A program made the position numbers and the translations under genes. The notes below the pieces were generated by a model. It saw nothing but the letters and a program-made list of their open reading frames with translations, was not told where the DNA came from and did not search any database. From Secundilactobacillus angelensis (lineage in GTDB: Bacteria; Bacillota; Bacilli; Lactobacillales; Lactobacillaceae), in NCBI RefSeq assembly GCF_012641075.1, contig NZ_JAAXLJ010000012.1:1-64000 (forward strand): 64,000 nucleotides of DNA. The letters are read 5' to 3'. Below, in pieces: positions 1 to 64,000 of this stretch (positions are counted from its first letter, which is position 1; each line of letters begins with the position of its first letter).

Positions 1-132
1 TTTCTCTTTTCTTTGGTCGGAACGGTGAACACGAAATAGTGTGGTGTCCTATTTGCGTATTCAAATATAAATAATGGTATAGAAAAAGGAGTTGAGAGGT
101 AAGTTGCCTATCAACTCCAAATATCGTAGCAC

Positions 133-180
133 CAGATTTCCTTGTCTCTTGTCTAAGGAAATCTGACTTTTCTTTCTTTC
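133..180 (+). terminator. Rho-independent terminator-like hairpin
   Basis: Perfect 11-base inverted repeat (CAGATTTCCTT at 133-143 and AAGGAAATCTG at 155-165) with an 11-base loop, followed by a pyrimidine-rich tail with T runs. It probably ends a transcription unit lying upstream of the window. Confidence 0.6.
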
Positions 181-229
181 ATTTTCACGAATGTTTACAA
201 GTGCAATCCCTGCGTGTTAGCATATTAAA

Positions 230-243
230 TGTAAACGTTTACC
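230..243. promoter_or_regulatory. cre-like operator for CcpA or another LacI-family regulator
   Basis: TGTAAACGTTTACC contains the 12-base perfect palindrome GTAAACGTTTAC at 231-242 and fits the catabolite-responsive element consensus (WTGNNARCGNWWWCAW) closely. It lies about 50 bases before the start of an alpha-glucosidase gene, and a TATTAA -10-like hexamer sits just upstream at 223-228, so binding would be expected to block transcription. Glucose repression through CcpA is the simplest reading; a dedicated LacI-type sugar repressor would use a similar palindrome. Confidence 0.7.
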
Positions 244-292
244 TTAAAATGAATATGCAGTCAGATAACTGAGACAATCAGGAGGAACTGAA

Positions 293-1963
293 TTGACCAA
301 TAATTGGTGGCAAAATGCCGTAATATATCAAATATATCCACAAAGTTTTCAAGATAGTAACGGTGATGGGATTGGGGACCTTCATGGGATTATCAAAAGG
401 CTGCCTTACCTGAAGAGATTAGGAGTGGATGTGCTCTGGTTAAATCCTATTTATCAATCCCCTTTACAAGATAATGGTTATGATATCGCCGATTATAAAA
501 AGATTCTGCCCGAATATGGCACGATGTCTGACTTTGATGACTTATTGAGGGCAGTTCATGCTCACGGTTTAAAATTACTGATGGATCTCGTGGTTAACCA
601 TACTTCTGATCAACATCAGTGGTTCCAGAAAAGTAAGCAGTCCAAAGATAATCCATATGCCGATTACTACATGTGGCATGATCCAGTTGATGGGCATGAG
701 CCAAATAACTGGCACGCAGCTTTTGGTGGTAGTGCTTGGACGTATGTGCCGGAACGTGGTCAGTACTATTTACATTTATTTGCACCTGGTCAGCCAGATC
801 TTAACTGGGAGAACCCAAAGGTAAGAGAATCAGTTTGGGATATCATGCGATTCTGGCTGGATAAGGGAATCGATGGGTTCAGAATGGATGTCATCAATTT
901 GATTTCTAAGCCAGTTGGTTTGCCTGATGCACCAGAACCTGGCACTTATCCGCTAACAGAGGGGTTGGTTGCCGATGGGCCGAAATTAAACGATTACCTT
1001 CGAGAAATGAACGAGAAGGTGTTGTCTCACTACGACGTTATGACCGTGGGTGAAATGCCCAGCTCAACGCCAGAGGATGCCATTCATTACACGGGTCTCA
1101 ACAGCCATGAGTTGAACATGGTCTTCCAGTTCGAACACGTTGGCTTGGAACCAAATCATGATAAACGGCTTGGTAAGTGGAATGATCAGCCGGTTAAACT
1201 ACCCGAGTTGAAGCACGCCTTATCACGTTGGCAAAAGGCCTTGGATGGTAAGGGTTGGAACAGTTTGTACTGGAATAACCACGATCAGCCAAGGGCGGTT
1301 TCAAGATTTGCTAACGATGAACCTCAGTATCGCATTCGCGCAGCCAAAATGCTGGGAACTACGCTTCACATGATGCAGGGAACCCCCTTTGTCTTTGAGG
1401 GTGAAGAATTGGGGATGGCTAATGTCCATTACACGGCGATCAATCAGTATGAAGACCTGGAGTCCATAAATGCCTACCGTGAATTGGTTACCGAGCAAAA
1501 ATTGGTTGACGGTCCTACAATGTTGAAGTATTTGGCGAATATGTCACGCGATAACGCACGGACGCCAATGCCATGGAATGATGGTCAAAACGCTGGGTTC
1601 TCAGACGTTAAGCCTTGGTTCGCATTGAATCCAACATATCCTGAAATTAATGCTGAGACCGAAGTAGGCGATAAGCATTCAGTTTTTTATCACTATCAGA
1701 AGTTGATCCAACTCCGGCATGACTCCGATTTGATCAAGTTTGGAACTTTCGATGAGATTGATCCTGAGGATGCTCAAGTATTTGCCTATCGTCGACACTA
1801 TCAGGGGAAGACGCTGTTAGTCATGAGCAATTTTACTGCCGACACTGTCAACCGTAATTATGATCAGGAAAAAGCTGATAAGTTAGTGATCAGTGATTAT
1901 GATGACGATAAGGGGACGTTCTTACGCCCATATGAGAGCAAGGTTTATTTGTTTAATGATTAA
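293..1963 (+). CDS. GH13 family alpha-glucosidase, probably oligo-1,6-glucosidase
   Basis: Cytoplasmic glycoside hydrolase of family 13 (subfamily 31 type), 556 residues, the usual length for oligo-1,6-glucosidases and dextran glucosidases. The four conserved regions are visible: DLVVNHTS, GFRMDVI with the nucleophile D199, VGEM with the acid E254, and NNHDQPR with D331. The Val after the nucleophile is the residue associated with alpha-1,6 specificity in this subfamily, so isomaltose-type oligosaccharides are likely substrates. Trehalose-6-phosphate hydrolase is a related alternative, but no trehalose PTS gene is adjacent. Translation starts at TTG 293, the only codon well placed behind AGGAGG. 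A cre-like operator upstream suggests catabolite repression. It is a single-gene unit ending at a shared terminator. Confidence 0.85.
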   Translation: MTNNWWQNAVIYQIYPQSFQDSNGDGIGDLHGIIKRLPYLKRLGVDVLWLNPIYQSPLQDNGYDIADYKKILPEYGTMSDFDDLLRAVHAHGLKLLMDLVVNHTSDQHQWFQKSKQSKDNPYADYYMWHDPVDGHEPNNWHAAFGGSAWTYVPERGQYYLHLFAPGQPDLNWENPKVRESVWDIMRFWLDKGIDGFRMDVINLISKPVGLPDAPEPGTYPLTEGLVADGPKLNDYLREMNEKVLSHYDVMTVGEMPSSTPEDAIHYTGLNSHELNMVFQFEHVGLEPNHDKRLGKWNDQPVKLPELKHALSRWQKALDGKGWNSLYWNNHDQPRAVSRFANDEPQYRIRAAKMLGTTLHMMQGTPFVFEGEELGMANVHYTAINQYEDLESINAYRELVTEQKLVDGPTMLKYLANMSRDNARTPMPWNDGQNAGFSDVKPWFALNPTYPEINAETEVGDKHSVFYHYQKLIQLRHDSDLIKFGTFDEIDPEDAQVFAYRRHYQGKTLLVMSNFTADTVNRNYDQEKADKLVISDYDDDKGTFLRPYESKVYLFND

Positions 1964-1968
1964 GCTTC

Positions 1969-2011
1969 AAAAAACCTGATTATCAGCAGGGCGCTGGTAA
2001 TCAGGTTTTTT
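1969..2011. terminator. Bidirectional terminator
   Basis: Long inverted repeat with arms at 1969-1986 and 1994-2011, flanked by A6 on the left and T6 on the right. It can therefore end both the GH13 gene on the plus strand and the MFS gene on the minus strand. Confidence 0.85.
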
Positions 2012-2016
2012 AGAAA

Positions 2017-3591
2017 CTAATTTTCATCCTTTACGGTAATTTCGGCCGATTTAGGATTGCGTTGTAAGAGAAGGGCAGCAGCAACGCCACCGATAACCAC
2101 GATAATGGCGGAACCAATGGCTACTGCGGTCATACCATTATCGTATGCCTTCATGACGATCCGCTGAAAGTCTTGTGCGAAAGGCGCGTGGCTGATTCTG
2201 GTTGAAAAGGCAATGCCATGGCCAGAAAATGGTCCAGCGTCGAACAGTGCTTTTTTAAGGCCACTCAACGCTTGAGCGGGCATCTGAATCGAGGAAAGGT
2301 GACCATTCAAATAATTTTCGTACTGGTTATCCTGAATCAGTCCCAAACCAACCACACCGACAGTTGTGCCTAATTGCCGAAACACATTTAATAGTCCAGA
2401 AGCCATGCCCATTTCGTTTGCCTGAATACCTTCCATGCCGGCTGTATTCAGTAATGGATTAACCATTCCGTTGGTGATCCCCATGAGGACCATGCCGGGC
2501 CAGAGATCAACAAAGCTGACGGATGGACTAATTGCACGCGCCATTAACCAGAAACCGACGCCACCAATCAAGAGGCTGATGCTGATCATCCATTTTTTAG
2601 AATAGCGGGCGCTGAGGATACCGACGATTGGTCCTAGAATCAGTGACCAAACGCTAATGGTTAATTGACGAATCCCGGTTTGGGTTGCTGAATAACCAAT
2701 GTAGTTCTGCATCAGCGCGGTTAAGAAGGTGTTGTAAGCGTAGATGCCAGATCCTAACGCGAAAGCAACAACCACAACGCCAATAAAATGGGGCTTTTTA
2801 AACATTTTCAGGTTAACCATTGGGTCTTTGATTTTGGCTTCAACCACAATGAAAATGATCATGATGATGAGGCCACCGATTAGCCAGCTGCTTACGCGAC
2901 CGTCTGTCCAGTTCCAGTGTGTATGACCTTCCTTAACAATCAAGCCGTAAATAATGGCAAATAAGCCGAGTGCTGATAGTAGCATACCGAGCAAATCCAC
3001 TTTTTGGTTTTTTCCGTAACTTGGTGTTTCTTTCACGTAGACGACGGTCAAAATGACCGCGATAATACCAAAGGGGACGTTGACGTAAAAGATTGCTGGC
3101 CAGCTGAAACGTTCAACCAAGTAACCGCCGATTAACGGGCCCGAAGCTGAGGAGACACCAATGATTGATCCCAGAATTCCAAGGGCCAAACCGCGATCCT
3201 TGCCTGCGAAGTTGGAAGCGACCAAGGCCATTGATAATGACATCATTCCAGCACCGCCAATGGCCTGCACGCCACGGCCAATATCTAAAATCAATAGGCC
3301 GGATGCCATTCCATTGACTGCTGAAGCTAACACAAATAAAATCAAGGAACCTAAGAAAATTTTCTTTCTACCATACATGTCACCCAGTTTTGACATGATC
3401 ATCAAAGTGACTGCATAGACCAAGGTGTAGGCGTTTAAAACCCACTGTAAATCGGTGAAAGTCGTACTGAAATCTCGCACCATGGTTGGTAATGCGACGT
3501 TGACGACAGTCACATCAAGTAACCCCATAAAGACGCCGAGGCCCATAGCTGCCAAGGCAATCCATTGTTTAATACTCGTTTTTTGCTTCAT
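2017..3591 (-). CDS. MFS drug exporter of the DHA2 (14-helix, EmrB/QacA) type
   Basis: Integral membrane protein of 524 residues with about 14 hydrophobic segments, the DHA2 topology. Family motifs are visible: LDVTVVNVALP in the first helix, SKLGDMYGRKK in the loop after helix 2 (motif A) and GPLIGGYLVERFSW near helix 5 (motif C). Such proteins export toxic compounds by proton antiport. The start chosen is ATG 3591, which has AGGAG seven bases upstream; an earlier in-frame ATG at 3618 lacks a site. The gene overlaps the end of the PadR gene by 23 bases, so the two are translationally coupled, and the regulator probably controls the exporter. The substrate is unknown; phenolic compounds are a guess based on the PadR partner. 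Confidence 0.85.
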   Translation of the reverse strand: MKQKTSIKQWIALAAMGLGVFMGLLDVTVVNVALPTMVRDFSTTFTDLQWVLNAYTLVYAVTLMIMSKLGDMYGRKKIFLGSLILFVLASAVNGMASGLLILDIGRGVQAIGGAGMMSLSMALVASNFAGKDRGLALGILGSIIGVSSASGPLIGGYLVERFSWPAIFYVNVPFGIIAVILTVVYVKETPSYGKNQKVDLLGMLLSALGLFAIIYGLIVKEGHTHWNWTDGRVSSWLIGGLIIMIIFIVVEAKIKDPMVNLKMFKKPHFIGVVVVAFALGSGIYAYNTFLTALMQNYIGYSATQTGIRQLTISVWSLILGPIVGILSARYSKKWMISISLLIGGVGFWLMARAISPSVSFVDLWPGMVLMGITNGMVNPLLNTAGMEGIQANEMGMASGLLNVFRQLGTTVGVVGLGLIQDNQYENYLNGHLSSIQMPAQALSGLKKALFDAGPFSGHGIAFSTRISHAPFAQDFQRIVMKAYDNGMTAVAIGSAIIVVIGGVAAALLLQRNPKSAEITVKDEN

Positions 3592-4144
3592 TGTGTTGCT
3601 CCTTATTCTGAATTTCATCTAAGTATTGTCCCACCCAAGCTTGCTTGGCTTCGCAGATAGTCATACTGAGCTCGATGGATTGAATACCAGCGTGAATGGC
3701 TTCCTTATTTGAAGTGTCTTGTGTTAATAGTTGTAAGAGGTGTTGATGAATTTCGTTATAGATGTTGAGATCTTCTCGAACTTTATCGGCGTAGTCTTGT
3801 AAGATCTGCTTTTGCTGCGTGGCATCAACTGCAAACAAGCCGCGGAATTTAAACCGGTAAATTGATTCGTTTCGCGCATTGTTATCTGGAACTGGCTGTG
3901 CCATTTGCTGGTAAAAATGAGTTTTACCAACCTCAGTAATCTGAGCCAATCGCTTATTGCGAGGATCATTAGGCTCTTCAATAAAGATAATGTCACCGTT
4001 AGCTTCCAACTTAGATAGTAATGGGTACATCACACCGTTAGAAATTTTCCGACGGGGTACCAGTGCACTTCCAAGGACGTCCCGAAGTTTATAGCCGGAC
4101 ATGTTACGGGACATGAGCATGCCAAGAACAAGTAATTCGTACAT
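3569..4144 (-). CDS. PadR-family transcriptional regulator
   Basis: Regulator of 191 residues with an N-terminal winged helix (about residues 1-75, containing MSGYKLRDVLGS and VMYPLLSKLEANGDI) and a helical C-terminal dimerisation part of the Vir_AC type. PadR proteins commonly repress phenolic acid decarboxylase or multidrug exporter genes and release DNA on binding an effector. The start is ATG 4144 behind GGAGG; the longer open frame to 4210 has no ribosome binding site. It is the first gene of a two-gene unit with the MFS exporter. An imperfect inverted repeat straddles its own -10 box, suggesting autoregulation. Confidence 0.85.
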   Translation of the reverse strand: MYELLVLGMLMSRNMSGYKLRDVLGSALVPRRKISNGVMYPLLSKLEANGDIIFIEEPNDPRNKRLAQITEVGKTHFYQQMAQPVPDNNARNESIYRFKFRGLFAVDATQQKQILQDYADKVREDLNIYNEIHQHLLQLLTQDTSNKEAIHAGIQSIELSMTICEAKQAWVGQYLDEIQNKEQHNEAKNEY

Positions 4145-4159
4145 AATTGCCTCCAATAG

Positions 4160-4205
4160 GTCAAAGCGACTTATCGAGTATAGGTCGTTTCGACTGGTAA
4201 TGCAA
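4160..4205 (-). promoter_or_regulatory. PadR gene promoter with candidate operator around the -10 box
   Basis: Read on the minus strand there is TTGCAT (plus 4200-4205), a 17-base spacer and TATACT (plus 4177-4182). An imperfect inverted repeat with 11-base arms (4160-4170 and 4184-4194, 9 of 11 matching) brackets the -10 hexamer. This is the geometry expected for an autorepressor site, and the adjacent PadR is the obvious candidate to bind it. Confidence 0.6.
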
Positions 4206-4433
4206 GGCAAACTTTTGTTAATAAATGATTATTCTAAAAATATATATTGTTTTTATAATAGAGAGAATTTTTTGATTAAAATATGGCACGATTCGTGTTA
4301 CTATATAAGTTAGGTAAAGGTCTAAGTTTTTATGTATATTGTTTCACAAATGGTCTCTAGCGTTCACTAACACGACTTACTTTTACTTGCTCAATGAATC
4401 CTGTCGAGACCGTTAGAAAGGGTGAATAAACAG

Positions 4434-5060
4434 ATGAAAAAGTTTGTGGCACTTGTCGGTACTAATACCGTAAAATCTACTAACCGTAAGTTACTTCAAT
4501 ATATGAAAAAGCGGTATGCAGATGACGCCGAGATTGAAGTTGTTGAACTGAAGGGCTTACCAATTTTTAAAAAAACTAAGGAAGTCTTTATTCCACAACA
4601 AGCACGAGACATTGCTGAAAAAATCGATGCTGCTGATGGTGTTATTATTGGCACACCAGAATATGATCATTCGATTCCAGCTTTGTTATCCAGCGCACTT
4701 GCTTGGTTGTCTTATGGCATCCATCCGCTGATGGATAAGCCCGTGATGATTGTTGGTACCTCTTATGGCACTCTTGGTGCTTCTCGAGCACAAGCTCAGT
4801 TGCGTCAAATCCTGGATTCTCCAGAATTAAAGGCCACTGTTTTACCAAGTTCCGAATTTCTGTTGGGGCATTCTTTGCAAGCCTTTGATGAAAATGGTGA
4901 TTTGAAGTCAGCTACTGAATCACAAAAACTAGATGGTTTGTTTGATGACTTCCTGGAATTTATCGATTTAACCGAACAACTTGATAATTCGAAGAAGCTA
5001 CACGAGCAACAAGCTGCCAGCTTTACTTGGGACAATGGTACAACGGGAGATGATGAATAA
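4434..5060 (+). CDS. NAD(P)H-dependent FMN reductase, HcrA-like
   Basis: Flavodoxin-fold protein of 208 residues of the FMN_red family. Characteristic segments are GTPEYDHSIPALLSSALAWLS (about 75-95) and the flavin-binding loop GTSYGTLGASRAQ. It should reduce FMN or a bound acceptor with NAD(P)H in the cytoplasm. The start ATG 4434 is preferred over GTG 4422 because AAAGGGTGA then lies at normal distance. The gene abuts the next reductase (TAATGG junction), so the two are one unit. In Lactiplantibacillus plantarum a similar small reductase (HcrA) is paired with a larger flavoprotein to reduce hydroxycinnamic acids; the pairing here resembles that, but the function is inferred only. Confidence 0.75.
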   Translation: MKKFVALVGTNTVKSTNRKLLQYMKKRYADDAEIEVVELKGLPIFKKTKEVFIPQQARDIAEKIDAADGVIIGTPEYDHSIPALLSSALAWLSYGIHPLMDKPVMIVGTSYGTLGASRAQAQLRQILDSPELKATVLPSSEFLLGHSLQAFDENGDLKSATESQKLDGLFDDFLEFIDLTEQLDNSKKLHEQQAASFTWDNGTTGDDE

Positions 5061-6532
5061 TGGTTAAATTAGTTGGAATTGCCGGCTCAATCGGTGAACA
5101 ATCATATAATCGGATGCTATTGGAATTTATTCGTGATCACTTTAAAAAAACGGTAGACGTTGAGATTTTAGATATCAACGATGTGCCCGTCTTTAACGAA
5201 GATGAAGATCACAATGATAACCCAGTCGTTCATGAATTGGCACGCAAGATTGCGGGAGCCAATGGTGTTATTTTAGCAACCCCAGAACATAATCATACGG
5301 TTCCGGCCGCAATGAAAAACGTGATCGAATGGTTATCTAACAATGTTCACCCCTTAGACGGTAAAGCAGTTTGGATCGTCGGTGCTTCTTATCATACTCA
5401 AGGTTCTTCACGTGCCCAGTTGCATTTAAAGCAAATCTTGGAATCACCAGGTGTGAACGCCTACGTTATGCCTGGCAACGAGTTTTTGCTGAGTAACGCC
5501 AAAGAAGCTTTTGCTGCTGATGGAAGTCTTAAAGACGCCAGAACAGTTGGCTTCCTTGAAATAGTTATGAAGAAGTTCTTAACGTTTATGAAGGTGATTG
5601 AAATGTTGGATGCACCAGATCCAAAGAGTGCTCACGAAGAAGATATGGATTCAAAGCATCCGGTAAATACTACCGTTCCAGATGTTGATATGACAGATCC
5701 CGAGTGGGTTGAAAAGGCTGCTGAAAAGATGCACGCAGCTAGTGGTGGCGATTACGTTAAACTGGATCGTGGTCTGTTAACCGTCGATCAGTTGAACTAC
5801 TTCTTGAACTCGATGGCGGGTGAGTTAACGTTTGCTGACGATAATAACCAGTTTATTTACTACAACAAGACCGCTGATGCTGCCCACATGCTTGCGCCAC
5901 GAACTCCTGATCAAGTTGGTGATCCACTAAGTGCTGTGCATCCTGATCGTGTTATCGAGCACGTTAAGCAAGTGCTGTATGCACTGCGGACAGGCGAGAG
6001 TGACGTGGTTTCCATGCCAGCTCAAACCGGCCCCAACCAACATGTGATGCATTACTACCGGGCAATGCGTGATGAAAACCGTCGTTACCGTGGTGTGAAT
6101 GAATTGGTGATTGATATTATGCCAATCCTGAAGTACTATCTGGCAGCAACTGGTCAAAAATTAGTCAAGGATCCTGATGCCGTACCAATGTCTCCAATCA
6201 CTGGCCTTGACGCGGTTACCGGTGCTTCTGCTCATTCTGACCCAACCAAGACGGATGCAACTAGTGGTGCTTCAGGATCTAAATCAGTTGAGAAACCAGC
6301 TGAAAAGCCAGCTACGGATGCTACTAGTGGTGCTTCTGAGTCAGGTAATGAAGCAACGGTGGCGCCTGCAGCAGCAGAACCGATTGACACAGATGCTTTA
6401 ACCGGTGCTTCTGAAGAACCTGCAACGGGTTATTCCGCAACAGAGGATGACGCTCCTGCAAAACAACCAGCGCCAACACCAGAACCAGAATCAACAGATA
6501 CTGATGCAACAACTGGAGCTTCAGAAAGCTAA
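5060..6532 (+). CDS. FMN reductase-PAS fusion with a repeated flavinylation-motif tail
   Basis: Protein of 490 residues in three parts. Residues 1-190 are an FMN_red flavodoxin-like domain (ATPEHNHTVPAAMKN; GASYHTQGSSRAQ). Residues about 235-360 resemble the PAS domain found at the end of DUF438 proteins (GELTFADDNNQFIYYNK, APRTPDQVGDPL, the IDIMPI end). The last 110 residues are low complexity and rich in Ala, Thr, Ser, Pro and Glu, with five copies of DAxxGAS starting at residues 384, 399, 420, 445 and 482. This matches the D-x-x-[ST]-[GA]-A-[ST] signature to which ApbE attaches FMN covalently. There is no signal peptide, so it should be cytoplasmic. It is co-transcribed with the small reductase upstream and ends at a terminator. 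A multi-FMN electron-carrying tail is an inference. Confidence 0.75.
   Translation: MVKLVGIAGSIGEQSYNRMLLEFIRDHFKKTVDVEILDINDVPVFNEDEDHNDNPVVHELARKIAGANGVILATPEHNHTVPAAMKNVIEWLSNNVHPLDGKAVWIVGASYHTQGSSRAQLHLKQILESPGVNAYVMPGNEFLLSNAKEAFAADGSLKDARTVGFLEIVMKKFLTFMKVIEMLDAPDPKSAHEEDMDSKHPVNTTVPDVDMTDPEWVEKAAEKMHAASGGDYVKLDRGLLTVDQLNYFLNSMAGELTFADDNNQFIYYNKTADAAHMLAPRTPDQVGDPLSAVHPDRVIEHVKQVLYALRTGESDVVSMPAQTGPNQHVMHYYRAMRDENRRYRGVNELVIDIMPILKYYLAATGQKLVKDPDAVPMSPITGLDAVTGASAHSDPTKTDATSGASGSKSVEKPAEKPATDATSGASESGNEATVAPAAAEPIDTDALTGASEEPATGYSATEDDAPAKQPAPTPEPESTDTDATTGASES
6209..6523 (+). repeat. Five degenerate DAxxGAS coding repeats in the protein tail
   Basis: The codons for DAVTGAS (6209-6229), DATSGAS (6254-6274), DATSGAS (6317-6337), DALTGAS (6392-6412) and DATTGAS (6503-6523) repeat at growing intervals (45, 63, 75 and 111 bases). 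Synonymous codons differ between copies and the linkers are unrelated, so the repeats look maintained at protein level and are not recent DNA duplications. Confidence 0.8.
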
Positions 6533-6560
6533 TCGTCATTTTCTAAATTGAAATCAATAA

Positions 6561-6606
6561 GTGCCGGCGTGACAGTCATTTTGACTGTTACGCCGGCTCT
6601 TTTAAG
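6561..6606 (+). terminator. Terminator of the flavin reductase unit
   Basis: A near-perfect stem of about 16 base pairs (arms beginning GCCGGCGTGACAG at 6563 and ending GTTACGCCGGC at 6597) with a short TTT loop, followed by TCTTTT. Confidence 0.85.
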
Positions 6607-6682
6607 CCCTTCAGTATTTGCAAATATAGCCTGAAAGCGGTATATTGATTGTACACAATTGATTTGAAAAGGAGGCTTTTAA

Positions 6683-7153
6683 ATGAGCAGTATTTATGAT
6701 TTTCAAGAGACAGAGATGAACGGTAAGCCAATCAATTTGGCCGATTATAGCGGTAAAGTTTTGATGATCGTTAATACCGCTAGCAAGTGCGGATTAGCGC
6801 CTCAACTAGAGGGAATCGAAAAGCTCTACAAACAATACCATGAACAGGGCTTTGAAGTGCTAGGTTTGCCTTCCAATCAATTTCATCAGGAACTGGATTC
6901 TAATGAAGAGACCGAAGCATATTGTCAAATGCACTACGGCGTGACGTTCCCAATGACTAAGCAAGTTCGTGTCAATGGCGATGATGAAGACCCCTTATTT
7001 ACGTACTTGAAAGATACGGCTGGCCATGGTCGAATCAAGTGGAACTTTACTAAGTTTCTAATTGGCCGCGACGGACAACTGATTGACCGTTACGCGCCAG
7101 TCACTAAACCAGAAAAAATTGAACCCGATATTGTTGAAGCATTAGCAAAATAA
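6683..7153 (+). CDS. Glutathione peroxidase family thiol peroxidase
   Basis: Cytoplasmic peroxidase of 156 residues, the normal bacterial length. The peroxidatic Cys36 lies in NTASKCG, followed by Gln66 in SNQF and Trp120-Asn121 in KWNF, giving the usual catalytic tetrad. Cys81 is placed where the resolving cysteine of thioredoxin-dependent members lies, so the reductant is probably thioredoxin and not glutathione. The start ATG 6683 follows AAAGGAGG. It is a single-gene unit between two terminators; a TATATT -10-like box lies about 40 bases upstream. It protects against hydrogen peroxide and organic peroxides. Confidence 0.88.
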   Translation: MSSIYDFQETEMNGKPINLADYSGKVLMIVNTASKCGLAPQLEGIEKLYKQYHEQGFEVLGLPSNQFHQELDSNEETEAYCQMHYGVTFPMTKQVRVNGDDEDPLFTYLKDTAGHGRIKWNFTKFLIGRDGQLIDRYAPVTKPEKIEPDIVEALAK

Positions 7154-7172
7154 GTTACCGACATTGAATAAG

Positions 7173-7212
7173 ACCTGGAAGCTAGCAACTATGACTAGTT
7201 TCCAGGCCTTTT
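7173..7212. terminator. Terminator between the convergent peroxidase and esterase genes
   Basis: Stem CCTGGAAGCTAG / CTAGTTTCCAGG (about 7174 to 7207) with a 9-base loop and a CTTTT tail on the plus strand. It lies between the stops of two convergent genes. Confidence 0.75.
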
Positions 7213-7214
7213 GA

Positions 7215-8015
7215 TTACTGCATATCAACGTGTTCCACCAAAACGTGGCGTTTCAAAAAGTCCACGGTTTCATTAAAGACATCATCTAGGTAACCTTTAG
7301 CATGGCGGGTACCGGGAACCATGTTTAGCTCGAAGGGAACACCGGCCTCGGTTAGTGCATTTGCCATCGTCAAAATCCCACTCGTTGGCACGAATTCGTT
7401 TAAAGAGTTTGCCAGATACATTGGTCCAGTCTGACTATTTACCCGATGTACTGGAGTGGCTGCCGTGAGTTCGTCGGTTCGTTGATCAAAATAGTTCATG
7501 ACAAACCATTTGTAGAAGGCGTCGTTTGCACCATTTTGATTAATCGTCGCACTAGCTTGCTGATTGAAGCCACTTGTATCACCTTCAGCAGCGACCACGT
7601 CTTGATGTTCAGCTAGCCAATCATCAATATCTAAAATACCGGAGAGAGATACGGCCGGAATACCATATTTAATTGCCATTTCCACCGACATGTTACCGCC
7701 AGCGGATGAACCAACGACACCAATTGGCATTTGGTTGTACTCGCTTCTGGAAATCCATTCCATCAGTGAATCCATATCAGACAAGGGCTCTGGATAGTAA
7801 ACATCAGGCGTCATCCGGTAGTTTGGTACGAGTACCATGTAACCCAGGTCGGCAAGACGAGTTGCCCAATCCTCATCTTTGGCTTTATCACCACGGAACC
7901 AGCCACCACCATGAATATCAATAATGAGGCCTAAAAACGGCTGTGTACCATCATGGTAAGCATCCAAAGTTAAGTGCCGATTTTTATCATACGTAATGTC
8001 ATGTTTAACTTGCAT
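7215..8015 (-). CDS. Alpha/beta hydrolase, esterase/lipase type
   Basis: Cytoplasmic hydrolase of 266 residues in the carboxylesterase/acetyl-esterase group. The oxyanion motif HGGGW begins at His35, the nucleophile elbow is GSSAG with Ser104, and the catalytic His is probably His238 in GTRHAKGY. The acid residue is not certain. The protein is close to small bacterial esterases that act on short-chain acyl esters. The start ATG 8015 is preceded by GGAGGTG at good distance. Nothing in the neighbourhood indicates its substrate, and it appears to be a single-gene unit. Confidence 0.8.
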   Translation of the reverse strand: MQVKHDITYDKNRHLTLDAYHDGTQPFLGLIIDIHGGGWFRGDKAKDEDWATRLADLGYMVLVPNYRMTPDVYYPEPLSDMDSLMEWISRSEYNQMPIGVVGSSAGGNMSVEMAIKYGIPAVSLSGILDIDDWLAEHQDVVAAEGDTSGFNQQASATINQNGANDAFYKWFVMNYFDQRTDELTAATPVHRVNSQTGPMYLANSLNEFVPTSGILTMANALTEAGVPFELNMVPGTRHAKGYLDDVFNETVDFLKRHVLVEHVDMQ

Positions 8016-8098
8016 CTTTACCCACCTCCAAAGTTTAATTTCACGGCGAGTATGGCAAAAATATCAGACAAAATCAAGCAATTGGCTTTAATCGCATA

Positions 8099-8587
8099 TC
8101 AAGGTTGGAGATGGTAAATAACGATGGCAGCTGCGTAACCTAATAGGATGACATGACTGGTAATGGTGAAACGTGTGGCCATCGACATCAGGTGATGGTA
8201 ATGGGCATTGAGTTCTGTGAGTGTTGCTGAAGTCTTGATCAGTTCTGAATGTTGTTGAAAAAGCGTGTCATATTTTGAACTCAGTGACTCATATTTCAGA
8301 TCACGTAGCCAAAAAATCCAAGAGATACAAAAGGCACCGAATAATAAACTAAAGAAAAGTTGTTCTGCAGGAGCTGCGATGACTTCTTTGAGTGTAACGG
8401 ACGTATAATTGATCGATGCGAGTGGCTGAACGCTTGCTGCACCGATTGTGGCTGCTAAGAAAAGAATGAGGCAGACTAATTGGGAACCAGTTGCTCTGAC
8501 GTGATATTTAGCTTGCTTATCTAACGAAATGAGTTCCTGAGAAACGTCCGATTGCACCTGCGTATAGTAACGCACATTGGAAAGCAT
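8099..8587 (-). CDS. Small membrane protein of unknown function
   Basis: Protein of 162 residues that I do not recognise. Three hydrophobic segments can be seen (about residues 37-55, 76-94 and 140-157). The stretch between the second and third is polar, helical in composition and rich in Ser, Thr, Leu and His. The N-terminal 35 residues are polar with a likely amphipathic helix. ATG 8587 is chosen because GAGAGGGG lies nine bases upstream; the TTG at 8596 touches that site. It lies alone between the esterase and LOG-family genes on the same strand, with a terminator before it, so it is probably transcribed separately. The layout recalls SLATT-type membrane proteins of accessory systems, but this is only a resemblance. 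Confidence 0.6.
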   Translation of the reverse strand: MLSNVRYYTQVQSDVSQELISLDKQAKYHVRATGSQLVCLILFLAATIGAASVQPLASINYTSVTLKEVIAAPAEQLFFSLLFGAFCISWIFWLRDLKYESLSSKYDTLFQQHSELIKTSATLTELNAHYHHLMSMATRFTITSHVILLGYAAAIVIYHLQP

Positions 8588-8653
8588 GGCAGACAACCCC
8601 TCTCTTTAGTTCCATATTTTTTATGTCATTATAACCAAAACGTCTAAATTTTT

Positions 8654-8689
8654 GAAACAAAAAGGCTTGCCGATACTCGATTGACAAGC
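8654..8689 (-). terminator. Terminator of the LOG-family gene
   Basis: On the minus strand the hairpin GCTTG ... CAAGC (plus 8665-8689) is followed by CTTTTTG. It lies directly after the stop of the LOG-family gene. The stem is short, so the call is moderate. Confidence 0.55.
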
Positions 8690-8696
8690 GCTACAA

Positions 8697-9272
8697 TTAA
8701 TTCTGATAATTTGTTCTGATTGTTGGTGGTGTGTAGTCAGCCATGAACTGAAAAATTTCGGGAAGGTTATCTGCAAATAATAATTTGCTACGGTGTTCAG
8801 GGGTTAGAAATTGTTGTTGGACCATTTGGTTGAAGAATGAAACTAACGGATCGTAATAATGATTGACATTATAAAAAGCACACGGATTCGGATTGTCACC
8901 AATTCTTGCCCAAGAATAGGCTTCTACGATTTCTTCCAGAGTTCCTGGACCACCGGGGAGGGCAATACAGCCGTCAGCCATATCAAGCATCTGTTGTTTG
9001 CGAAGTGACATGTTATCAACGACGGTTAAATCGGTGATATTAGTCGCCGCGGCACCACGATCAACTAGGTTCTTCGGCATCACACCATGAGCTTTACCAC
9101 CAGCATCAATGACAGTGTCAGCGAGTATCCCCATTAGACCGACGTTACCACCACCATAAACTAATTCTAAAGAATGTTCAGCCAGGTATTGGCCTAACTC
9201 AGTTGCTGATTGACGATAAACGGGTGAATGACCCAGATTAGCGCCACAATAAACAGCTATTTTTTTAAGCAT
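8697..9272 (-). CDS. LOG-family (TIGR00730) nucleotide 5'-monophosphate phosphoribohydrolase
   Basis: Rossmann-fold protein of 191 residues. The family signatures GGGNVGLMG (about 40-48) and PGGPGTLEE (105-113) are intact. LOG proteins cleave the N-glycosidic bond of nucleoside 5'-monophosphates to a base and ribose 5-phosphate; in plants and some bacteria the substrate is a cytokinin nucleotide, whereas in lactic acid bacteria the natural substrate is unsettled. ATG 9272 is chosen since AGGAGG lies nine bases upstream; the TTG at 9278 is too close to it. The gene is transcribed alone and ends at a small terminator. Confidence 0.8.
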   Translation of the reverse strand: MLKKIAVYCGANLGHSPVYRQSATELGQYLAEHSLELVYGGGNVGLMGILADTVIDAGGKAHGVMPKNLVDRGAAATNITDLTVVDNMSLRKQQMLDMADGCIALPGGPGTLEEIVEAYSWARIGDNPNPCAFYNVNHYYDPLVSFFNQMVQQQFLTPEHRSKLLFADNLPEIFQFMADYTPPTIRTNYQN

Positions 9273-9340
9273 GCACAACTACCTCCTAAAGCCTGTTAAT
9301 AAGGATTATGTATATAACATTGTATAATACAATCATCGGT

Positions 9341-9835
9341 TTAATGACGTTCAAAGGCGAGCAACCGACGTTTACGTTCTACGCCGCCAGCATAGCCTGT
9401 CAAACTGCCATCAGTACCAATGACGCGATGGCAAGGAATAATGATGCTGATTGGATTGTGGCCGACAGCGCCACCGACTGCTCTTGCCGACCCAGTTTGA
9501 TGACCGTTTATGACAGTCAAACGGTCGGTAATTTGTTGATAAGTCATTGTTTCACCGTACGGAATTGTGGTGAGTACCTGATAGACTTGCTGACGGAAAG
9601 GGGTAGTTTGCGGTGCTAGTCTTAAACTATTAATCGCTGGTTGATGGCCACTGAAATAGTCGTCTAGCCAACGAGCTGTTTTTTGAAGTAGCGGTGAAGT
9701 GCCAGAAGCAATTGTTGATAAATCGTATTTTGCCCCTTGATGCGCTTGATCTGAATACCAAACGCCGAGTAAAGCACTTGAGTCTGCCAATAAGATGAGT
9801 TGGCCAAGTGGTGATGAGTAAGTAGTTTTAAGCAT
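9341..9835 (-). CDS. ogt: Methylated-DNA--protein-cysteine methyltransferase
   Basis: DNA repair protein of 164 residues that removes alkyl groups from O6 of guanine by suicidal transfer to its own cysteine. The active site IIIPCHRVIG holds the acceptor Cys135, and the helix-turn-helix segment PYGETMTYQQI precedes it. Length and domain order (short N-terminal ribonuclease-like domain, then the DNA-binding domain) are normal for Ogt. The start ATG 9835 follows AAAGGA. It is a single gene, separated from the divergent sbcDC operon by about 170 bases. Confidence 0.88.
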   Translation of the reverse strand: MLKTTYSSPLGQLILLADSSALLGVWYSDQAHQGAKYDLSTIASGTSPLLQKTARWLDDYFSGHQPAINSLRLAPQTTPFRQQVYQVLTTIPYGETMTYQQITDRLTVINGHQTGSARAVGGAVGHNPISIIIPCHRVIGTDGSLTGYAGGVERKRRLLAFERH

Positions 9836-10002
9836 GTGACCAAGTCCTTTCTGTTTTAGCTTGAAGATTAAGCTAATTCATGTCACTTGGCAAGTCAAAG
9901 TGGTTTTAAGATTAATCGAAAATATGTTCGCCTTTACTCTTCCGCAAGTGCCGTTAATTTGCTAAAATATAAATTAACTTAGATGAACGGGGACCTTCGA
10001 AT

Positions 10003-11145
10003 ATGAAATTACTACATACTGCGGATTGGCACATTGGGCGGCGTTTGCACGGCTTTGATTTAACGGCTGAACAGCAAAACGCTTATGCCCAAATAGAACA
10101 GATCGCACAAGAAGAACAGGTTGATGGCATGATTATTGCGGGGGACTTATATGATCGTCGATTGCCAGCGGAAACTTCGGTTGCAATGGTGGATAGCATG
10201 TTGCAGCAATTGAATTTAACTGATCAGATTCCGATTTATGCGATCTCTGGTAATCATGACAGTGCCACTAGACTTGCAACGGGCACGCCCTGGTTTAAAG
10301 CCACTCACCTGTATCTTCATACTGATTTAAGTCAGGCCTTTCAGCCAGTGGAATTAAGCGATACGCAACTTTTCTTATGTCCTTACTTTGAGCCATTTGA
10401 CGCACAGCAATATTTCAGTGATGATTCGTTGCAACACTTGGATCAAGCTTTTGAACGTGTGGTGGTGGAAATGAAGCAGCATTTTGATCCGACGAAAAAG
10501 CACGTTCTAGTCGCACATTTTTTTGCTGCCGGTAGTTCGACCACGGATTCGGAAACTAATCTGACCGTTGGCGGATTGGCAGCTGTTCCGACCGATTTAC
10601 TGACGGACTTTGACTATGTGGCGCTGGGACATTTGCACGGTAAAGAGGCTTTGCAGTCTCCAACAATTCGTTATAGTGGCTCGCCGGTTAAGTTTTCTTT
10701 GTCCGAAGCCAATCAGGAAAAAGGAGTCTGGATCGTTGATACTGCATATGATCCAGTTCGTTTGACGTTTAAGCCGATTACGCCCATCCATGACGTTCAA
10801 CAGGTGACAAGTAGCTTCGCTGAATTAATGAACCCTGACGACAATGATACGGTTGATCATGAGGACTATGTCGGCATTACTTTAACGGATAAGCAACCAA
10901 TTCCCAATGTCATGGCTCGGCTGCGTGACGTTTTTCCGAGGATAGTGACTTTAGGGCGCACGGATGGTTTTGAAACCCAAGTTCGCTACCACGGTGAATC
11001 TAGCAAACAAATTCGGCAGAAGTCGCCAATGGATCTACTTGATGATTTTTATGAAAAAGTGGCTAAGGAGTCATTGAGTCCACAACAGGAAAAATGGGCA
11101 AAAGCGGCTCTTAAGGTAGCGCGAGAAGAAGGGAATCAAGCATGA
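10003..11145 (+). CDS. sbcD: Exonuclease subunit SbcD (Mre11-type)
   Basis: Metallophosphoesterase nuclease of 380 residues that works with SbcC to cut DNA hairpins and blocked double-strand ends. The metal-binding motifs are all present: HTADWHIG (Asp8, His10), GDLYDRR (about 47-53), GNHD (83-86) and GHLHG (His210, His212). The C-terminal part is the capping and SbcC-binding region. Its last codons overlap the sbcC start by four bases (ATGA), the usual coupled arrangement. A second Mre11/Rad50-like pair, YhaO and YhaN, is encoded 20 kb further on. Confidence 0.93.
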   Translation: MKLLHTADWHIGRRLHGFDLTAEQQNAYAQIEQIAQEEQVDGMIIAGDLYDRRLPAETSVAMVDSMLQQLNLTDQIPIYAISGNHDSATRLATGTPWFKATHLYLHTDLSQAFQPVELSDTQLFLCPYFEPFDAQQYFSDDSLQHLDQAFERVVVEMKQHFDPTKKHVLVAHFFAAGSSTTDSETNLTVGGLAAVPTDLLTDFDYVALGHLHGKEALQSPTIRYSGSPVKFSLSEANQEKGVWIVDTAYDPVRLTFKPITPIHDVQQVTSSFAELMNPDDNDTVDHEDYVGITLTDKQPIPNVMARLRDVFPRIVTLGRTDGFETQVRYHGESSKQIRQKSPMDLLDDFYEKVAKESLSPQQEKWAKAALKVAREEGNQA

Positions 11146-14100
11146 AACCATTAACACTCAAGATGACCAATTTTGGTCCGTATGAAAAGCAAACCATTGA
11201 TTTCACCCAGTTAGCCGACGCTTCAATCTTTTTGATTGCTGGTCCCACTGGTAGTGGTAAAACGACTCTTTTTGATGCCATGACCTTCGCGTTGTACGGT
11301 GAAAGTGCTAGTGATGATCGTGATCCTGCGGCCTTACGATCGGATTTTGCGCGGGGCGATGAGCCGACCGAAGTGACCTTAAAATTTGAGCATAAAGGCT
11401 TGGAGTATGCCGTCACAAGGCAACCCAAACAGGTTTTGTCAAAGAAACGGGGTACTGGTACGCGTGAGTACCCCAGCAGCGGTAAGTTAGTGATTTATAA
11501 AAATGGCACGAAGACCAACGAAATCACCCGAATGCAAGAAATTAACCTGACACTCACCGATATTTTGCAGATCAGTCGGAAACAGTTTGTTCAAATTGTT
11601 TTGCTACCGCAGGGAGAATTCAGACGCTTTTTGGTTTCGGATAGCAGTGCTAAGGAAGCCATTTTGAGAAAGGTGTTTGGCACGCAATTATTTCAACGCT
11701 GGGCAACGGCATTGAAACAACAATTAAACCAGCAGCGTGAAAAAATTAAATCGGCTCAGTCGGTAATTGATAGCGGGTTAAAGCGGGTTCGTTGGACGCA
11801 GCCGAATGGCGAACATGATCTGTCTCACCTGAAGGAACAGTATCAAACTGATCTGGATGAATTAAGGTCGTCCAAGCAAAATCTAAAGACAGTACAGCAA
11901 CAAGTTAACCAGTTGAGTCATCAAATCGAAACTGATCAGCGGATGAATCAAAATATTGAAATCTTAAACCAGAAACTGCAGGAACAAGCAAAACTCGAAG
12001 CAGAGCAACCTCAAATTGAACAACAGCAACAACGGCTAGTGACTTTAAATTGGGTGAGCGAACAAACGCCCAATTATGACCGACAGCAGGAACTTGTTAA
12101 ACAAATCAAACAGTTAGAACAGAGAAAAGTTACTTTAACTCACAACTTACAAATTCAAACCCAAAACACAACCCAACTAATAGATCAGCAGAAACACTTG
12201 GCTGAAATGAAGAAATCAATTGATGAGAATCAAACAGAAGTGACGCTTTTGTCGAAACAACGGCCTTTGTTTGAGCAGGTAAGGCAGTTAACCCAGCAAC
12301 TGGATCGGCAATCAGCAGATGAATCCAAGCTTGATCTCGAACTGTCCCAAAAGCAGTTAAAGGCAGACCAACTGCAGCAAGATCTCAAGCAGTTCAATGA
12401 GCTAATCGCTCAACAACCCGAATTGTTAAAACGGCGCGCGCAGCTAACAAATCTACTGAACACACAAACGATGATAGGTAAACAAGTTAGCAATCTATTG
12501 CTTCAACAGACCGAACTTTTCAATCAACGAAAAACTGTTGCCCAGACGCATTCAGTAGTGATTGGACTCGACCAAGAAGTTAGTCAAGCAAGCACAGAGT
12601 ACGCTGAATTAAGAAATCAGTGGTTGGTTGGCCAAATCAGTTCACTAGCCAACCAATTAAAGCCGGGTACGCCATGTCCGGTTTGTGGCAGTGTTGAACA
12701 TCCAGCACCAGCAATCACTACAGCAACTAAGGTCATCGATAACGAAACGGTTAAACTTGCTGAGCAGTCATTGCAACAGCTCAAGCAAAAACAAACCAAA
12801 GCTCAAAGTGATTTGTCACACTTGCAAGAAACTGTCGAGAAACAACAAACTATTATTGAGGACCAGAAACAAGAACTGTTGGACAAAGTTGATTTACCTT
12901 CGGATGTTTCTATTGAAGATTTAGAGGATCATGTTAACCAGCAGAAAGCCAAAATGGATCAACAAGTTAGTGCAATTGATGAGCAACTTGCCAAAATTGA
13001 TCATGCGGTTGACCAGCAGCAACAGGTAAATGGTCAGATTGAAAACCTACAGGAAATTATTCAAGCTCTGAAAGAACAGTCTCAAAAGGGCAAACTCGCT
13101 CAACAAACCATTCAAACTAAATTGGAAGAAGCTCAAAAACAGCTACCCACCCAATTTAAGAATCTCACGGAACTCGACGATTACCTTACGGCACAGCAGA
13201 ATACGATTTCCAAATACCAGCAGCGAGTGGCTGACAATAATAATGCTTTGCAGAAGAGCAACGAGGCTGTTGCGACCATTCAAGCTAATTTAAGTAACAC
13301 TGAATCTTCGCTAGAGGAGACCCAAACGACATGCGCACAACTTACAACTAATCTGGAACGTGCGGTGACGAATCAACTTGGTGACAACCAAATGGCCCAT
13401 TTTGTGGAGCTGATCGGGCAACTTGATGAAATAAATTCGCTCAAACAGACCATTCAGAACTACCAACAAGCCATTACAGCTGCAAAAGCAGATGTTTCCG
13501 CGTATCAGCAACTCGTTGGTGATAAGCAACTGGTTGATTTAACAGTGATTCAAACTAAATTGAACGAACGCAATGAAGATCTGAAGACTGTCCAAAGCCA
13601 AACCGATGACAAGCAGCAACACGTCAGCGTGAACGGAGATATTTTGACGCAAATCAAGGCTGCTACACAACAAGTTGCGGCCCAGTTAGATGAATTGAAT
13701 GAACTTCAGTTATTAGTGGAAACAGTTGCGGGTGGGGGTGACAACAAGCTGGGATTGGAACGCTATGTCCTCAGAGCTCAATTAGCCGAAATCCTGATGA
13801 TTGCAAATGAGCATTTGAAGCAATTAAGCTCTGGTCGGTATTCAATGCAGCTTCATTTGGAAGCAGGCGCCTATCAGAAAAATACCGGATTGGAAATTGA
13901 TGTTTATGATGACAATGTTGGTCAAGTCAGAAGCGTTCACACACTCTCTGGCGGCGAAAGTTTCATTGCCGCATTGAGTTTAGCACTGGCACTAGGGGAA
14001 TCCATCCAGAATGAATCAGGTGGAATCAGCATCGATGCGCTATTTATTGATGAAGGTTTTGGCTCACTTGACCAGGAATCCTTATCAACTGCTATGAAGG

Positions 14101-14240
14101 CCTTGGAGAACGTTGAGTCTAGTAACCGGATGATTGGCATCATTAGTCATGTGACATTGTTGCAAGAAACTATCCCCTACCAAATTCAAGTGCAGCCTAT
14201 GGGTCAGGGTAAATCAATTGCTAAAATTGTGCTGCCATAG
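11142..14240 (+). CDS. sbcC: Exonuclease subunit SbcC (Rad50-type ATPase)
   Basis: SMC-like ATPase of 1032 residues. The Walker A motif GPTGSGKTT is near residue 34. Two long glutamine-rich coiled-coil arms flank a zinc hook CPVC at about 512-515. The ABC signature LSGGE is near 935 and the Walker B FIDEG near 970. It binds SbcD and clamps DNA ends in an ATP-dependent way. The arms are very rich in Gln and Lys, as often in lactobacillar SbcC, and contain no exact tandem repeat. It is translationally coupled to sbcD. No clear terminator follows before map. Confidence 0.93.
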   Translation: MKPLTLKMTNFGPYEKQTIDFTQLADASIFLIAGPTGSGKTTLFDAMTFALYGESASDDRDPAALRSDFARGDEPTEVTLKFEHKGLEYAVTRQPKQVLSKKRGTGTREYPSSGKLVIYKNGTKTNEITRMQEINLTLTDILQISRKQFVQIVLLPQGEFRRFLVSDSSAKEAILRKVFGTQLFQRWATALKQQLNQQREKIKSAQSVIDSGLKRVRWTQPNGEHDLSHLKEQYQTDLDELRSSKQNLKTVQQQVNQLSHQIETDQRMNQNIEILNQKLQEQAKLEAEQPQIEQQQQRLVTLNWVSEQTPNYDRQQELVKQIKQLEQRKVTLTHNLQIQTQNTTQLIDQQKHLAEMKKSIDENQTEVTLLSKQRPLFEQVRQLTQQLDRQSADESKLDLELSQKQLKADQLQQDLKQFNELIAQQPELLKRRAQLTNLLNTQTMIGKQVSNLLLQQTELFNQRKTVAQTHSVVIGLDQEVSQASTEYAELRNQWLVGQISSLANQLKPGTPCPVCGSVEHPAPAITTATKVIDNETVKLAEQSLQQLKQKQTKAQSDLSHLQETVEKQQTIIEDQKQELLDKVDLPSDVSIEDLEDHVNQQKAKMDQQVSAIDEQLAKIDHAVDQQQQVNGQIENLQEIIQALKEQSQKGKLAQQTIQTKLEEAQKQLPTQFKNLTELDDYLTAQQNTISKYQQRVADNNNALQKSNEAVATIQANLSNTESSLEETQTTCAQLTTNLERAVTNQLGDNQMAHFVELIGQLDEINSLKQTIQNYQQAITAAKADVSAYQQLVGDKQLVDLTVIQTKLNERNEDLKTVQSQTDDKQQHVSVNGDILTQIKAATQQVAAQLDELNELQLLVETVAGGGDNKLGLERYVLRAQLAEILMIANEHLKQLSSGRYSMQLHLEAGAYQKNTGLEIDVYDDNVGQVRSVHTLSGGESFIAALSLALALGESIQNESGGISIDALFIDEGFGSLDQESLSTAMKALENVESSNRMIGIISHVTLLQETIPYQIQVQPMGQGKSIAKIVLP

Positions 14241-14341
14241 GTATGTAGCTGAAATAAGCGTATAATTTTTTATCATCTAACACAGAAATGACAGTATCGT
14301 TATTGCGAGTCAAAGAATTTATTAAATAAGGGAGTTTGATC

Positions 14342-15133
14342 ATGATTACAATAAAATCACCACGGGAAATTTCGCAGATGAAAGCTTCCGGTGCGGTTTT
14401 GGCCGGTGTATTAAACGGGTTGGAGAACATCATCAAACCAGGAATTTCAACCTGGGAGATTGAAAAATTTGCCAATGCTTATATTGAGGCACACGGTGCG
14501 ACAGCCGAAGAAAAAGGGTTTGAGGGTTATCAATACGCTACTTGTGTGAACGTCAATGATGAAGTCGCACACGCCACCCCAAGAAAGGGATTGATCCTTA
14601 AATCCGGTGACGTTGTGGCCGTTGACTTAGTGGTTAATTTGAATGGCTTTTTAAGTGATGCTTGCCGAACTTTCGCTGTGGGCGACATTTCAACTGAAGC
14701 TCAACGCCTTATGGATGTTACTAGAGAGGCATTGTACCGTGGAATTGACCAAGCAATCGTCGGTAATCGGCTTGGTGACGTTGGCGCCGCTATTCAATCA
14801 TATGTGGAAACTGAAAATCACATGGGCGATGTTCGTGAGTTAATTGGTCATGGCATTCAGCCGACCATGCATGAGCAGCCAGATGTTCCTGCCTATGGTG
14901 AACCTGGTAAAGGTCTACGTCTTCGAGAAGGCATGACGATTACTATCGAGCCAATGGTTAATTTGGGCACCCGTGAAATTCGGTCAATGGAAACACCGGA
15001 TGGAACCTGGGAGTATTACGTTACTGCTGATGGTAAACCTTCTGCTCAGTTCGAACATACGTTAGTCATCACAGCAGATGGACCAAAAATTTTAACCTCC
15101 CAAGACCCACAAAGGGATGCCAAATACTTATAG
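14342..15133 (+). CDS. map: Type I methionine aminopeptidase
   Basis: Cytoplasmic enzyme of 263 residues that removes the initiator methionine from nascent proteins. The five metal ligands of the pita-bread fold are visible: two Asp in VDLVVNLNGFLSDACRTF, the His of ELIGHGI, the Glu of TIEPMVN and the Glu of SAQFEHT. The start ATG 14342 has GGGAG eight bases upstream and replaces an earlier in-frame TTG at 14336. The gene stands alone between sbcC and the antiporter gene, not in the ribosomal protein operon where map sits in many Bacillota. Confidence 0.92.
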   Translation: MITIKSPREISQMKASGAVLAGVLNGLENIIKPGISTWEIEKFANAYIEAHGATAEEKGFEGYQYATCVNVNDEVAHATPRKGLILKSGDVVAVDLVVNLNGFLSDACRTFAVGDISTEAQRLMDVTREALYRGIDQAIVGNRLGDVGAAIQSYVETENHMGDVRELIGHGIQPTMHEQPDVPAYGEPGKGLRLREGMTITIEPMVNLGTREIRSMETPDGTWEYYVTADGKPSAQFEHTLVITADGPKILTSQDPQRDAKYL

Positions 15134-15220
15134 TTAAAGGTCATACTGAAACAAAATTTGTGGCAAAACACATTCTCACCGTTATACTTATCATATAAGT
15201 TTGAGGGTGAGGGAAAAATC

Positions 15221-17209
15221 ATGGATCAAGTCTTGTTATTAATTATTATTTTAGCCGTTGTCGTGCTCGCCAATATTCTTTCACGACACGTTTCAGCTAT
15301 TCCGTTACCATTTTTTCTAATTATTTTGGGGTTATTGCTGGCGCTCTTACCAGCGTACGCAGGATTTCATCTAGATCCATCAACGTTTGCTTTTGCTATT
15401 ATTGCGCCAATGCTATTTAATGAAGCCCAAAACAGTTCTCGATTTTGGATTGGTCGGTCAATCACCAACATTTTGTCATTAGCTGTTGGGCTGGTGGTGG
15501 TTACGGTTCTAATCGTTGGAACCAGCATTCATGCCTTATATGCGATTTTACCGTTGAGCTTAAGCTTTGCGCTGGTTGCAATCGTCGCGCCAACGGATGC
15601 ATCTGCGGTAAACTCAATCTTTGAGGCTAACCCAATTGCAGAGGAACAAGCTGCAACCTTACAACATGAATCGTTATTTAATGATGCAGCCGGTATCGTT
15701 ATCTTTGACATGGCGCTAGCGGCGTTCATGTCTGGGCAGTTCTCAATCGAAGCTGCGGTGGGGATGTTTGCCTGGGAGTTTTTAGGCGGACTGTTATTTG
15801 GTGCCATTATTGGCGTAATGGTTGTAAGTACCCGTTTATTTTTAATTCGGCATAATGATGCCACGCCACTGATTATGGTGTTGATTCAATTGCTGACACC
15901 TTTTTTGGTTTACTTATTGGCTGAAAAACTGGAACTGTCTGGAATTTTAGCTGTCGTGGCTGCGGGTATGGTTCAGGGTTCTGAGCGCGATAAGCTGGGC
16001 TTAATCTCTTCACGAATGCAATTAGTGACCAGCAATGTGTGGGAAATTCTTAGCGGTGTTCTATCTGGAACGGTTTTTGTCCTACTGGGGCTTTCACTAC
16101 CAGATGTTATTCGAGCGCTAAATGCTCATGCTAATACTCAGGTTACGATTCCTAAATTACTTTTGTTAGGCCTATTCCTGTATGCACTGAAGGGTGTTTT
16201 GAGGTTACTGTGGACGCGTTTCCTGCTTAAGCGGCGGACGAAAACCGATCACATATGGCGTGATAGTTTAGTGATGGCACTCAGTGGTGCCAATGGAACC
16301 ATCACGCTATCATTGGCATTTTCAATCCCAACGATTGTGAACGGTCATGCCTTTTTACTAAGGGGGCCGCTGATTTTTCTTGCTGCGGTGGTCATTTTGA
16401 CTAGTTTACTCCTGCCAACTATTTTCGTCCCGCTGCTATTGCCAAATCAGGAAACCACGGAGCCTCGATTCAAGTGGGTACGACGGATGATTCAAGCTGG
16501 TATCAGTGAATTGACAAGTGAGAAGGAGTATCCGGCTGAGGCACAAATCGTGATTGATTCACTTCAGCAGCAGTTAATTTTAGATTCAACTCCAAATTTA
16601 CGAGTGGAAAGACAGATCATGCGTCAAACACACCAAGTCGAAAGCCAAAAAATCCGGGAAATGTACGACGCCGGTCAGATCACAAAAGATGAAATGACGT
16701 ACTACAATAAATTCTTGGAGCTGAATCATTTTTCTTCCGATGAGAAAGTTTGGAAGAACGTTTGGCTACGGGTCCGGTTTAGTTTACACATTGGTACACT
16801 CTATAAGGATCTCCACCGGGCGCAAGAGGCATTTCTAACTGCACCAGTTGCCCTAGAAGAGGTTTACTGGCGCGAACAGTTCGAAAAGCATGGCGAAGAT
16901 ATCTTACCGATCGAAGAGGCTGGATTTAATGCAGTGATGGACTATTTGAAACAAAATAGCGGTGCAAACGGGGTTGAAACAAATCTCGTTCGTCGCTTTT
17001 ATCGGACTCGCCATCGTCGAATTCGCGGCGGAGACGTCAACCCTGACATGGTTTATCAGCTGTTCATGCGAGCATTTCATGCTGAGTATGAGCTCATACA
17101 GCGCACCATCGCGAAGGGGGATATTTCAGCCGATTTAGCAGAGAAATTACAACAACGAATTTCCTTTGATGAGATTACTTATATTCAAAATAGCGAATCA
17201 TATCGATAA
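15221..17209 (+). CDS. Na+/H+ antiporter of the CPA1 (NhaP-like) family
   Basis: Membrane protein of 662 residues: about 12 hydrophobic segments in residues 1-410, then a cytoplasmic tail of about 250 residues. The antiporter core motif FNDAAGIVIFD, with the ion-binding ND pair, and the APTDASAVNS segment support the CPA1 assignment. It should exchange monovalent cations for protons to control pH and salt. The tail is polar and helical, without a recognised TrkA-type domain. ATG 15221 is chosen because GAGGGTGAGGG lies upstream; the open frame extends to 15158 without a site. Confidence 0.85.
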   Translation: MDQVLLLIIILAVVVLANILSRHVSAIPLPFFLIILGLLLALLPAYAGFHLDPSTFAFAIIAPMLFNEAQNSSRFWIGRSITNILSLAVGLVVVTVLIVGTSIHALYAILPLSLSFALVAIVAPTDASAVNSIFEANPIAEEQAATLQHESLFNDAAGIVIFDMALAAFMSGQFSIEAAVGMFAWEFLGGLLFGAIIGVMVVSTRLFLIRHNDATPLIMVLIQLLTPFLVYLLAEKLELSGILAVVAAGMVQGSERDKLGLISSRMQLVTSNVWEILSGVLSGTVFVLLGLSLPDVIRALNAHANTQVTIPKLLLLGLFLYALKGVLRLLWTRFLLKRRTKTDHIWRDSLVMALSGANGTITLSLAFSIPTIVNGHAFLLRGPLIFLAAVVILTSLLLPTIFVPLLLPNQETTEPRFKWVRRMIQAGISELTSEKEYPAEAQIVIDSLQQQLILDSTPNLRVERQIMRQTHQVESQKIREMYDAGQITKDEMTYYNKFLELNHFSSDEKVWKNVWLRVRFSLHIGTLYKDLHRAQEAFLTAPVALEEVYWREQFEKHGEDILPIEEAGFNAVMDYLKQNSGANGVETNLVRRFYRTRHRRIRGGDVNPDMVYQLFMRAFHAEYELIQRTIAKGDISADLAEKLQQRISFDEITYIQNSESYR

Positions 17210-17216
17210 ATATTAC

Positions 17217-17245
17217 TTGATATTTTAGTGTGAAATTAGTAACAT
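17217..17245 (+). promoter_or_regulatory. Candidate promoter of the structured leader
   Basis: TTGATA at 17217-17222, a 17-base spacer, and TAACAT at 17240-17245 (4 of 6 consensus positions). Transcription would begin near 17252, just before the outer stem of the following leader. Confidence 0.45.
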
Positions 17246-17251
17246 AATAGG

Positions 17252-17390
17252 TGTAAGTCAGCAGTAGGCATATCATCTGGGGGATCGGTTAACACGTGTC
17301 TAATATTTTTCTGTCGGGGCGATGTACGCGCATCTGCAGATGATACTGGCACTCAATGTATTTAATTGTTGGTCTCTCAGATACTGCTGA
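17252..17390 (+). promoter_or_regulatory. Structured 5' leader, riboswitch-like, class unknown
   Basis: Two nested perfect 9-base complementarities can be read: TCAGCAGTA (17258-17266) with TACTGCTGA (17382-17390), and TATCATCTG (17271-17279) with CAGATGATA (17337-17345). A GATG/CATC hairpin lies inside (about 17321-17334). The outer stem ends one base before the AGGAG of the next gene, so folding would expose or hide the ribosome binding site. I see none of the sequence cores of the common riboswitch classes or a T-box. No regulatory ligand can be named. Confidence 0.5.
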
Positions 17391-17404
17391 TAGGAGATGT
17401 TTTT

Positions 17405-17797
17405 ATGATTGCATATACGTTGAAGATTCGAAACAAGGTGACAACCAGGGATATCGTGGTCACATATCGGGCGACCATTGATGGTGAGCAGAAGGATTTA
17501 ACGACTGGTTCGATGAAGTTCAACTTAGAAACGGCCAACGTTAATTACCTAACTAACAGTCAGTTTGTGTTAGGCATTGTGGAAACCGTCATTTTACGGT
17601 TGAATGAGGAATGTAAATTAGACCGTATCGAAGTCGATCAATCTGCTAACCGACTTCAATTACAAGTGCCAAAATTAACCGAATTCAGATCGTACATTCA
17701 GTCTCACCAGCTGCTTAGTCATGTGGCGCAATCATGCGTGGCTAACGGTCATCAAGCAATCAACGTTTCAATCTCTACTCCATTTAAACTCGGATAA
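17405..17797 (+). CDS. Conserved-type hypothetical protein, soluble
   Basis: Protein of 130 residues that I do not recognise. It has no signal peptide or membrane segment. The N-terminal half reads like a beta-rich fold (alternating hydrophobic residues in YTLKIRN, DIVVTYRATID and NVNYLTNSQFVLGIVE), followed by a mixed second half ending in NVSISTPFKLG. ATG 17405 is preceded by AGGAGATG with normal spacing. The gene is monocistronic: an unusual structured leader stands before it and a terminator follows. The leader suggests post-transcriptional control, but its function is unknown. Confidence 0.65.
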   Translation: MIAYTLKIRNKVTTRDIVVTYRATIDGEQKDLTTGSMKFNLETANVNYLTNSQFVLGIVETVILRLNEECKLDRIEVDQSANRLQLQVPKLTEFRSYIQSHQLLSHVAQSCVANGHQAINVSISTPFKLG

Positions 17798-17804
17798 TCA
17801 AGTC

Positions 17805-17832
17805 AAGCTCACTTTGGTGGGCTTTTTTTATT
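17805..17832 (+). terminator. Terminator after the 130-residue protein gene
   Basis: Stem AAGCTCAC / GTGGGCTT with loop TTTG (about 17806-17824), followed by a T-rich tail. Confidence 0.8.
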
Positions 17833-18219
17833 GGTATTTTCCGTTACCAATTGGAACAACTAAAGACTGTCGTTATTCTTGAATCGTGAATGAAGGCAAG
17901 GATGAATAAATCAATTTACAATATTTGTTTGTGAAATAATGAGAGCAATTTGAAACGTTATTTTACAAACAATTGGGCATAAGTGCGTGTTATCAGCTGA
18001 TAAATAAAATTTAAGTTATCGCTAGATTAGTGAAAAAGTCTACTTATTTACGATATTTTGTTTTCTTAATGGGTAGTTTCGAGTTATAATTTTCTTTAAT
18101 AAGGCACTTTATACAATTTCTAATTTATTTTAAGCCTACTTAATTTGGGGAGGGAAAACTTAATAGCACAGTACTAGTTTTTGCAATTAACATATTATTT
18201 TCATTATGGAGGAATTATC
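17833..18219 (+). promoter_or_regulatory. AT-rich control region before the heme-uptake locus
   Basis: No gene is visible in this stretch of nearly 390 bases. It holds a dyad with 17-base arms (17925-17941 and 17956-17972, 15 of 17 matching, 14-base spacer), a perfect 14-base palindrome TTATCAGCTGATAA at 17990-18003, and a TATAAT at 18084-18089 with a weak TTTCTT 17 bases upstream. The NEAT gene's GGAGGA lies just before ATG 18220. An iron- or heme-responsive regulator is plausible, but no standard Fur box was recognised. Confidence 0.5.
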
Positions 18220-19530
18220 ATGAAGACAAAGTGGTTTAAGGGATTAATCAGGGGCGTATTCTTAGTTATTTTTACACTGTTGAGTGTAAGCGCTTTTGGT
18301 GGAAGTAGTGTTCAAGCATCCACGTATAAAGATGGCTCATATTCAGTTCCAGTGAAAGCTTTGAAGACTGGTACAACGGATCCATCAGTTTCTCAGCAAT
18401 TCTTTGCGCCAGATGCTACTGCGGTGGTAAAGGATGATACTGCTACTGTCACCATGAAGTTACAAGGTGCAGGAGCCAGTTTCTTAACCGATGCTACTGT
18501 TAATGGGCAATCAGCATTGAACTCCGATAAAACAGCTTTGACCTTTACCGTTCCAGTTGGTAAAGATTCAACTACGGCATCGTTTGATATTGCCGTTGGT
18601 GCAGGGATGCATGAAGCATGTGACTTTGCCTTTGACTGGTCGAGTGTGGCCAAAGCAGATGATGCTTCGTCTGTAGATACCTCGTCGTCTTCAATAGATA
18701 GTGGTTCCTCCAGCGATACATCAAAGGGTTCTACAAATACTTCGACCAGCACATCAACAAGTACTACCTCATCCAATTCTTCAAGTAGTGTTTCCCAAGG
18801 CAATGGCAGCTTTGTTTACGGTCCTAGTGTAAATGTAAATGGCTCAAATAACACAATTACAATCAATAACGGCCTAGGGAGTACTACTGGAACCGTTGAT
18901 CCTAACACCAACAAGTTGAATTACTCTGTTCTACAGGCAGATGGGAAATCCATTTCTGAAGCCAACCAGTACTATACCCACGTTGCTGACGTTGCCAAGC
19001 AATCTGATGGCACGTACAAGATTACAATGCACGTTCAGTACGGTAAAAACTCTGGCATGACGGCAAAGGGCTTCGTTCCTCTGACAGTTAATGGTCAGAA
19101 GGTTGCGGATGTTACTTATGGTTCAGATGCCAACAATTACACTTGCAGCTTCACTTTTACGACACCAACCTTGGATGCCTTAACTAAGGCACCTGTAAAA
19201 GGTACCATCCACGTAACGGTAGGTTTAGTTAACATCAGCTCTGATTTTGATGTTTATTACAAATTCAGTGCTGCTTCAACGGGAACTGCCGGAAGTTCTA
19301 CAAGCACCACAAGCACTAATAATTCAAATGGTGGCATGACTGGTACTGCCGCTGGTGAAACTACTGGGACTGGCACCACGCCAACCACTAAAGCTGATGC
19401 TTCTGCTCAACAGTCATCTGCGAAGTTACCACAAACCAATGAAATGCAAAATATTACAGCTGCAGTTGCCGGACTAATCAGCTTGATTTTAGTTATTGCA
19501 ACAGTCATCGTAAGAAGAAAACAAGCTTAA
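18220..19530 (+). CDS. Cell-wall anchored protein with two NEAT-like (heme-binding) domains
   Basis: Surface protein of 436 residues. It has a signal peptide ending near VQAS (about 30), a first NEAT-like domain starting at YKDGSYSVPVKALK, a Ser/Thr linker, a second NEAT-like domain (about 235-370), a Gly/Thr/Ser-rich spacer, then LPQTNE, a hydrophobic segment and the tail RRKQA. LPQTNE fits the LPQTxE sortase signal of lactobacilli. NEAT domains bind heme or hemoproteins. The C-terminal Tyr that usually contacts heme iron is not obvious in either domain, so heme ligation may differ. It is the first gene of a locus with a second NEAT protein and a heme-type ABC transporter. ATG 18220 follows GGAGGA. 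Confidence 0.78.
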   Translation: MKTKWFKGLIRGVFLVIFTLLSVSAFGGSSVQASTYKDGSYSVPVKALKTGTTDPSVSQQFFAPDATAVVKDDTATVTMKLQGAGASFLTDATVNGQSALNSDKTALTFTVPVGKDSTTASFDIAVGAGMHEACDFAFDWSSVAKADDASSVDTSSSSIDSGSSSDTSKGSTNTSTSTSTSTTSSNSSSSVSQGNGSFVYGPSVNVNGSNNTITINNGLGSTTGTVDPNTNKLNYSVLQADGKSISEANQYYTHVADVAKQSDGTYKITMHVQYGKNSGMTAKGFVPLTVNGQKVADVTYGSDANNYTCSFTFTTPTLDALTKAPVKGTIHVTVGLVNISSDFDVYYKFSAASTGTAGSSTSTTSTNNSNGGMTGTAAGETTGTGTTPTTKADASAQQSSAKLPQTNEMQNITAAVAGLISLILVIATVIVRRKQA

Positions 19531-19542
19531 TTGATGTTAGTT

Positions 19543-19585
19543 AGAGGCCACTCACTTGTCATACACTGAGGTGGCCTCTCTGACT
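19543..19585 (+). terminator. Attenuating hairpin between the two NEAT genes
   Basis: AGAGGCCAC (19543-19551) pairs perfectly with GTGGCCTCT (19571-19579) across a 19-base loop, followed by CTGACTTTATT. The T run is poor, so partial read-through into the next gene is likely. Confidence 0.6.
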
Positions 19586-19631
19586 TTATTAGTGGGATAG
19601 TGTTTTAAATCATAGGAAGTAGGGGGAAATT

Positions 19632-20465
19632 ATGAAACAAATTAAATGGCTATTCGGTATATTGGCGCTAGCTACTCTAGGATTGGGGTTAACCGCGGGT
19701 AGCACTACAGCTCAAGCAAAATCAATTAATTATCAAGCATTAAAGTATCACACGAATCAAACTTCCATGGCTAGTGGTTACTTTGTTAAGCCAGCTAGTG
19801 TAAAGGTGTCGCACCACAAGTACGTCGTCACCATGCATATTCGCACCGCTAAGAAATTATCATCCTTTCCAGTCAAGGTGTTATCAGTAAATGGTGGGGC
19901 AGCCAAAAACGTGCGTCGCGTAAAGGACCATGCTGGCAACTCCAACCTTTATTATTCATTTACAACGACTAATTTAAAGAAAAAGATCAATGCTAAATTG
20001 GCAATTAATGTTCCAAAAGTGTATAAAGCTACTCATTTGATCTCATTCAAATTCAGTACTAACGGGTTACCAAGTTTAAAAGGTAATGCGGCTGCCACTG
20101 CCGCTACAGCAAAAGTGACTGGTGCCACTGCCACCAATTCTAAGAAGCAGTCAGCTGATAACTCGAAAGCGGGTAATCAGTCAACAAAGAACGGTGTTGA
20201 TCAGCTGAACCATCACAAAAAGGATGGTAAAAAGAGCAATACGAGTTCACAACCAGCTGCTAAAGGTTCATCGGCATCGTCCGCTTCCAGCCGAGCCGCT
20301 AGCGAAAGGGCTGCAAGTGAACCGTCCAGCACTAAAACTGCAGCTGCCGATAAAAAAGATCATAGTCATTCGTCATCGCGCCTACCAGTACTGATTGGTG
20401 GCGTGGTAGTGATTATTGCCGTGGTTCTTGGTGGTAGCCTGGTTGTCATGAAGAAAAAGGGATAG
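19632..20465 (+). CDS. Membrane-anchored single NEAT-domain protein
   Basis: Protein of 277 residues with a signal peptide ending near AQAKS (about 31), one NEAT-like domain (about 33-153, with the typical TSMASGYFVKPASVKV), a long Ala/Ser/Lys spacer and a C-terminal membrane helix ending MKKKG. No LPxTG is present (the sequence is SSSRLPVLIGG), so it seems held by the membrane helix, like IsdC-type relays near the transporter. The Tyr at the expected heme-iron position is retained in VPKVYKATH, with His in place of the second Tyr. It probably passes heme from the wall protein to the ABC transporter encoded directly downstream. Confidence 0.75.
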   Translation: MKQIKWLFGILALATLGLGLTAGSTTAQAKSINYQALKYHTNQTSMASGYFVKPASVKVSHHKYVVTMHIRTAKKLSSFPVKVLSVNGGAAKNVRRVKDHAGNSNLYYSFTTTNLKKKINAKLAINVPKVYKATHLISFKFSTNGLPSLKGNAAATAATAKVTGATATNSKKQSADNSKAGNQSTKNGVDQLNHHKKDGKKSNTSSQPAAKGSSASSASSRAASERAASEPSSTKTAAADKKDHSHSSSRLPVLIGGVVVIIAVVLGGSLVVMKKKG

Positions 20466-20477
20466 GGGGCGCCATCA

Positions 20478-21365
20478 TTGAAATCGCCAAGACGAACAGC
20501 TTTGATCGTCATTATTGTGTTATTGGTTGTTGGTATCGTTGGCGGCGTATTTGCTAACCATCAGTTGGCGAAAAAACGGCATCAACAACGGCTTGTTGCC
20601 ACCACGTATGCGGTGGTACAAATTGCTGACAAGTTAAAATTACCTCTGGTTGGTGTGCCAACTACCGCTAATAAGATGCCCGCAAGATATAAAAACGTCA
20701 CTAAAGTCGGCAATCCCATGAACCCCAGTGCCGAGAAGATTGCTTCACTCAAGCCAACAGCGGTCTACAGTGTGACCACTTTAAAAGATCAGTTTGGCAA
20801 ATCATTTAAACAGCAGCATATCAAACCTTACTTTTTAAACCTTCAGTCAGTCAGCGACTTGCAACAGACTGTCAATGAGATGGGCAAGCAGTACGACCGC
20901 AAAGCTGAGGCTAAGCTCGCTAATCAAGAAATTAATCAGGCCATTACTAAAGCCCAAAAAAGAGCTGGCAGCCACCAAAAGCCACGGGTACTTGTTCTCA
21001 TGGGGTTGCCCGGAGCTGGTTATATGATTGCAACAAATCATTCATACGTCGGCGATTTGGTCAGAATAGCTGGTGGCAAGAACGTTTTTACCTCAAAAGA
21101 TCAGGAGTACATTCAACCTAGCGACGAGGCTATTCAAAAGACGCATCCTCAGGTGATTTTGAGACTTGAGCATGCAATGCCAACGATGGTCACACAGCAA
21201 TTTAATAGTGAATTTAAGTCCCAATCATTCTGGCGGCAAACACCAGCAGTTCGGTCAAAACGGGTTTACGATTTACAGGAACCAGATTTTGATGCCACGG
21301 CTAATATGCACGCGGCTAAGGCGCTTGGTGAAGTATCAAAATGGTTGTATCCAGGGAGTAAATAA
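20478..21365 (+). CDS. Heme/iron ABC transporter binding protein (IsdE-like), membrane-anchored
   Basis: Class III periplasmic-binding fold protein of 295 residues. It starts with an N-terminal hydrophobic helix (8-27), but has no lipobox cysteine; the protein contains no Cys at all, so it is probably anchored by that uncleaved helix. The VGNPMNPSAEKI segment (Met81) matches the heme-ligand Met region of IsdE, and His278 in ANMHAAKAL is a candidate second ligand. It starts at TTG 20478, twelve bases after the preceding stop, behind a G-rich site. Permease and ATPase genes follow at once. Siderophore binding is the alternative, but the NEAT neighbours favour heme. Confidence 0.78.
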   Translation: MKSPRRTALIVIIVLLVVGIVGGVFANHQLAKKRHQQRLVATTYAVVQIADKLKLPLVGVPTTANKMPARYKNVTKVGNPMNPSAEKIASLKPTAVYSVTTLKDQFGKSFKQQHIKPYFLNLQSVSDLQQTVNEMGKQYDRKAEAKLANQEINQAITKAQKRAGSHQKPRVLVLMGLPGAGYMIATNHSYVGDLVRIAGGKNVFTSKDQEYIQPSDEAIQKTHPQVILRLEHAMPTMVTQQFNSEFKSQSFWRQTPAVRSKRVYDLQEPDFDATANMHAAKALGEVSKWLYPGSK

Positions 21366-21366
21366 C

Positions 21367-22329
21367 ATGATGAAGGAACGCATGGCCTACCTCATTATCT
21401 GTATGGCATTGATCTTAACGGCGATGCTTGCCTTGATGTTAGGCACTCAATTTTATTCGTTATCACAGTTATGGCAAGCATTGACTGGAAGCCAATCGGC
21501 AATCCTTTCGACTGTGTTAAATTTTCGTTTACCGCGAATCATTGCTGCAATGATAGCTGGTGGTATGCTGGCATCGGCCGGAGCCGTCAGCCAATCAGTT
21601 TTTCGCAACCGGTTAGCCGATCCGACTATTTTAGGGGTGACCAGTGCTGGTGAACTTTTCATGTTGGTCGGGAGTTTGATTTTGCCAGCTTTTGCGTTAC
21701 AAAAACAGTTGCTGGCGCTGATTGGTGGCTTGGTTGCATTTGCCTTATTAGCCAATCGTAAAACGTTGCGCCAACCTTATCAGCTGATTATCGTTGGGGT
21801 AGCGTTAAATCTCACCTTTATGGCACTGACACAGTTATTTACGAAAGGAATCAACGTCAGTAGCGCGCTAGGTTTTAACGGCATTACTTGGTCATCGGTC
21901 TACAGTTTGTTAATCACCGGCTTTATTGGATTGGTGGCGGTGCTATTGATGGCGCCTTGGGCCAATGACTTGAAGTTGCCTGATGAACAGCTATCCTCAG
22001 TTGGCCTTCCCGTAAGTGCTATGCGGTTGGGTTTGCTGGCGCTGGTTGTTTATTTATCGGCGGATGTGACTGCCGCAGTGGGCACGATTCCATTCATCGG
22101 GATCATTATTCCTAACATTGCGAGATATTTTGTTGGGCATGATTATCAAACTATATTGCCATTTTCCATGTTAAGTGGCGCCTGGCTGCTATTGTTAGTC
22201 GATACCATTGGCCGGATTGCCGTGTTACCCAGTGAAATTTCAGCGGCTACGATTATGGCTGTTATTGGCGGTCCGTTCCTTATTATTTTGATCCAAAGAG
22301 GGGGATTCCATGGAATTAAAGCACGTTAA
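21367..22329 (+). CDS. FecCD-family ABC permease, heme/iron uptake
   Basis: Membrane permease of 320 residues with about nine to ten helices. Family segments are visible: LRFRLPRIIAAMIAGGMLASAG-like sequence near residue 50 (RLPRIIAAMIAGG), ADPTILGVTSAGE, and the ATPase-contact region TAAVGTIPFIGIIIPNIAR. The start ATG 21367 follows GGGAG and lies one base after the binding-protein stop. The frame is open far upstream to 21166, inside the binding-protein gene, but that part has no signal. It overlaps the ATPase gene by 20 bases. It forms the heme importer with the flanking genes. Confidence 0.88.
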   Translation: MMKERMAYLIICMALILTAMLALMLGTQFYSLSQLWQALTGSQSAILSTVLNFRLPRIIAAMIAGGMLASAGAVSQSVFRNRLADPTILGVTSAGELFMLVGSLILPAFALQKQLLALIGGLVAFALLANRKTLRQPYQLIIVGVALNLTFMALTQLFTKGINVSSALGFNGITWSSVYSLLITGFIGLVAVLLMAPWANDLKLPDEQLSSVGLPVSAMRLGLLALVVYLSADVTAAVGTIPFIGIIIPNIARYFVGHDYQTILPFSMLSGAWLLLLVDTIGRIAVLPSEISAATIMAVIGGPFLIILIQRGGFHGIKAR

Positions 22330-23071
22330 TTATGGTTACCCGGGATCAGAAAATTTAATTACCGACTTCACCGCCACCGTACCAACAGGCAAAATACTCT
22401 CAATTATTGGTCAAAATGGCGCTGGCAAATCGACTTTATTAAAATTACTCATGGGCGCTATTTCACCTTCATCAGGTAGTGTTGAGATGGATGGACACGC
22501 TATTTCGACGTTATCTAGTCGTCAGCGTGCGGCTAAAATTGCACTGGTGACTCAGCAGCACCAGGTTTACGATGAAATGACTGTAAAAGAAGTTGTTAAA
22601 ACTGGACGGCTCCCCTTTCACTCATTACTAACAACGATATCAGATGAAGAGGTACGTCCGTTCTTAGAAACCGTCAATCTAGCGGATGCTAAGGACCGGT
22701 TGCTCACGTCTTTATCGGGTGGCCAGCAACAACGAGTTTGGCTTGCCACAGCATTAGCGCAAGAGCCACAATACTTATTTCTTGACGAACCTACCACTTA
22801 TTTGGATATTCGCTATCAGCATGACTTGATGACGTTGATTCAACAACTGAATACTGAAAGACATATAACCATCGTGATGGTTTTGCATGATATAAATCAG
22901 GCATTGAAAATCAGTGATGAGGTTTGGCTGATTAAAGCTGGTCAGTTGATTCAAGCAGGGTTAGCGGAAACCGTTTTGAATGAACAACTGCTGAGCAATG
23001 CTTTTGAATTGCCCATCAAAATCGTGAATATTGAAAAGTATGGTCCATATGTGATTCAATTGACTTCCTAA
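22310..23071 (+). CDS. ABC transporter ATPase (FecE-like), heme/iron uptake
   Basis: ATPase of 253 residues. The Walker A GQNGAGKST, the Q-loop TQQHQVYDEM, the signature LSGGQQQRVW and the Walker B YLFLDEPTTYLD followed by the H-loop His of VLHD are intact. It powers the permease encoded just upstream. ATG 22310 follows AGAGGGGG. It is the last gene of the heme locus, ended by a strong terminator. Confidence 0.9.
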   Translation: MELKHVNYGYPGSENLITDFTATVPTGKILSIIGQNGAGKSTLLKLLMGAISPSSGSVEMDGHAISTLSSRQRAAKIALVTQQHQVYDEMTVKEVVKTGRLPFHSLLTTISDEEVRPFLETVNLADAKDRLLTSLSGGQQQRVWLATALAQEPQYLFLDEPTTYLDIRYQHDLMTLIQQLNTERHITIVMVLHDINQALKISDEVWLIKAGQLIQAGLAETVLNEQLLSNAFELPIKIVNIEKYGPYVIQLTS

Positions 23072-23095
23072 AAAGCGGTGCAAACCGCTTTTTTA
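23070..23095 (+). terminator. Terminator of the heme-uptake operon
   Basis: AAAAAGCGGT / ACCGCTTTTTT with loop GCAA, directly after the ATPase stop codon. Confidence 0.9.
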
Positions 23096-23207
23096 ATGAC
23101 ATCCACGGAACACTTCCTGGCAAATGAGTGAGATAGTCTCTAAGTAAAGTTAGTTGACTTCAACGGGTAAAGCGGACATACTACGCGCATTAATTGGGGG
23201 TGATGAA

Positions 23208-24161
23208 ATGATTGCAATATTGATTGGATTGGTAATTGGAATTGGCTTACCAATGCAAACCAGTATTAATTCACGCTTAAGGTCAGCACTTGGATCACCA
23301 TTTTTGGCCTCGTTAGTTTCGTTTGGAATTGGCACTATTTTTTTGGCTGTGATGACCTTAATCGATCACCGCTCATTGCTGGTCAGTGGTTCATTCATCG
23401 GCCAGCAGCCATTTTGGTTGTGGCTGGGCGGACTATTAGGTGTCATCTACTTGACCGGCAATATCATTCTATTTCCTAAGTTAGGTAGCGTTCAAACTGT
23501 TATCTTTCCTGTATTAGGGCAGATTTTGGCAGGACTATTGATTGATGATTTCGGTCTATTTTATTCCCCAATCAGCCAGTTAACGGTTGTCCGCGGCCTG
23601 GGTGCGCTCTTAGTACTTGCTGGGGTGACAGTTACCGTGGCTGGTAATAGTTGGGTAGAACGCATTACCGGTCAAGCGGGGTTAGAAACGGTAGAAGATG
23701 AAGAGCCCAAGGCAAGTCACCTGATGCTCTGGCGCTTGTTTGGTGTTTTGGCAGGGATGCTGAGTGCGACACAGACTGCTGTGAACGGGCATCTTGGTGA
23801 AGTGCTAGGATCAAAGATTCAGGCCGCTTACGTGTCATTTTTGGTGGGTACTTTGTCTTTGATCGTTATTGTTTTGGTATTACGCCCGTCGCTGAGTTTT
23901 CAACATGGTAACGGCAAGACGCCGTGGTGGATGTGGATCGGTGGTTTGCTAGGCGCACTATTTGTTTTAGGTAACGTGTACCTGGTACCAATTATCGGAA
24001 CCGGTTTTGCAGTTATCATTGTGCTGATTGGCCTTATGATTGGTAGTTTACTCATTGACCAGTTCGGCTGGCTGTCTTCGGAGAAAAATCCAGTCACATT
24101 ACTACAACTAGGCGGATTATTGATCATGGTTGTTGGGGTTATGATTATTCGATTACTATAG
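23208..24161 (+). CDS. DMT-type transporter of the YdcZ (DUF606) family, tandem duplicated
   Basis: Membrane protein of 317 residues with about ten helices built from two similar halves. IGLPMQTSINSRLRSALGSP in the first corresponds to ATQTAVNGHLGEVLGSKI in the second, and the helix pair around LGGLLGVIYLTGNI corresponds to IGGLLGALFVLGNV. Single-domain relatives of about 150 residues work as dimers, so this is the fused form. The substrate is unknown. ATG 23208 is chosen because GGGGGTGAT precedes it; the frame opens at 23154 without a site. It is monocistronic. Confidence 0.8.
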   Translation: MIAILIGLVIGIGLPMQTSINSRLRSALGSPFLASLVSFGIGTIFLAVMTLIDHRSLLVSGSFIGQQPFWLWLGGLLGVIYLTGNIILFPKLGSVQTVIFPVLGQILAGLLIDDFGLFYSPISQLTVVRGLGALLVLAGVTVTVAGNSWVERITGQAGLETVEDEEPKASHLMLWRLFGVLAGMLSATQTAVNGHLGEVLGSKIQAAYVSFLVGTLSLIVIVLVLRPSLSFQHGNGKTPWWMWIGGLLGALFVLGNVYLVPIIGTGFAVIIVLIGLMIGSLLIDQFGWLSSEKNPVTLLQLGGLLIMVVGVMIIRLL

Positions 24162-24165
24162 AAAA

Positions 24166-24201
24166 ACTACCTGGAAAAATCATTTTCCAGGTCGTTTTTG
24201 A
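24166..24201. terminator. Bidirectional terminator
   Basis: ACCTGGAAAA / TTTTCCAGGT hairpin (24169-24192) with a short loop. T5 follows on the plus strand and the minus strand also carries a T run (plus 24162-24166). It separates two convergent transporter genes. Confidence 0.8.
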
Positions 24202-24203
24202 TT

Positions 24204-25631
24204 TTATTGTTCTGAGTGATATCGATTACGTACCACGCTGTGCCGATACCCATACGTGAAGTAGAAGAACAGCCCAATAGCTAGCCAAATGAAGAAGGCA
24301 ATCCAAGTGAAGGCCTTTAGTTCCAGCATTAAAGTCACACACAGGATGAATGACACAATGGGTAGAATGGGATAGAAAGGTACCCGGAAGGCTGAATCTA
24401 ATTCGTTAAATTCAGGGTTCCGACGTAGAAAGACGATCCCAATGGAAACCATTGCAAAAGCAAAGAGCGTTCCGATATTAACCAATTGCGTAATCTTATC
24501 GATGGGAATCACGCATGCAAAGAAACTGCCAAGAATTCCGAATAACCATGTATTAGTCACCGGGACGTGGGTTTTAGGACTCAGCCGGCTAAAGGCTCGT
24601 GGTAACAAGCCATCCCGACTAATTGCGAATACTAGACGAGTGCCACCGTATAAGAACACCATGAGTACGGTGGTCATTCCAATCACTGCCCCAAGGGACA
24701 CGATACCAGATACCCAATTTTGATGGATAAAGTGGAGGGCGTACGCCACGGGATCAGCAACTTCCAGGTGAGTGTATTTAACCATACCCACCAACACGAG
24801 TGAAAGGGCGATGTAAAGAATTGTTGCGATGAGTAGTGAGCCAATAATGCCCAGTGGCACGTTTTTCTGTGGATTTTTCACTTCTTCGGCTGCAGTGGAC
24901 ACGGCATCAAACCCAATATAGGCGTAAAACGCAACGGCTGCCCCGGAAACAATTCCTTTCATACCGAATGGCAAGAAGGGATGGTAATTTTCTGGTCGAA
25001 TATAGAAAACACCCACCACGATGAACAGGATGATCACGATAATCTTCAAGATGACCATGATGGCATTAATCTGAGCGGATTCACGAACACCGCCAATCAG
25101 TAGGAATGAAAGTAGCATAATGATGATGAAGGCGGGTAAATCGAAAATGGCATGCGGCATCCCTGCTGTTCCATAAGCTGCTCGGAGTGCCTCTGGCAAG
25201 TACCAGTTGAAACCAGCTAAGATATTTTGAAAATAGGATGACCAACTTGCTGCAACCGCTGAAACGGAGAATAAGTATTCGGAAACAAGCGCCCAGCCTA
25301 AGATCCAGGCAATGAATTCTCCAAAAACAGCATATATGTATGTATACGCGCTACCAGCTAGTGGAATGGTCGATGAAAATTCGGAGTAGCATAACGCCGC
25401 TAGTGAACAAACAATGGCCGCTACAACGAACGATAGGAAGGCACCGGGACCGGCGTACTTGGCCGCAATAATCCCAGGCGTAATGAAAATCCCGGCACCA
25501 ACGATTGCACCAACTCCCATGGTGATTAAACTAAAAGCAGTTAGCGACTTCTCCAAACCGGTTTTCTTATAAAGATCGGTTTTGATGTCCTTGCGTAAAA
25601 AAAGCGTGGAAGTCTTATTCTTCTGACTCAT
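24204..25631 (-). CDS. APC-family amino acid permease, cationic amino acid transporter type
   Basis: Membrane protein of 475 residues with about 12-13 helices. GVGAIVGAGIFITPG in helix 1 is the substrate-backbone binding motif of the APC superfamily, and EFSSTIPLAGSAYTYIYAVFG and FYAYIGFDAVSTAAEEVKNP are typical of the CAT/YfnA group. The substrate could be arginine or another amino acid; the nearby argS and argR on the other strand are suggestive only. ATG 25631 follows AAAGGAG. A perfect inverted repeat TATAATA-TCC-TATTATA lies about 45 bases upstream, in the likely promoter. Confidence 0.85.
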   Translation of the reverse strand: MSQKNKTSTLFLRKDIKTDLYKKTGLEKSLTAFSLITMGVGAIVGAGIFITPGIIAAKYAGPGAFLSFVVAAIVCSLAALCYSEFSSTIPLAGSAYTYIYAVFGEFIAWILGWALVSEYLFSVSAVAASWSSYFQNILAGFNWYLPEALRAAYGTAGMPHAIFDLPAFIIIMLLSFLLIGGVRESAQINAIMVILKIIVIILFIVVGVFYIRPENYHPFLPFGMKGIVSGAAVAFYAYIGFDAVSTAAEEVKNPQKNVPLGIIGSLLIATILYIALSLVLVGMVKYTHLEVADPVAYALHFIHQNWVSGIVSLGAVIGMTTVLMVFLYGGTRLVFAISRDGLLPRAFSRLSPKTHVPVTNTWLFGILGSFFACVIPIDKITQLVNIGTLFAFAMVSIGIVFLRRNPEFNELDSAFRVPFYPILPIVSFILCVTLMLELKAFTWIAFFIWLAIGLFFYFTYGYRHSVVRNRYHSEQ

Positions 25632-25775
25632 CTCTAAACTCCTTTCATCAAATGAATAAAATATTAAAAGATGAATATAATATCCTATTATACATCAAAT
25701 TCTAATAAAAAGAGAATTTAAATGAGAAATGATTAATAAAGCTGATGGGGTTCACGTTGAAAACATGGATTTACC
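25632..25775. promoter_or_regulatory. Intergenic region with candidate operator for the permease gene
   Basis: AT-rich spacer with no gene. TATAATA (25676-25682), TCC and TATTATA (25686-25692) form a perfect 17-base dyad that supplies -10-like hexamers on the minus strand. It could bind a repressor of the permease gene. The argS promoter begins at 25776. Confidence 0.4.
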
Positions 25776-25804
25776 TTGTACTTTACAACCAGATGTTATA
25801 GAAT
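25776..25804 (+). promoter_or_regulatory. argS promoter
   Basis: TTGTAC at 25776-25781, a 17-base spacer, and TAGAAT at 25799-25804. Transcription would start near 25811, upstream of the T-box leader. Confidence 0.6.
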
Positions 25805-25810
25805 GCTACA

Positions 25811-26033
25811 AGTGAGGTTACCACGGTGACCAATTCGATAATAAAAGAAGAGTAGTCAGGGAACTGGTTAAAAGCGAGTTCGGGGTGATGGAAGCCGAAT
25901 AGCTAGTCTGACGAAGCGCGCTTTTTAGAATGACAATTTCATATGTTGAGTGGATAGTAATATCAACAAGAGTGGTACCGCGGGTAGTCTCGTCTCTTAC
26001 AATTTTTAATTGTGGGAGAGAGGCTTTTTTTAT
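25811..26033 (+). promoter_or_regulatory. T-box leader of argS
   Basis: The T-box core AGAGTGGTACCGCGGG is at 25969-25984, followed by a terminator hairpin (about 25987-26024) and T7. The stem I region begins near 25845 with AGAAGAGTAGTCAGG, and a CGC triplet at 25917-25919 in the GAAGCGCGC context is the probable arginine specifier. Uncharged tRNA-Arg pairs with the core and stabilises the antiterminator, so argS is read through only when charged arginyl-tRNA is scarce. Confidence 0.9.
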
Positions 26034-26095
26034 GCCCTGACATCACATAGTCGAACAATCATAGTCAGAATCTAAATATGCGAGGAGTTAATTTT

Positions 26096-27787
26096 ATGGA
26101 TTACAAACAATTTGTTGCCGATACGTTGGCACCAGCTTTAACCGATGTGCTTTCAGTAGAAGATATTTATCAAAAGATTGAACGTCCTAAGGATACCAGT
26201 AAGGGTGATTATGCTTTCCCTGCTTTTACCTTAGCTAAGACCTTTAAAAAGGCACCTCAGCAAATCGCAGCTGATTTAGTTGAGCAAATTGATACAAGCA
26301 AATTTGAAAAGGTTGAAGTTGCTGGGCCTTATTTGAATTTCTTCCTTGATAAAGCAGCTTTCAGCGCACAAATTTTGGGTGAAGTATTAACGCAAGGCGC
26401 TGATTACGGTCAGAACCAAGCCGGAAATAATGGTAACGTGCCAATTGATATGTCATCGCCTAACATCGCAAAGCCAATCTCAATGGGTCATTTACGTTCA
26501 ACCGTAATTGGTAATTCAATCGCTGAAATTTTGAAGAAGAACGGTTATAACCCAATCAAAGACAATCACTTGGGTGACTGGGGAACTCAATTTGGTAAGT
26601 TGATTACCGCTTATCTGAAGTGGGGTAACGAAGAAGACGTTAAGAAAGATCCAATTACAAACTTAGTTAAATACTACGTTAAGTTCCATAAAGAAGACGT
26701 GGAACATCCCGAACTAGATGACGAAGCCCGTGAGTGGTTCAAGAAACTTGAAGATGGTGACGAGCAAGCGCATCAATTATGGGCATGGTTCCGCGATGAG
26801 TCATTGAAAGCTTTCAACGCCATCTATGATAAGTTAGGCGTCAAATTTGATACCTACAATGGTGAAGCCTTCTATAATGATAAAATGCAGGCTGTCATTG
26901 ATGAACTGAAGGATAAGGGCTTATTGCAAGAGTCTCAAGGCGCCCAAGTGGTAGATTTGAGCAAGTATGACTTAAATCCAGCATTGATCTTAAAGAGTGA
27001 TGGGGCTTCGTTATACATTACTCGTGATATTGCTACGGCCATTTATCGTGAAAATACTTACCATCCCGCAATGAACCTTTATGTAGTGGGTTCTGAACAG
27101 ATGTACTACTTCAAACAACTGAAGGCAGTATTAACTGAAATGGGCTTACCATCCGCCAAAAATCTCCATCACATTCCGTTTGGACTGATTACGGTTGATG
27201 GTAAGAAATTATCAACTCGTTCAGGACGAATTATCTTATTGGATGCTGTGTTGGATGATGCGATTGCCATGGCGCAGAAACAAATTGCTGAAAAGAATCC
27301 TGATTTACCTAACAAAGACCAAGTTGCTAAGCAGGTTGGTGTTGGAGCGATTATTTTTGGTGATTTAAAGAATGAACGGATGAACAGTATTGATTTCAAC
27401 CTTGAAGAACAATTGAAGTTTGAAGGTGAAACTGGTCCATACGTTCAGTACGCCCACGCACGTGCCGAAAGTATTTTACGGAAGGCCAGCGACGTCACTG
27501 TTCCAACCGACGGCGCCAAGATTTCTGATCCTGAAGCTTGGGAAACGGTCAAGGCTTTAGCAGATTTCCCTGACATCGTCGTTGAAGCATTGAAGGAATT
27601 TGAACCTTCAGACGTTGCCAAATATGCCATTCGATTAGCTAAGTCATTCAACAAATACTATGCTCACTCGAAAATTTTGGCCGATGATGCCGAAAAGCCA
27701 GCTCGCCTGGCCTTAGTTAAGAGTGTGTCAACGGTGCTGAAGGAATCGCTACGGTTACTTGGTGTTCAAGCACCAGACGAAATGTAA
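26096..27787 (+). CDS. argS: Arginyl-tRNA synthetase
   Basis: Class I aminoacyl-tRNA synthetase of 563 residues. The N-terminal tRNA-binding (Add1) domain spans about 1-110, the HIGH-type motif is SPNIAKPISMGHLRST, and the DALR anticodon-binding domain lies at the end. The KMSKS loop is replaced by GKKLSTRSG, as is common in ArgRS. It charges tRNA-Arg. ATG 26096 is chosen behind GAGGAG; an ATG at 26078 overlaps that site. Expression is controlled by the T-box leader, and argR follows downstream with its own promoter. Confidence 0.95.
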   Translation: MDYKQFVADTLAPALTDVLSVEDIYQKIERPKDTSKGDYAFPAFTLAKTFKKAPQQIAADLVEQIDTSKFEKVEVAGPYLNFFLDKAAFSAQILGEVLTQGADYGQNQAGNNGNVPIDMSSPNIAKPISMGHLRSTVIGNSIAEILKKNGYNPIKDNHLGDWGTQFGKLITAYLKWGNEEDVKKDPITNLVKYYVKFHKEDVEHPELDDEAREWFKKLEDGDEQAHQLWAWFRDESLKAFNAIYDKLGVKFDTYNGEAFYNDKMQAVIDELKDKGLLQESQGAQVVDLSKYDLNPALILKSDGASLYITRDIATAIYRENTYHPAMNLYVVGSEQMYYFKQLKAVLTEMGLPSAKNLHHIPFGLITVDGKKLSTRSGRIILLDAVLDDAIAMAQKQIAEKNPDLPNKDQVAKQVGVGAIIFGDLKNERMNSIDFNLEEQLKFEGETGPYVQYAHARAESILRKASDVTVPTDGAKISDPEAWETVKALADFPDIVVEALKEFEPSDVAKYAIRLAKSFNKYYAHSKILADDAEKPARLALVKSVSTVLKESLRLLGVQAPDEM

Positions 27788-27803
27788 TCTATTGATCTTA
27801 TCC

Positions 27804-27836
27804 AGTGCAGCCGGCTTAATTGTCGGCTGCATTTTT
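27804..27836 (+). terminator. argS terminator
   Basis: TGCAGCCG (27806-27813) pairs with CGGCTGCA (27824-27831), followed by T5. Confidence 0.85.
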
Positions 27837-28101
27837 GATTTTCAAAGTTGGATCGTAACATTAAAATAATATTAATTTATCTAACTGAATTCTGGGGATG
27901 AATCCAGAGAATTCCTGCATTAATATTAGTTAATGACTGAACTGAGTTGGCATTATCAACCGAATTTTTAATTGACAAGGACTAATTTATATTCCGATTT
28001 ATACTAACTTTGAATACTTATTTAAAATCTTGCTTTCTTTTCGTTTTTCATTTTGTTATAATAATCACAGTATTATTACAGTTGAAGGGGGCAGCATTAG
28101 G
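27837..28101 (+). promoter_or_regulatory. argR upstream region with large dyad and candidate operator
   Basis: No gene was found. A nested dyad spans 27868-27927 (outer arms AATATTAAT/ATTAATATT, inner arms GAATTCTGG/CCAGAGAATTC). A TATAAT at 28057-28062 is the likely argR -10 box. The perfect inverted repeat TAATAAT-CACAGT-ATTATTA (28059-28078) overlaps it and is a candidate ArgR operator. AAGGGGG precedes the start codon. Confidence 0.55.
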
Positions 28102-28569
28102 ATGAAAAAGAGTATTCGTCAAGCACGGATTGAACAATTGATCAATCAGTATCCGATTGGTACACAAGAAGACCTAATGCGTCATCTAAATGAAATTGGG
28201 ATTAAGGCGACGCAAGCAACAATCTCCCGTGATATTCGGGAAATGCAGGTTGTCAAAGCCCAGGATGGCCATGGACACTTGCGTTATACAATTTTTAAAC
28301 CCGGCAATAAATCTGAAGAGGAGCATCTTCGCGAGACCATTAACGAAGTTGTCATTGGCCTAACACGGATCGAATTTATGAACGTTATCAAGACTTTGCC
28401 AAGTAATGGTAACTTGTTGGCTGCAATCTTAGATGATTTAAAGTTGCCCGAGGTTGTGGGGACGCTTGCGGGCCATGATACGATTTTAGTGATTAGTCCA
28501 AATGCCGAAGTTGCGCAGCAGTTGAACGATGAAATTGCTGAAAATATGAATCCCGATATTGTTCACTAG
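28102..28569 (+). CDS. argR: Arginine repressor ArgR/AhrC
   Basis: Regulator of 155 residues, the normal length. It has an N-terminal winged helix-turn-helix (QEDLMRHLNEIGIKATQATISRDIREM) and a C-terminal oligomerisation and arginine-binding domain (NLLAAILDDL, the GT(L)AGHDTILVIS region). It should form hexamers with arginine and control arginine metabolism. Lactobacilli often carry an argR next to argS, and some have two copies that act together. ATG 28102 is chosen behind GAAGGGGG; the frame opens at 28030 without a site. The dyad on its -10 box suggests autoregulation. A strong terminator follows. Confidence 0.92.
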   Translation: MKKSIRQARIEQLINQYPIGTQEDLMRHLNEIGIKATQATISRDIREMQVVKAQDGHGHLRYTIFKPGNKSEEEHLRETINEVVIGLTRIEFMNVIKTLPSNGNLLAAILDDLKLPEVVGTLAGHDTILVISPNAEVAQQLNDEIAENMNPDIVH

Positions 28570-28592
28570 CACGTCGTATATACGAAACTGAT

Positions 28593-28618
28593 AACACGCC
28601 ATTTTCGGCGTGTTTTTT
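28593..28618 (+). terminator. argR terminator
   Basis: ACACGCC / GGCGTGT hairpin (28594-28613) followed by T6. Confidence 0.9.
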
Positions 28619-28710
28619 AAGCTCCGTTAAAATTTCGCGCCTTTTTCAGCCAGCTCTATATAATATGATAGAATTAAAAGTGCAAATCTTTTACTTGTTG
28701 AGGAAAACGA

Positions 28711-30831
28711 ATGAATAATAAACGGGGAAATCAATCAAAACAGGGATTCAGAGCGATGATATCACCGTATTATCAACGGTTTAAACACCATCTTGGTAAA
28801 TTCTGGCATCGTTATCAACTCACTCGCTGGATCATCGCTATCGTATTAGCAATGATTTTTGTGGTGAGTGCGACACTTACTTTTCAGGCAAAGACGGCCA
28901 ACGTTGGTAATTTGAAGGCTCAGCTGGAAAAAACGACTTATATTTATGATAAAAGCAATCACAGAGCAGGTTCATTGTATGCACAAAAGGGGACCTATGT
29001 CCCACTAAGTAAAATTTCTCCAAACGTACAAAAAGCTGTCATATCAACCGAAGACCGCAATTTCTACCACGAACACGGCTTTTCAGTGAAGGGGATTGCA
29101 CGGGCTTTCTATCTGTTAGCCAAAAATAAGCTGCTGCATCATGATTATATCAGTGGTGGTGGGAGTACATTGACGCAACAACTGGTTAAGAATGCCTTTT
29201 TGACGCAGGAGCAAACCATGACGCGAAAATTAAAAGAAATCTTTCTCGCCATTGAAGTTGAAAACGTCTACTCTAAGCAAGATATTTTGTCTATGTATCT
29301 GAACAACGCCTACTTTGGTAACGGTGTCTGGGGCGTTCAAGATGCTGCACACAAGTATTTTGGTACCGATGCCGCTAATTTGACCGTGCCACAATCGGCC
29401 GTCATAGCCGGAATGTTGACGTCGCCTAGCGGTTTCAATCCGATCGATCATCCACAGGCTTCAAAAGACCGTCGCAACGTGGTGCTGGGATTGATGGCGC
29501 AAACGGGTGCCATTACCAAGTCCCAGGCTGCTAGCTACCAGCAAACGCCGCTTACAACCATGGATACTTATCAGTATAAGGATTCCTACAAGTATCCGTA
29601 CTATTTCGACGCGGTAATCGATGAAGCTGTTTCGAAGTATGGGCTGACCGAATCAGATATTATGAATCACGGTTATAAAATCTATACTTATTTGGATCAG
29701 AACTACCAGTCACGTTTGCAGGAAAACTTTAAGAATGATTACCTGTTTCCTCAAAATTCCACTGATGGCACAAAGGTTCAGGCCGCCTCGGTGGCTGTTG
29801 ATCCGAATAATGGCGGGGTCATGGCTGTGGTTGGTGGCCGCGGTAAGCACGTCTTCCGTGGGTATAATCGAGCGACGCAGGTTAAACGTCAGCCCGGATC
29901 TACCATTAAGCCGTTGGCAGTCTATACACCAGCCCTCGAAAATGGTTATTTCTACGATTCGGAACTGCAAAATAAGAAAACTTCATATGGTAGCAACCAC
30001 TACACACCTAAGAATTATAACAATGTTTATACGGGACGGATGCCAATGTATCAAGCACTCGCAAACAGTGTGAATGCGCCGGCAGTCTGGTTGTTAAACA
30101 AGATTGGTGTTAATAAGGGGTACGAATCCGTTAAGAAATTTGGGATTCCGGTTACTAAGTCAGACAAAAACTTGGCACTAGCACTTGGCGGTCTGAACAA
30201 AGGGGTTTCCCCTCAGGAGTTGGCCGGTGCATACACAGCCTTTGCCAATAACGGTACGCGAACAGACACTCACTATATTCGTAAAATTGTGGATGCTTCT
30301 GGTAATGTGATTGTTGATAATCCAAAAGTATCAACGCACAATGTGATGTCGCCAAAGGTCGCAAAGCAAATGACCAGCATGATGCTTGGGGTCTTTAATA
30401 ACGGAACCGGTGTTGATGCCAAGCCATATGGCTACTCTGTTGCAGGTAAAACTGGGAGCACTGAAGCTGATGATACTGGTGACGGTGATGCAACCCGTGA
30501 CAAGTGGATCGTTGGGTATACCCCAGACGTTGTGCTGACCACCTGGGAAGGTTTCGATAATACCAATAAGAATCATCATCTGGAAAACCTTAGCGGAACG
30601 GGCGTAGGACCACTGTTTAAGACCGAAATGGAAGAGATCTTACCCTACACGAAGCAAACGCAATTTGATACGCAGGATGCCTCAACGCTAGCAAAGGCTT
30701 CGAAGTCGTCAAATAACTTCTGGGATAATGTCCAGCAAGGAGCCGGCAGTGTGGGTGATCAAATCCAACAGGGCGCTGATAATGCGGTCAACACTGTCAA
30801 AAAATGGTGGCAGGGCGCGTTTGGTGAATAG
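28711..30831 (+). CDS. Class A penicillin-binding protein (PBP1A type)
   Basis: Bifunctional peptidoglycan synthase of 706 residues. A short cytoplasmic N-terminus and a membrane helix (about 40-66) precede the family 51 glycosyltransferase domain (STEDRNFY with Glu114; GGSTLTQQLVKN) and the transpeptidase domain with the nucleophile in STIK (Ser397, Lys400), an SVN motif and KTGS at 580. The last 50 residues are a polar tail rich in Ser, Asn and Gln. It polymerises and cross-links glycan strands outside the membrane. It is monocistronic. The following region holds a very long hairpin. Confidence 0.9.
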   Translation: MNNKRGNQSKQGFRAMISPYYQRFKHHLGKFWHRYQLTRWIIAIVLAMIFVVSATLTFQAKTANVGNLKAQLEKTTYIYDKSNHRAGSLYAQKGTYVPLSKISPNVQKAVISTEDRNFYHEHGFSVKGIARAFYLLAKNKLLHHDYISGGGSTLTQQLVKNAFLTQEQTMTRKLKEIFLAIEVENVYSKQDILSMYLNNAYFGNGVWGVQDAAHKYFGTDAANLTVPQSAVIAGMLTSPSGFNPIDHPQASKDRRNVVLGLMAQTGAITKSQAASYQQTPLTTMDTYQYKDSYKYPYYFDAVIDEAVSKYGLTESDIMNHGYKIYTYLDQNYQSRLQENFKNDYLFPQNSTDGTKVQAASVAVDPNNGGVMAVVGGRGKHVFRGYNRATQVKRQPGSTIKPLAVYTPALENGYFYDSELQNKKTSYGSNHYTPKNYNNVYTGRMPMYQALANSVNAPAVWLLNKIGVNKGYESVKKFGIPVTKSDKNLALALGGLNKGVSPQELAGAYTAFANNGTRTDTHYIRKIVDASGNVIVDNPKVSTHNVMSPKVAKQMTSMMLGVFNNGTGVDAKPYGYSVAGKTGSTEADDTGDGDATRDKWIVGYTPDVVLTTWEGFDNTNKNHHLENLSGTGVGPLFKTEMEEILPYTKQTQFDTQDASTLAKASKSSNNFWDNVQQGAGSVGDQIQQGADNAVNTVKKWWQGAFGE

Positions 30832-30862
30832 AGTGTGAAGTAAGGCGTTTAGAGACCGGAGT

Positions 30863-30920
30863 ATAGTGAAGTCCCACCATAAACCCCTGAACTGTGGGGT
30901 TTGTGGTGGGACTTTACTAT
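30863..30920. repeat. Long 25-bp inverted repeat (hairpin)
   Basis: Arms at 30863-30887 and 30896-30920 match at 23 of 25 positions with an 8-base loop, and both mismatches become G-U pairs in plus-strand RNA. No T run follows on the plus strand, so this is not a standard terminator although it lies after the PBP gene. It could be an RNA stabiliser, an imperfect terminator or a copy of a dispersed palindromic repeat. Confidence 0.75.
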
Positions 30921-30957
30921 ATGCAGGTCGTGGCCGCACGCAACACGTCTAATCGAG

Positions 30958-30982
30958 GTTCATTCACGAACTCGTGATGAAC
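30958..30982. repeat. Second hairpin downstream of the PBP gene
   Basis: GTTCAT...CACGA and TCGTG...ATGAAC form an 11-bp stem with one bulged base. It lies between the 25-bp hairpin and the promoter of the next gene. Its function is unknown. Confidence 0.5.
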
Positions 30983-31074
30983 TTAACAGCTGCATTTAGG
31001 CACCATTGCTTTCTTTCCCCGTCTATCATTTCATGATACAATATGGAAGTATCGAAGACAGGAGGATGCTTTTT

Positions 31075-31416
31075 ATGGCAGACATTTTACAAACCGCTGG
31101 TGAGTTACGCGAAGAGTTAGCAAGCTCCGACGAATTCACGGCTTTACAAAGTTCTTACAACACAATGAAGGCTGATGCTGAGGCTTATGACTTGTTCAAA
31201 CAATTTCAGGGCTTACAGTTAAAGTTACAGCAAAAACAAATGCAAGGCCAACAACCTGATGAAGACGAAATGAAACAGGCTCAGGATCTTGCTGGTAAAG
31301 TGCGAGATAAGGACGCCATTAAAGATTTGATGGAAAAAGAAAAAGACGTCAACCAATTATTAGCTAAGTTAAATAACGAGATTACAAAACCTATTCAAGC
31401 CCTTTACGAAAACTAA
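31075..31416 (+). CDS. YlbF/YmcA (DUF964) family protein, YheA-like
   Basis: Small soluble protein of 113 residues, nearly all helical and coiled-coil-like (FQGLQLKLQQKQMQGQQPDEDE in two shorter blocks). The family includes YlbF and YmcA, which act with YaaT on RNase Y in Bacillus, and YheA, whose role is unclear. Its place just before yhaO-yhaN-yhaM points to YheA. ATG 31075 follows AGGAGG; the frame opens at 31006 without a site. A terminator separates it from yhaO, so it may be expressed on its own. Confidence 0.8.
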   Translation: MADILQTAGELREELASSDEFTALQSSYNTMKADAEAYDLFKQFQGLQLKLQQKQMQGQQPDEDEMKQAQDLAGKVRDKDAIKDLMEKEKDVNQLLAKLNNEITKPIQALYEN

Positions 31417-31448
31417 GACAATCGGCTGGTTATTGGTGAAATAGATTA

Positions 31449-31480
31449 AAAACGTCGAAGAACTTTCTTCGGCGTTTTTT
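31449..31480 (+). terminator. Terminator before yhaO
   Basis: AACGTCGAAG / CTTCGGCGTT hairpin with T6 that runs directly into the AGGAG of the yhaO gene. Partial read-through is possible. Confidence 0.8.
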
Positions 31481-31493
31481 AGGAGTTGAGATT

Positions 31494-32723
31494 GTGAAAT
31501 TTATTCACGCGGCGGATTTACATTTAGATAGTCCATTTAAAGGGCTGCAACGATTACCTAAAGCGTTATGGCAGCAAATCCATGAAGCACCATTTGGAGC
31601 GACTAAAAAAATGGTGAGTGATGCCATTGAACAAAAAGTGGACTTCGTATTACTGGTCGGTGATTTATTTGACCGTGAAACTCAGAGTGTTCAAGCACAA
31701 ATCTTTTTGAATGAGCAGCTGCAGCGGCTGGTAGATGCCAATATTGCGATTTTTGTGTCCTTCGGTAATCATGATTATCTGGCCTCCGATCAGCAGTTTA
31801 ATTTACCTGATGGCGTGACCGTTTTTGACCATGAGGTTAGTACTAAGTCATTCATGACAGCTGACCATACTCGAGTAGCTGTTAGTGGATTCAGTTATTC
31901 TGATCGTTGGCTTGAACAAGATGTTGTCCCCCAATTTCCGGAACGTGGGTCGGCTGATTTTCAGATTGGCATGTTGCATGGTGCTGTTAAGCAGGGGACA
32001 ATCAATCATTACGCGCCATTTACTCTAAGTGAACTTACTGCGACAAACTATGATTATTGGGCTCTGGGTCATATACATAAACCCAATGTTTTAGCTGAAC
32101 AGCCGCCAATTGTATACTCAGGTACTATTCAGGGACGACATAAGCTGGAATCTGGTGAGCACGGTTATCAGCTGGTTACCGCAGAGGGACGGCAGCTACA
32201 ACGGCAGTTCGTGCCCGCTGATCAGGTTCGCTGGTCATCATTATCCTTAACAGTCGAATCGGCAACCACTGATGACAGTTTAATTGAGGCTGTTAAGGAT
32301 GCGTTGACACAATTGCACCCGGATGTTTTTGAACTAGTGACGTTAAATATCTCTGGTATTGAAAAGCTATCTGCTGGTATGCTGAGCCGTTTGAACGATG
32401 GCACTTGGCTGGAAAGATTTGATCAGACCCAAAAGAAGGTCTACCGGCAACTTCGCGCATGGATCTATGAAGTTAGTGTGCAGCCTACTGACCATCCCGT
32501 ACAATACGCTAAGCTGGATGGCAGCTATTGGCAGGAGGCGCAACAGACGGTTTTTACAACTGATAATGTGGAGATGACGGCAGGCAAATTAATGCAGTAT
32601 CCATTCCTTGCTGATCATCTAAGTGATTCGCAGACTACGGCTAATTTAACTGATCGAGCAAAGAATGAGCTGCTTGCTCAATCGCGTTTGGAGGAAGAAA
32701 ACGATGCAGATCAAGACGATTAA
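31494..32723 (+). CDS. yhaO: DNA repair exonuclease YhaO (Mre11-like)
   Basis: Metallophosphoesterase of 409 residues related to SbcD. Motifs are HAADLHLDSPF (Asp, His), VGDLFDRE, FGNHDY, MLHGAV and LGHIHKP. It should form a nuclease complex with YhaN. The start is GTG 31494 with AGGAG upstream. The C-terminal third is helical and acidic near the end (EEENDADQDD). It overlaps the yhaN start by 20 bases, so the two are coupled. The substrate in cells is poorly known; Bacillus and Staphylococcus relatives are linked to DNA end processing. Confidence 0.85.
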   Translation: MKFIHAADLHLDSPFKGLQRLPKALWQQIHEAPFGATKKMVSDAIEQKVDFVLLVGDLFDRETQSVQAQIFLNEQLQRLVDANIAIFVSFGNHDYLASDQQFNLPDGVTVFDHEVSTKSFMTADHTRVAVSGFSYSDRWLEQDVVPQFPERGSADFQIGMLHGAVKQGTINHYAPFTLSELTATNYDYWALGHIHKPNVLAEQPPIVYSGTIQGRHKLESGEHGYQLVTAEGRQLQRQFVPADQVRWSSLSLTVESATTDDSLIEAVKDALTQLHPDVFELVTLNISGIEKLSAGMLSRLNDGTWLERFDQTQKKVYRQLRAWIYEVSVQPTDHPVQYAKLDGSYWQEAQQTVFTTDNVEMTAGKLMQYPFLADHLSDSQTTANLTDRAKNELLAQSRLEEENDADQDD

Positions 32724-35358
32724 AATATACGGGTTCGGTAAGTTTCACGATACCACTTTTGACCTGTCAAATCGTTTTTCACTTTTATACGGGGAAAATG
32801 AAGCTGGTAAATCAACTCTTGTAGCGTTTATCACCAGTATGCTATTTGGCTTTGAGACCGCAAAACACCGCTATGCGATGTATCAACCTAAGCAAGGGTC
32901 GCAGTATGGTGGTGAGCTCTATTTTGCACACGAGAATAATGAGTATTGGCTTAAACGGATAGAAGGTACACACGGTGGCGAGGTGACCTTCAAAAATCTG
33001 ACCACTGATACTGTTTTGACTAAGGATGAACTTACAAAGTTGCTGCAGCCTTTAAATAAAGCACTATTCTACCAAATATTTTGTTTTGGTGAACGCGAAC
33101 TACAGGCTATCTTTGATTTAAACCGCTTTGATTTAGTCAAACGGATACAACGGATTGGTGCGATTGGAAGTGAAGATTGGATTGGCTTAACGCAACAACT
33201 GACGGCTGAAGCCGGTGAGCTATACAAGCCAAGAGGCCGAGTTCAACCCTTAGTGCGATTATTACGGGAGTATGATCAACTCACTGATAAAATTGCGACT
33301 ACTAAGATGCAGTTTCAAGAGTATCAAAAGCTGCAAATCAATATACAAGCGACAGCAAAAACGTTAGCTGAAGTTCAAGGACAATTAAAACAGTTAACGA
33401 TTCAGGCTAACCAGTATCAGCGATTAATCTCGCTATATCCACAGTATCAGCAACTAAAGACTGTAGTACCCAGACAATCCGTTACACCCATTAGTACAGA
33501 AGATTGGCAACGGGTAACTCAGATAGATACAGCCATTAAACAGTTGAAAACAGATCTTGACACTCAGGGAGAAATGGTTAAAAAGCAGCAAGCGGCCAGC
33601 GTTGCGAGTGAAGCCCAGCAATTTTATATCAACCATCAGCAGCAGATTGAGCAATTAGCTGCCCAACTGCAGACGATGGAAGAACTGCAGCAACGCCAGC
33701 AGCAAAGTGACAAACAATTAGGGATAATTAAGCAACAGTTGGCGGCGTTAAATCAGCGATATGGCACTTCGCTCAATCAATTGAAACAGCTGACAGCCAG
33801 CGAGCAACAGCAACTTAAAACGCTGTTCGATCAGCAGCAACACTTGAGTATTCAACGAGATTCCCGGGCTGACCAGCGTGCTGAACATCAACGAGAGTTT
33901 GAGAAATTGCGACAACAAGCCGACAGCGAGACATCTTCTGGGATGGATCTTAAGTGGTTAATAGCCGGCGTGGGGATTGTACTCGTGTTTTTATTTGCTT
34001 TTACAGGACTAATCCGGACACTCGGAGGCATCGCCGGTATGCTGGTTGCGGGTTACGGCATTTTCAAGCCAATTATTTCTGGCAATCAGCAATCGACTAT
34101 CGATTCACAAATGGCCTTGCTGTCGTCACAACTGGACCAAGATCGCCAGCAGGTAGCTGATCTAGATCAGCAGTTGGTTGATGCCGATGCAAAGGTGACC
34201 CAGTTTGGTACAGCGCATCATTTACAAGGCTTCGCACCAGAGCAGTGGTTGGATTTGCAAACGGATATTGGCAATTATCAATTGGCAATTGGTCAGCAAC
34301 TCAAACTTGAGGAACAGCAGCATCAAATTAATCAAAATATCCGGGCCTATTTAGTCCAATGGCAATTTGCCGGCGAAGTCATTAGTCTGGGTGGCGACTA
34401 TGCCTACCAATTGCAGCAGATCACGCAGTTCTTATCTGAACGTGGCGATGAGAGTCAAAAGCTGCATTGGGCAAACGAGACTTTAACGGCCAGCACACAA
34501 CGTCGAGCAACCCTTCAAGAGCGGTTAAGTCAGCAAAAGGGTGAGCTGAAACAACGGCTTGATCAGTATCACACCGCCACGATGGCTGAGTTCCAGCAGC
34601 GCTATCAAGAAGATCAGATAACTGTTCAGCGAGATCAACAAGCTGATGTGTTAAACGCACAATTGTCGCCTGCAGATCGACAGATACTGGCTCAATCTGA
34701 CTCACTGAAATCTCTAGAAAAGGTGAACCAGGAAATCCAAACTCGCTACAGTGAGGCACAACAGCGCCAGGCTGAACTATTAGACCAGTCTAGCCAGCAG
34801 CAATATCAACAACACCAGTTAGCGTCCAGTGATAAGTATCAGAACTTACTGCAGCAACAAGCAGATCTGCAAACTGAAATTATTGAATTAACGGATGACT
34901 GGCTGACGAAAAAATTGTTGATTAACTGGATCGATCAGACACTAATTAATGCCTCTCAAGGGCGCCAGCCACAAATTATTAAGGTGGCTGAACAATTCTT
35001 TCACGAATTAACTGGTCATCGCTATCAGCAAATCATTTTTACCGACCAAACGGTTCAAGTGACGCGCGCAGATGATTTAACGTTCGACGTAGGTGAATTA
35101 TCCAGCGGGACAGCAGAACAGCTCTACGTCGCCTTACGGTTTGCCTTCACCAAAGTGATGGCTGATGTTATTGCAATGCCAATCATCATTGATGACGCCT
35201 TCGTCAACTTCGATCGGCCACGGACTAAAGCGGCAATTCAGATGCTAAAAGAATTAGCAGGAACAACCCAGATTATCTATTTGACAGCCAATCATGACAA
35301 TTTGGAATTGGTGGATGATCATGATGTCTATTATCTGAGTGGTGGAAAGTCGGATTAA
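32704..35358 (+). CDS. yhaN: YhaN, Rad50-like AAA ATPase with central membrane helices
   Basis: ATPase of 884 residues. Walker A GENEAGKST is near residue 30, followed by long Gln-rich coiled coils. A central hydrophobic hairpin at about 416-455 (LKWLIAGVGIVLVFLFAF and a second helix) lies where SbcC has its zinc hook, then come the signature ELSSGTAEQ near 797 and Walker B IIIDDAF near 830. The membrane hairpin is typical of YhaN and implies a membrane-tethered Rad50-like clamp. ATG 32704 follows GGAGGAAG; the frame opens earlier inside yhaO. It is a partner of YhaO. Confidence 0.85.
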   Translation: MQIKTIKIYGFGKFHDTTFDLSNRFSLLYGENEAGKSTLVAFITSMLFGFETAKHRYAMYQPKQGSQYGGELYFAHENNEYWLKRIEGTHGGEVTFKNLTTDTVLTKDELTKLLQPLNKALFYQIFCFGERELQAIFDLNRFDLVKRIQRIGAIGSEDWIGLTQQLTAEAGELYKPRGRVQPLVRLLREYDQLTDKIATTKMQFQEYQKLQINIQATAKTLAEVQGQLKQLTIQANQYQRLISLYPQYQQLKTVVPRQSVTPISTEDWQRVTQIDTAIKQLKTDLDTQGEMVKKQQAASVASEAQQFYINHQQQIEQLAAQLQTMEELQQRQQQSDKQLGIIKQQLAALNQRYGTSLNQLKQLTASEQQQLKTLFDQQQHLSIQRDSRADQRAEHQREFEKLRQQADSETSSGMDLKWLIAGVGIVLVFLFAFTGLIRTLGGIAGMLVAGYGIFKPIISGNQQSTIDSQMALLSSQLDQDRQQVADLDQQLVDADAKVTQFGTAHHLQGFAPEQWLDLQTDIGNYQLAIGQQLKLEEQQHQINQNIRAYLVQWQFAGEVISLGGDYAYQLQQITQFLSERGDESQKLHWANETLTASTQRRATLQERLSQQKGELKQRLDQYHTATMAEFQQRYQEDQITVQRDQQADVLNAQLSPADRQILAQSDSLKSLEKVNQEIQTRYSEAQQRQAELLDQSSQQQYQQHQLASSDKYQNLLQQQADLQTEIIELTDDWLTKKLLINWIDQTLINASQGRQPQIIKVAEQFFHELTGHRYQQIIFTDQTVQVTRADDLTFDVGELSSGTAEQLYVALRFAFTKVMADVIAMPIIIDDAFVNFDRPRTKAAIQMLKELAGTTQIIYLTANHDNLELVDDHDVYYLSGGKSD

Positions 35359-35395
35359 AAAAATGTAGAATTAATTTAAATGAGGGGGACTAACT

Positions 35396-36373
35396 ATGGC
35401 AGAAAAACAATTAATGGCTTACACAGTTGGTGAACAGATGAACGTGATGGCACTCTTAAAAGGTGTGAACGTTCGGGTGGCCAAAAATGGTAAACAGTAT
35501 CTGGACTTAACCTTTGAAGATCAGTCTGGTGAGATCACCGGTAAGTTTTGGGATGCCAGTGCTGCTGATATTGAGCGTTATAAAGCTGGCCGGGTCGTTC
35601 GGCTAGCTGGTAAGCGTGAGAATTATCAGGGTTCCCCACAAGTTCGAATTGGTTCAATACGGTTGGCCAATGCTGATGAACCCCACGATCCCAGTGAATT
35701 TGTCGTCCATGCGCCGATGAAAGCCAGCGAAATGGAAGATGAATTGAATCAGGTGGTTTTTGAAATCACCAATCAAGTTTGGAATCGGATTGTTCGATAC
35801 TTGATTGCAAAGCATCGAGATGCATTTTTCTCGTATCCGGCTGCTAAGCATAACCACCATGCTTTTGAGGGTGGGCTTGCTTTTCATACATTATCAATTT
35901 TACGATTGGCCCACAGTGTAGTTAAACAGTATGCATCAATTAATGCACCGTTATTGTACGCCGGCGCAATTTTACACGATTTAGGTAAAGTGATTGAGTT
36001 ATCCGGTCCGGTTTCTACACAATACACGGTAGAAGGGAACTTGCTAGGTCATATCAGCATTGTTGATGGTGAAATTGTGTCGGCTTGTAACGAGTTAAAA
36101 TTTGATTTGAATAATGAAAATGTGGTTTTACTCAGGCACATGATTTTGTCACATCACGGTTTGTTAGAATATGGTTCACCGGTGCGACCACGATTGTTAG
36201 AAGCTGAAGTGTTACATCAACTTGATGAACTGGATGCTTCCATCATGATGATGACTAATGCCGTAGAAAATACGACGCCTGGTGAATTCGGTGAGCGGTT
36301 GTTCGCAATGGATGGCCGGTCATTCTATCGTCCCAATGAACCGTTGATTGACGGTCATGACGAACAAAAATAG
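35396..36373 (+). CDS. yhaM: 3'-5' exoribonuclease YhaM
   Basis: Nuclease of 325 residues with an N-terminal OB-fold (about 10-90; YLDLTFEDQSGEITGKFWD) and a C-terminal HD domain (HHAFEGGLAFHTL near 153 and HDLGKV at 194). YhaM trims RNA 3' ends, and some relatives were first described as a DNA replication factor (CbfA). Its place after yhaO-yhaN matches Bacillus. ATG 35396 follows GAGGGGG. A strong bidirectional terminator ends the unit. Confidence 0.9.
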   Translation: MAEKQLMAYTVGEQMNVMALLKGVNVRVAKNGKQYLDLTFEDQSGEITGKFWDASAADIERYKAGRVVRLAGKRENYQGSPQVRIGSIRLANADEPHDPSEFVVHAPMKASEMEDELNQVVFEITNQVWNRIVRYLIAKHRDAFFSYPAAKHNHHAFEGGLAFHTLSILRLAHSVVKQYASINAPLLYAGAILHDLGKVIELSGPVSTQYTVEGNLLGHISIVDGEIVSACNELKFDLNNENVVLLRHMILSHHGLLEYGSPVRPRLLEAEVLHQLDELDASIMMMTNAVENTTPGEFGERLFAMDGRSFYRPNEPLIDGHDEQK

Positions 36374-36420
36374 CTCATCAAAAAGGATCGGCCAACTTGG
36401 TCGATCCTTTTTGATAAGCT
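36372..36420. terminator. Bidirectional terminator between yhaM and prsA
   Basis: Almost perfect 49-base dyad (AGCTCATCAAAAAGGATCG and its complement) with T5 on each strand, between convergent genes. Confidence 0.92.
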
Positions 36421-36432
36421 ATTTGAGATAGA

Positions 36433-37326
36433 TTACTTTGAGCTAGACTTTGATGAGCTGCTTGAAGTCAAGTAGTCAGCAAGGACATTTTGTAATTGAC
36501 TATCCTTAATTGAAACATTACCCTTTTTGAGGACTTTAGAAACGACGCTCTTTAAGGTTGCGCTGTCGTTCATCCGCTTGTCATAAATCTGACTCTTTAA
36601 TTCAGATTCATGTTGCTTGTAAGTTCCCTTACCTGGGTTGCTGTCCATCTTGATGACGTGGTAGCCATAAGAAGTCTTAACAGGTGTCTTCGTGTACTGG
36701 TTGGTCTTCAGCTTGAAGGCGGCCTTCTTGAAGGTTGAATCAAGTTGAGTATCAGTGTTGTCAAATGGATCTAACTTACCGCCCTTGTTCTTAGTGGCGC
36801 TATCAGTAGAGTACTTCTTAGCCAGTGAGGCAAAGCTCTTACCCTGTTTCAATTGCTTGATAACATTTTCAGCAGTTGACTTCTTAGCGACTAAGATGTG
36901 AGAAACCGTAACCTTTGGCTGGTAACTCTTAAATTGTTTCTGGAGTTGAGCATCGGTAACCTTTGTGTCAGCCTTAACAGCTTCCTTCAAAAGTAAGTTA
37001 CTGCGAATCTGAGTCTTTAATTGAGAAGCAGTCATACCGCTTTGTTGAAGAACGGAGTTGAATGATGAACCATATTGCTTCTTGTAATTGTTGTACTCTT
37101 TGGTAACATCTGCATCCTTAACCTTGCTACCAAATTGTTTTTCAAGAACCTTGTTCAAGATCATCTGCTGTAAGACTTGCTTACCGCTAGAAGTGTTCTT
37201 CAAGCTGCTGTAAAACTGACTTTCAGTAATCTTACCGCCTGAAGTAGTGGCAACAGTTTTGCTACCACACGCTGCAAGAGTCAAACTTAACATGACACCT
37301 GCAAGAGCAACGAGCCATTTTTTCAT
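36433..37326 (-). CDS. prsA: Foldase lipoprotein PrsA (parvulin-type prolyl isomerase)
   Basis: Extracytoplasmic lipoprotein of 297 residues that helps secreted proteins fold. Signal peptide and lipobox LTLAACG place the lipid-modified Cys at residue 20. The parvulin domain is visible ([43 protein letters not shown]), flanked by helical chaperone parts, and the tail is Ser/Lys-rich. ATG 37326 is preferred because GGATGTG lies eight bases upstream; an ATG at 37344 has only AAAG. A 21-base perfect dyad lies in its promoter region. YtxH-like, hit and ecs genes follow in the Bacillus order. Confidence 0.9.
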
Positions 37327-37395
37327 ATCCAAAAACACATCCATTTCTTTAGATTAGTTTCATCCCCGTTGGGACATCCTACTTAATATAACATA

Positions 37396-37416
37396 AACTG
37401 AAAACAATTTTCAGTT
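37396..37416. promoter_or_regulatory. Candidate operator in the prsA promoter region
   Basis: AACTGAAAA-CAA-TTTTCAGTT is a perfect inverted repeat with 9-base arms about 70 bases before the prsA start. A TATATT -10-like box (minus strand) lies next to it toward the gene, so a bound protein would cover the promoter. The regulator is unknown. Confidence 0.45.
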
Positions 37417-37447
37417 GTAAAGGGAACTTAATAAAAATTGAATACTT

Positions 37448-37774
37448 CTATTCTTTTGACTGAGCCGCTTCGAAATTAGCCACCCGATCATTAATTGCAT
37501 CCAAATGAGGCTGAATTTTGAATTGAAATTGATCAACGGCCTTTTCGATTCCGTTAATTGCAGGCTGTGCTTTCTCAATTTCAGTTTGCAAGTTGGCCAG
37601 TCTTGATTTAACCATGGCAGTCTGATGACTCACATCAGTCAAAGCTGCCTTCCGTGCATGAACATGGTCAATCGTTTCTTGAACGAAATCTATTGGTGAC
37701 TGGCGTTTTTGATACAGATGAACAGCTAGTGAAGCGCCGGCCGTAAGTAATACGCTGGTTAAGAACCGTTTCAT
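37448..37774 (-). CDS. YtxH/YhaH-like membrane-anchored protein
   Basis: Small protein of 108 residues: a basic start MKRF, a short hydrophobic helix (about 4-20), then a polar helical stretch that could form a coiled coil. The sequence resembles YtxH-family general stress proteins, and its place between hit and prsA matches B. subtilis yhaH. Its role is not established. It starts 14 bases after the hit stop, behind GAGGTG, so it is co-transcribed with hit. Confidence 0.65.
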   Translation of the reverse strand: MKRFLTSVLLTAGASLAVHLYQKRQSPIDFVQETIDHVHARKAALTDVSHQTAMVKSRLANLQTEIEKAQPAINGIEKAVDQFQFKIQPHLDAINDRVANFEAAQSKE

Positions 37775-37788
37775 ATTAACACCTCAAC

Positions 37789-38226
37789 TTAAAATTGTGA
37801 CTTAATGGATTCTTGAATGTCCGTATAAGCTTTTTCATCATATTTGCTGGAGTTATCTTTGAAAGTCATTCCAAAATCATCGTGGTCAGTATAACGAGGT
37901 ACCAGGTGAATATGTGAATGGAAGACGGACTGATAGGCCACTTTTCCGTTATTGTTCAAAATGTTGAGACCCTTGATTTCTGGGTTAGATTCTTTGACGG
38001 CTCTAGCAATCATTGGAATCTTGCTGAACACAGTGGCTGCCAAATCAGCATCGTAGGCAAAAATATCAGGAACATGAGTTTTGGGAACAACTAACGTATG
38101 ACCAGGGGTACCTTGAGAAATATCCAAAAAGGCTTTAACGTCATCGTCTTCATAAACGGTGTAGCTTGGAATTTCACCCTTAATAATTTTGCAGAAAATA
38201 CAGTTATCATCATAGTTATGAACCAT
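37789..38226 (-). CDS. hit: HIT-family nucleotide-binding protein
   Basis: Histidine-triad protein of 145 residues. CIFCKI near the N-terminus is the zinc-site half found in many HIT proteins, and HSHIHLVPRY is the catalytic triad. The family hydrolyses adenosine 5'-phosphoramidates and related nucleotides. ATG 38226 follows AGGAGG. It is first in a two-gene unit with the YtxH-like gene, and divergent from ecsA, as in Bacillus. Confidence 0.9.
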   Translation of the reverse strand: MVHNYDDNCIFCKIIKGEIPSYTVYEDDDVKAFLDISQGTPGHTLVVPKTHVPDIFAYDADLAATVFSKIPMIARAVKESNPEIKGLNILNNNGKVAYQSVFHSHIHLVPRYTDHDDFGMTFKDNSSKYDEKAYTDIQESIKSQF

Positions 38227-38355
38227 GTTAATTCCTCCTTCAAAAAATCTAAAAGTTAGTTTAAGTATACCGCAATATTCCGGAATTCCATACTACGAGG
38301 CGTATGATATAATGAAAACAATTGACCAAAATTACAGAGAAACGAAGGGATGTTC

Positions 38356-39093
38356 ATGACGCTTCAGGTGACGAAAGTCGTCGGCGGCTATTCGCAGATA
38401 CCAGTTTTAAAAGAAGTGACCTTTGATGTTCAAGATGGTGAACTAGTGGGCCTAATTGGACTGAACGGTGCGGGTAAATCGACCACAATCAACCACATTA
38501 TTGGACTGCTGACGCCTTTCAAGGGTGAGATTAAGATTAACGGTGTTACCTTAAACGAAGATAAAAACGCTTATAAAAAGCAAATTGCCTATATTCCAGA
38601 AACACCAATTTTATATCAAGAATTAACTCTGAAAGAACACTTGGAAATGACCATGATGGCTTATAGCTTGGATCACGATAAGGCCTGGAAGAAAGCCAAT
38701 CATTTGCTGAATATTTTCCGGTTGGACAATAAGTTAGACTGGTTCCCGGCTAACTTCTCCAAGGGGATGAAGCAAAAAGTGATGATCGTGTGTGCCTTCA
38801 TTACGGAGGCACCGCTATTTATCATTGACGAACCATTCCTAGGCCTGGATCCCTTAGCGGTTCATGATTTGTTAAATCTGATTGACGAACAAAAAGCCAA
38901 GGGTGCCAGTGTGCTGATGTCGACTCACGTGCTGGATACTGCTGAAAAATACTGTGACCGCTTCGTGTTACTGCACGATGGGACGGTTAAAACGGAAGGG
39001 ACACTGCCAGAGTTACGCAAGGCTTTGCCGGATGCGGGTGAATCCTTAGACGACATCTACATGTCGATGACGAGGGCTGATCAGCATGAATAA
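38356..39093 (+). CDS. ecsA: ABC transporter ATPase EcsA
   Basis: ATPase of 245 residues with Walker A GLNGAGKST, signature NFSKGMKQK and Walker B LFIIDEPFLGLD. EcsA works with EcsB; in Bacillus loss of the transporter impairs secretion, competence and intramembrane proteolysis. ATG 38356 is preferred because GAAGGGA lies just upstream; an ATG at 38350 is part of that site. It overlaps ecsB by eight bases. Confidence 0.9.
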   Translation: MTLQVTKVVGGYSQIPVLKEVTFDVQDGELVGLIGLNGAGKSTTINHIIGLLTPFKGEIKINGVTLNEDKNAYKKQIAYIPETPILYQELTLKEHLEMTMMAYSLDHDKAWKKANHLLNIFRLDNKLDWFPANFSKGMKQKVMIVCAFITEAPLFIIDEPFLGLDPLAVHDLLNLIDEQKAKGASVLMSTHVLDTAEKYCDRFVLLHDGTVKTEGTLPELRKALPDAGESLDDIYMSMTRADQHE

Positions 39094-40297
39094 TTTATAT
39101 CGACAACGTTTGTCCAGTCATTTAAAAGAAATGTTCAAGTACCTGCGGCTAGTATTCAACGACCACTTTGTCTTTGCCTTGCTGATTTTTATTGGCGGTT
39201 TGGGATACGCTTATTCCAACGGGTTGAAGGAACTGCAGCCGAACCTCTGGTGGGCGAAGCCGGTGATTGTAATCGTGTTATTACTCGTTTTGCAAATTGG
39301 CCGGTTCGCCACACTATATCAGGATGCCGACGTGGTTTTCCTGCTGCCAAAAGAGGCGGAAGTTCGTCAGTATCTCAAGGGTGCCCGCGCGTATAGCGAA
39401 AGTTTAGCTGTGGTCTATGAACTGTTTGGCATGTTTGTCTTGCTGCCGTTCATTCAAGTGACGGATGCCATGTCTGTCTTTGATCTAGCGTTGATTGCGG
39501 TTGCTCAGCTGCTGCTGAAAGATAGTCTGTTCAGTCTGGCAATCATCAGACGGTTTCAGGTCAAGTCAGTTTGGCTGAAAGCCTCTTCCTGGTTTAAATG
39601 GGTGGTACCGCTGGTAATTTTACTCGCTGGCGTTTACGGCATGCCGATTATTGGCGCTGTATTGGCATTGGCTCTGTCGATTGGTTTGCGAGTGGCCGAC
39701 CGCCGTTACGACGCGGCACCCTTTGACTGGTGGCAAGCGATTACGCTGGAAAATAACCGGATGATGGGTGTTTACCGTTTCTTTAACTTGTTTACTAACG
39801 TGCCAATGCTTAAAGGGGCGGCTAAACGGCGCCGTTATTTGGATTGGTTGTTGAACATCGTCAAGATCGCACCCAAGAATACCTACCTCTATCTTTATAG
39901 TCGCGGCATCGTCCGCAGCGGCGAATTTAGCGGCTTGTATTCCCGATTAACGATTCTGGGAATGATTCTGCTGTATTTCGTACGCGGAACGTGGCTGCCA
40001 GTAGCGTTAGCTGCGTTATTCCTCTATCTGATCGGTTTCCAGCTGATTCCGTTTTACTGGCAGTTTGACGATATTGTTTTCACCCATCTGTATCCGATTG
40101 GCGAAAAACAGCGCGTCAACAGCTTCAGACGGCTCATGTTTTCACTCACCGGTATTACCGCAGTTCTGTTTTTGATCATGGTTTTCGTGGCTAATCAAAA
40201 CTGGCAGGTTGCTCTGATTGCTTTAGTTGTTGAACTCGTAGAAGTGGTTTTGATGGTGCAGTATTATTTACCACTGCGCTTGAGAAAGAAGAAGTAG
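39086..40297 (+). CDS. ecsB: ABC transporter membrane protein EcsB
   Basis: Membrane protein of 403 residues with about eight hydrophobic segments in two groups (roughly 25-205 and 285-395) separated by a cytoplasmic loop. The loop carries RRYLDWLLNIVKIAPKN, and QRLSSHLKEMFKYLRLVFNDH at the start is typical of EcsB. It pairs with EcsA encoded directly upstream. Codon use appears richer in G and C than in its neighbours, without other signs of transfer. Confidence 0.88.
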   Translation: MNNLYRQRLSSHLKEMFKYLRLVFNDHFVFALLIFIGGLGYAYSNGLKELQPNLWWAKPVIVIVLLLVLQIGRFATLYQDADVVFLLPKEAEVRQYLKGARAYSESLAVVYELFGMFVLLPFIQVTDAMSVFDLALIAVAQLLLKDSLFSLAIIRRFQVKSVWLKASSWFKWVVPLVILLAGVYGMPIIGAVLALALSIGLRVADRRYDAAPFDWWQAITLENNRMMGVYRFFNLFTNVPMLKGAAKRRRYLDWLLNIVKIAPKNTYLYLYSRGIVRSGEFSGLYSRLTILGMILLYFVRGTWLPVALAALFLYLIGFQLIPFYWQFDDIVFTHLYPIGEKQRVNSFRRLMFSLTGITAVLFLIMVFVANQNWQVALIALVVELVEVVLMVQYYLPLRLRKKK

Positions 40298-40350
40298 TAA
40301 AAACCAGTTGACGCAACTGGATTGATTGCCTAAAATGAACAGTAATCTTA

Positions 40351-40383
40351 AACGGCGGGCTTGACTCAAGTTCGTCGTTTTAT
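40351..40383 (+). terminator. Terminator of ecsAB
   Basis: AACGGCGGGCTTGA / TCAAGTTCGTCGTT hairpin with a one-base loop centre and T4. The stem has G-U pairs. Confidence 0.7.
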
Positions 40384-40404
40384 CATGGAAATCGGAGGAC
40401 CAAC

Positions 40405-41040
40405 ATGCGCGTACGTAAAAAGCCGTGGGCAGCGAAATACATTAAGGATCATTCAGATTTGATTGTGACCGACCCCGAATCACAGTTAGGTCACTGGCAA
40501 GAACGTTTTCCAAGTCAACAACCCATTCAAATCGAAATTGGTATTGGTAAGGGTCAATTTATTATTGAAATGGCCCGGCAAAATCCTGGAATCAACTTCT
40601 TAGGAATCGAAATTCAGGAGTCAGTGATTGCTACCGCGTTACGTAAATTAGTTGAAAGCGAGTTGCCAAATGTGCAGTTGGTAGAAACTGACGGTGCGTT
40701 TGTGGATACTTTATTTGCTGAAAATGAAATTGATAAGCTATTCTTGAATTTCTCAGATCCATGGCCAAAGAAACGGCATGCTAAGCGGCGGTTAACTTCA
40801 CCCAATTTTTTGACGCATTATCAAAAAGTGCTAAAAAAAGAGGGCCTTATTCAGTTTAAAACCGATAACCGTGGTTTGTTTGAGTATTCGCTGATGAGTT
40901 TTAATAACTTCGGAATGACCTTCGATGAAGTCTGGCTGGATCTGCATAACAGTGAAGGCAACGAGGGTAATGTTCAAACTGAATACGAGGAAAAGTTCAG
41001 CGCGAAGGGGCCAATTTATAAGTTAGTGGCGCATTTTTAA
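40405..41040 (+). CDS. trmB: tRNA (guanine-N7-)-methyltransferase TrmB
   Basis: SAM-dependent enzyme of 211 residues that methylates G46 of tRNAs. IEIGIGKGQF is the SAM-binding motif I, FLNFSDPWPKKRHAKRR the family signature, and QFKTDNRGLFEYS and TEYEEKFSAKGPIYK close the active site. ATG 40405 follows GGAGGA. It corresponds to ytmQ in Bacillus, where it also lies near the ytp genes. Confidence 0.93.
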   Translation: MRVRKKPWAAKYIKDHSDLIVTDPESQLGHWQERFPSQQPIQIEIGIGKGQFIIEMARQNPGINFLGIEIQESVIATALRKLVESELPNVQLVETDGAFVDTLFAENEIDKLFLNFSDPWPKKRHAKRRLTSPNFLTHYQKVLKKEGLIQFKTDNRGLFEYSLMSFNNFGMTFDEVWLDLHNSEGNEGNVQTEYEEKFSAKGPIYKLVAHF

Positions 41041-41045
41041 TACAA

Positions 41046-41085
41046 ACAAAAAAGTCCTCCGCAAAATTGCGAGGGGACAATTATT
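41046..41085. terminator. Terminator between trmB and the PepSY-like gene
   Basis: Stem around GTCCTCCGC / GCGAGGGGAC with loop AAAATT. On the minus strand it is followed by CTTTTTTG, so it mainly serves the minus-strand gene. The plus-strand tail is weak. Confidence 0.7.
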
Positions 41086-41125
41086 CAAGTTTGAATTGAA
41101 TCAATAGCTTCGAAGATATTCAGGA

Positions 41126-41452
41126 TTAAAGGCGTTCCATCTTTAAAATGCTACCAGTTCTGGCGTCTGCGATGAACTTATAAGTCACTAACCGGTTGTC
41201 TTCCATTCTTGAGAGGCCGCCAGAGTACACCATCGTATGAATAGCAAACTGTGCGTGTTGGTGTGGATGTTCGTCAATCCAAGCACCTTCAATTGTTGAT
41301 TCTTTTCGAAACGCTTGCTTGACACTATTTAATATGGCATTTGAAGTCATATACTGATGGGTAAACATTGTTCTGCCCATTAGAAAACCAAAGATAATAC
41401 TGATGACCGATAATAGACTCAGATGTTGATAATCTTTCACATTAAGTTCCAT
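41126..41452 (-). CDS. Small membrane-anchored PepSY-like protein
   Basis: Protein of 108 residues with one N-terminal membrane helix (about 12-28) and a short outer domain ending in YKFIADARTGSILKMERL, which resembles the end of PepSY domains. Such small proteins lie near ytpP in Bacillus (YtzB-like). Their function is not known; protease inhibition is suggested for the domain family. ATG 41452 follows AGGAGG. It is transcribed alone, opposite to its neighbours. Confidence 0.6.
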   Translation of the reverse strand: MELNVKDYQHLSLLSVISIIFGFLMGRTMFTHQYMTSNAILNSVKQAFRKESTIEGAWIDEHPHQHAQFAIHTMVYSGGLSRMEDNRLVTYKFIADARTGSILKMERL

Positions 41453-41579
41453 ACGCGTTTTCCTCCTACGCTATTTAACAATATGGTAGCTCAAATTTCA
41501 CTTGGATACCACATTAATGTACTTTTTCTGAAAACAGGGTATAATCAATTTACTGAATAATAGTAAGCAAGGAGCGATT

Positions 41580-41900
41580 ATGATGGAAAAATTACCAAAA
41601 ATGACAAAAGACCAATTACTGGAAAAGATTAAGGACGGTCGATACATGCTGTTCTTCTCAGCAACCTGGTGCCCTGATTGTGCTTTTATTAAGCCGTCAA
41701 TGCCAGCTATCGAAGCAGAGTATCCTGACTTCAAATTTCTCAGTGTTGATCGTGATGAAAATATCGATCTCGCAGTCGACTTAAACGTGTTAGGCATTCC
41801 AAGCTTTATTGCGTATAATAATGGTGAAGAGATCGGTCGCTTCGTAAACAAAGACCGTAAAACAAAACAGCAAGTAGAAGAATTCGTTAACTCATTGTAA
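41580..41900 (+). CDS. ytpP: Thioredoxin-like protein YtpP
   Basis: Thioredoxin-fold protein of 106 residues. The active site is WCPDC (about 33-37) and the cis-Pro loop is GIPSF. It is shorter and more divergent than TrxA and matches YtpP, a thioredoxin-like protein next to ytpR in Bacillus. ATG 41580 or ATG 41583 could be the start; both follow AAGGAG. Its redox partner is unknown. Confidence 0.85.
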   Translation: MMEKLPKMTKDQLLEKIKDGRYMLFFSATWCPDCAFIKPSMPAIEAEYPDFKFLSVDRDENIDLAVDLNVLGIPSFIAYNNGEEIGRFVNKDRKTKQQVEEFVNSL

Positions 41901-41926
41901 TTTTCCTGCTTTTGAAAGGATGCTCC

Positions 41927-42562
41927 ATGTTAATTTCTAGTTATAATCAAGCGGCACTTGGCGATGTCATGATTATCTATGTAGCGCCAGATGTTAAAGA
42001 ACAGTCAGTTATTACTAAGGGTAATTTCACCCGGATTTTTGATCCAGAGACTGATACGACACTGGGATATAATGTTGCTCACGTTTCGGATATCTTAGGA
42101 CCAATCGACCAGAATGGCCAGGTGTTCTTATCAGAGGAACAAGTTGAAAAGCTGAACGAAGCATTGACGACAGTTGGGTTCAGTCCTGAACTACAGGCAG
42201 ATTTAACCCCTAAGTTCATTGTGGGTTACGTTGAATCTGCTGAACCGCACCCGGATTCCAACCATTTGTTAGTGACGAAGACTCGGGTGCAAGATGGTAA
42301 AACGCTGCAAATCGTTTCTGGTTCACCGAATATGCAGGCTGATATCAAAGTGGTTGTTGCCGAAGTGGGTGCAATGATGCCGGATGGGTTGATTATTTGG
42401 CCTGGTAAATTGCGTGGCGTTGAAAGTGATGGTATGATTTCATCAGGAAGAGAATTAAAGATTCCTGGGGCACCCGATCGGCCGGGCGCGTTGATTTTAC
42501 CTGATGATTACGAAGTTGGAACGCCATTTGACTTTAACAAGGCACAGACTTTATTCAGTTAG
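41927..42562 (+). CDS. ytpR: YtpR-like tRNA-binding-domain protein
   Basis: Protein of 211 residues with an N-terminal domain and a C-terminal EMAP/tRNA-binding OB-fold (about 95-200: VGYVESAEPHPDSNHLLV, IVSGSPNM, GKLRGVESDGMISSGREL) like that of PheRS beta. Its function is uncertain; it may bind tRNA. ATG 41927 is chosen behind GAAAGGA; an earlier in-frame ATG at 41912 has no site. It sits between ytpP and sftA, as in Bacillus. Confidence 0.87.
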   Translation: MLISSYNQAALGDVMIIYVAPDVKEQSVITKGNFTRIFDPETDTTLGYNVAHVSDILGPIDQNGQVFLSEEQVEKLNEALTTVGFSPELQADLTPKFIVGYVESAEPHPDSNHLLVTKTRVQDGKTLQIVSGSPNMQADIKVVVAEVGAMMPDGLIIWPGKLRGVESDGMISSGRELKIPGAPDRPGALILPDDYEVGTPFDFNKAQTLFS

Positions 42563-42572
42563 ATGAACGACG

Positions 42573-42602
42573 TGAAAAAAGGGGCCGATGCTCCTTTTTT
42601 AT
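42573..42602 (+). terminator. Terminator after ytpR
   Basis: AAAAAAGGGGC / GCTCCTTTTTT with loop CGAT, immediately after the ytpR stop. Confidence 0.88.
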
Positions 42603-42662
42603 TTTGCCCCAAGCCGTTAAAAGACATTAAAACTAACTTGAAAATTGAATGGATGACTAAAT

Positions 42663-45104
42663 ATGAATCACTATGATGGACCAGCGTTTTATCGTAAGTA
42701 CCGTCGACCAGACAAAACGGCGAAGCAATCTGCTTCGTCTCGGCTGAGAGTTCCTGGTGAACAGCTAAAGCAAACTGATGACGAACCGGCAATTTTTCAG
42801 CGCAATGAGCCACAACGCAGGGAGCTTATTCAGCGCGAGGAAAGACGGCAAGCAGAAAAGCGACCTGAAACGCCGCCAAAAAAAGCCAAGCCAATTAAGA
42901 ATGACTGGAAGCCTGCTGCCCCTTTTCGACCAACAAAGGTTCCGAAACAACTCAAAGGAAGCGTGATTCCGCAATCAACAATCAATTACACCGCGATCAT
43001 TAAGCAGTATTTTCAAAAAGATGATCGTGATGTGATGTTATTTGATGACGGCTCGTATTCACCTGCGGAATCTTTGGAGGTTGAAACGCCTAAGCAGCCG
43101 GTTAAACCAGCTATTGAAAAGACGGATGATCAGGCAGAGATCACACAGGCAGATGTTGAACAACCAAGTCAAGCTCTGCCGCAAACTCCTGAGAAATCTA
43201 GTAATGAAGAACGGATTGCTGCAATTCAGAAGCGAATTGATCATATTCAGGCTCGAAAGGCAGAAACAGAAGATAAGTTCGGTGACTCAGCTAACTTCGC
43301 ACACGGAACAGCTGAACCACGGCAATCTGCAATCCCAGTAGAAAATACCGCAGCGGTTGCATCTGTTGATGAAGAACCTTTTCCCGTTAAAGAACCCCAA
43401 TCTGATGTTTCAGTGAGTGATTCCGATACTGAACCAAATAAGTTGGACGAAACGGTTACTGCTGAAGCACCGAGTTCAACACATTCTGAAGAACAATCCG
43501 AATCGATTGAGGCTCCGGCTGCTGAATCAGAATCAAAGAACGAACCAGAACACGGCTTAGGCCATTCCTTAGGTGACATTCTTGAAGAAGAAAATACTAG
43601 TTCGCAGATGAATAAGTTAGCCTTGTTCCAAGATAAGCCGACCGTTACGCCTGTGAGTGAAGTCAGCCAAGATGATCGTGGCTATCACTTCCCAGCAACT
43701 TCGTTATTAACACCACCAGTTTTGAATGATGAAAACGCGCTGGACGAGTGGATCGAGCATCAAGGGGAGGTCTTAGACGAAACTCTGCAGGCCTTCCACG
43801 TGGACGCACACGTTGTCGACTGGACGGTTGGACCGACCGTGACGCAGTTCCAGGTTCATTTATCGCTCGGTGTAAAAGTAAATAAAATTACCAATTTAAC
43901 GGACGATTTGAAACTGGCATTAGCGGCCAAAGATATTCGAATTGAAGCACCAATTCCTGGGAAGACCACCGTTGGTATTGAAATTCCCAACCCCAAGACG
44001 CGACCAGTGATGTTATCAGAAGTTCTGGAATCTAAGGCATTCAAAGATAGTACTTCACCGTTAACGGTGGCGCTTGGTGTTGACCTGTTTGGTCAGCCAC
44101 GGGTCACTGATTTACGTAAGATGCCACATGGTTTGATTGCTGGGGCAACCGGTTCCGGTAAATCAGTCTTTATTAACAGTTTGCTGATTTCGTTGCTGTA
44201 CAAAGCAACTCCAGCCCAACTGAGGTTATTACTGATTGACCCTAAGGCGGTTGAATTGGCACCGTATGATGGGTTGCCACATTTGTTGGCGCCCGTTATT
44301 TCTGATCCTCAAGCGGCTGCTGCAGCGTTGAAGTGGGCGGTAAAAGAAATGGATGACCGTTATGATCGCTTAGCAGCAGCCGGTGTCAGAAACATCGAGC
44401 AGTATAATGACCGGGCAGAGTTAACTGGGGATTACGCGCAAAAATTACCATACATCGTCATTGTGATTGATGAATTAGCTGATTTGATGATGATGGCTTC
44501 TAGTGAAGTACAGGATTACATCGTCAGAATCACTCAGAAAGCACGGGCAGCCGGTATTCACTTATTAATTGCAACGCAACGACCAAGTGTGGATATCGTT
44601 ACTGGGACCATTAAAAATAATATTCCAACCCGAGTGGCCTTCATGGTATCCTCACAAGTGGATTCACGAACGATTATTGATACTTCTGGTGCTGAGCGAT
44701 TACTTGGGAAGGGAGATATGTTGTTCCTAGGTAATGGCGCCTCACAGCCAGTCCGGCTTCAAGGGACTTACGTTGATAAGGAAGTTGATCGTGTAACCGA
44801 TTTTGTGCGGACACAAGGCAAACCGCACTATGCATTTGATCCGGATGGGTTACTGGAAAAGCAGCAAGTCCAAGAGAGTCAAGACGAATTGATGCCAGAA
44901 GTACTGGATTACATTGTACAAGAAAAAACGGTTTCGACGTCTAAGCTGCAGCGGGTCTTTTCAATCGGCTACAATCGTGCAGCTAATCTCATTGATACCC
45001 TCGAAAACAAGCAGTATATTTCTGGTCAAAACGGTTCGAAACCGCGAGATGTTTTTTTGACTGAAAAACAACTGGCAGAAATGAGGGCGCCGCGAACAGA
45101 TTAA
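42663..45104 (+). CDS. sftA: Soluble DNA translocase SftA (FtsK/SpoIIIE family)
   Basis: Protein of 813 residues without membrane helices, which distinguishes it from FtsK and SpoIIIE. The first 330 residues are polar, charged and probably disordered. Then come the translocase alpha/beta parts with Walker A GATGSGKSVF and Walker B VIVIDELADLMM, and a C-terminal gamma winged helix (TSKLQRVFSIGYNRAANLID). SftA moves DNA away from the closing septum during division. The start is ATG 42663 with a weak GGATGA upstream. It corresponds to ytpS in the ytpP-ytpR-ytpS-murC order. Confidence 0.9.
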   Translation: MNHYDGPAFYRKYRRPDKTAKQSASSRLRVPGEQLKQTDDEPAIFQRNEPQRRELIQREERRQAEKRPETPPKKAKPIKNDWKPAAPFRPTKVPKQLKGSVIPQSTINYTAIIKQYFQKDDRDVMLFDDGSYSPAESLEVETPKQPVKPAIEKTDDQAEITQADVEQPSQALPQTPEKSSNEERIAAIQKRIDHIQARKAETEDKFGDSANFAHGTAEPRQSAIPVENTAAVASVDEEPFPVKEPQSDVSVSDSDTEPNKLDETVTAEAPSSTHSEEQSESIEAPAAESESKNEPEHGLGHSLGDILEEENTSSQMNKLALFQDKPTVTPVSEVSQDDRGYHFPATSLLTPPVLNDENALDEWIEHQGEVLDETLQAFHVDAHVVDWTVGPTVTQFQVHLSLGVKVNKITNLTDDLKLALAAKDIRIEAPIPGKTTVGIEIPNPKTRPVMLSEVLESKAFKDSTSPLTVALGVDLFGQPRVTDLRKMPHGLIAGATGSGKSVFINSLLISLLYKATPAQLRLLLIDPKAVELAPYDGLPHLLAPVISDPQAAAAALKWAVKEMDDRYDRLAAAGVRNIEQYNDRAELTGDYAQKLPYIVIVIDELADLMMMASSEVQDYIVRITQKARAAGIHLLIATQRPSVDIVTGTIKNNIPTRVAFMVSSQVDSRTIIDTSGAERLLGKGDMLFLGNGASQPVRLQGTYVDKEVDRVTDFVRTQGKPHYAFDPDGLLEKQQVQESQDELMPEVLDYIVQEKTVSTSKLQRVFSIGYNRAANLIDTLENKQYISGQNGSKPRDVFLTEKQLAEMRAPRTD

Positions 45105-45254
45105 AAGGTGAAAGCCACTCACGTTACGGTGCACAAAATGCACTGTTCAATAACTGTCCGCTCTGCTAAAATATTGATATGGACCAATGATGGTCGATTA
45201 ACCGGCAATAGTCGGCCTAAATTAAATCATTGAAACGATGAAAAGAGGATTTTG

Positions 45255-46586
45255 ATGGACAACACAACCACGTATTATTTTGTTGGAATCAAAGGATCAG
45301 GGATGAGCTCACTTGCGCTCATTCTTCACGACAAAGGCTTTAAAGTAGCTGGGTCAGATATTACACAGTACACGTTTACGCAACGCGGACTGGAACAGGC
45401 TAAGATTCCTGTGTACCCATTTGGGGAAGAAAATATTCACGATGGCTTAACGGTCATTGCTGGGAATTCCTTCACGGATGATCATCCAGAAATTAAAAAA
45501 GCCCGAGATTTGGGCTTGCCGGTTTATCGCTATCACGAATTCCTGGGTAAGCTAATCGAAGGTTATACCAGCATCGGCGTTGCCGGTGCACATGGTAAGA
45601 CCAGTACAACCGGCTTGCTCTCTCACGTGTTGTCCGGAATTGCACCAACCAGTTACTTGATTGGTGACGGGACTGGAAAGGGGACACCCAACGCCCGTTT
45701 CTTTGTTTACGAAGCAGATGAATACCGACGTCACTTCTTAGCAACTAAACCCGATTATGCAATTATGACTAACATTGATTTTGATCATCCTGACTATTAT
45801 AAGGATATCAACGATGTATTCAGCGCCTTTCAGACTTTCGCTAATCAAGTGTCCAAGGGGATCTTTGCTTGGGGTGATGACGAAAATCTTCGCCGCCTAA
45901 AGTCTGACGTACCGATTTATTATTATGGTACTGGCGACCAGGATGATTTCCAGGCTCGTAACATTAAACGCACAACTAAGGGTTCACAGTTTGATGTTTA
46001 CTATCACGATGAATTTTTAGGTAACTATCACGTACCGCTGTTTGGTGAACACAACGTTTTAAACAGCCTGGCAGTCATTGCTGTGGCTTACTTTGAGGAC
46101 GTTGATTTAAATGCTATTAAAGATGAACTATTAAGCTTTAAGGGTGTTAAGCGTCGATTTGCTGAACGAAAAGTGGCTGACATGACCATCATTGATGATT
46201 ATGCTCACCATCCATCAGAAATTCGTGCAACTCTTGACGCTGCTCGTCAAAAGTATCCTGATAAAAAAGTAATTGCCGTCTTCCAGCCGCATACGTTTAC
46301 TCGGGTGATTGCGTTGATGGACGACTTTGCCAAAGCATTAAATAATGCTGATGTGGTATACCTGACCGATATTTTCAGTTCTGCACGTGAATCTAACGGT
46401 AAGGTTTCCAGTGCAGATCTCGCTAAGAAGATCAATAAGGGTGGCGAAATCCTGAAGTTGGATAATATGTCACCATTACTCGATTATCATGACGCGGTTG
46501 TTGTCTTCATGGGTGCTGGAGACGTTCAGAAGTATGAACGCGCGTATGAAGAATTATTGAGTCATTTATCTTTAAAAGATAACTAA
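45255..46586 (+). CDS. murC: UDP-N-acetylmuramate--L-alanine ligase
   Basis: Cytoplasmic ligase of 443 residues that adds L-Ala to UDP-MurNAc in peptidoglycan synthesis. N-terminal [11 protein letters not shown] is the UDP-sugar binding loop, GAHGKTSTT the ATP loop, and [11 protein letters not shown] and [10 protein letters not shown] follow in the central and C-terminal domains. ATG 45255 is chosen behind AGAGGA instead of TTG 45252. It lies after sftA, as in Bacillus. Confidence 0.94.
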
Positions 46587-46667
46587 TGATTAATATTTTC
46601 TAAAAGATAAATCATTCAAGACCGAAGTGACTTCTTTTCATTGCTTTTTCCACTAAGGTTGTTAGAA

Positions 46668-46689
46668 TATATCCTTAATGAGGGATATA
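46668..46689 (+). promoter_or_regulatory. Hairpin next to the ribosome binding site of the BI-1 gene
   Basis: TATATCC (46668-46674) and GGATATA (46683-46689) form a perfect 7-base inverted repeat ending directly before AAAAGGAGG. It could be an operator over the promoter or a translation-modulating hairpin. Confidence 0.35.
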
Positions 46690-46705
46690 AAAAGGAGGAA
46701 CCTTG

Positions 46706-47410
46706 ATGAACAATTACGATGAACAGCCACGGCGTGTGATCAATGCGGATGTTGGCCTAAACAAGTTTTTAACAAAAATGTATGGTTGGATGGCACTTGC
46801 TGTATTGTTATCTGCCTTTGCAGCATTTTACGTTTCCACCACACCAGCTTTGATGTCACTTTTTACGGGTTCGTACCGGATTGTCCCGTTGATTGTATGG
46901 TTTGTCTTTCCGTTCTTAGTTAGTGGTCAGGCAATGAAGCGACCGGCAATAAGTTTTGTGCTCTTGATGTTTTACGGTTTGTTAACCGGGGGCATCATGT
47001 CGATGTACGCCTTAGTTTACACGGGTACGACCATGGTGAGTGCTTTTGTATCCAGTGCATCGATTTTCATCGCAATGGCCGTTTACGGTGTCGCAACTAA
47101 ACGTGATCTATCACGGGTTGGCGCACAAGCAACGGCTGCGTTGATTGCGCTGATTGTCGCTTTCCTAATTAATATCTGGTTGAAGAGTTCCATGATTGCC
47201 TTCGTCTTCTCGATTATTGGTGTGGTTATTTTTACCGCTTTGACTGCTTCAGATAGCCAAAAGATGAAGCGCCTTTACTTGCAAAGCGACGGCTCTGCTA
47301 CAACTGGTACCGGGTTAGCCATCATTGGTGCAATGCAACTCTACCTTGACTTCGTGAACTTGTTTATCTTGTTACTTCAAGTTTTCGGTGGTTTTGGTGA
47401 TCGTGATTAA
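46706..47410 (+). CDS. Bax inhibitor-1/YccA family membrane protein
   Basis: Membrane protein of 234 residues with seven hydrophobic segments. The C-terminal helices contain LTASDSQKMKR and AMQLYLDFVNLFILLLQ, which holds the conserved pH-sensing Asp region of the BI-1 family (YetJ in Bacillus is a calcium-leak channel). Its role in lactobacilli is not settled. ATG 46706 follows AAAGGAGGAA. It is monocistronic. Confidence 0.85.
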   Translation: MNNYDEQPRRVINADVGLNKFLTKMYGWMALAVLLSAFAAFYVSTTPALMSLFTGSYRIVPLIVWFVFPFLVSGQAMKRPAISFVLLMFYGLLTGGIMSMYALVYTGTTMVSAFVSSASIFIAMAVYGVATKRDLSRVGAQATAALIALIVAFLINIWLKSSMIAFVFSIIGVVIFTALTASDSQKMKRLYLQSDGSATTGTGLAIIGAMQLYLDFVNLFILLLQVFGGFGDRD

Positions 47411-47423
47411 TATTAAAATATTG

Positions 47424-47465
47424 AACAGCCATTCAATCAGTGATGATGTGGATGGCTGTTTTTCT
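47424..47465 (+). terminator. Terminator after the BI-1 family gene
   Basis: AACAGCCAT / ATGGCTGTT hairpin (47424-47460) followed by T-rich sequence. Confidence 0.8.
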
Positions 47466-47586
47466 GTGTCCATTTTGAAACCTAAATTTAACCTGGGTGC
47501 TTGCTTCAATATACCGTCAAACTGATTTTTAATTGTTCAATTTCTCTGTTAAACTAGAGGTATGACAAATTGCGGAGGCTTTATTA

Positions 47587-50247
47587 ATGACTGAATCAAA
47601 ACGATTGTTACTTATCGATGGCAACAGTGTGGCTTTCCGGGCATTTTTCGCACTGTATACTGCATTGAATAGTATGACGAATGCGGATGGTTTGCATACT
47701 AATGCGATTTTTGGTTTTAACCGGATGCTAGATATTATGTTAGACGAGGTCAAACCAACTGATGCGTTGGTGGCCTTTGATGCGGGGAAGGTGACCTTTC
47801 GAACTGAGAAATTTGCAGATTATAAAGGCGGTCGTTCCAAGACCCCACCAGAACTTTCCGAACAGATGCCAGTGATTCGTCAATTGCTTGAAGCACGCGG
47901 TATTAAATCGTACGAATTAAAGAACTATGAAGCTGATGATATTATTGGCACCATGGCGAAACAGGCCGAAGCCGCCGATTATCAAACGACCATTTTTACT
48001 GGGGATCGTGATTTAACTCAGCTGACTTCCGAAAAGACCCGGGTCGCAGTGTCAAAAAAAGGGGTTACTGAGGTTGAAACATATACTCCTGAACACGTGA
48101 AAGAAAAGTTAGGCGTACGACCTGACCAGATTATTGAAATTAAAGGGCTTCAAGGAGATAACTCTGACAACTACCCAGGGGTTGCCGGTGTCGGTCCTAA
48201 GACTGCAGTTTCCTTGATTCAGCAGTATGGCACCATTGACGGCGTATACGAGAACATTGATAAAATAACTGCCAAGAAAATGAAAGAACATTTGATTGAA
48301 GATAAAGATTCTGCCTTTCAATCACGAAATTTAGCCACTATTCGACGAGATGCGCCAATTGAAATTAAGTTGAGTGACCTGGCTTACAAAGGCGACCAGC
48401 GGGACGAGTTGGTTAAGTTTTATCAGGAAATGAATTTCCAATCATTTTTAAATAAGATGAATGCTGATTCCGATGATGGCGATGTACTAGGGTTAAAACC
48501 AGTTAAGTTTACGGTATTAACCGCTGATAATCTGAATGAATTAGCCCAGCTTAAGGATCACGTATCATTTTATTTGGAGATGCCTGAAGAAAACTACCAC
48601 ACTTCAACTTTTGCCGGCTTTGTGATTGGTGAAGCTGATAAGTGGTTTGTTAGCCGCGACGTAGAATTGTTAAAGCAGTCACCGCTAAAAGACTTGTTGA
48701 CCAATGATAAAGTTCAAAAAGATTTATTTGATGCGAAACGGACTTACGTTGGTTTGAACCGCTTAGATATCCATCTCGCACACGTTGATTTTGACTTATT
48801 ACTGGCTTCATATCTGTTAGATACCAATGAAAATAGTAACGATCTGGGTCGATTGGCTTTCCAACATGGCTATCATCAGATTCAGTCTGATGAAGAAGTG
48901 TACGGTAAGGGTGCCAAGCGTGCTATTCCAGAAGATGACCAAATCTTTTTTGAACACTTAACTCGAAAAGGAATCACGATTGAATCGTTAAAGAAATCAT
49001 TATTTAAACAATTGGACGAAAACGAACAGACTGAACTCTATCGTGATCTGGAACTGCCAATGGCATTCGTACTGGCACACATGGAGATCGCTGGGATAAC
49101 GGTGGATACTGACCGTTTATCAGCTATGCAAAGTGAGTTTACTGAATTGCTAGCTCAGACCCAGCAGACCATTTTCCAGGAGGCTGGCGAGGAGTTTAAC
49201 ATTGGCTCACCCAAGCAGTTGCAACACATTCTGTTTGAAAAGCTAGGGTTAACACCACTTAAGAAAACCAAAACGGGCTATTCGACTTCGGTTGACGTCT
49301 TGGAAAAGTTAGCTGCCGAAGCACCAATCGTTGAGAATATTTTGAAGTACCGTCAGATTTCTAAGATTCAATCGACCTACGTTGAAGGATTGTTGAAAGT
49401 CGTTCATAGCACTGACCAGAAAGTGCATACCCGATACTTGCAGACCCTAACCCAAACGGGGCGTCTGTCGTCAGTGGATCCTAATCTGCAAAACATTCCC
49501 ATCAGAACTGAAGAAGGTCGCCGAATCCGGCAGGCCTTCATTCCAAGTCACAAGGGCTGGCAGATATTCTCGTCTGACTATTCACAAATTGAATTACGAG
49601 TATTAGCTCATATTACTCACGATAAGAACCTCCAGGAAGCCTTCAGAGAGGGCGAAGATATTCATGCTTCGACCGCTCGCCGAATCTTTCGTTTGGGGCC
49701 AGATGCCGAAGTTGATCCTAACATGCGGCGTCAAGCTAAAGCGGTGAACTTTGGTATCGTTTACGGAATCAGTGATTTTGGTCTGTCGCAAAACATCGGC
49801 ATTACTCGAAAGCAGGCGCGTCAATTTATCGACACCTACTTCGAGGAATACCCCGGTGTTAAGCAGTATATGACCGATATCGTGGCTTCCGCTAAAGATA
49901 AGGGCTATGTTGAAACCATTGCGCATCGTCGCCGGTATTTACCAGACATTAACGCGCGCAACTTTAATCAGCGTTCGTTTGCTGAACGGACGGCCATGAA
50001 TACGCCAATCCAAGGCAGTGCTGCCGATATTATCAAGATTGCGATGATTAAAATGGAGGATGCGATTAAAGACCTGCAGGCAACGATGTTACTGCAAGTA
50101 CACGATGAACTGATCTTTGAGGCACCTGCTGAAGAGATCCCAACATTGGAAAAATTAGTGCCAAGTGTGATGGACTCAGCCGTTAAGCTGGAAATTCCGC
50201 TGAAAGTGGAATCCCACTACGGCAACACCTGGTACGAAGCAAAGTAA
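47587..50247 (+). CDS. polA: DNA polymerase I
   Basis: Enzyme of 886 residues. The N-terminal 5'-nuclease domain (1-290; LLIDGNSVAFRAFFAL, YEADDIIGTMA, GLQGDNSDNYPGVAGVG) is followed by an exonuclease-like domain that lacks the acidic proofreading residues, as usual in this group, and a polymerase domain. Polymerase motif A is SDYSQIELR (Asp664), motif B RRQAKAVNFGIVYG and motif C VHDELIFE. It fills gaps in repair and Okazaki fragment processing. The start follows GCGGAGG. mutM-coaE, nrdR, dnaB and dnaI follow closely on the same strand, as one replication and repair cluster. Confidence 0.95.
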   Translation: MTESKRLLLIDGNSVAFRAFFALYTALNSMTNADGLHTNAIFGFNRMLDIMLDEVKPTDALVAFDAGKVTFRTEKFADYKGGRSKTPPELSEQMPVIRQLLEARGIKSYELKNYEADDIIGTMAKQAEAADYQTTIFTGDRDLTQLTSEKTRVAVSKKGVTEVETYTPEHVKEKLGVRPDQIIEIKGLQGDNSDNYPGVAGVGPKTAVSLIQQYGTIDGVYENIDKITAKKMKEHLIEDKDSAFQSRNLATIRRDAPIEIKLSDLAYKGDQRDELVKFYQEMNFQSFLNKMNADSDDGDVLGLKPVKFTVLTADNLNELAQLKDHVSFYLEMPEENYHTSTFAGFVIGEADKWFVSRDVELLKQSPLKDLLTNDKVQKDLFDAKRTYVGLNRLDIHLAHVDFDLLLASYLLDTNENSNDLGRLAFQHGYHQIQSDEEVYGKGAKRAIPEDDQIFFEHLTRKGITIESLKKSLFKQLDENEQTELYRDLELPMAFVLAHMEIAGITVDTDRLSAMQSEFTELLAQTQQTIFQEAGEEFNIGSPKQLQHILFEKLGLTPLKKTKTGYSTSVDVLEKLAAEAPIVENILKYRQISKIQSTYVEGLLKVVHSTDQKVHTRYLQTLTQTGRLSSVDPNLQNIPIRTEEGRRIRQAFIPSHKGWQIFSSDYSQIELRVLAHITHDKNLQEAFREGEDIHASTARRIFRLGPDAEVDPNMRRQAKAVNFGIVYGISDFGLSQNIGITRKQARQFIDTYFEEYPGVKQYMTDIVASAKDKGYVETIAHRRRYLPDINARNFNQRSFAERTAMNTPIQGSAADIIKIAMIKMEDAIKDLQATMLLQVHDELIFEAPAEEIPTLEKLVPSVMDSAVKLEIPLKVESHYGNTWYEAK

Positions 50248-50268
50248 TGATGCAAGGAGGCTCTCCGG

Positions 50269-51744
50269 ATGCCTGAATTACCCGAAGTGGAAACGGTACG
50301 CCGCGGTTTAACGCGATTAGTTGGTAACGCGAAAATTACGTCCGTAGACGTCTATTACGAAAAAATGGTCTCACCAGAGGCCAATCAATTTAAAAAAATG
50401 CTCGCTGGCAAAACGATTGAACGGATTGACCGGCGAGGTAAATATCTCTTATTCAGATTCAATGACGACCTCACCATGGTGTCGCATTTGCGGATGGAGG
50501 GAAAGTATGACGTTCAGCCAGCTGGCAACCCCGTCACCAAGCACACCCACGTCGTTTTTCATCTCGATGACGAGCGTGATTTACGGTATACTGATACCCG
50601 GAAGTTTGGGCGGATGCACTTACTGAAGACCGGTGAAGAAAGTAAACTTATTTCTGGCTTAAAAAAAATGGGACCAGAGCCGACTGCAAAGACACTTACC
50701 GTTGATTACATGAAAACCATTTTCGGTAAGAGTAAGAAGGCGATTAAGCCGTTCTTATTAGATCAAAGCAATATTGCGGGTTTAGGAAACATTTACGTAG
50801 ATGAAACGCTGTGGTTGAGCCGGATTCACCCTGAACAGCCTGTTAACAGCATTCCTGACTTTCAGATTCGTCAACTCCGTGAGAACATTATTGCGGAAAT
50901 TAAGCGTGCAATCGATGGTCATGGGACCACTGTCCATTCTTTTTCAACTGCTTATGGTGAAGCAGGAGAGTTTCAAAATCATTTGATGGTGTACGGTCGC
51001 AAAGGTGAACCCTGTTTTCGGTGTGATACCCCCATTGAAAAAACGAAAGTGGCACAACGGGGAACCCATTTTTGCCCCGATTGTCAGGTCTTGCGTGAAA
51101 ACCCAGGTGAAACGATGGTTCTTGGTCTCACTGGTGGTATTGCTACTGGTAAGTCAACCGTGAGTGACCTGTTCAAAGGATTTAATATTCCAATTATCGA
51201 TGCCGACTTAGTTGCTCGTGAAGTCGTGGAACCGGGAACCAAGGGATTAAAACAAATTCAAAGCACTTTTGGCTGGCAAATGATTCAGCCAGATGGTACT
51301 TTAGACCGTCATGCTTTGGGTACCCTGGTATTCAGCCAACCGGAAGCATTGGCACAGTTGAATGACATCACTGGTCCGCTGATCAAAAAAGCGGTCATTC
51401 GTAAATTACAAGGTTACCGAAGACGGAAGGCGCCATTGGTGATTTACGATGCACCCACTTTATTTGAAGCTCGCGGTGCTTCTGGAGTCAACGAAATTAT
51501 GGTTGTCACTTTACCAGCTGAACTGCAACTGGAACGGTTAATGGCCCGTGATCAGTTATCTCAAGATGAGGCATTGGAGCGGATCAACGCACAATTACCG
51601 TTGGCAGAAAAGGCTAAACGAGCCGATATTGTCATTGATAATAGTCAGACAGTTGATAAAACGAAAGCCCAAGTGGTAAGATGGCTGAATGAAGCCGGAT
51701 TCGGCTCATTAATAACAACAAAAGCTAATCAAGTTAAAAAGTAA
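50269..51744 (+). CDS. mutM-coaE: Fused formamidopyrimidine-DNA glycosylase and dephospho-CoA kinase
   Basis: A continuous frame of 491 residues joins two proteins that are normally separate. Residues 1-275 are MutM/Fpg: PELPEVETVRRGL with the catalytic Pro2, DTRKFGRMHL, and a zinc finger with Cys249, Cys252, Cys269 and Cys272. Residues 283-491 are CoaE, the last enzyme of coenzyme A synthesis, with P-loop GGIATGKST, DADLVAREVVEPG and YDAPTLFE. The linker is only about ten residues (QVLRENPGET). ATG 51115 (Met283) has AGGTGA four bases upstream, so a separate CoaE could also be made. Either a real bifunctional protein or two overlapping products is possible. Confidence 0.88.
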   Translation: MPELPEVETVRRGLTRLVGNAKITSVDVYYEKMVSPEANQFKKMLAGKTIERIDRRGKYLLFRFNDDLTMVSHLRMEGKYDVQPAGNPVTKHTHVVFHLDDERDLRYTDTRKFGRMHLLKTGEESKLISGLKKMGPEPTAKTLTVDYMKTIFGKSKKAIKPFLLDQSNIAGLGNIYVDETLWLSRIHPEQPVNSIPDFQIRQLRENIIAEIKRAIDGHGTTVHSFSTAYGEAGEFQNHLMVYGRKGEPCFRCDTPIEKTKVAQRGTHFCPDCQVLRENPGETMVLGLTGGIATGKSTVSDLFKGFNIPIIDADLVAREVVEPGTKGLKQIQSTFGWQMIQPDGTLDRHALGTLVFSQPEALAQLNDITGPLIKKAVIRKLQGYRRRKAPLVIYDAPTLFEARGASGVNEIMVVTLPAELQLERLMARDQLSQDEALERINAQLPLAEKAKRADIVIDNSQTVDKTKAQVVRWLNEAGFGSLITTKANQVKK

Positions 51745-51774
51745 AATGTTTGAGGAAAAATAAGAGGTGAGACT

Positions 51775-52263
51775 ATGCACTGTCCACACTGCCATCATAA
51801 TGGCTCACGGGTTGTTGACAGCCGACCAACGGATGAAGGCCGTGTTATTCGACGCCGCCGTGAATGTGAAAATTGTGGCTTTCGGTTTACAACGTTTGAA
51901 CGGATCGAAGCCACACCACTATTGGTGATCAAGAAAAACGGTACTCGTGAAGAGTTTAATCGTGAAAAGATTCTCCGAGGCATTATCCGTTCAGCAGAGA
52001 AACGACCAGTTGGTATGGATGTCATGACTAAACTGGTTGACGAAGTTGAAAATGAAGTCCGTTCATTGGGCGAAAATGAAGTTTCTAGTCAGCTGATCGG
52101 TGAATATGTCATGAAGCGCTTGGCAGATATTGATGAAATTTCCTATATTCGTTTCGCCAGTGTTTACCGTCAGTTTAAGGATATGAGTGTCTTCCTGGAA
52201 GAGCTCAAAGACGTCATGAACAAGGATAAGAAAAAAGGGACCACCTCTGATAAAAAGAAATGA
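51775..52263 (+). CDS. nrdR: Transcriptional repressor NrdR
   Basis: Regulator of 162 residues with a zinc ribbon (Cys3, Cys6, Cys31, Cys34) and an ATP-cone domain ([19 protein letters not shown]). It represses ribonucleotide reductase genes when dATP is bound. ATG 51775 follows AAGAGGTGAG. In Bacillota it often lies before dnaB, as here; its stop overlaps an ATG in the next reading frame (ATGA). Confidence 0.95.
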
Positions 52264-52277
52264 AACGGGGCTTAATC

Positions 52278-53639
52278 ATGGCGGAGTCAACACAACCACT
52301 CTTGCCCAAAACGTCTGTTGCAATCATAGCAACAACCCAATTGCAGGATGAACGTAGAAGAGTATTGGATTTACTCTACCAACCGATTTTAGGCGTTGCA
52401 GCATACAGCCTTGCAACGGTCATGTGGCAGCAGGTGTCGTTAACGGCTGATCTGAAAGTCGAAGTGACTCATACTGACTTATTGGCATTACTCAATATCA
52501 GTATGTCGACACTCGAGGACTCTCGTTTGCGACTAGAAGGTGCAGGTCTGTTACGCACGTTTAAGAATCAGCCAGATCGATTGCCTGAATTGATTTATGA
52601 ACTTCAGCAACCCGTAAGCGGTGAGATGTTTTTTAAGGATGATTTGTTGAGTCTTCTATTGTTGGAAGTAGTGGGTGAGCGTCAGTTTGATCGATTGAGG
52701 CAAGCCTTTTTGCCGCGGCACCTTCAGCGGGAGAAGTGGCATGAAATTTCCAAGTCGTTTCTTGACGTTTTTTCGCTAGATAACCGGTTGATTGCGTCGC
52801 CACCAAGGTTGATTGAAGACACTAAAGTTGCTTTTGATCAGGAGACTGAAGTTGCTGAACATGAGCAGCCCACGGCACCGGACTTTGATTTTAGTTTGTT
52901 GTCCGAGTTACTGAAACGTTCGTACATTGACCTTAATGATTTACGACAATACCGGCAGTTGATTATTAACGAACATTTGTTGTACGGTATTGATGAAACT
53001 GAAATGGCGCGCTATCTGGGCGATGCCACCAATCTAGCAACAAATAAGCTGGATGCCAATCAATTTAAACGAGCGGTTGCCGCAGCTTACCAATCTGAAA
53101 CTCAACCGGTGGTGGCTGAACAAAAAGCGGTTGTCGCTAAGAAAAACAGTGAAAGTCAGGAAGAAACGGCTTTAGTTGCTGCAGCTAAGCAATATGATCC
53201 GATGGCTTTTTTGGCACAGATTAGGCAGCAACAGGGTGGCTACGTGGCTAACGGTGAACAGCGAATTGTTGAACAAATCGCAAGTAAACAGATTTTCTCC
53301 AATTCGGTGATCAATATGCTGATTTACGAGGTGTTGATTGATTTGAATAATTCAACAATCACTCAGCGCCTGACAGATACCATTGCTAACCGTTGGGCGC
53401 AAGATGGCGTTAAGACACCTGAAGACGCATTGGCAAGCATTCGTAAATTCAAAGCCGAGCGCGCAAAGCCCAAGTCTTCACGCAGACGGTCGGGTACCAA
53501 GAACATCAAGGAAACTTTGCCTGATTGGGCCAAGAATGATTACCAGCCAAAGGCGAAAAAAGCGCTCACGCAATCAGATCAGGCAGCGTTTAATGAGCAA
53601 TTGAATAAACTTAAAAAATTGAGAGATGGAGGTGATTAG
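52278..53639 (+). CDS. dnaB: Replication initiation and helicase-loading protein DnaB
   Basis: Protein of about 453 residues of the Gram-positive DnaB/DnaD family, not the replicative helicase. It has an N-terminal winged-helix part (about 20-140), a middle linker, and a C-terminal DDBH2 domain (YDPMAFLAQIRQQQGGYVANG; VINMLIYEVLIDLNN). The end is basic. It helps load the helicase at oriC with DnaD and DnaI. ATG 52278 (MAESTQ) is taken, though ATG 52260, overlapping the nrdR stop, is possible; neither has a strong site. dnaI follows directly. Confidence 0.88.
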   Translation: MAESTQPLLPKTSVAIIATTQLQDERRRVLDLLYQPILGVAAYSLATVMWQQVSLTADLKVEVTHTDLLALLNISMSTLEDSRLRLEGAGLLRTFKNQPDRLPELIYELQQPVSGEMFFKDDLLSLLLLEVVGERQFDRLRQAFLPRHLQREKWHEISKSFLDVFSLDNRLIASPPRLIEDTKVAFDQETEVAEHEQPTAPDFDFSLLSELLKRSYIDLNDLRQYRQLIINEHLLYGIDETEMARYLGDATNLATNKLDANQFKRAVAAAYQSETQPVVAEQKAVVAKKNSESQEETALVAAAKQYDPMAFLAQIRQQQGGYVANGEQRIVEQIASKQIFSNSVINMLIYEVLIDLNNSTITQRLTDTIANRWAQDGVKTPEDALASIRKFKAERAKPKSSRRRSGTKNIKETLPDWAKNDYQPKAKKALTQSDQAAFNEQLNKLKKLRDGGD

Positions 53640-53640
53640 T

Positions 53641-54567
53641 ATGGAAAATATCAGTGAGTCTATGAAACGCTATATGGACCAACATCAACTCAATGCTAAT
53701 TACCAAAAATTAATGAACAGTGTCTACCAAGACACTGATGTTCAAGCGTTTTTGAAGGCTCATGAGGATGACCTAGATGCTGAACAGATTGATCGTTCGT
53801 CGGCCAAATTGTACGAATATGTCAATGAGCGTAATAAATTAGCTGCTGGCGAAACGACATTTGCGCCCGGATATGAACCAAAGCTTGTCTTGAATGATCA
53901 TTTGGTGGAAGTGTCATATCAACCAACAGACGCCCAAAAAGCGAAGTTAAAGCAGGCTGCTTTGAAGCGAAGAGTTAATGCTATCATGATGCCAAAACTG
54001 ATTAAAAATGCAACATTTGACCACTTTATTAATGATCCCGATCGAGCACAAGCATTACAGGCTGCCGTTGCTTTCATTGAGGCTTATTCGAAGGACTCAA
54101 AGCATTTTCATCAGGGATTATACCTGTATGGCAGTTTTGGTGTGGGCAAGACTTATCTGCTTGGCGCGATTGCTAACCAATTAGCTGATATGGGTGTTAA
54201 AACGACTCTGGTTCACTTTCCAAGCTTCGCGGTAGAAATGAAGAATGCCATTGCCAATAACCAAGTGGCTGGCCGATTGGATGATGTTAAACAGTCTCAA
54301 ATTTTGATGATCGATGATATTGGTGCTGATGCTATGTCGGCGTGGGTTCGTGATGATATCTTGGGTGTTATTTTGGAATATCGCATGCAAAACGAATTGC
54401 CGACGTTTTTCTCGTCTAATTTCTCCATGCAGCAGTTAGAAACTGAGCACTTGGCAGAGACACAAAAAGGCGACGTTGAGCCTTTGAAGGCCAAACGTTT
54501 AATGGAGCGAGTGAGATTTTTAGCTCAGGAAATCGAAATGATCGGTGAAAATCGCCGACAAAAATAG
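53641..54567 (+). CDS. dnaI: Primosomal helicase loader DnaI
   Basis: AAA+ ATPase of 308 residues. The N-terminal 120 residues bind helicase. The ATPase part has Walker A GSFGVGKTYLL, Walker B ILMIDDIGAD and the sensor region FFSSNFSMQQLE. It loads the replicative helicase together with DnaB and DnaD. ATG 53641 follows GGAGGTGAT, which lies in the end of dnaB. The thrS promoter begins two bases after its stop codon. Confidence 0.93.
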   Translation: MENISESMKRYMDQHQLNANYQKLMNSVYQDTDVQAFLKAHEDDLDAEQIDRSSAKLYEYVNERNKLAAGETTFAPGYEPKLVLNDHLVEVSYQPTDAQKAKLKQAALKRRVNAIMMPKLIKNATFDHFINDPDRAQALQAAVAFIEAYSKDSKHFHQGLYLYGSFGVGKTYLLGAIANQLADMGVKTTLVHFPSFAVEMKNAIANNQVAGRLDDVKQSQILMIDDIGADAMSAWVRDDILGVILEYRMQNELPTFFSSNFSMQQLETEHLAETQKGDVEPLKAKRLMERVRFLAQEIEMIGENRRQK

Positions 54568-54569
54568 AG

Positions 54570-54598
54570 TTGACACTTATTTTTTAAAGTGGTTTAAT
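54570..54598 (+). promoter_or_regulatory. thrS promoter
   Basis: Consensus TTGACA at 54570-54575, a 17-base spacer and TTTAAT at 54593-54598, immediately after the dnaI stop. Confidence 0.8.
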
Positions 54599-54604
54599 GT
54601 GAAT

Positions 54605-54866
54605 TGTAATCAAATTCAAAGAAATTTAAATGTTTGAAAGACATGATTTAGTTGGGTTCTCCAAGAGAGAAGCACCACTTCTGGAAGTGCTTTGTGAGCG
54701 ATTCTAAGTTACCACTTTCTCGAATGTGCGGTGGACAATATCGCATCGGTTGTTCCGTTATCGCTGAATGAAGGTTTGGTTCGCAGTTTGAATCAGATGA
54801 ATTTCGGGTGGAACCGCGTAGAGACGTCCCGGTATGTACAGTAATGTGCATGCCGGGATTTTTTAG
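54605..54866 (+). promoter_or_regulatory. T-box leader of thrS
   Basis: The T-box core CGGGTGGAACCGCG is at 54805-54818. It is followed by a terminator (CCCGG at 54828 and CCGGG at 54853) and a run of T6. In the stem I region an ACC triplet at 54711-54713, followed by A, is the probable threonine specifier. Uncharged tRNA-Thr would favour read-through into thrS. Confidence 0.9.
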
Positions 54867-54925
54867 TTTCACGAGTTCGGTGGCTTTCAGCATTTAAAAA
54901 ATGTAAACACGAGGAGAAGAGTAGA

Positions 54926-56863
54926 ATGGCAGATATTACGGTTGAATTTCCAGACGGCAAGAAGAAACAATTTGATGCCGAAGCAACGACCAAGGACGTT
55001 GCACAGTCCATTGCTATTAGTTTAGCTAAAAAGGCTGTTGCTGGTAAGTTAGACGGCAAGTTAATTGATTTGAACGCACCTTTGAAGCATGACGGTAAGA
55101 TTGAAATCGTCACTAAGGACAGCGAAGATGGTTTGGCTGTTTTGCGTCAGTCCGTTGCCTTATTGACAAAGGTTGCTTTGAAGGAGACTTTCCCATCAAT
55201 TCAATTTGGTGAAGAAGTCGGTGATGCTGATGGTTTTTACGTTGATACTGATAAGGAAGACGGTCAGGTTAGTGTTGACTCGTTACCTGCAATCAGTGAC
55301 AAAGTTCAGGCGTTCATTGATCAAAAATTGGCCATCAAGCACAGTCGTTTAAGCAAGGCGGATGCCCTGAAGAAGCTTGAAGGTACTTCATACGAAGCTA
55401 AACTTGTTGAAGATAGCGATGATGAAGAATTTCCATTTTACGAAATTGATGGTGTTCAGGTCTTAGCGAGTGGTGTTAGTTTCGCTAATACGGGCGACAT
55501 TAAGTTCTTCCGTCTGTTATCAGTTGCTGGTGCTTACTTTGAAGGTAAGTCATCTAACCCAATGTTACAACGAATCTATGGGACCGCATTTTACAAGCAA
55601 GCCGACCTTGATGCTGACTTGCAAGCTCGTCAAGAAGCGCGTGAACATGATCACCGTGTCATTGGTAACGATCTAGACTTATTCTTCGTTGATCCTAAAG
55701 CTGGTGCTGGTCTGCCATACTGGATGCCAAATGGTGCTACGATTCGGCGGACGGTTGAACGTTACATCATTGACAAGGAAGTTGCCGATGGTTACAAGCA
55801 CGTTTACACCCCAGTGTTAGCTAACCTTGACCTTTACAAGACTTCTGGTCACTGGGCTCACTACCGTGAAGACATGTTCCCACCAATGGATATGGGTGAT
55901 GGCGAAATGCTTGAATTACGGCCAATGAACTGCCCAAGTCATATTCAAATTTACAACCATCACATTCGCTCATACCGTGAATTACCATTACGGATCGCTG
56001 AACTAGGGATGATGCACCGTTACGAAAAATCAGGTGCCTTATCAGGTTTACAACGGGTTCGTGAAATGACTCTGAACGATGGTCACACTTTTGTTGCTTT
56101 GGACCAAGTTCAAGACGAATTCAAGAAGATTTTACGGTTGATCATGGACGTCTACAAAGACTTCAACATCAACGACTACAGTTTCCGTCTTTCATATCGT
56201 GATCCTGAGAATACTGAAAAGTACTTCGATGATGATGAAATGTGGAACCGTAGCCAGACCATGTTAAAGGGTGCCATGGATGACCTTGGTCTTGACTACT
56301 ACGAAGCTGAAGGTGAAGCTGCCTTCTATGGCCCTAAGCTGGATATTCAAACTAAGACGGCTTTAGGTAACGATGAAACTATGTCAACCATTCAATTGGA
56401 CTTCATGCTGCCAGACCGCTTCGATTTGAAGTATGTTGGTGCTGATGGTGAAGATCATCGTCCAGTTATGATTCACCGTGGGATCGTTGGGACTATGGAA
56501 CGATTCATTGCATACCTCACTGAAATCTATAAGGGTGCTTTCCCAACTTGGTTGGCTCCAAAGCAAGTTAAGATTATTCCAGTTAGCGATGATAAGCACG
56601 GCGAATACGCTGAGAGTTTGAACAAACAGTTGTTAGCAGCTGGCGTTCGTGCCGAAGTTGATCACCGTGGTGAAAAGATGAACTACTTGATTCGTGATGC
56701 TCAGACTCACAAGATTCCATACACCTTAGTTGTTGGGGATCAAGAAATGGCTGACAAGGCTGTTAGTGTTCGTAAGTATGGTGAACAAAACAGCGAGTCA
56801 ATGAGTGCTGACGATTTCGAAAAAGAAGTTTTAAAGGATATTGCTAATTACAGTAATAACTAA
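54926..56863 (+). CDS. thrS: Threonyl-tRNA synthetase
   Basis: Class II synthetase of 645 residues: N-terminal TGS domain (1-62), editing domain (about 65-240, containing [13 protein letters not shown] at its end), catalytic core with motif 2 ([20 protein letters not shown]) and motif 3 ([11 protein letters not shown]), and an anticodon-binding domain (about 540-645). It charges tRNA-Thr and edits Ser mischarging. ATG 54926 follows CGAGGAGA. Codons are strongly biased toward those of highly expressed genes. Control is through the T-box leader. Confidence 0.96.
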
Positions 56864-56878
56864 ATTATTAAAAGCTGC

Positions 56879-56964
56879 TTGACACACGAATTAAATAGGA
56901 TATACTTATTATTCGTGAGCTTAAAGCCAAGTGATTTGACTAATATCCTGTGTCATGGTATATT
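56879..56964 (+). promoter_or_regulatory. Two tandem promoters of the infC operon
   Basis: P1: TTGACA at 56879-56884, a 16-base spacer, TATACT at 56901-56906. P2: TTGACT at 56936-56941, a 17-base spacer, TATATT at 56959-56964. Both are close to consensus and lie before the L20 leader. Confidence 0.8.
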
Positions 56965-56974
56965 GGTTAAGTTG

Positions 56975-57108
56975 AAAAAATGTAAGTAGAAGCACCCGCT
57001 TCTCGCCTTGTGGTTAACGCTGCCTGGCTGATACGTAAATAAACTAAACCTGAGAATGGTTTGGGTATTTAACGGGTGCGCATAGCGTACCCGTTATTTG
57101 TTTGGGTA
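56975..57108 (+). promoter_or_regulatory. Ribosomal protein L20 leader with terminator
   Basis: The leader before infC-rpmI-rplT has the features of the L20 autoregulatory leader. The terminator is AACGGGT...ACCCGTT (57071-57095) followed by a T-rich tail. The strand GCACCCG at 56992-56998 is complementary to CGGGTGC at 57073-57079, giving a competing antiterminator. L20 binding to the leader is known in Bacillus to favour termination. Confidence 0.85.
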
Positions 57109-57154
57109 GGACTTACGTTTCATTGTTTTCAAAATCACTCGGAGGTGAATGACC

Positions 57155-57670
57155 ATAGCAAACGATATGATGGTTAACGAAGGAATCCGTGCTCGAGAAG
57201 TTCGGTTGATCGGTAATAACGGCGAACAATTGGGCATCAAGAGTAAGCGGGACGCGCTTCAACTGGCTGAAGATGCAGATTTGGATCTTGTCTTAGTGGC
57301 TGCGAAAGCTAAGCCACCGGTAGCCCGGATCATGGATTACGGGAAGTACCGTTTCGAGATGCAAAAGAAGCAACGTGAGGCTCGTAAGAAGCAAAAGGTC
57401 GTTAGCGTGAAGGAAGTTCGCTTAAGTCCATCAATTGATACGAACGATTTTAACACTAAGCTGAAGAACGCTAAGAAGTTCTTGGCAAAGGGCGAAAAAG
57501 TTCGTGTCTCAATTCGATTCAAAGGTCGTGCCATTACCCATAAAGATATTGGTCGTCAAGTTTTGAACCGGATGGCTGAAGAAACAAGCGATGTTGCAAC
57601 CGTTGAACAACGCCCAAAGATGGACGGACGGAGCATGTTTTTGATGCTTGCACCAAAAAAAGAAGACTAG
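57155..57670 (+). CDS. infC: Translation initiation factor IF-3, AUA start codon
   Basis: Factor of 171 residues that binds the 30S subunit and checks start codons. The N-domain ([14 protein letters not shown]) and the C-domain ([16 protein letters not shown]) are intact. Family alignment puts the start at ATA 57155 (ATA-GCA-AAC-GAT-ATG), seven bases after GGAGGTG. The in-frame ATG at 57149 touches that site and would leave no spacing. Rare AUU-type start codons are known for infC in other bacteria and allow IF-3 to limit its own synthesis; AUA here would do the same. It is first in the infC-rpmI-rplT operon. Confidence 0.9.
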
Positions 57671-57700
57671 TTAGTTAGTATTTGAGGAGGATTTTCGATT

Positions 57701-57898
57701 ATGCCAAAGATGAAGACAAACCGCGCCAGTGCCAAGCGTTTTAAAGTAACAGCAAAAGGCGGCATTAAGAGTGCGAATGCTTACACGAGTCACCGTTTCC
57801 ACGGTAAGACCAAGAAGCAACGTCGTCAATTACGTGGGACTTCAATGATGAAATCTAACACGATTAAGAAAACTTATCGTCAATTACTGCAAAAGTAA
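57701..57898 (+). CDS. rpmI: 50S ribosomal protein L35
   Basis: Basic protein of 65 residues starting [17 protein letters not shown], with the typical [17 protein letters not shown] centre. It is a component of the large ribosomal subunit. It lies between infC and rplT in the standard operon and has GAGGAGG upstream. Confidence 0.97.
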
Positions 57899-57967
57899 TT
57901 CGAAAGTTGATCATGAATTTAATCGTTCAAAAACGATGATAACCGTAAGTATTAGGAGGAATTTAAT

Positions 57968-58321
57968 ATGCCACGAGTAAAAGGTGGAACAGTAACACGC
58001 GCACGTCACAAAAAGATTCTTAAATTAGCTAAGGGTTACCGTGGTTCAAAGCACCGTTTGTTTAAGGTTGCTAAGGATCAAGTAATGAAGGGTTACCAAT
58101 ACGCCTACCGTGACCGGAAGGCTAACAAGCGTAACTTCCGTCGTCTTTGGATCGCTCGGATCAACGCTGCAGCCCGTTTAAACGGTTTAAGCTACAGCAA
58201 GATGATGTTTGGTTTGAAGCAAGCCAACATCGAAGTTAACCGTAAGATGTTAGCTGACTTAGCTGTTAACGATGCTGATGCTTTCAAGGCATTAGCTGAC
58301 GAAGCAAAAAAGGCATTATAA
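57968..58321 (+). CDS. rplT: 50S ribosomal protein L20
   Basis: Basic protein of 117 residues ([46 protein letters not shown]). It is an early-assembly protein of the large subunit and, in Bacillus, the autorepressor of the infC operon through the leader. It has AGGAGG upstream and a strong terminator downstream. Confidence 0.97.
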
Positions 58322-58331
58322 TTTTAAACCT

Positions 58332-58368
58332 AAACGAGGCTGGATGAAGACTTCCAACCTCGTTTTTG
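58332..58368 (+). terminator. Terminator of the infC-rpmI-rplT operon
   Basis: AAACGAGG...TGGA / TCCAACCTCGTTTTT hairpin, with T5 following. Confidence 0.88.
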
Positions 58369-58458
58369 TTTGATTTGATAGAGATGCGCTATAATCGTAG
58401 TAATATCAGCAAAAATCTCGTATAATAAACTCTCAGTACAGGATAAAGGAGTTAGTCA

Positions 58459-59001
58459 ATGTTAGCGCAATTTACACCAACTTGGATGATCGAAGCGACT
58501 TATAATATTAACCCTAAAGAGTTGAAACAATTGGGAATCAAAGTCGTTTTGACAGACCTTGATAATACCCTTATTGCATGGAATAACCCTTATGGGACAG
58601 AAGAACTCAGGGACTGGATGACGTCCTTGGAACGTGAAAACATTCAGTTGGTGGTTGTGTCAAACAATTCTCACCGGCGGGTAAAAAAAGCGGTGGCTGC
58701 GTTACAGCTTCCCTTTATCTCACGCGCGCTAAAACCATTTTCGGGTGGTATTCGGCGGGCGATGCGTCAATATCAGGTTTCTGAAAATGAAGTTGTGATG
58801 GTTGGTGATCAATTACTAACGGATATTGCTGCAGCAAACTTTAGTAAGATTCGTAGCATTTTGGTCAGACCAATTATTGAAAGCGATGCGTGGAATACGC
58901 GAATCAATCGGTTCTTCGAGCGATTTGTGATGCACGCAATGCTTAGGAAGCATCCAGAACTCAAGTTTCGAAAGGACTTAATTAATGAGCGAAACAAATA
59001 A
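58459..59001 (+). CDS. yqeG: YqeG-family HAD phosphatase
   Basis: HAD-superfamily (IIIA) protein of 180 residues. Motif I is LTDLDNTLIAW, motif II VVSNNS, and GDQLLTDIAAAN is motif IV. It may act on phosphatidylglycerophosphate (as in cyanobacterial and plant relatives) or on another phosphoester; its role in Bacillota is unproven. ATG 58459 follows AAAGGAG. It overlaps yqeH by 17 bases and heads the yqeG-yqeH-yhbY-nadD cluster. Confidence 0.88.
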   Translation: MLAQFTPTWMIEATYNINPKELKQLGIKVVLTDLDNTLIAWNNPYGTEELRDWMTSLERENIQLVVVSNNSHRRVKKAVAALQLPFISRALKPFSGGIRRAMRQYQVSENEVVMVGDQLLTDIAAANFSKIRSILVRPIIESDAWNTRINRFFERFVMHAMLRKHPELKFRKDLINERNK

Positions 59002-60124
59002 AGATGAAGTATTAGTTGATGGTGAGGCCGTTTATTGTATTGGTTGCGGCGCCCAGATTCAGACCACCGATAAAAATAAACCTGGCTACACGCCACAATC
59101 TGCATTAGATAAGGGACTGGAAACCGGCGAATTATATTGTCAGCGTTGCTTCAGATTGCGGCACTACAACGAAATCGTTCCCGTTGGTTTAACTGACGAC
59201 GATTTTCTGCGGTTGTTGACACAAATTCGTGATGCTAATGCGCTGATCGTCTATGTTGTCGATATTTTCGATTTTAACGGTTCAATTATTCCTGGCTTAC
59301 ATCGATTTGTTGGGGATAACCCCGTGATGTTGGTTGGAAACAAGGAAGATCTGCTGCCAAGTTCGCTGCGCCGTTCAAAATTACGCGACTGGTTACGACA
59401 ACGAGCTAACGAACAGGGAATTCGTCCAATCGACGTTTCCTTATTATCAGCTAAGACTAATCAATCCGTGGATCAATTTTTAGATATGGTTGAAAAACAT
59501 CGTGATAATCGTGATGTATACATTGTCGGTGTTACCAACGTAGGTAAGTCGACACTGATCAATCAAATTATTCGGCGTAGTACTGGCGCCAAAGATGTGA
59601 TTACCACTTCTCGGTTCCCAGGGACCACGTTAGATAAAATTGAAATTCCGCTGGATGACGATCACGTTTTGGTGGATACACCTGGAATCATTCACCCATC
59701 ACAGATGGCCCATTATCTGTCGGGTAAAGAATTAAAAATTGTGACGCCACAAAAGCAGATCAAGCCAAAAGTTTATCAATTGAATGATCAACAAACGATT
59801 TTCTTGGCGGGTGTTGCTCGTTTTGATTACGTTTCTGGTCCCAAACATGGTTTTACAGTATACGTTGAAAACAACTTACCTTTACATCGTACTAAGTTGG
59901 AAAATGCGGATAACTTTTACAGCAAACACGTCGGTGATTTACTGACGCCACCTGAAAGTCCCGATAATGATCTGCCACCTCTGGAAAGACACGAGTTTAA
60001 AATCACCGACAAGAGTGATCTGGTTTTTGAAGGACTTGGTTGGATTACCGTTCCCGCTGGCGTAGTTGTTGCTGGCTATGCCCCTAAAGGCGTTGGTGTT
60101 GTCGTTCGCCGAGCAATGATATAA
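58985..60124 (+). CDS. yqeH: Ribosome biogenesis GTPase YqeH
   Basis: Circularly permuted GTPase of 379 residues. An N-terminal zinc finger (Cys18, Cys21, Cys52, Cys55) precedes the GTPase domain, in which G4 GNKEDL comes before G1 GVTNVGKST and G3 DTPG. A C-terminal RNA-binding part follows. It is needed for 30S subunit assembly in Bacillus. AAGGA lies before ATG 58985, inside yqeG. Confidence 0.93.
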   Translation: MSETNKDEVLVDGEAVYCIGCGAQIQTTDKNKPGYTPQSALDKGLETGELYCQRCFRLRHYNEIVPVGLTDDDFLRLLTQIRDANALIVYVVDIFDFNGSIIPGLHRFVGDNPVMLVGNKEDLLPSSLRRSKLRDWLRQRANEQGIRPIDVSLLSAKTNQSVDQFLDMVEKHRDNRDVYIVGVTNVGKSTLINQIIRRSTGAKDVITTSRFPGTTLDKIEIPLDDDHVLVDTPGIIHPSQMAHYLSGKELKIVTPQKQIKPKVYQLNDQQTIFLAGVARFDYVSGPKHGFTVYVENNLPLHRTKLENADNFYSKHVGDLLTPPESPDNDLPPLERHEFKITDKSDLVFEGLGWITVPAGVVVAGYAPKGVGVVVRRAMI

Positions 60125-60136
60125 GGAGAAATTAAT

Positions 60137-60451
60137 TTGAATTTAAAAGGTAAACAAAAGCGGTTTTTACGTGCCCAAGCGCACCATCTAAACCCGATTT
60201 TTTCAGTCGGTAAAAACGGACTTAACCAAACTTGGTTAGCCCAATTGGACGGTGCCCTACAAAAACGTGAACTGATCAAGATCAATCTTCAGCAGAGTGC
60301 TGATGAAACGGTTGAAGAAGTGCAAGCTTACATTGAGGATAATACCGCAATACAGGTAGTCCAAACTATTGGCCGGGTACTCGTTTTATTTCAGCCAGCA
60401 TCAGAAGAAAAATATCAGGATCTTTCATTACAAGTAAAAAAATTAGCATAA
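60137..60451 (+). CDS. yhbY: YhbY-family RNA-binding protein (CRM domain)
   Basis: Small protein of 104 residues with a CRM domain (KRFLRAQAHHLNPIFSVGK; GRVLVLF). It associates with pre-50S ribosomal particles in other bacteria. It starts at TTG 60137 with AAGGAGA at proper distance; no ATG is available. It lies 12 bases after yqeH in the ribosome-assembly cluster. Confidence 0.9.
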   Translation: MNLKGKQKRFLRAQAHHLNPIFSVGKNGLNQTWLAQLDGALQKRELIKINLQQSADETVEEVQAYIEDNTAIQVVQTIGRVLVLFQPASEEKYQDLSLQVKKLA

Positions 60452-60477
60452 TCATTTTGAAGTAAGGGGAAATCACG

Positions 60478-61110
60478 ATGGTTAAGGTAGTTGAGCAGAC
60501 GAAAACCAAGGTTGTTGAACAGTTGGCAGCTACTATCAAGAAGAAGCGAATTGGTATTCTTGGTGGGACGTTTAATCCACCGCATATTGGTCACCTGATC
60601 ATGGCAGACCAAGTCATGACCCAGCTAGGGTTGGATCGGGTTCTCTTTATGCCGGATGCTAACCCGCCACACGTTGATCGGAAAGTGGCCATTGACGCCG
60701 CTGATCGTGTGAAAATGGTTGCTGCTAGTATTGCGGATAATCCTAATTTTGGGATTGAACTCGCTGAAGTCCAGCGTGGTGGTGTTAGTTACACGTACGA
60801 TACGATGTTGGAATTAAAGCGAAAACACCCTGAAAACGAGTATTACTTTATTATTGGTGGCGACATGGTTGATTATTTACCGAAGTGGTATCGAATCGAT
60901 GATTTAGTTAAATTGGTTCAATTTGTGGGTGTTCGTCGCGAAAACTACCCGGTAACCTCTAAATACCCAGTTTTATGGGTTGATATTCCCTTGATTGATG
61001 TCAGTTCATCGATGATTCGAAGCCGAATTAGGCAAGGACAGTCAATCAGATACTTTGTAAAGGATTCCGTTGCGAAGTATATTAAGGAGCGACAGTTATA
61101 TCATGAGTGA
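60478..61110 (+). CDS. nadD: Nicotinate-nucleotide adenylyltransferase
   Basis: Enzyme of 210 residues that makes deamido-NAD from nicotinate mononucleotide and ATP. GGTFNPPHIGHL is the nucleotidyltransferase HxGH motif and SSSMIRSRI the ISSTxIR-like motif. About 20 extra N-terminal residues precede the fold, with VVEQ repeated twice; the start ATG 60478 has AGGGG upstream, so they seem real. It overlaps yqeK by eight bases. Confidence 0.92.
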   Translation: MVKVVEQTKTKVVEQLAATIKKKRIGILGGTFNPPHIGHLIMADQVMTQLGLDRVLFMPDANPPHVDRKVAIDAADRVKMVAASIADNPNFGIELAEVQRGGVSYTYDTMLELKRKHPENEYYFIIGGDMVDYLPKWYRIDDLVKLVQFVGVRRENYPVTSKYPVLWVDIPLIDVSSSMIRSRIRQGQSIRYFVKDSVAKYIKERQLYHE

Positions 61111-61714
61111 AGAAGTAACGTATACTGGTCGATACACCGTGGATAGCCGTGATCAGTTATTGGCCAAAATCTCAAAGCAGTTGAAACCGGCTCGTTTTGA
61201 ACATGTCCAGCGAGTGGAACAGACGGCTATACAATTAGCTAAGCAATATGGTGTTAACGTTGAAAAAGCCTCCATTGCGGGGTTAGTTCACGATTATGCT
61301 AAGCAACGGCCTGATGAGGATTTTATTAAAGCAATCAAACACTTCCAACTAGACCCCGATTTAGTGAACTGGAACAACGCTATTTGGCATGGAATCGTGG
61401 GTGCCGAGCTGATTAAGTCTGAATTGGATATTACAGATGAAGATATTTTGGATGCGGTGCGCTACCATACGACCGGGAACCGTTATATGACCAAACTGGC
61501 CCAGATTATCTATATGGCTGATTACATCGAACCGGCTCGGGACTTTGATGGCGTTGAAAAAGCACGACTTTTAACCTCTCAGAGTCTTGAACTGGCGGTG
61601 GCTTATCAGACGAAGCATACACTGTTATATTTGCTGGAAAATAATCAACGGATTTATCCAAAAACAATTGATACTTATAACGCTTGGGTTCCCCAAAGCG
61701 GACTGAATGATTAA
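61103..61714 (+). CDS. yqeK: HD-domain Ap4A hydrolase-type protein YqeK
   Basis: HD-domain phosphohydrolase of 203 residues. The metal ligands are in RFEHVQRVEQTA, LVHDYAKQRP and IWHGIVGAE. Bacillota YqeK enzymes split diadenosine tetraphosphate symmetrically. ATG 61103 (MSEEVTY) is taken; AAGGAG lies about 13 bases upstream and the longer frame from 61070 is inside nadD. nadD-yqeK-rsfS is a conserved order. Confidence 0.88.
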   Translation: MSEEVTYTGRYTVDSRDQLLAKISKQLKPARFEHVQRVEQTAIQLAKQYGVNVEKASIAGLVHDYAKQRPDEDFIKAIKHFQLDPDLVNWNNAIWHGIVGAELIKSELDITDEDILDAVRYHTTGNRYMTKLAQIIYMADYIEPARDFDGVEKARLLTSQSLELAVAYQTKHTLLYLLENNQRIYPKTIDTYNAWVPQSGLND

Positions 61715-61726
61715 CGGAGGAATTTG

Positions 61727-62083
61727 ATGAATAGTAAAGATATTTTGCAAGTTGTTGTTAAGGCTGCCTCAGACAAGCGGGCGGAAGATATCGTTGCTCT
61801 AGATATGCAACAGGTGAGCCTCATTACGGACTATTTTATGATTACTGACGCGACTTCTGGTCGTCAAGTACAAGCGATCACTGATAACATTCAAGAGGCC
61901 TGTGAGAAGGCTGATATTCCCGTTAAACGGATTGAAGGTCGTGACGCTGCTCGCTGGGTCTTGATTGACCTTGGTGATGTGATGGTTCACGTTTTCCAGA
62001 AGGACGAACGAGCACATTATAATTTGGAAAAATTATGGTCAGAAGCACCGCTAGTCAACGTTGATGACTGGGTCGAAGCATGA
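61727..62083 (+). CDS. rsfS: Ribosomal silencing factor RsfS
   Basis: Protein of 118 residues of the Iojap family. It binds L14 and keeps ribosomal subunits apart under starvation. The segments ITDYFMITDATSGRQVQAI and ARWVLIDLGDVMVHVF are characteristic. ATG 61727 follows CGGAGGAA. It overlaps the methyltransferase gene by four bases. Confidence 0.93.
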   Translation: MNSKDILQVVVKAASDKRAEDIVALDMQQVSLITDYFMITDATSGRQVQAITDNIQEACEKADIPVKRIEGRDAARWVLIDLGDVMVHVFQKDERAHYNLEKLWSEAPLVNVDDWVEA

Positions 62084-62814
62084 TTTATCAGACCTTTGCC
62101 AAATTATACGATGAGCTGTTTGACAGTGAATTATATCTAGAATGGCGAACGTTTGTTGAGCAGCAGGTCCCCGATAAGCAGCAGCCATTGTTAGAATTAG
62201 CCTGTGGTGCGGGTCGTTTAGCTGTTTTATTAGCACAAGATGGTTATGATGTGACGGGCTTTGATCTCTCAGATGAGATGCTTAGTTTAGCAGATCAGCA
62301 TGCCCGCGAGGCTGATATCGCGTTACCTTTGATCGAAGGTAATATGTTGGATCTTAGCGATTTACAAAGGTACCACACTGTAACGTGTTTCGCAGACTCG
62401 CTGTGTTATCTTCCGGATGAAGAGTCACTGTTGAAGACATTTGAACAAGTTGCACGTCATCTTGATGATGATGGGCAATTTTTGTTTGATGTTATCTCAC
62501 CATATCAGACAGATACGGTTTATCCGGGTTATATGTATAATTACCGGGATACTGACAGAGCTTTTATGTGGTCTAGTGAAGCAGGGGAGCAATCCCACTC
62601 AGTTGACCATGATTTAACTTTCTTTACCTATAATGAAAATAAGGGTGCTTACGATGAAGTCGCCGAACTACACCATGAGCGGACTTACGAATTGGCAACT
62701 TATCAACGCTTATTAAAGTCAGCCGGTTTTAAGCAAGTCAAGGTCAGTGCTGACTTTGGTAAGACCAATATTAAGTCGGATACAACTCGCTGGTTCTTCG
62801 TTTGCGGTAAGTAA
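62080..62814 (+). CDS. Class I SAM-dependent methyltransferase, YqeM-like
   Basis: Methyltransferase of 244 residues. SAM motif I is LLELACGAGRLA, motif II VTGFDLSDEML and motif III follows at TVTCFADSLCYL. In Bacillus YqeM lies at the same place after rsfS. The substrate is unknown. It is coupled to rsfS through ATGA. Confidence 0.85.
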   Translation: MIYQTFAKLYDELFDSELYLEWRTFVEQQVPDKQQPLLELACGAGRLAVLLAQDGYDVTGFDLSDEMLSLADQHAREADIALPLIEGNMLDLSDLQRYHTVTCFADSLCYLPDEESLLKTFEQVARHLDDDGQFLFDVISPYQTDTVYPGYMYNYRDTDRAFMWSSEAGEQSHSVDHDLTFFTYNENKGAYDEVAELHHERTYELATYQRLLKSAGFKQVKVSADFGKTNIKSDTTRWFFVCGK

Positions 62815-62837
62815 ATCAAACATTCGATTGCAAGGAG

Positions 62838-63983
62838 ATGGACATCATCGTAAATGTTTTGGGCATTGTAGCTGAATACAATCCGTTTCATAACGGTCAT
62901 GTTTATCACTTGCAACGAGCTAAGAAGCTGGCTCATGCAGATGTGACGATAGCTGTGATGAGTGGCAATTGGGTGCAACGTGGGGAACCTGCGTTGCTTG
63001 ATAAGTGGCAGCGTACCCGGTTGGCACTGTTGGGAGGAGCCGATCTGGTTATTGAATTACCCTTTCAATTTGCCGTTCAGCCGGCGCATCTGTTTGCTCA
63101 AGGGGCGGTTCGGCTCTTATCAATCCTAGGGTGTACACATCTTGCTTTTGGAGCCGAGCATCCTGAAATGGACTTTGAGACGTTGGTGGCTAATCAACCA
63201 ACCAACGCCAGCAGTCATTTTAAACAGTTTAATGAGACGTATCCCACGCTGTTTAATGATTATTTACAAGCCCAGACAGGCATGAACCTGCGTGCTTCAA
63301 ATGATATATTAGGGTTTAGCTATGTGGCTGCTAATGATCAATTGGAGAAACCATTAGCGGTTCTGCCAATTGAACGGCTGGGAAGTTCCCATCAGGAAAC
63401 ACAAATAGATGGTGATTCAACAATTGCCAGTGGGGCGGCCATTCGTGGGGCGGTTCAGTCTTCTGACTGGTCAGCTGTGTCAAAACTGGTTCCTGCTGAA
63501 ACCTTGGCCACGCTGAGAAAAAATCAATTGGTTACGTGGGATGATTTCTGGCCATACTTGCGTTATCAGTTACTTTCAACTTCACTTACCGATTTACACC
63601 AGGTGTATCAAATGAGTGAGGGGATCGAGTACCGATTGAAACAGGCGGCTCTAACAAGCAAAGACTTTGCGGATTTCTTAAAATCTGCCAAGACTAAACG
63701 GTTTACGTATGCACGGTTACAACGCTTATGCGTCTATATTTTAATGCAGGTCAATCGGGTAGAGTTACCTAGTGAGGCCAGATATATCCGAGTGTTAGGG
63801 TTTAATGGTGTGGGGCAGCAACATCTCAATCAAGTAAAGAAGCAGGCTACTCTCCCATTAATTTCCCGTGTAACGGATGACTGGATTGATGGCCCATATC
63901 GACTTGATTATCAGGCAGGGATGGTGCGTCAAATGTTGACTGGTGTTGACCAAGATCGATTGCAGCATGCTATAATCATTTAA
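62838..63983 (+). CDS. tmcAL: tRNA(Met) cytidine acetate ligase TmcAL (YlbM)
   Basis: Nucleotidyltransferase-like enzyme of about 381 residues that forms N4-acetylcytidine at the wobble base of elongator tRNA-Met from acetate and ATP. IVAEYNPFHNGHVYHL holds the HxGH motif, VMSGNWVQRGEPA the substrate loop, and GADLVIELP is typical. The start is uncertain: ATG 62838 directly touches its AAGGAG, and family alignment would begin three to five codons later, where no standard start codon exists. The stop lies 17 bases before the window end. Confidence 0.85.
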   Translation: MDIIVNVLGIVAEYNPFHNGHVYHLQRAKKLAHADVTIAVMSGNWVQRGEPALLDKWQRTRLALLGGADLVIELPFQFAVQPAHLFAQGAVRLLSILGCTHLAFGAEHPEMDFETLVANQPTNASSHFKQFNETYPTLFNDYLQAQTGMNLRASNDILGFSYVAANDQLEKPLAVLPIERLGSSHQETQIDGDSTIASGAAIRGAVQSSDWSAVSKLVPAETLATLRKNQLVTWDDFWPYLRYQLLSTSLTDLHQVYQMSEGIEYRLKQAALTSKDFADFLKSAKTKRFTYARLQRLCVYILMQVNRVELPSEARYIRVLGFNGVGQQHLNQVKKQATLPLISRVTDDWIDGPYRLDYQAGMVRQMLTGVDQDRLQHAIII

Positions 63984-64000
63984 TTTTTGATCAGGTTTGA

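Follow-up and report, generated by a model that had tools for sequence, protein, structure and literature searches.

The analyses presented here suggest that the FRedB-PAS protein of Secundilactobacillus angelensis (490 aa, an ORF at 5060-6532 on the forward strand of the 64,000-nucleotide stretch of DNA analysed, hereafter the window) is very probably flavinylated in its own cell, on five ApbE-type motifs that are distributed along a disordered C-terminal tail. That this tail would in addition be a working multi-FMN electron arm we consider rather likely. The initial annotation of this DNA had proposed a cytoplasmic multi-FMN arm that takes electrons from the N-terminal FMN reductase, perhaps gated by the PAS domain, and as a whole this interpretation is partly supported by the evidence laid out below.

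The FRedA and FRedB-PAS gene pair

Directly before the FRedB-PAS gene, on the same forward strand, lies a FRedA-like partner gene (4422-5060) coding for a second flavin reductase of the FMN_red type (PF03358, E 8.3e-37; 212 aa as listed), whose start is more likely the ATG at 4434 than the listed 4422, judging by AGAAAGGG upstream of that ATG. The FRedB-PAS start codon shares one base with the FRedA stop (TAATG), and the chain that follows consists of an FMN_red domain at residues 3-148 (5066-5503, Pfam E 7.8e-37), whose close solved relatives include the FMN reductases 1rtt, 3svl and 3u7r, a PAS_10 domain at residues 245-353 (5792-6118, Pfam E 2.7e-26), which has a solved relative in the C-terminal domain of SMU_1151c (2qkp), and the tail at residues 378-490 (6191-6529), which makes up the last 113 residues. 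The five DAxxGAS copies that had been described are all at their reported residues and nucleotides on the forward strand, namely DAVTGAS at residue 384 (6209-6229), DATSGAS at 399 (6254-6274) and again at 420 (6317-6337), DALTGAS at 445 (6392-6412) and DATTGAS at 482 (6503-6523), with FMN predicted on Ser390, Ser405, Ser426, Ser451 and Ser488, the last of these two residues before the C-terminus. The description of the tail as disordered and free of any folded domain was likewise borne out: in an AlphaFold2 model from a 33-row alignment the body is mostly confident and residues 378-490 have no secondary structure (block pLDDT about 29-40), and Pfam gave no FMN_bind match in the 490-aa protein.

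Downstream of the two genes a terminator-like hairpin (6563-6597, forward strand; 16 pairs, 10 of them G-C) has by far the longest stem of the 4 terminator-like sites in the region (2.5 in shuffles), and a promoter scan of the region gave 5 sites, no excess over the 6.6 in shuffles. After the unit comes a glutathione-peroxidase-like gene (window 6683-7153), which is found 3' of the unit in 8 Secundilactobacillus loci, window included (at L038 with one small ORF between); this neighbour suits peroxide as a side product, or may be mere gene order in one genus.

By its domains and gene arrangement the window protein appears to match the fused form of the FRedA/FRedB-LjPAS set. In Lactobacillus johnsonii, FRedA and FRedB form a heterodimeric NADH-dependent flavin reductase that forms H2O2, and LjPAS is the product of a separate gene and was read as a regulator; in other species it forms one chain with the reductase, with a fusion reported in L. 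plantarum and Lp2732 and EF1227 named in the Figure 1 legend (accessible text of Valladares et al. 2015, PMC4500961). Similarly the window has an adjacent pair of FMN_red genes and a PAS_10 module, matched to that set by architecture, whereas the accessible sections of the same paper mention neither ApbE nor covalent flavin. The initial annotation had recognised the flavin reductase-PAS protein and omitted both its partner gene (4422-5060) and this FRedA/FRedB-LjPAS link. The FRedA cluster is present at 37/42 named loci, and an FMN_red ORF distinct from the PAS protein is found at 38/40 loci of other Lactobacillales.

It is already proven that ApbE flavinylates FMN_red proteins on an unstructured extension, at one or two sites: Huang et al. 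2024 (PMC11334425) describe such proteins from Lactococcus lactis and L. taiwanensis, which have apbE co-localised and bear one or two motifs on an unstructured extension at the C-terminus, and show flavinylation with alanine controls. The window protein similarly joins FMN_red to an unstructured C-terminal extension with motifs, but differs from that description, which in its accessible part mentions no PAS, in its five motifs, its PAS_10 domain and its FRedA partner gene. In the flavin-tag (Tong et al. 2021, as described in the accessible text of PMC12052999) a seven-residue linear motif can suffice for ApbE, best in a terminal position; that tag is engineered, whereas the window motifs are natural, repeated and conserved. 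With these two precedents, linear motifs in a flexible tail are a less unusual design than had been supposed.

Motif number and selection across homologues

We counted a strict motif, D..[ST][GA]A[ST], and a wider form, adopted only after variants had been seen, which also admits Ala in the fourth place and Ser in the fifth. The family sample comprised 102 distinct proteins, window included, each matching PAS strongly and taken from loci of 301 Lactobacillaceae genomes, and with L086 dropped (a broken gene with no definable tail) 101 tails were analysed. When the window tail was shuffled 100,000 times the mean was 0.04 strict motifs and the maximum 3, reached in one shuffle, and the 101 tails together contain 260 strict motifs, where 300 rounds of shuffling gave 1.5 on average and never more than 7, with none in the 32,667 residues of the folded parts of the family proteins. 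At least one strict motif occurs in 87/101 tails, at least two in 75/101 and at least three in 61/101, with a maximum of six; in the wider form at least one occurs in 100/101 (the exception being L165) and at least three in 80/101, with a maximum of seven, and tails with a single motif number 12/101 by the strict form and 2/101 by the wider. Spacing from motif to motif is mostly 13-26 residues, and in 99/100 proteins 1-5 residues separate the last wider-form motif from the C-terminus. At the DNA level the 2.6-Mb genome contains 29 matches to a degenerate version of the motif and 18 to a reversed control pattern, and 5/29 of the former fall within one 315-bp stretch of the tail.

Of the 14/101 tails without a strict motif, one is apparently frame-shifted (the G134 copy, L165) and the rest have the Ala or the Ser that the wider form allows. 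Tails with only the Ser-at-position-5 variants (DxxSSAS, DxxASAS) are seen in several genera, examples being L098, L119, L129, L134, L146, L149, L150, L153, L155, L173, L214, L218, L221, L226, L255 and L258, and these variants may reflect a different ApbE specificity in those genera. The Asp and the final Ser/Thr are conserved in the homologues, with loss in only a few (L260, and one copy in L217); in L260 (G498), where apbE is adjacent, the Asp is replaced in both motif copies (NAVSSAS, HAVSGAS). In the tails of L041, L044, L085 and L087 a stretch between motifs is conserved around IEI-LLNSG-N-ATEG-QP, in contrast to the drifting linkers elsewhere, and at G013/L052 the gene is interrupted, giving a broken copy.

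The five window copies differ from one another in their codons, as had been noted, and comparison between species gives stronger evidence for selection. When the differences in all 21 pairings of 7 Secundilactobacillus sequences are added up (the pairings are not independent), the nonsynonymous:synonymous ratio is 21:221 (0.10) at the motif D/[ST]/G/A/S positions, 487:333 (1.46) in the linkers and 764:3190 (0.24) in the folded body, some of the seven sequences lacking whole motifs (80 gapped cells). These ratios indicate that the motif codons are under purifying selection and that the linkers are not, and motifs that are held while linkers drift are what would be expected of sites recognised singly on a flexible chain. 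Chance or low complexity as the source of the motifs is ruled out by the shuffles, the folded-part counts and the codon comparison.

ApbE and its distribution with the PAS family

A single apbE is present in the window genome (G000:C1:76339-77175, 314 aa, E 1.6e-75), not adjacent to FRedB-PAS, and so a lack of the flavin transferase, which would have told against the initial annotation, is excluded. Its Pfam match begins near residue 9 and the FMN_red domain of FRedB-PAS begins at residue 3, which, judged from sequence, leaves no room for a signal peptide in either protein, and the ApbE in particular fits the cytoplasmic location originally proposed. The ApbE of E. coli is secreted.

The genome counts support the conclusion that the presence of apbE tracks this PAS protein family. 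Among Lactobacillaceae, where apbE was counted only at E < 1e-40 (20/301 genomes have weaker matches alone), it is found in 100/101 PAS-family genomes against 61/200 others, and the sole PAS-family genome without it, G264, is 76% complete. Outside Lactobacillaceae all PAS-positive genomes have apbE (85/85); since 222/246 order-level genomes do so, presence is a weak test and copy number was compared within families. At least two apbE occur in 51/85 PAS-positive against 21/122 PAS-negative genomes, the comparison leaving out the apbE-less G446, G470, G495 and G503 (none PAS-positive), and in a family-stratified permutation of copy number the observed total was reached in 0/20,000; in family f4 no such association of a second apbE with the PAS protein is seen. 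As the genomes are related, these co-occurrence counts overstate independence.

Within the fetched stretches apbE is found at 19/42 loci of named relatives, always on the same strand, at 20/72 Lactobacillaceae loci, and at 34/40 loci of other Lactobacillales (same strand in 33/34), the last sampled in 40 genomes out of the 85 that are PAS-positive, as stretches of 5.5-10.5 kb. Wider-form motifs are carried by 38/41 PAS proteins of these 40 loci; L250 and L270 have PAS matches without motifs and apparently belong to another PAS type. In an expression table for Streptococcus agalactiae, apbE and two FMN reductases have consecutive numbers and similar changes (-2.09, -2.11 and -2.12; accessible part of PMC6224512), which fits one operon.

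In the window genus 12/15 genomes match the PAS family (the copy of G013 being broken), and G001, G008 and G009 have no match. As a negative control we took 16 genomes with distant PAS_10 matches together with three further PAS proteins, 19 proteins in all, and found motifs in 16/19. The sole apbE-less genome of this control (G223, L189) also has no tail motif, which is only suggestive because L191 and L201 have no tail motifs though their genomes have apbE.

The proposed electron arm and its alternatives

In the mechanism that we propose, FRedA (4422-5060) and FRedB-PAS (5060-6532) would constitute a cytosolic NADH:flavin oxidoreductase, and cytosolic ApbE would place FMN through a phosphoester bond on the last Ser of every DxxT/SGAS motif, so that a flexible arm bearing as many as five FMNs would result. 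Hydride from NADH would pass by way of the FRedA/FRedB sites to the arm FMNs, which once reduced would swing out and hand electrons to soluble acceptors. FAD enzymes of the fumarate-reductase-like kind are the probable acceptors in some lineages, and oxygen would be a leak or an alternative acceptor that yields peroxide. The PAS domain would serve as the anchor of the arm, with a possible part in positioning or gating it. Lipoyl swinging arms, with their Ala/Pro-rich linkers and a covalent redox cofactor shuttled between active sites, are similar flexible arms, but they carry another cofactor on a folded lipoyl domain and have no homology to the window tail. Several FMNs in one chain, as predicted here, are also described for multi-flavinylated proteins with more than one FMN-binding domain, which are extracytosolic (Meheust 2021, PMC8238504), and for SaFMN3 and CbFMN4, with several covalent FMNs per chain (PMC10339131), and the accessible text of these sources proposes longer-range electron transfer for such proteins. 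The window protein differs from them in that it has no FMN_bind match, bare linear motifs and, from the lack of room for a signal peptide, a predicted cytosolic location.

Arms of this kind are found on other proteins. The window genome encodes a second PAS_10 protein (L186:8195-8725, minus strand; G000:C1 near 196194-196724) of 176 aa without a reductase domain, which ends in two motifs, DAISGAS and DATTGAS. Small PAS proteins also have arms, as does a second FMN_red-PAS group that is only distantly related, and in L067 (Aerococcaceae) the motifs lie between and after three PAS domains of one chain. In genus g37 there are ten stand-alone PAS proteins of 244-247 aa with three motifs each, which from their size and architecture are probably LjPAS, and three shorter PAS proteins with one, two and no motifs (the last being L165). 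Moreover, G001 and G009 have single-chain fusions of 1020 and 1022 aa (L182:4078-7140, L183:2636-5704) in the order FMN_red, PAS, tail motifs, FMN_bind, FAD_binding_2 reductase (Pfam run on the 1020-aa one), and these fusions point to electron delivery. In layout they resemble, by description, the hydroxycinnamate reductase HcrA/HcrB of L. plantarum, where a small FMN_red-type (COG0431) partner stands beside a larger COG0431-reductase fusion enzyme, although no PAS or multi-motif tail is described in the accessible part of that source (PMC10295242). The window genome has a separate 633-aa FMN_bind/FAD reductase like that of the fusion chain, and this protein and the 176-aa PAS_10 protein are its other possible ApbE substrates.

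With regard to acceptors, the gene order at L041 is fumarase, a 463-aa fumarate-reductase-like protein, a transporter-like protein, FRedA and FRedB-PAS, and L044 repeats this order, except that a regulator-like ORF precedes FRedA and the series closes with an apbE homologue of 283 aa. L146 and L150 also have homologues of fumarase and of fumarate reductase near the PAS gene, and in the window genome apbE shares one 16-kb stretch with a transporter, fumarase and a FAD-only reductase of 465 aa. The 465-aa fumarate-reductase-like type is found in 82/101 PAS genomes compared with 92/200 other Lactobacillaceae genomes and in none of the 40 other-Lactobacillales stretches. Since it is common without the PAS protein and is missing from those 40 stretches, fumarate reductase is weakened as a general acceptor and is kept for some lineages; in this species a fumarate-type acceptor is conceivable but somewhat doubtful.

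It is unlikely, though it deserves to be weighed, that the tail FMNs instead fold back into the FRedA/FRedB pockets as covalently secured cofactors or spares, with no carrier arm at all. Such tethering would agree with the model of Huang 2024 (PMC11334425), which places the L. lactis extension near the FMN pocket, with the FMN KD of 1.96 uM and the 0.58 FMN per dimer as purified reported for L. johnsonii FRedA/B (PMC4500961), and with the tails that have one motif (12/101 strict, 2/101 wider); however, the FRedA/FRedB heterodimer has two FMN pockets according to the accessible text of PMC4500961, whereas three or more motifs are present in 61/101 tails by the strict form and 80/101 by the wider, and the arm is also found on small PAS proteins without a reductase domain and among the three PAS domains of L067. 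Considerably less probable is a redox sensor or oxygen sink, in which the PAS domain and arm flavins would regulate FRedA/B or turn oxygen to peroxide with no delivery to metabolic reductases. LjPAS preincubated with FRedB did halve the initial FRedA/B rate, its gene responds to oxygen (in a direction stated both ways, between abstract and results) and the L. johnsonii pair makes H2O2 (PMC4500961), and in addition a protein with three FMNs reacts with oxygen once it is reduced (PMC10339131) and the glutathione-peroxidase-like gene stands 3' of the unit at 8 Secundilactobacillus loci, the window among them. The published LjPAS was, however, made in E. coli BL21 and the accessible text (PMC4500961) mentions no apbE co-expression, so that its arm flavins were probably absent, and the fusions to FMN_bind/FAD reductases again point to delivery. 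That the motifs are not flavinylated at all and are motif-like by composition or descent, in a low-complexity Ala/Thr/Ser tail that is indeed rich in A/S/D/T/P/E, is hardly credible against 260 motifs where 1.5 are expected at kept composition, a nonsynonymous:synonymous ratio of 0.10 in motifs as opposed to 1.46 in linkers, and the co-occurrence and adjacency of apbE with the PAS family.

The multi-FMN electron arm is accordingly the reading that we carry forward, and we would tentatively extend it, as a plausible proposal that stops somewhat short of probable: the PAS_10 proteins of Lactobacillales whose tails bear 1-7 FMNs may together be a class of swinging flavin arms in the cytosol, which dock on an NADH:flavin oxidoreductase and feed several soluble reductases. 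On this view LjPAS would be an electron carrier whose flavins were missing from the published work. What appears to be new is the number of up to six strict sites and their presence on PAS domains with or without a reductase, as well as the link of LjPAS and the peroxide-forming reductase to ApbE; a literature search for a link between LjPAS or PAS_10 and ApbE, with most subscription journals and all preprints outside its coverage, found no paper. If the proposal is true, covalent flavin in the cytosol would be a repeatable, domain-free electron arm whose number of cofactors depends on nothing more than how often a seven-residue motif is repeated. The proposal would also join the literatures on ApbE flavinylation and on the NADH-dependent H2O2-forming flavin reductase of lactobacilli, and help to explain the second apbE of many Lactobacillales. 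The PAS family occurs in food and fermentation genera.
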